The notes beneath the pieces are model-generated. The model was not told where the DNA came from. It did not search any database and saw only the letters and a program-made list of their open reading frames with translations. Of a stretch of DNA of 10,548 nt, positions 1-10,548 are shown one piece after another. How positions within the stretch are numbered: the first letter of the stretch is position 1; each line of letters starts with the position of its first letter. The stretch lies in assembly GCA_020438595.1 (NCBI GenBank), contig JAGQUI010000059.1, positions 1 through 10,548 of the forward strand, read 5' to 3'. The position numbers and the translations under genes are program-made. The DNA is from Propionibacteriaceae bacterium. Its GTDB lineage: Bacteria; Actinomycetota; Actinomycetes; Propionibacteriales; Propionibacteriaceae.

Positions 1-409
1 CGCCACTTGCGGGGACGCCATTTCAGCTTGCGCGCGATCCGGCACGTCGCACGCTGAGGGCGGATCCCCATCGGGCCGGGATGTTCCCTGGCGTTACGCG
101 CCGACGCGACCGCCTTCGGTCACGGGATGTTGCTGGTTTCGCGTCCACGCGGGCCTCGCCGATTCTAGAATTCTGGTGAGGGCCGGGCATCTCGAATGCG
201 GCCCGGCCGGATGGTTGCGTCAAGACGCCACCTCCCGGGGTGGCTGCCCACGAGCCGGCATCGCCGCGTGTCGATGGCTTCGTGCCGACCCACCACGCCA
301 CTGGCCCGCCATTGCGGTCAGTGGAGACCCCCACCGGTGAGCCTCACCCCGCACGAACAGAGGGCGCCCGCCGCGCGGGGATTCGTCATCGGAGGCAAGG
401 AGGCCTGCG
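1..409. other. Left-edge region without a supported gene
   Basis: No reading frame here has both a credible ribosome binding site and a recognisable protein. The region holds a cluster of short palindromes that is AT-rich for this DNA: ATTCTAGAAT at 162-171 overlapping AGAATTCT at 167-174. Just after it is a GC-rich hairpin, with arms GGCCGGGC at 181-188 and GCCCGGCC at 201-208 and a 12-nt loop. These may be regulatory or may mark the end of an upstream gene, but nothing decides it. The promoter of the hydrolase gene at 410 should lie in the right part of this stretch; I could not identify it. Confidence 0.5.
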
Positions 410-1462
410 ATGTCAGACAAGCATTCTGGACGGTCGGTCGGTCGGATCGTGGCGCGGGTCGCGCTGGTGACCGGAAGCGTCATCCTCGGCATCCTGATGA
501 TCGCGGGCGTGTTGTTGGGCACGCCGGTTCTGGACCCGTCGTTGACGTCGAGCGCGAGCCCGGTCGCGGCGTACACCGACGCGGTGGCCCGGATCGACGC
601 GGTCGCGACACAGGAGAGCGACCTGCCGCTGCTGCCCCGCGCCCACAGCTACGCCCTGTTGACCGGCCAGACCACCCCGACCGCCGTGGTCATCTTCCAC
701 GGCTACTGCAACACCCCTGACGAGTTCCGGCTGGTCGCCCAGGCATACCGTGACCAGGGCGACAACGTGTGGGTGCCGCGGCTGCCCCACCACGGCCTGG
801 CCGACAAGTTCACCGACGAGTTCTCCCAGCTGACCGCCGAGGAACTCCGCGACTTCGCCGACGACCAGATCGACATCGCCGCCGGCCTGGGCGAGAAGGT
901 GCTGGTGATGGGGCTGTCCGGCGGCGGATCCGTGGCCCTCTGGACCGGACTCGAGCGCCCGGAGGTCACCCGCACGGTCCTGATCTCCCCGATGCTGCAG
1001 CCGATCGGCTACTCAGAGTGGGCCGTCCCGCCGATCGTGCGGGCCCTGCGGCTGTCGCCGGTCGACTCCTACGCCTGGTACAACGCCGAGAAGCAGGCCG
1101 ACAACGTCGAGGGCATGATCTACCCGCGCTACTCGCTCAAGGGCGTCGCCGCAATCCTCGGCATGCGGATCTGGGCCCAGTCGAAAACCGGCGGGACGGA
1201 GACGCCAATGCAGGCATCGGTGCTGCTGATCCGCAACGACGGCGACCAGACCGTCGACGCCGACTTCAACCAGAACCTGCTCACCCAACTCACGGCCCCC
1301 GACGGGCTCGAGGTCTACCGGATCCCGGCCAGCGCCGGCCTGCTCCACGACCTGATCGCCCCCGACCCCGAATTCAACACCGACGCCCAGGTCACCGAGT
1401 CCTACGGCCAACTCGAACAAGCCCTCGGCATCCCCATGCCCGACCCACTCCAAACCCGATAG
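410..1462 (+). CDS. Membrane-anchored alpha/beta hydrolase
   Basis: A 350-residue protein of the alpha/beta hydrolase (serine hydrolase) fold. Residues about 12-36 form one hydrophobic helix after a basic N-terminus (RSVGRIVARV), so it is probably an N-terminal membrane anchor or uncleaved signal with the enzyme domain outside. HGYCNTPDEF at 97-106 is the oxyanion-hole strand and turn. GLSGGG at 168-173 is the nucleophile elbow with Ser170. Asp277, Asp279 or Asp283 is the likely acid, and His313 in GLLHDL the likely base. The order and spacing fit a lipase/esterase-like member; the substrate cannot be read from sequence. The ATG at 410 is preceded by AAGGAGG about 6 nt upstream, which supports this start. 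It is a single gene: the next gene is convergent. The call to the fold is firm; esterase, thioesterase or peptidase activity is open. Confidence 0.9.
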   Translation: MSDKHSGRSVGRIVARVALVTGSVILGILMIAGVLLGTPVLDPSLTSSASPVAAYTDAVARIDAVATQESDLPLLPRAHSYALLTGQTTPTAVVIFHGYCNTPDEFRLVAQAYRDQGDNVWVPRLPHHGLADKFTDEFSQLTAEELRDFADDQIDIAAGLGEKVLVMGLSGGGSVALWTGLERPEVTRTVLISPMLQPIGYSEWAVPPIVRALRLSPVDSYAWYNAEKQADNVEGMIYPRYSLKGVAAILGMRIWAQSKTGGTETPMQASVLLIRNDGDQTVDADFNQNLLTQLTAPDGLEVYRIPASAGLLHDLIAPDPEFNTDAQVTESYGQLEQALGIPMPDPLQTR

Positions 1463-1464
1463 AC

Positions 1465-1478
1465 GCCGATTCGTCGGC
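1465..1478 (+). terminator. Possible terminator hairpin after the hydrolase
   Basis: Directly after the TAG stop of the hydrolase is a perfect 5-bp stem, GCCGA and TCGGC, closed by the very stable TTCG tetraloop. No T-run follows, as is common for hairpins in GC-rich actinobacteria, so termination is an inference from position and loop type. Confidence 0.4.
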
Positions 1479-1528
1479 ACGACCGGCTGGAGGACCAAGG
1501 CCGCCCGTGCGGCGCGAGCACCCCACTG

Positions 1529-1558
1529 AGACAGAACTGTCTACGAAGGTCCGAGACA
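1529..1558. repeat. Nested TGTCT/AGACA palindromes, possible insertion-sequence end relic
   Basis: Between the convergent hydrolase and AbiEii genes lies AGACAG-AA-CTGTCT (1529-1542), a perfect 6-bp inverted repeat. A second inverted pair, TGTCT (1538-1542) and AGACA (1554-1558), shares one arm with it. TGTCT-type termini with AGACA nearby resemble ends of IS481-type elements in actinobacteria, but no transposase is present. It could equally be a regulatory palindrome or a convergent terminator region. The rest of 1463-1598 shows nothing else. Confidence 0.3.
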
Positions 1559-1598
1559 TGGCACGAGATCGCTGGACTGATTCGGAGGGGGCATCTGG

Positions 1599-2537
1599 CT
1601 AGGCCTTGTCGATTCGGTCGATCCAGGTGTTCAGGGTCGTGATCGCGTCATCGAGTTCCACGTGGAGGTCGGCCGACTCGGCGGCTCTGGCGTAGTCGTC
1701 GACCCAGTGGGGGTGGGACGTCAGTTGGGGTGGCCATGCTCGGGGTGTTCTTCCGAGGGCCTGGGCTTCGGTTGCTCGTGCCGTGAAGATGTCGACGGCC
1801 GCGTCCCGGATCTCTGCCCGCGTGGGCGAGCCCTCATCCTCAACGAGGGTCTTGAGCAGCAGCAGGTCCACCACGTCGCGGGCGCGGTCGTTCACCGAGT
1901 GCGGCGGGTCGTGCGGGTCGGAGGAGGCGTGCAGCTTCTGTGCGATTTGGTAGCGCATCGCCAGACCGACAAGAACATCGGGGCCGGGCAGGCCGAACCC
2001 GGCAAGCTCCGGTGCGGGGAACGCCTCCCCGGCCTCCCCGGCGGACCCCTCGTCCGGCGAGAGCTCGACCTGCACCCGTCGCCAGGTCACCCCTCGCAGC
2101 GTCAGCGTCACCTGGAAGCGACGCGGCTTGACCAACCGCGCCGGAGTGTCGATGACCTCGATCTCGCCGCGCCGGAACCCGAGCGGTCCCCACGGCTGGG
2201 ACAAGGTGGCGTCCAGATCGGCGAGGAAGGCATCAATGTCACCCAGAACCAGGCCGTCCAGGTCCTTGGTCGCCCGGGTGGGCATCGCCAGCCGGTGCTG
2301 AAGCATCGTGCCGCCCTTGAGCAGGAACCGGCTCTGCCCGTCAGCTGCCACCGCCCGCTGGAGCGCGGCCGTCACGATCGTTGACGCGATCAGCCAGCCC
2401 AACCGTCCACCACCCTCGACACCCAGGTCTCTCTCTGCCTTGGTGATCCAGTTGTTCAGGACGGTCGCCGAGTTCGGCTGCTTCCCCTTCGGGATCAGCG
2501 TGCGAAGCCGGGAACTCAGATCAGGACTGTCGGACAT
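1599..2537 (-). CDS. Type IV toxin-antitoxin toxin, AbiEii-family nucleotidyltransferase
   Basis: A 312-residue AbiEii/AbiGii (MenT-like) toxin. These are DNA polymerase beta-type nucleotidyltransferases; characterised mycobacterial members block growth by adding nucleotides to tRNA 3' ends, and AbiE systems can act as phage abortive infection. Visible motifs are, in order: KGGT at 74-77 followed by DLD at 92-94 (motif I, metal-binding Asp92 and Asp94); VELS near 157-160 (motif II); QIAQKLHA at 197-204 with Lys201 (motif III); and RARDVVDLL at 218-226 (motif IV). The Glu usual four residues before the motif III lysine is Gln197 here, which may be a subfamily trait. All other key residues are present, so the enzyme looks intact. 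The start ATG at 2537 lies inside the end of the antitoxin gene (17-bp overlap), the usual AbiE bicistronic order, antitoxin first. The target RNA is not known from sequence. Confidence 0.92.
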   Translation of the reverse strand: MSDSPDLSSRLRTLIPKGKQPNSATVLNNWITKAERDLGVEGGGRLGWLIASTIVTAALQRAVAADGQSRFLLKGGTMLQHRLAMPTRATKDLDGLVLGDIDAFLADLDATLSQPWGPLGFRRGEIEVIDTPARLVKPRRFQVTLTLRGVTWRRVQVELSPDEGSAGEAGEAFPAPELAGFGLPGPDVLVGLAMRYQIAQKLHASSDPHDPPHSVNDRARDVVDLLLLKTLVEDEGSPTRAEIRDAAVDIFTARATEAQALGRTPRAWPPQLTSHPHWVDDYARAAESADLHVELDDAITTLNTWIDRIDKA

Positions 2538-3093
2538 AGCGCGCTTCCAGCAGCTGAGTGAGCCCCTCCAACTCGGCGGCGGGGACCAGGCCGATACGGG
2601 CCGAGCGTTCGATCGCCTGGCGGATCAGGTAGGTGGGCACCCCCGAGGCCAGGCACTGCCGGATCGCCGTCGCCGCCGTCACAGTGGGGATCCCCTCCCA
2701 CCAGGTCACCTGTTCCGGCAGCAAGTCCTGATGGTGCACGGTGTAGCCGTGCGGGATCTGCCGGGTGATGCGGCGACGGGCAGCGACGGTCAGGTGGATC
2801 CGGTCGGGATTGATGTCGCTGATCTCCCACGCGTCCAGCGCCGAGTCATGACTCACGCAGGCCTCCGGGAAACCCGTCCACAGCACGGCCTGCATGAACG
2901 AGTCATACTGTGTCGCCGGCACCTGGGGCACCCGGAACAGGCCGCGAGAGATCTTCTCCAGGCGGTCACGCCGGACCATCATGCTCAACGACGCCAGAGA
3001 GACCCCTGACTCGACGGCCTGGGCCGACGTGACCAGGCCATGCTGGTCGACGGCGATCTCCCGCAGCCTTTCCAGGTCAGTCAGCACACTCAT
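2521..3093 (-). CDS. Type IV toxin-antitoxin antitoxin, AbiEi-family regulator
   Basis: A 190-residue AbiEi antitoxin. The N-terminal part (about 5-55, from LERLREIAVDQHGLVTSAQA to SRGLFRVP) is the winged-helix domain typical of AbiEi. In it, GLVTSAQAVESGVS gives the first helices, and the basic stretch MVRRDRLEKISRGLFRV ends in the wing. The C-terminal half contains HDSALDAWEISD and IHLTV, as in the AbiEi C-terminal domain that serves the antitoxin function. Known AbiEi proteins bind inverted repeats in their own promoter and repress the operon. Here an inverted repeat sits directly upstream. The ATG at 3093 has no Shine-Dalgarno sequence but has a -10 box placed for a leaderless transcript. 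It overlaps the toxin gene by 17 bp, indicating coupled expression. In type IV systems the antitoxin need not contact the toxin protein. Confidence 0.9.
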   Translation of the reverse strand: MSVLTDLERLREIAVDQHGLVTSAQAVESGVSLASLSMMVRRDRLEKISRGLFRVPQVPATQYDSFMQAVLWTGFPEACVSHDSALDAWEISDINPDRIHLTVAARRRITRQIPHGYTVHHQDLLPEQVTWWEGIPTVTAATAIRQCLASGVPTYLIRQAIERSARIGLVPAAELEGLTQLLEARYVRQS

Positions 3094-3099
3094 GCATGA

Positions 3100-3117
3100 A
3101 GATTAACACGACGTTAA
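3100..3117 (-). promoter_or_regulatory. AbiE promoter -10 box with overlapping operator palindrome
   Basis: Read on the minus strand, TAATCT (plus positions 3105 down to 3100) matches the TAnnnT -10 consensus and lies at -12 to -7 relative to the AbiEi ATG. This is the position expected if the mRNA starts at the A of the ATG. Overlapping it is a perfect inverted repeat, TTAAC-GTCGT-GTTAA (3103-3117). No good -35 box is visible at 16-18 bp spacing. The inference is that AbiEi binds the palindrome and covers the -10 box, giving autorepression. Confidence 0.5.
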
Positions 3118-3240
3118 GGTATGCGTGCTGTGGCAGCTCATCCAACCAGGACCGGCCGTGCAGTCCTGAGGCTGATCCTGAACCCCCGGGACGGGGGCCG
3201 GCTCGGGCACCAGGCTGTCCGAACCCAGACGGCTTGTCTT

Positions 3241-3431
3241 GGCCAGCAATTGTCTCAATACGCCAGCGTTCGCGGCCGTACGCAGGGGTCCAGTCGAACG
3301 GTGAAACGGCTAGCCACGGGCATGTCCGGACAACGGCGAACACCCATCCGCCCAGTTGGAAAGCGGGTTGGGTTCACGCCCTCACGAGTTCGAATCTCGT
3401 ATCCTCCGCCACCTGACTAGGGGAAACGCTC
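3241..3431 (+). repeat. Direct repeat copy A (tRNA-Ser attachment-like)
   Basis: By hand alignment this segment matches 8208-8398 at 164 of 191 positions with no insertion or deletion. The left part (3241-3350) differs at 24 positions, while the right part (3351-3431) differs at only 3. The run 3362-3409 is fully identical. The right part is the tRNA-Ser 3' portion plus 20 bp downstream, ending inside the left arm of the hairpin at 3422-3462. The left arm is not tRNA; it reads openly as codons PAIVSIRQRSRPYAGVQS, see findings. The preceding spacer (3118-3240) contains only a 5-bp hairpin at 3183-3197. Confidence 0.85.
3354..3411 (+). pseudogene. 3' fragment of a tRNA-Ser gene, copy A
   Basis: The sequence reproduces the 3' half of an actinobacterial serine tRNA from the anticodon loop on. 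TTGGAAA (anticodon GGA) is followed by the long variable arm GTTGGGTTCACGCCCTC. The T arm is ACGAG-TTCGAAT-CTCGT (3384-3400). The acceptor strand ATCCTCC (3401-3407), a G, and an encoded CCA (3409-3411) complete it. The 5' half is missing: no GGAGGAT to pair with the acceptor strand occurs in the preceding 100 bp, and the base before the anticodon loop cannot pair. It is a fragment, not a working gene, as expected of an attachment-site remnant. Confidence 0.75.
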
Positions 3432-3462
3432 CGACCGCGAGGTTCGCGGGAGGAGCGTTTCC
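3422..3462. terminator. Strong two-part hairpin after tRNA-Ser fragment A
   Basis: The arms GGAAACGCTCC (3422-3432) and GGAGCGTTTCC (3452-3462) pair perfectly over 11 bp. Inside them CCGCGA (3435-3440) pairs with TCGCGG (3444-3449) over a GGT loop. This is placed like the natural terminator of the tRNA-Ser gene. It may act in both directions and also end transcripts coming from the right. A short T-run (3477-3481) follows at a distance. Confidence 0.7.
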
Positions 3463-3724
3463 GGCGTCTTGGGCAGATTTTGGCCCAACTGCCAGGCTGC
3501 TGATCCGGCCGGGGGCGGACAGCCACGGACGGGCGCGAACGACTTGGGGGATTCGAGGGCTTGGTGGACGCTTGCTCGGCGAGAAGCGGGCGCTGTTCCC
3601 GTGCTGTGAGTGGCGACCGGCCCAGATCAGCCTCAAGAAAGGACTGCCGCATGGATCGTCGTCGATCCCGCTGACGTGTGGCTCTGCGCACCCACGACCT
3701 GGAGGGATTGGCCAGCAAGGGGCG
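3463..3724. other. Spacer between hairpin and PRD regulator
   Basis: I see no gene here. A perfect 6-bp hairpin, GGATCG-TCGT-CGATCC (3653-3668), lies about 57 bp beyond the stop of the minus-strand PRD regulator and could be its terminator; in that direction it is followed by a pyrimidine-rich stretch. An AAAGGA plus ATG at 3651 opens only a 7-codon frame, which I do not count as a gene. Confidence 0.4.
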
Positions 3725-5629
3725 TTAGCCGGGTTTGCGTGAGCGGGAGAAGTGGTCTGCGAGGTAGTCGCTGAACGCCTCGAAGTCGCGCTTGGCTCGG
3801 AGCTCGCCGAACAGTTGGGGGTCACCGAGGAGCTGGACGAGCTGTTGGTAGAACCAGGTGAAGTCGACCAAGTCGTCCTCGTTCAGCGCCAGCATGAGTA
3901 CGAGGGCCACCTCGGTGTCGCCCCACCTGACGGGGGCTCGAGGGATGAGCACAGCGATGACGGCCTCGTTGGCGATGAATTCCATCGAGTGCGGGACCGC
4001 GAATCGGTGTGCGAACGCGGTGGAGGAATAGGCCTCCCGCACCCGGACGCTCTGGGTGTAGCTGGTGGGTACCTTGCCCGTTGCGATGAGTTGCTGGCAG
4101 AGGAAGTCGATCACCTCCTCGGAGTCTCTGTGCGGGGTGTCGGCGAAGAACAGTCGGGGGTCGAGGAAGCGGGCGAGCGCGGATCGGGTCCGGGTCCTGA
4201 GGTGCGCGTTCCTGATTTCGGAGAGCTGGGTGCGCACCTTCTCCAGGTCGAGGTCGGAGCAGATGGCGCTGATCTCGGCGACCGGACGCTGGCCGGTACC
4301 GCTTCCGATCGTAGATACGACCAGTTCGCAGTCGGTCGCCTCGGCCGCGGCGATGGTCGACACCACGTCCACGATGGCGATCTTCTCGCCGAACTGCTCG
4401 ACCATGCGTGCGAGGAGCCACTCCTGCAGGGTCTGGTAGCGGGGGCACACCAGTGTCACCGCGATGGTGTCTGCGTCGTCGCGCTGGCTGGCGTACAGGC
4501 CGAGGTAGATCGCAAACAGACTGATTTCGTCGTCGCTGACCTGCACGCCGAGCGCGCTGGAGATCTGGTGGGCAAGGTAGACCGCGACGTCGTATAGGTA
4601 CGGCGATCGTGTGCGCAGAGACTCCCGCAGGCCGTTGCGGAAGTACACCAGTGTGGCCTTGCGAGCGAAGAACCTCCGAGTGTGCTCGATGATGCTGGCC
4701 ACGAGCCGGTCCCGCTGGGCCTGGAGGTCGAAGTGCCGGATGCAATCCTCGACAGCGCGGGTCACCACCGCGCCGATCCCGGCCTCATCGGGGAGTTCCC
4801 CGGTCCGGTCGGCGGCCAGGCCGCTGTCCAGCACCACCCAGACGAGACGGCGCAGATAGACGCGATCGCCGGGGCTGATCATGCGGGTGGGAAACGCCCG
4901 GACGATCTCCTCGACCACCTGCTCAGACGGCGTTCGGTCCCCGTTCGGCGCCGGTTCGACGTGGGCGGCCTCGACGGGGTGGTCGGCCCGTTGCAGGCAG
5001 ATCGCCAGGTTCACCACCAGGTTCTGCCATGCGATGTCGTCGGTGTGGGGACGCTCGTCACCGAGTCCCCGCGCAAGCGCGGCCTCGACCTCGTCGAGGT
5101 CGACCTCGGGCAGGAGCCGGCGCAGCTTCCACTCCGCACCGATCGAAGCGTTGCCCGCCTCTCGGACCAACCCGCCGAGCACCCGACGCCGGTCCAGCTC
5201 GGACCCGTCGACGGTGATCCTCGATCCGCTCACCGAGACGGTCAAGCCGTGCGCGCTCACCCGGGAGGCCAGCCGGGCTGTGGCAGAGCGCACCGCTGAC
5301 TCGCTCAGGTAGCAGTCGCGGGCAACGTCGTAAATGTCGGCTGTGGTGAGATCAAGCAGATGGACGAGGAGTCGCTCGTCGTCCTCGAGCACGCTGGAGA
5401 CCGGCGATGCCGCGCCGAGCACCTGCCCGTAGGCAACCAGATTGAGGGAGTAACCACCGGCGTCGGACTCGATCAGCGGGATGCCGCGGAGGCGATTGAT
5501 CCGGCCGATGTCGTAGCGCAGCGTGCGAGGGCTGACGCCGAGCAGGTCTGCGAGATGGGCGCCAACGATCGGACGCCCGGCTTCGCGGAGGACCTCGATC
5601 ACCAGCGTTTCGCGCTCGGTAAAGCTCAC
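3725..5629 (-). CDS. PRD-containing transcriptional regulator with EIIB- and EIIA-like domains (MtlR/BglG type)
   Basis: A 634-residue DNA-binding activator of the MtlR-like family, controlled by PTS phosphorylation. The domains in order are: N-terminal helix-turn-helix (about 5-60, with AHLADLLGVSPRTLRYDIGRI); a second helix-turn-helix (about 85-140); PRD1 (about 165-280); PRD2 (about 290-382); a Gat-type EIIB-like domain starting at VTLVCPRYQT with Cys395; and an EIIA type-2 domain (about 495-630) with FAVPHSM, His547 being the phospho-acceptor. In PRD1 the usual His of the HLxxxxxR pattern is Asn207. In PRD2, LAHQ keeps His354, but the usual LH late in the domain reads LYA, so Tyr replaces His. 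I chose the GTG at 5629 because AAAAGGAG lies 9 nt before it and the HTH begins at once. ATGs at 5653 and 5749 are in frame but poorly supported and would add a proline/glycine-rich leader. The gene is divergent from the PTS genes, which it probably activates. Confidence 0.9.
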   Translation of the reverse strand: MSFTERETLVIEVLREAGRPIVGAHLADLLGVSPRTLRYDIGRINRLRGIPLIESDAGGYSLNLVAYGQVLGAASPVSSVLEDDERLLVHLLDLTTADIYDVARDCYLSESAVRSATARLASRVSAHGLTVSVSGSRITVDGSELDRRRVLGGLVREAGNASIGAEWKLRRLLPEVDLDEVEAALARGLGDERPHTDDIAWQNLVVNLAICLQRADHPVEAAHVEPAPNGDRTPSEQVVEEIVRAFPTRMISPGDRVYLRRLVWVVLDSGLAADRTGELPDEAGIGAVVTRAVEDCIRHFDLQAQRDRLVASIIEHTRRFFARKATLVYFRNGLRESLRTRSPYLYDVAVYLAHQISSALGVQVSDDEISLFAIYLGLYASQRDDADTIAVTLVCPRYQTLQEWLLARMVEQFGEKIAIVDVVSTIAAAEATDCELVVSTIGSGTGQRPVAEISAICSDLDLEKVRTQLSEIRNAHLRTRTRSALARFLDPRLFFADTPHRDSEEVIDFLCQQLIATGKVPTSYTQSVRVREAYSSTAFAHRFAVPHSMEFIANEAVIAVLIPRAPVRWGDTEVALVLMLALNEDDLVDFTWFYQQLVQLLGDPQLFGELRAKRDFEAFSDYLADHFSRSRKPG

Positions 5630-5660
5630 GGCATCGTGCTCCTTTTCGATCATCGTTCCC

Positions 5661-5707
5661 TGCGGGGGAGCGGCCCCGCAACCAACGCCTTGCCGCCCCC
5701 CCGGCAA
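5661..5707. promoter_or_regulatory. Two adjacent hairpins in the divergent regulator-PTS control region
   Basis: The 176-bp spacer between the regulator and EIIB genes holds two perfect inverted repeats in a row. The first is TGCGGGG-GAGCGG-CCCCGCA (5661-5680, 7-bp arms). The second is TTGCCG-CCCCCC-CGGCAA (5690-5707, 6-bp arms). The motif CGATCATC also occurs twice in the same orientation, at 5648-5655 and 5743-5750. Either set could be operators for the PRD regulator, or a leader structure of one of the two transcripts. No confident -35/-10 pair was found. Confidence 0.4.
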
Positions 5708-5805
5708 ACGGGACTCTTGTGGGGCCCGGCCCATGAGGACGACGATCATCTCGGCACCCCGGTTCAGCGCTGACCGTCAGGGGTAGCCCAGCCGAGAGGA
5801 ACTCG

Positions 5806-6081
5806 ATGAAACGCGTACTGATCATCTGCGGCACAGGCGTCGCGACTTCGACCGTTGTCGCGACCAAGGTGCGTGACCACCTCGAGGAGATCGGCCTGGC
5901 CGCGAGCGTCAGCCAGGGCAAGGTGATGGACCTGCTCCACGGCGACGTCGACGCCGACCTCATCGTCGCCACGACCGAGGTGCCGGCAAACGTGGGCGTC
6001 CCCGTCGTCGCCGCGCTTCCGCTGTTGATCGGTATCGGCGAGGAACAGGTCTTCGAAGAGATCGACAACCACCTGAAGTAG
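5806..6081 (+). CDS. gatB: PTS galactitol-family EIIB component
   Basis: A 91-residue cytoplasmic PTS EIIB protein of the galactitol type. The N-terminus LIICGTGVATSTVV is the phosphocysteine loop of GatB-like proteins, with Cys8 as the residue that takes phosphate from EIIA and passes it to the sugar at EIIC. The length is normal for a stand-alone GatB. The rest shows the alternating strand/helix pattern of the family (VDADLIVATTEVP, VPVVAALPLLIGIGEE). The ATG at 5806 follows GAGAGGA at 6-7 nt. It is the first gene of a three-gene operon, 74 bp before EIIC. The symbol states the family; the true substrate could be galactitol, another hexitol or a pentitol, since no metabolic gene is linked. 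Confidence 0.93.
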   Translation: MKRVLIICGTGVATSTVVATKVRDHLEEIGLAASVSQGKVMDLLHGDVDADLIVATTEVPANVGVPVVAALPLLIGIGEEQVFEEIDNHLK

Positions 6082-6155
6082 CCGCCGGCTACTCCATCGG
6101 GGCCCGCTGCAACCGCGGGTACCCACTGCTCGCTCGTCCAAATCAAGGGAGAGTC

Positions 6156-7571
6156 ATGGAATCCGTTCTTGCTGCAATCTCGCAGTACCTGACCCAACTC
6201 GGGCCCACTGTGGTCCTGCCGATCCTGATCACCATCTTCGGGGTCGCTCTCGGGCTCAAGTTCACCAGGTCGTTGCGTGCGGGGGTGACGATCGGTGTCG
6301 GCTTCATCGGGATCAACCTCGTCATCGGCCTTCTCGGTGCCCAGGTGGGCCCGGCCGCGCAGGCAATGGCCGACAACTTCAACGTGAGGTTGTCCATCAT
6401 CGACGTGGGCTGGCCCTCCTCAGCCGCGATCGCCTTCGGCTCGACCATCGGCGCCGTGATCATCCCGGTCGGGCTCCTGGTGAACATCGTGCTGCTGTTC
6501 ACCGGGCTGACCCGCACCCTCGACATCGACCTGTGGAACTACTGGCACTCCGCGCTCATCGGCGCCCTCGTCGCGGCCATCACCAGCAACTTCTGGCTGG
6601 GCATCCTGGCCGCCTCCATCCACCTCGCGCTCGTCCTGTCCATGGCCGATATCACCGCGCCCGTCGTCCAGAAGTACTTCAAGCTGCCTGATATCTCCCT
6701 GCCCCACGGAACCTCGGCCGCCTACGGCCTGCTCGCCATGCCTCTGGACTGGCTGTTCGAGCGGATCCCCGGCCTGAACAAGCTGGACGCCACCCCGGAG
6801 GGCATCCAGAAACGGTTCGGCATCTTCGGCGAGACCCTGATGATGGGCCTCATCCTCGGCCTGATCCTAGGCGTGCTGGCCTACCCGTTCACGGACCCTG
6901 CCAACAACGTGGTCTCCATCCTCACCCTGGCGATGTCGCTGGCTGCGGCGATGTTCCTGCTGCCCCGGATGGTGGGCGTCCTGATGGAGGGTCTGATGCC
7001 GGTCTCCGAGGCGGCCCGCAAGTTCGTCCAGAAGCGGTTCCCCGGACGCCAGTTCTACATCGGCCTTGACTCCGCGGTAGCCGTCGGCCAGCCGTCCGTC
7101 ATCGCGACCTCGCTGATCCTGGTCCCGGTCACGCTGCTCCTCGCGCTCGTGCTCGCGCCGCTCGGCAACCAGGTCCTGCCGCTGGTCGACCTCGCCACCA
7201 TCCCGTTCATCGTCGCGATCATGGTGGCCGTCTTCCGCGGCAACATCGTCCGCTCCGTGATCGGCGGCGCGATCCTGATCGGCGCCGGCCTGTTCATCGC
7301 CACCGCTATCGCCCCGACCTTCACCAAGGTCGCCGTGGATTCCGGCTTCGAGTTGGGCGAGGGCCAGACGGTGATCTCCTCCCTCGTGGACGGCGCCAAT
7401 CCGTTGACCGGCCTGTTCATGTGGGCGTCGAGTGGGGGAGCGGCGGGTGTGATCGGCCTGTCGGTCGTCGGGCTCGCCTTCGTTGTCGCAACCAAGTTCT
7501 GGCTCGATCGCCGTGCACGCCAGCAGCAGGAACAGCAGAGCGCAGCCGAGCAGGAGGCCGAGCATGCCTGA
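6156..7571 (+). CDS. gatC: PTS galactitol-family EIIC permease
   Basis: A 471-residue integral membrane protein of the EIIC-Gat family (ascorbate-galactitol superfamily), the transport channel that carries the sugar alcohol while it is phosphorylated. The family opening is clear: LGPTVVLPILITIFGVALG followed by FTRSLRAGVTIGVGFIGINL (residues about 13-59). Many further hydrophobic segments follow, with the conserved stretch ISLPHGTSAAYGLLAMPLDW near 185-204 and FYIGLDSAVAVGQPSVIATS near 300-319. The C-terminal tail is polar and glutamine/glutamate-rich (RRARQQQEQQSAAEQ), as expected of a cytosolic end. It is slightly longer than E. coli GatC, mostly because of this tail. The ATG at 6156 follows AGGGAGAG. 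It is translated between EIIB and EIIA in one operon. Substrate specificity is not readable from sequence. Confidence 0.93.
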   Translation: MESVLAAISQYLTQLGPTVVLPILITIFGVALGLKFTRSLRAGVTIGVGFIGINLVIGLLGAQVGPAAQAMADNFNVRLSIIDVGWPSSAAIAFGSTIGAVIIPVGLLVNIVLLFTGLTRTLDIDLWNYWHSALIGALVAAITSNFWLGILAASIHLALVLSMADITAPVVQKYFKLPDISLPHGTSAAYGLLAMPLDWLFERIPGLNKLDATPEGIQKRFGIFGETLMMGLILGLILGVLAYPFTDPANNVVSILTLAMSLAAAMFLLPRMVGVLMEGLMPVSEAARKFVQKRFPGRQFYIGLDSAVAVGQPSVIATSLILVPVTLLLALVLAPLGNQVLPLVDLATIPFIVAIMVAVFRGNIVRSVIGGAILIGAGLFIATAIAPTFTKVAVDSGFELGEGQTVISSLVDGANPLTGLFMWASSGGAAGVIGLSVVGLAFVVATKFWLDRRARQQQEQQSAAEQEAEHA

Positions 7572-7611
7572 CCGCGCCGGAGCCCACTGAGCAACTGGCG
7601 AGGATCCCAGG

Positions 7612-8109
7612 ATGTCCGAAGAAGTTGCACCGGAGCTGCTCCCCGGCTGTGCCCTGCATCGGGTCACGGCCAGGGACAGCGACGAGTTGCTCACCAAGAT
7701 GGCGGCTGCCGTGGTCGAGAACGGCCACGGCAAGCCGTCCCTGATCGATGCCGTGCGCGAGCGCGAACACAAGTTCCCGACCGGACTACCCACGCGCGTG
7801 CCGTCGGCCATTCCACACACGGACGCGATCCACATCATCCACGCCGGGTTCGCGGTGGCCACGCTCGCCAAGCCGGTGATGTTCGCTCAGATGGGGGGCT
7901 CGGGAGAGCAGTTGCCCGTGGAGATCGTGGTGCTGCTGTGCATCACTGAACCAGCAGAACAGGTTGGGGCGTTGCAGCAGGTGCTCGCCAAGCTCCGCGA
8001 CGACGCCGCGGTGGAAGCAGTCGTGGGCCACGACGATCCAGCCACCTTCGCCGCAGCCGTGCAGAACTGGCTCGATACCGAGCGGGCCACGGTGCAGGGT
8101 TCACCGTGA
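7612..8109 (+). CDS. gatA: PTS EIIA component, galactitol/fructose (type 2) family
   Basis: A 165-residue cytoplasmic PTS EIIA protein. VPSAIPHTDA holds the phospho-acceptor His69, which takes phosphate from HPr and passes it to Cys8 of the EIIB. FPTGLPT before it and VATLAKPVMFAQMG after it are typical of GatA-like proteins and distinguish it from mannitol-type EIIA. It starts 40 bp after EIIC; only a weak GAGG stands before the ATG, so translation may depend partly on EIIC. It completes the B-C-A operon; EI and HPr must come from elsewhere in the genome. The repeat copy B begins 98 bp after its stop. The EIIA-like domain of the divergent regulator is a separate, more distant relative. Confidence 0.92.
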   Translation: MSEEVAPELLPGCALHRVTARDSDELLTKMAAAVVENGHGKPSLIDAVREREHKFPTGLPTRVPSAIPHTDAIHIIHAGFAVATLAKPVMFAQMGGSGEQLPVEIVVLLCITEPAEQVGALQQVLAKLRDDAAVEAVVGHDDPATFAAAVQNWLDTERATVQGSP

Positions 8110-8157
8110 CGCTTCTCGACGGTGCGGGGCCGGTGAAGAAGCAAGCCGCATGGTCGG

Positions 8158-8177
8158 GTGCGGACGTGGGTCCGCGC
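8158..8177 (+). terminator. Possible terminator of the PTS operon
   Basis: GCGGAC-GTGG-GTCCGC (8160-8175) is a perfect 6-bp stem with a 4-nt loop, extendable by a T-G and a G-C pair, about 50 bp after the EIIA stop. No T-run follows, so the role rests on position and stability. Confidence 0.4.
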
Positions 8178-8207
8178 GGTGGCGGAGGCTAGCGCCGGTT
8201 CGGCTTT

Positions 8208-8398
8208 GGCCAGGAATTGTCTCAGTTCGCCGCCGTTCAAGGCCGTTCGCCGGAGTCCAATCGAGCGGTGAAACGGCTAGCCATGGCCATGTACGAACAG
8301 CGCTGTACGACTGTCCGCCCGGTTGGAGAGCGGGTTGGGTTCACGCCCTCACGAGTTCGAATCTCGTATCCTCCGCGACCTGACTAGGGGAAACGCTC
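8208..8398 (+). repeat. Direct repeat copy B (tRNA-Ser attachment-like)
   Basis: This is the partner of 3241-3431 (164 of 191 positions equal, no gaps). The match stops abruptly at 8398, ten bases into what in copy A is the left arm of the terminator hairpin. After this the flanks are unrelated, so copy B has no such hairpin. The left arm reads openly as PGIVSVRRRSRPFAGVQS, very close to copy A at protein level. The stretch 8399-8557 to its right holds no gene; GGAC recurs at 8478, 8492, 8502 and 8512. Confidence 0.85.
8321..8378 (+). pseudogene. 3' fragment of a tRNA-Ser gene, copy B
   Basis: Same structure as the fragment in copy A: altered anticodon loop TTGGAGA, variable arm, T arm ACGAG-TTCGAAT-CTCGT (8351-8367) and acceptor strand ATCCTCC (8368-8374). 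The terminal CCA has become CGA (8376-8378). There is no 5' half. The T arm and variable arm are identical to copy A, which suggests the copies derive from the same tRNA-Ser and that only the attachment core was kept. Confidence 0.7.
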
Positions 8399-8536
8399 GT
8401 CCTTGTTGACGCGTAAGGCGCGCCCGCTTGGATCTGGGCCACGATCTAGTCTCATCTGGGACTCACCAGGCAGACCCGGACAACCCACGGCGGACGCCCA
8501 CGGACACCGGTGGACAGGCCACAGTCCCGTCATGAA

Positions 8537-8557
8537 GGCGGAGGCTAGAGTTCCGCC
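8537..8557 (+). promoter_or_regulatory. Leaderless-type -10 box within a start-codon hairpin
   Basis: TAGAGT (8546-8551) matches TAnnnT and lies at -12 to -7 from the ATG at 8558, the position for a leaderless transcript. It is flanked by GGCGGA (8537-8542) and TCCGCC (8552-8557), a perfect 6-bp inverted repeat ending at the start codon. GGAGG at 8540-8544 is 13 nt from the ATG, far for a ribosome binding site, and would be partly paired if transcription started further upstream. Confidence 0.4.
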
Positions 8558-8956
8558 ATGGAAGTTGCAGCCATTCTTGCCGCGGTCCTGCTCGCCGCCG
8601 TCGCTGCTGTCCAACTCGCCCTCGTGTTTGGTGCCCCGTGGGGCGACCATGTCTACGGCGGCAGGGCGGAGACGGACAACGGACGCCTCGCGCCCCGATA
8701 TCGGGCGATGAGCGCCGCAGCTGTCCCGCTCCTCCTCGCGGCCGCGGCGATCATCCTGTCCCGGGCCGGCGTCGTGTCGTGGTTCGGGTCCGACGGCTGG
8801 GTGGCGGTGGCGTCGTGGGTCGTCTTCGGCTATCTGGTGCTCAACACCATCGCCAACGTCGCATCGACGAGCCGGATCGAGCGGTTCGGGATGGGATCGC
8901 TGTCGGCGGGTGCGGCTATCTGCACCCTGGTCGTTGCGCTCTCGGACACTGACTGA
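8558..8956 (+). CDS. Small four-helix membrane protein of unknown function
   Basis: A 132-residue hydrophobic protein with four likely transmembrane helices: about 3-24 (AILAAVLLAAVAAVQLALVF), 52-70 (AAAVPLLLAAAAIILSRAGV), 80-100 (WVAVASWVVFGYLVLNTIANV) and 110-128 (GMGSLSAGAAICTLVVALS). A polar loop, GAPWGDHVYGGRAETDNGRLAPRYR, joins helices 1 and 2. The GAPWG-x-x-x-GG loop and the SRIERFG segment before the last helix are features I recall from uncharacterised actinobacterial integral membrane proteins; no function is known to me. It stands alone, after the tRNA-Ser repeat B and before a diverged third copy of that repeat. Amino acid use is typical of a real membrane protein, so I consider it a genuine gene. 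Confidence 0.8.
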   Translation: MEVAAILAAVLLAAVAAVQLALVFGAPWGDHVYGGRAETDNGRLAPRYRAMSAAAVPLLLAAAAIILSRAGVVSWFGSDGWVAVASWVVFGYLVLNTIANVASTSRIERFGMGSLSAGAAICTLVVALSDTD

Positions 8957-9066
8957 TCGTCCTGACCGCGCCCCGACAGGGCCGCGGCACGCTGAAAGCT
9001 GGCGCGCGGTGGTGGGAAGCCGACGACGGGCCACGGGCGAAGGGGCCAGCAGTAGGTCCGGACTCT

Positions 9067-9142
9067 GGTCACGAACTGTCTCAGTTCATCGTCGTCCGGG
9101 GCCCGTTCGACGGAGTCCGGTCCGGGAGTGAAGCGGCCGGAC
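9067..9142 (+). repeat. Diverged third copy (C) of the repeat's left arm
   Basis: GGTCACGAACTGTCTCAGTT (9067-9086) aligns with the start of copies A and B, and similarity continues through GTTCGACGGAGTCC and GTGAAGCGG to about 9142. Roughly 70 percent of positions match copy B, and one base is inserted near 9103. The tRNA-Ser portion is absent. It reads in the same frame, VSVHRRPGP, then after the one-base shift FDGVRSGSEAA, paralleling copy B (VSVRRRSRP, FAGVQSSGETA). This looks like a decayed member of the same repeat family. Confidence 0.5.
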
Positions 9143-9446
9143 GGCAGCGAATCTGCGCGGACGACTCAGGGTGTCTTGCGGTCAATGGGACGGAGCAGTT
9201 GGCCACGAACGCGGGCGCCGTGGACAAGGGGATGGCCGGGCTCCCTGCCCGGCCAGGCGGATCAGCTCACTCATCTCCAGGATTCAGGAGACAAACGATG
9301 CCCCGGGGCCGCCAAGCCGGCCACGCGGAGTTCGCCGCGTCAACCACCGTCGACGCGTAACGCCCGACACCGCCCGGCCGGCCAGCCGCCGTGGAGCGCA
9401 ACCGGGCCGAAAACCACCAAAGGCCACCCAGCCAGGAACAGCCAAG
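9143..9446. other. Spacer before the P-type ATPase with one strong hairpin
   Basis: The stretch has no long gene. It holds a perfect 8-bp hairpin, GGCCGGGC-TCCCT-GCCCGGCC (9234-9254), without a T-run, and the possible tiny gene at 9298-9360. The hairpin could terminate the minus-strand ATPase transcript late, or lie in the leader of the tiny gene. No clean terminator hairpin was found close to the ATPase stop. Confidence 0.4.
9298..9360 (+). CDS. Possible 20-residue peptide with a good ribosome binding site
   Basis: The ATG at 9298 is preceded by CAGGAG with 7 nt spacing, better than for several long genes here. It encodes MPRGRQAGHAEFAASTTVDA and then TAA. I do not recognise it. It lies antisense to the region downstream of the P-type ATPase and after the hairpin at 9234-9254. 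It may be a leader peptide, a microprotein, the relic of a longer gene or chance. Confidence 0.25.
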   Translation: MPRGRQAGHAEFAASTTVDA

Positions 9447-10548
9447 CTAGCGGGCCCGGGCCGGCGCGACGGCCTCCTCGACCGTCGGACGCGCGGCGAC
9501 CGCGTGATGGCGGCGCAGCGCCGAGTCGATCTCGACGACCGCCATGACGAACATCGTCAGGACGATGCATGCCAGCCACTGCCAGCCCGTGAGCGAGGTC
9601 ACGCCCACCCAGTCCTGCAAGAACGCGAGCTGCGTCGAGAGAATGAGGAACACGATCGGCCACACCATGAGCTGAACGCCCTTGCCCCACGGCGCGCGCA
9701 GCCCCGATTCCGGATCGCGACGCAGCTGCAGACCGGTGGTCAGCGTCGAGAGCGCGACGATGACGAACGCCATGGTCATGGGGGCAGACGGGTCGGTCGG
9801 GCTGAGCTGATCCGAGCCGAGCACGAGCGGAACCATCGCGGCCATCAGCAGCGCGACGCCATAGATGAGCCACCGCGCAAGGCTCGCCGCCGACGCGATG
9901 CCCGCCTTGGGATCGCGTGGGGGAAGCTTCATGACGCCCTCGCTCGGAGGCTCCATGATGATGACGATCACGGCGAACAGCGCGAACGCGAAATTCAGGA
10001 TCAGCACCATCCCAGGCGTGAGCGCCACGCCTTCGTTGATGTTGAAGATGCTCGCGACCAGGAAGATCAGGATGAGCCCGATCAGTTGTGCCATCTGGAA
10101 CGTGAGGTAGTTGCGGATCTTCTGATAGACCGCGCGACCCAGGCTCACCGCCTTGACGAGCGTCGCGAAGTTGTCGTCGGTCAGCACCAGCTTCGCAGCC
10201 TGCTTGGTGACCTCGGAACCCGAACCCATCGCGACACCGATCTGTGCCTGCTTGATCGCTGCCGCGTCGTTGACGGCATCGCCCGTCATCGCGACGACCT
10301 CGCCGCGGTTCTGCAGGCGCTGCACCAAGCGCAGCTTGTCCTGGGGAGTCACCCGGCCGAACACCGACAGATCGTCAAGCCGCGAGTCGACCTCCTCGTC
10401 GCTGAGCGCCGCGAACTCGGCGCCGGACAGTCCTTCGCCCTGGAGGCCGAGCTCGTGACCGATCGCTGCTGCCGTGACGACGTGATCGCCGGTGATCATG
10501 CGCACCGTGATGCCCGCCGCTTGCGCCTCCTCGACGGCCACCTTCGCC
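9447..10548 (-). CDS. Cation-transporting P-type ATPase, C-terminal part (gene continues past the right edge)
   Basis: About 366 C-terminal residues of a P-type ATPase are visible; the frame runs open through the right edge, and the GTG at 10541 is an internal valine. Numbering from it: MITGDH (17-20) and VTPQDK (64-69) belong to the phosphorylation domain. MTGDAVNDAAAIKQAQIGVAMG stands where MTGDGVNDAPALKxAxIGIAMG is usual, with both Mg-binding Asp kept (Asp88, Asp92). Six membrane helices follow (M5 about 150-168, M6 178-196, M7 219-240, M8 254-275, M9 290-310, M10 322-345), the layout of P2/P3-type ion pumps. M6 reads LILNFAFALFAVIVIIMEPP instead of the calcium/sodium pump form with N-x-x-T-D, and M5 also lacks the usual acidic ligand. 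The pumped ion is therefore uncertain. It ends in a tail rich in Ala, Val and Arg. It is convergent with the small membrane protein gene. Confidence 0.9.
   Translation of the reverse strand, partial: AKVAVEEAQAAGITVRMITGDHVVTAAAIGHELGLQGEGLSGAEFAALSDEEVDSRLDDLSVFGRVTPQDKLRLVQRLQNRGEVVAMTGDAVNDAAAIKQAQIGVAMGSGSEVTKQAAKLVLTDDNFATLVKAVSLGRAVYQKIRNYLTFQMAQLIGLILIFLVASIFNINEGVALTPGMVLILNFAFALFAVIVIIMEPPSEGVMKLPPRDPKAGIASAASLARWLIYGVALLMAAMVPLVLGSDQLSPTDPSAPMTMAFVIVALSTLTTGLQLRRDPESGLRAPWGKGVQLMVWPIVFLILSTQLAFLQDWVGVTSLTGWQWLACIVLTMFVMAVVEIDSALRRHHAVAARPTVEEAVAPARAR

Follow-up and report, generated by a model that had tools for sequence, protein, structure and literature searches.

A PTS operon between two tRNA-Ser(GGA) junctions, probable cargo of an integrase-less element in a tandem array in Propionibacteriaceae

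Genes, repeats and tRNA-Ser junctions of the locus

The window considered here is the whole 10,548-nt stretch of contig JAGQUI010000059.1 (assembly GCA_020438595.1, Propionibacteriaceae bacterium, forward strand). It carries a PTS operon framed by two gapless direct repeats, 3239-3431 and 8206-8398, of 193 nt each, offset by 4967 and 86% identical (166/193). A sequence-only reading had reported them as 191 bp long with the same offset, which is confirmed apart from the two extra nucleotides. The features, from left to right, are as follows.

1599..2537, - strand: AbiEii toxin, probable cargo of the unit that precedes junction 1 (PF08843; PADLOC AbiEii, E 2e-129)
2521..3093, - strand: AbiEi antitoxin, probable cargo of the same unit (PF13338; PADLOC AbiEi, E 2e-67)
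3236..3355, + strand: P-type arm, copy 1, right end of the AbiE unit (match 3236-3371, 100.4 bits, E 1.2e-29, to R1, an arm model built partly from both window copies)
3250, + strand: arm-type site of junction 1, TTGTCTCAATAC (weak match)
3356..3411, + strand: tRNA-Ser(GGA) 3' half, att core of junction 1 (100% over 54 nt against the tRNA-Ser(GGA) gene of genome G002)
3412..3467, + strand: tRNA trailer and terminator hairpin, common to intact tRNA-Ser(GGA) genes of relatives (hairpin identified by eye from the letters)
3725..5749, - strand: BglG-type transcription regulator with HTH_11, PRD and EIIA-like domains (Pfam; the true start possibly lies further inside)
5806..6081, + strand: PTS EIIB (PF02302)
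6156..7571, + strand: PTS EIIC, EIIC-GAT family (PF03611, E 1e-89; TIGR00827 below its cut-off)
7612..8109, + strand: PTS EIIA (PF00359, PTS_EIIA_2)
8202..8322, + strand: P-type arm, copy 2, right end of the PTS unit (R1 match 8202-8338, 103.2 bits, this copy being part of the model)
8217, + strand: arm site of junction 2, TTGTCTCAGTTC (top arm-site match on the + strand)
8323..8377, + strand: tRNA-Ser(GGA) 3' half, att core of junction 2 (95% over 62 nt against the G002 gene)
8447..8458, + strand: single P'-type arm site, TAGTCTCATCTG, probable left end of a third unit (third-best + strand match)
8558..8956, + strand: DUF3995-like membrane protein, probable third-unit cargo (weak PF13160 match, below cut-off)
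9066..9145, + strand: third arm, tRNA half lost, probable right end of the third unit (R1, 25.4 bits, E 3e-6)
9076, + strand: arm site within the third arm, CTGTCTCAGTTC (arm-site match)

Each repeat consists of an element arm of ~117 bp joined at the anticodon loop (starting at 3356 in junction 1 and at 8323 in junction 2) to the tRNA-Ser(GGA) 3' half, which is the shared tRNA portion claimed earlier. Identity steps up at this point, from 92/117 upstream of the loop to 74/76 from the loop onward. The tRNA half and trailer of junction 1 are 91-92% identical over 104-110 nt to those in G166 and G150, and no intact tRNA was detected by ARAGORN anywhere in the window. Judged by their order of parts, arm P followed by the tRNA-Ser 3' half, both junctions are attR-type.

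The other early claims, that the repeats enclose one complete module and that this module has no recombinase of its own, agree with Pfam, which gives a regulator with EIIB, EIIC and EIIA and detects no recombinase among the nine main ORFs of the window. The four main ORFs of 3412-8205 include no integrase or transfer genes, Pfam naming them otherwise, and tblastn with the integrase, RepSA and Tra of G104 and the integrase of pCM32 gave no match in the window. The left side of the PTS unit has core, tRNA half and terminator at 3356-3467 with no arm site recognised beyond; a search of 3410-3620 gave no recognisable P' arm, the best match there ranking 26th on the strand. To the right, the P' site of the third unit (8447..8458) lies 81 nt past the tRNA-end tag. 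The best explanation of this layout is that it represents three or more units arrayed in tandem, with AbiE, the PTS operon and the DUF3995-like gene as successive cargoes.

An attachment-site plan shared with AICEs

The doubled motif GTCTCAnTT has 23 matches in 17 of 198 family genomes, compared with none for a reversed control; 21 of these lie next to a tRNA-Ser gene or the 3' half of one, and the remaining two border only an anticodon-loop piece. Circular pCM32, which we take to be an AICE, has an attP in which the same core is flanked left and right by the doubled motif, with an integrase adjacent to it, and GTCTCAnTT is probably the arm site of that integrase. The plan that emerges has two arm sites with a 12-bp step, ~115 bp to the crossover in the anticodon loop, the tRNA 3' half, the terminator and two more arm sites. 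It is a concrete, testable attP plan for a family of tRNA-Ser integrases.

AICEs at tRNA-Ser genes share this arm-core layout and spacing with pCM32 and with the window junctions and, like pCM32, have the doubled motif to either side of the core. From first arm site to anticodon loop the distance is 115 nt in pCM32 and 116 nt at both window junctions, where the first site is degenerate and its place inferred; at ten other junctions the arm lies 146-151 nt from the tRNA end. In the window, the first site of each arm pair is degenerate and one arm site per junction is recognised. The + strand matches ranked 1, 2, 3 and 5 fall at the four expected places, with the site of junction 1 scoring 5.8 bits, a score exceeded by another + strand match (4935) and by three on the minus strand (7.6, 6.6 and 6.0). 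The repeats resemble tyrosine-integrase attachment junctions at tRNA-Ser, in line with the link to tyrosine recombinases that had been drawn from the tRNA end.

The arm pattern had no match in the genome contig collection or in viral contigs, further arm patterns had none in viral contigs, and junction 2 had none in phage records. A plasmid search with junction 2 returned six records matching the tRNA half, and pCM32 is the one examined.

Type A ends and the absence of AICE integrases

The arms of the window group by sequence with a subtype, A, that joins a conserved end to varied cargo and has a block absent from the AICE-like type B arms seen. The window-type arm also occurs in G166, G160 (2), G125 (2), G122, G150 and G157, from a family arm search in which 16 of the 36 matches were inspected, the others all being weak. 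The searches made found no subtype A outside this family. At class level, R1 was run on 394 genomes (E 1e-6) and pointed to no A site outside G160; three of its four weak matches were viewed, and one of them lacks a tRNA half. Weak R1 matches in G172 and G193 have no tRNA piece and were dropped; G149 keeps the arm start but not the tRNA half and was placed in neither type.

An AICE-type integrase sits on the element side at 14 of 17 B sites, compared with 0 of 10 A sites, and none of the seven A-type genomes encodes a protein closely related to the AICE integrase at E 1e-30. AICE-type int, rep and tra are present between att sites in G104, G109, G107 and G417, and other sites carry broken or partial integrases (G117, G108, G137 and G287). 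Among bracketed elements, an integrase or its remains is found in all 12 of type B and in none of the four complete elements of type A (exact probability 1/1820, uncorrected for relatedness). A 312-bp G125 remnant without right arm was counted with neither type, and several A-type contigs stop near the repeats. Three tRNA-to-tRNA brackets (G157 536-2767, G117 1728-4894 and G265 15306-19865) do not represent elements and were set aside.

The predicted arrangement of intact tRNA-Ser, cargo, and arm with tRNA half was seen in two relatives, G166 (4.3 kb) and G157 (7.5 kb), and G160 has a junction-to-junction element of 1.4 kb. The left ends of A units vary: a doubled site follows five junctions or tRNAs (G166, G157, G160 and twice in G125), a single site follows three (G150, the second of G157 and the third unit of the window), and none follows two (the PTS unit and the second of G160).

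A search for a shared trans-acting integrase clustered 42 of 49 PF00589 places from six genomes of type A (every one in G125, G150, G166, G157 and G160; 5 of 12 in G122), and within this set no integrase cluster covers all six. Proteins that we label Xer-like cluster across five of the genomes. The non-Xer integrases form one loose single-linkage cluster (35% identity or more) with members in G122, G150, G157, G160 and G166 but not G125; inside it are a group of three that are 94-96% identical (G166, G157 and G160) and a second group at 60-71% (G150, G157 and G166). Because this loose cluster spans five of the six genomes, it is possible that the acting enzyme is of another type than the AICE integrase.

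Origin of the PTS unit and its relation to known elements

We consider it very probable that one integrase-less element of a tandem array carries the PTS operon as its cargo, the two junctions having arisen by successive site-specific insertions at a single tRNA-Ser(GGA) gene. Such insertions would leave the two attR-type junctions, and repeated insertion at the same tRNA accounts for the layout, as the serial island insertions proposed earlier had implied. The element ends appear to match the attP plan of the tyrosine integrase used by AICEs (pSAM2-like) and by pCM32, and the units may have been inserted by the integrase of another element, acting either in trans or, where that element is a neighbour, in cis. 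Anatomy, spacing and family resemblance are plain, as is the absence from the unit of an AICE-type integrase or a trace of one. Since the search recovered no left arm motif for it, the PTS unit is probably now mostly a relic, and its current mobility is doubtful.

A strong competitor, to which we give slightly less than an even chance, is that the PTS unit is a single AICE that decayed when a deletion starting just past the terminator took the left arm, integrase, rep and tra. The AICE integrase sits directly beside the left arm, and it is exactly this side that the PTS unit lacks; the broken or partial integrases at the four other sites show decay elsewhere, and decayed AICEs with cargo inside direct repeats have been described (PMC9513070). 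However, A-type units of G160, G157 and G166 have both arm pairs and no trace of an AICE integrase, and the A-type end is distinct from AICE ends.

Two further explanations dispense with an integrase. Repeats of this length and identity suffice for low-rate homologous recombination, and units might have been swapped in this way across the ~190-bp, 86% identical repeats; we regard this as improbable, as it does not account for junctions divided at the anticodon loop, for the pairs of arm sites or for one layout recurring at several tRNA-Ser genes. That the operon is ancestral chromosome with tRNA pieces scattered by chance is scarcely credible. At third codon positions the GC of the PTS genes (0.82-0.91) is similar to that of the other window genes, but junctions of arm and half-tRNA are present again in other genomes, beside different cargo, and the closest PTS operon (L024, EIIC identity 89%) lies elsewhere with unrelated flanks and no repeat. 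The 71 EIIC loci show no repeat, and no EIIC was found in viral contigs.

By Pfam and tblastn, the PTS unit lacks the AICE gene set (int; rep of the RepSA, RepAM or Prim-Pol type; FtsK-type tra), and it has no integrase of its own beside an att site, as an autonomous tRNA genomic island, IME or prophage has. It does have the attR of a CIME, with P arm and core at 8202-8377, and is best read as an integrase-less element resembling a cis-mobilizable one. The cargo form had been called unusual. The unit is indeed integrase-less, but the form is less unusual than supposed because att-bounded islands without integrase are already described in the literature, as CIMEs and decayed AICEs.

CIMEs by definition are att-bounded, lack integration and transfer genes and lie in tandem at one site (PMC5704250; for Streptomyces TR1, PMC8369830). 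Those in accretion with ICEs (ICESt1 relatives, TR1) are in this like the window; here, however, several small units follow one another, their ends belong to a conserved subtype, no AICE-type integrase was found in the same genomes, and the left arm of the PTS unit was not found. AICEs (pSAM2), pCM32 and defective AICEs (DAICEs) share the tRNA-Ser core, arm-site pairs and spacing; the four complete A-type units differ from them in having no int or RepSA trace and in their additional arm block. The ssrA islands of Dehalococcoides, 15 of 31 of which are reported without integration module (PMC3146451), are likewise tandem islands at one RNA gene but use a serine recombinase at ssrA and carry many dehalogenase genes. 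The literature searched, with most subscription journals outside its scope, gave no description of the present unit.

Integron gene cassettes are arrays of small units, each with cargo and a recombination site, and depend on attC and IntI. The window is likewise an array of small units of cargo plus site, but its site is half a tRNA with an AICE-like arm and the junctions found are tRNA halves. It is conceivable, if rather unlikely, that the type A units together form a lineage of genuine non-autonomous integrative cassettes, in which the conserved ~120-bp end and tRNA-Ser half serve as a portable insertion site, one operon per capture, moved at tRNA-Ser by the integrases of passing elements. 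If so, Propionibacteriaceae would have an integron-like gene-capture array for defence, toxin-antitoxin and sugar-transport genes without a resident recombinase.

Should the integrases of conjugative elements recognise type A ends, very small cargo units, some of only 1.4 kb, could ride on them without mobility genes of their own. Such units would be missed by island finders that require an integrase, as Islander does (PMC4383910).

A PTS operon between two tRNA-Ser junctions

The sequence-only reading described a gapless pair of tRNA-Ser repeats, offset by 4,967 bp, that bracket a single PTS module, and both parts of this description are borne out. The repeats are 193 nt each and 86% identical. 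Identity is 92/117 to the left of the anticodon loop and 74/76 to the right of the split, the right portion of each repeat being the 3' half of tRNA-Ser(GGA) with its trailer. There is no intact tRNA in the window.

Window features

1523-1534, minus strand: CTGTCTCAGTGG, which resembles an arm site, lies in opposite orientation between the hydrolase gene and the AbiE genes; no tRNA piece was seen near it
3239-3431: junction 1 (element arm plus tRNA-Ser 3' half)
3301-3332 and 8268-8299: A-specific block, between the arm sites and the core
8206-8398: junction 2
9066-9145: arm 3, in the third (DUF3995) unit
9447-10541: C-terminal portion of a cation P-type ATPase gene, cut by the right window end; it may be chromosomal or belong to a fourth unit

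The genes that the repeats enclose encode a BglG-type regulator, EIIB, EIIC (EIIC-GAT), and EIIA. Galactitol NCBIfam models match below cut-off. The PTS unit is real, and site-specific insertion at tRNA-Ser accounts best for its origin; today it is probably a relic inside an array.

A search of genome contigs with EIIC returned 71 loci. In the one highest in identity (L024, HGW-Actinobacteria-5; 89% in EIIC at the amino acid level), the entire operon is colinear with window 3736-8075 at 81% DNA identity, and its neighbors are genes other than those of the window. The repeats and arms had no match in the collected EIIC loci at E 1e-3. Thus, the operon exists in relatives without the repeats.

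Type-A arms across the family

The sample comprised 198 genomes of one family, reached via G002; it includes G005 (Tessaracoccus sp. SD287, locus L004), which identifies the family as Propionibacteriaceae, presumably that of the window too. A junction model, R1, built from seven junctions, found eight strong sites in six genomes (two each in G125 and G160; one each in G166, G122, G150, and G157) at 72.8-99.7 bits, all with the arm of the window; because five of the eight were in the model, these scores are not independent, the new sites being G125:C181, G150, and G157. The arm is joined to a tRNA-Ser 3' half at seven of the eight, whereas the G122 arm is followed by the loop region alone. The second G125 site is truncated by the contig end. 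The tRNA type is GGA in G166 and GCT, judged by the loop, in the remaining ones. Together with the two window junctions, these ten sites make up type A.

Type-A arms have a common block, GTGAAACGcCTAGCCACGGCCATGTACGGACA in its majority form, that was not seen in the AICE-like type-B arms described below. Mean pairwise arm identity is 0.61 within A and 0.54 within B, compared with 0.48 between A and B, with pCM32 counted in B throughout. The block is conserved across genomes despite differing cargo; an excisionase site, a promoter, or something else are candidate roles.

The doubled arm motif (GTCTCAnTT), searched as GTCTCAnTTnnnGTCTCAnTT, matched 23 times in 17 of the 198 genomes, and the reversed control pattern had zero matches in the same set. 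Of these matches, 21/23 lie next to a tRNA-Ser, of GGA, GCT, or CGA type, present as a gene or as a 3' half; the other two, in G100 and G139, are followed only by an anticodon-loop piece. Left-end sites begin 66-105 nt past the tRNA-end tag, where a tag was found, and right-end sites stop 98-100 nt upstream of the anticodon-arm sequence AAGCGGGTT. With an arm-site matrix made without window sequences, the top three plus-strand matches in the window are 8217 (junction 2), 9076 (arm 3), and 8447 (left end of the third unit). The site at 3250 (junction 1) ranks fifth, with a modest score exceeded by three minus-strand matches.

A left arm pair also follows an intact tRNA-Ser at L267 (G151), L268 (G164), and L269 (G150:C26), all GCT, and at L271 (G107, 126 kb), which is CGA. 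No AICE-type integrase was found in the retrieved DNA of these four loci, which are candidates for further integrase-less units.

Type-B elements and the choice of integrase

Type B consists of the seventeen weaker full-length R1 matches (16-30 bits) that were examined further, six in the family and eleven in an order sample of 391 genomes. A tRNA-Ser 3' half follows 16 of them, and none was recognized after the G231a site. G104 and G109 each encode an integrase, RepSA, and an FtsK-like protein; the FtsK match of G109 falls short of the Pfam cut-off, and the integrase matches of G109 and G103 contain one stop each. At 14/17 B sites, the element side has a sequence 49-72% identical to the G104 integrase, be it whole, partial, or broken; the exceptions are G118, where the contig ends soon, G231a, and G283a. 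A core match led to circular pCM32 of Saccharopolyspora endophytica, in whose attP a doubled GTCTCA motif flanks the tRNA-Ser half on both sides. Its integrase is 48.6% identical to that of G104, and its arm-to-loop distance is 115, compared with 116 at both window junctions as counted from the inferred first site. At L232 (G283:C18, 9626-14901), two B junctions 5.1 kb apart enclose a broken integrase; this is a small decaying element in tandem.

A close relative of the integrase of G104 is absent from all seven genomes with A-type arms (including G149, with a partial arm). Of 49 integrases listed for the six A genomes, 42 were clustered, and no cluster was common to all six. One loose cluster spans five, and inside it G166, G157, and G160 group at 94-96% identity. 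Given the lack of both a close G104 relative and a six-genome cluster, we infer that A units were inserted by an integrase of another element.

A second integrase type apparently uses the same tRNA at L120 (G002:C16) and L121 (G002:C4), where tRNA-Ser 3' duplications of 32 and 25 bp (100%) start 3' of the anticodon loop; an integrase of another cluster is near one of them. A fragment at L132 (G125:C189, 1-760, minus strand) resembles, by eye, a tyrosine recombinase of another type and is absent from the PF00589 list of that contig.

Integrase-less units and known systems

Type-A elements with both ends, and cargo next to type-A junctions, by genome

Window: 4,967 bp (PTS unit); AbiE, left of junction 1
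G166: 4,298 bp; TIGR04255 protein, and HATPase/STAS-like proteins with a DrmA-like PADLOC match
G160: 1,391 bp; Unstab_antitox antitoxin with partner ORF, and YhcG/DUF1016 nuclease in a unit interrupted by an IS
G157: 7,546 bp; Hypoth_Ymh and a weak TPR match

No trace of integrase or RepSA was found in the four complete A elements. An integrase, whole or broken, is present in 12/12 bracketed B elements, a count that leaves out G104 and G103, each of which spans two loci. Past the A junctions or their tRNA genes, five cases show a doubled left-arm motif and three a single one; it is absent from two, of which the PTS unit is one.

In PMC5704250, a CIME is defined as having lost integration and transfer genes while keeping attL and attR. 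The PTS unit may work like one, and we call it CIME-like because its left end fails the full check. Other reports describe tandem AICEs, defective AICEs, and direct-repeat remnants in Streptomyces (PMC9513070), tandem AICEs in Frankia (PMC3218068), and, in Dehalococcoides, 15 ssrA islands that lack an integration module (PMC3146451). The cited passages contain no account of a separate end family, such as type A, on units without integrase trace. The interest of the window rests on this family, not on the PTS genes.

L166 (G125:C181, 3000-7235) has NanE, a PTS EIIC/EIIB protein, and a CAT-RBD/PRD antiterminator ahead of another A junction; it is a second sugar-transport module adjoining an A-type end, with its left boundary beyond the contig. 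At L132, positions 1583-2000 hold a 312-bp unit with a tRNA-Ser half, an intact left arm pair, and what looks by eye like the tail of a PIN-type toxin, and another tRNA-end piece and left arm come next.
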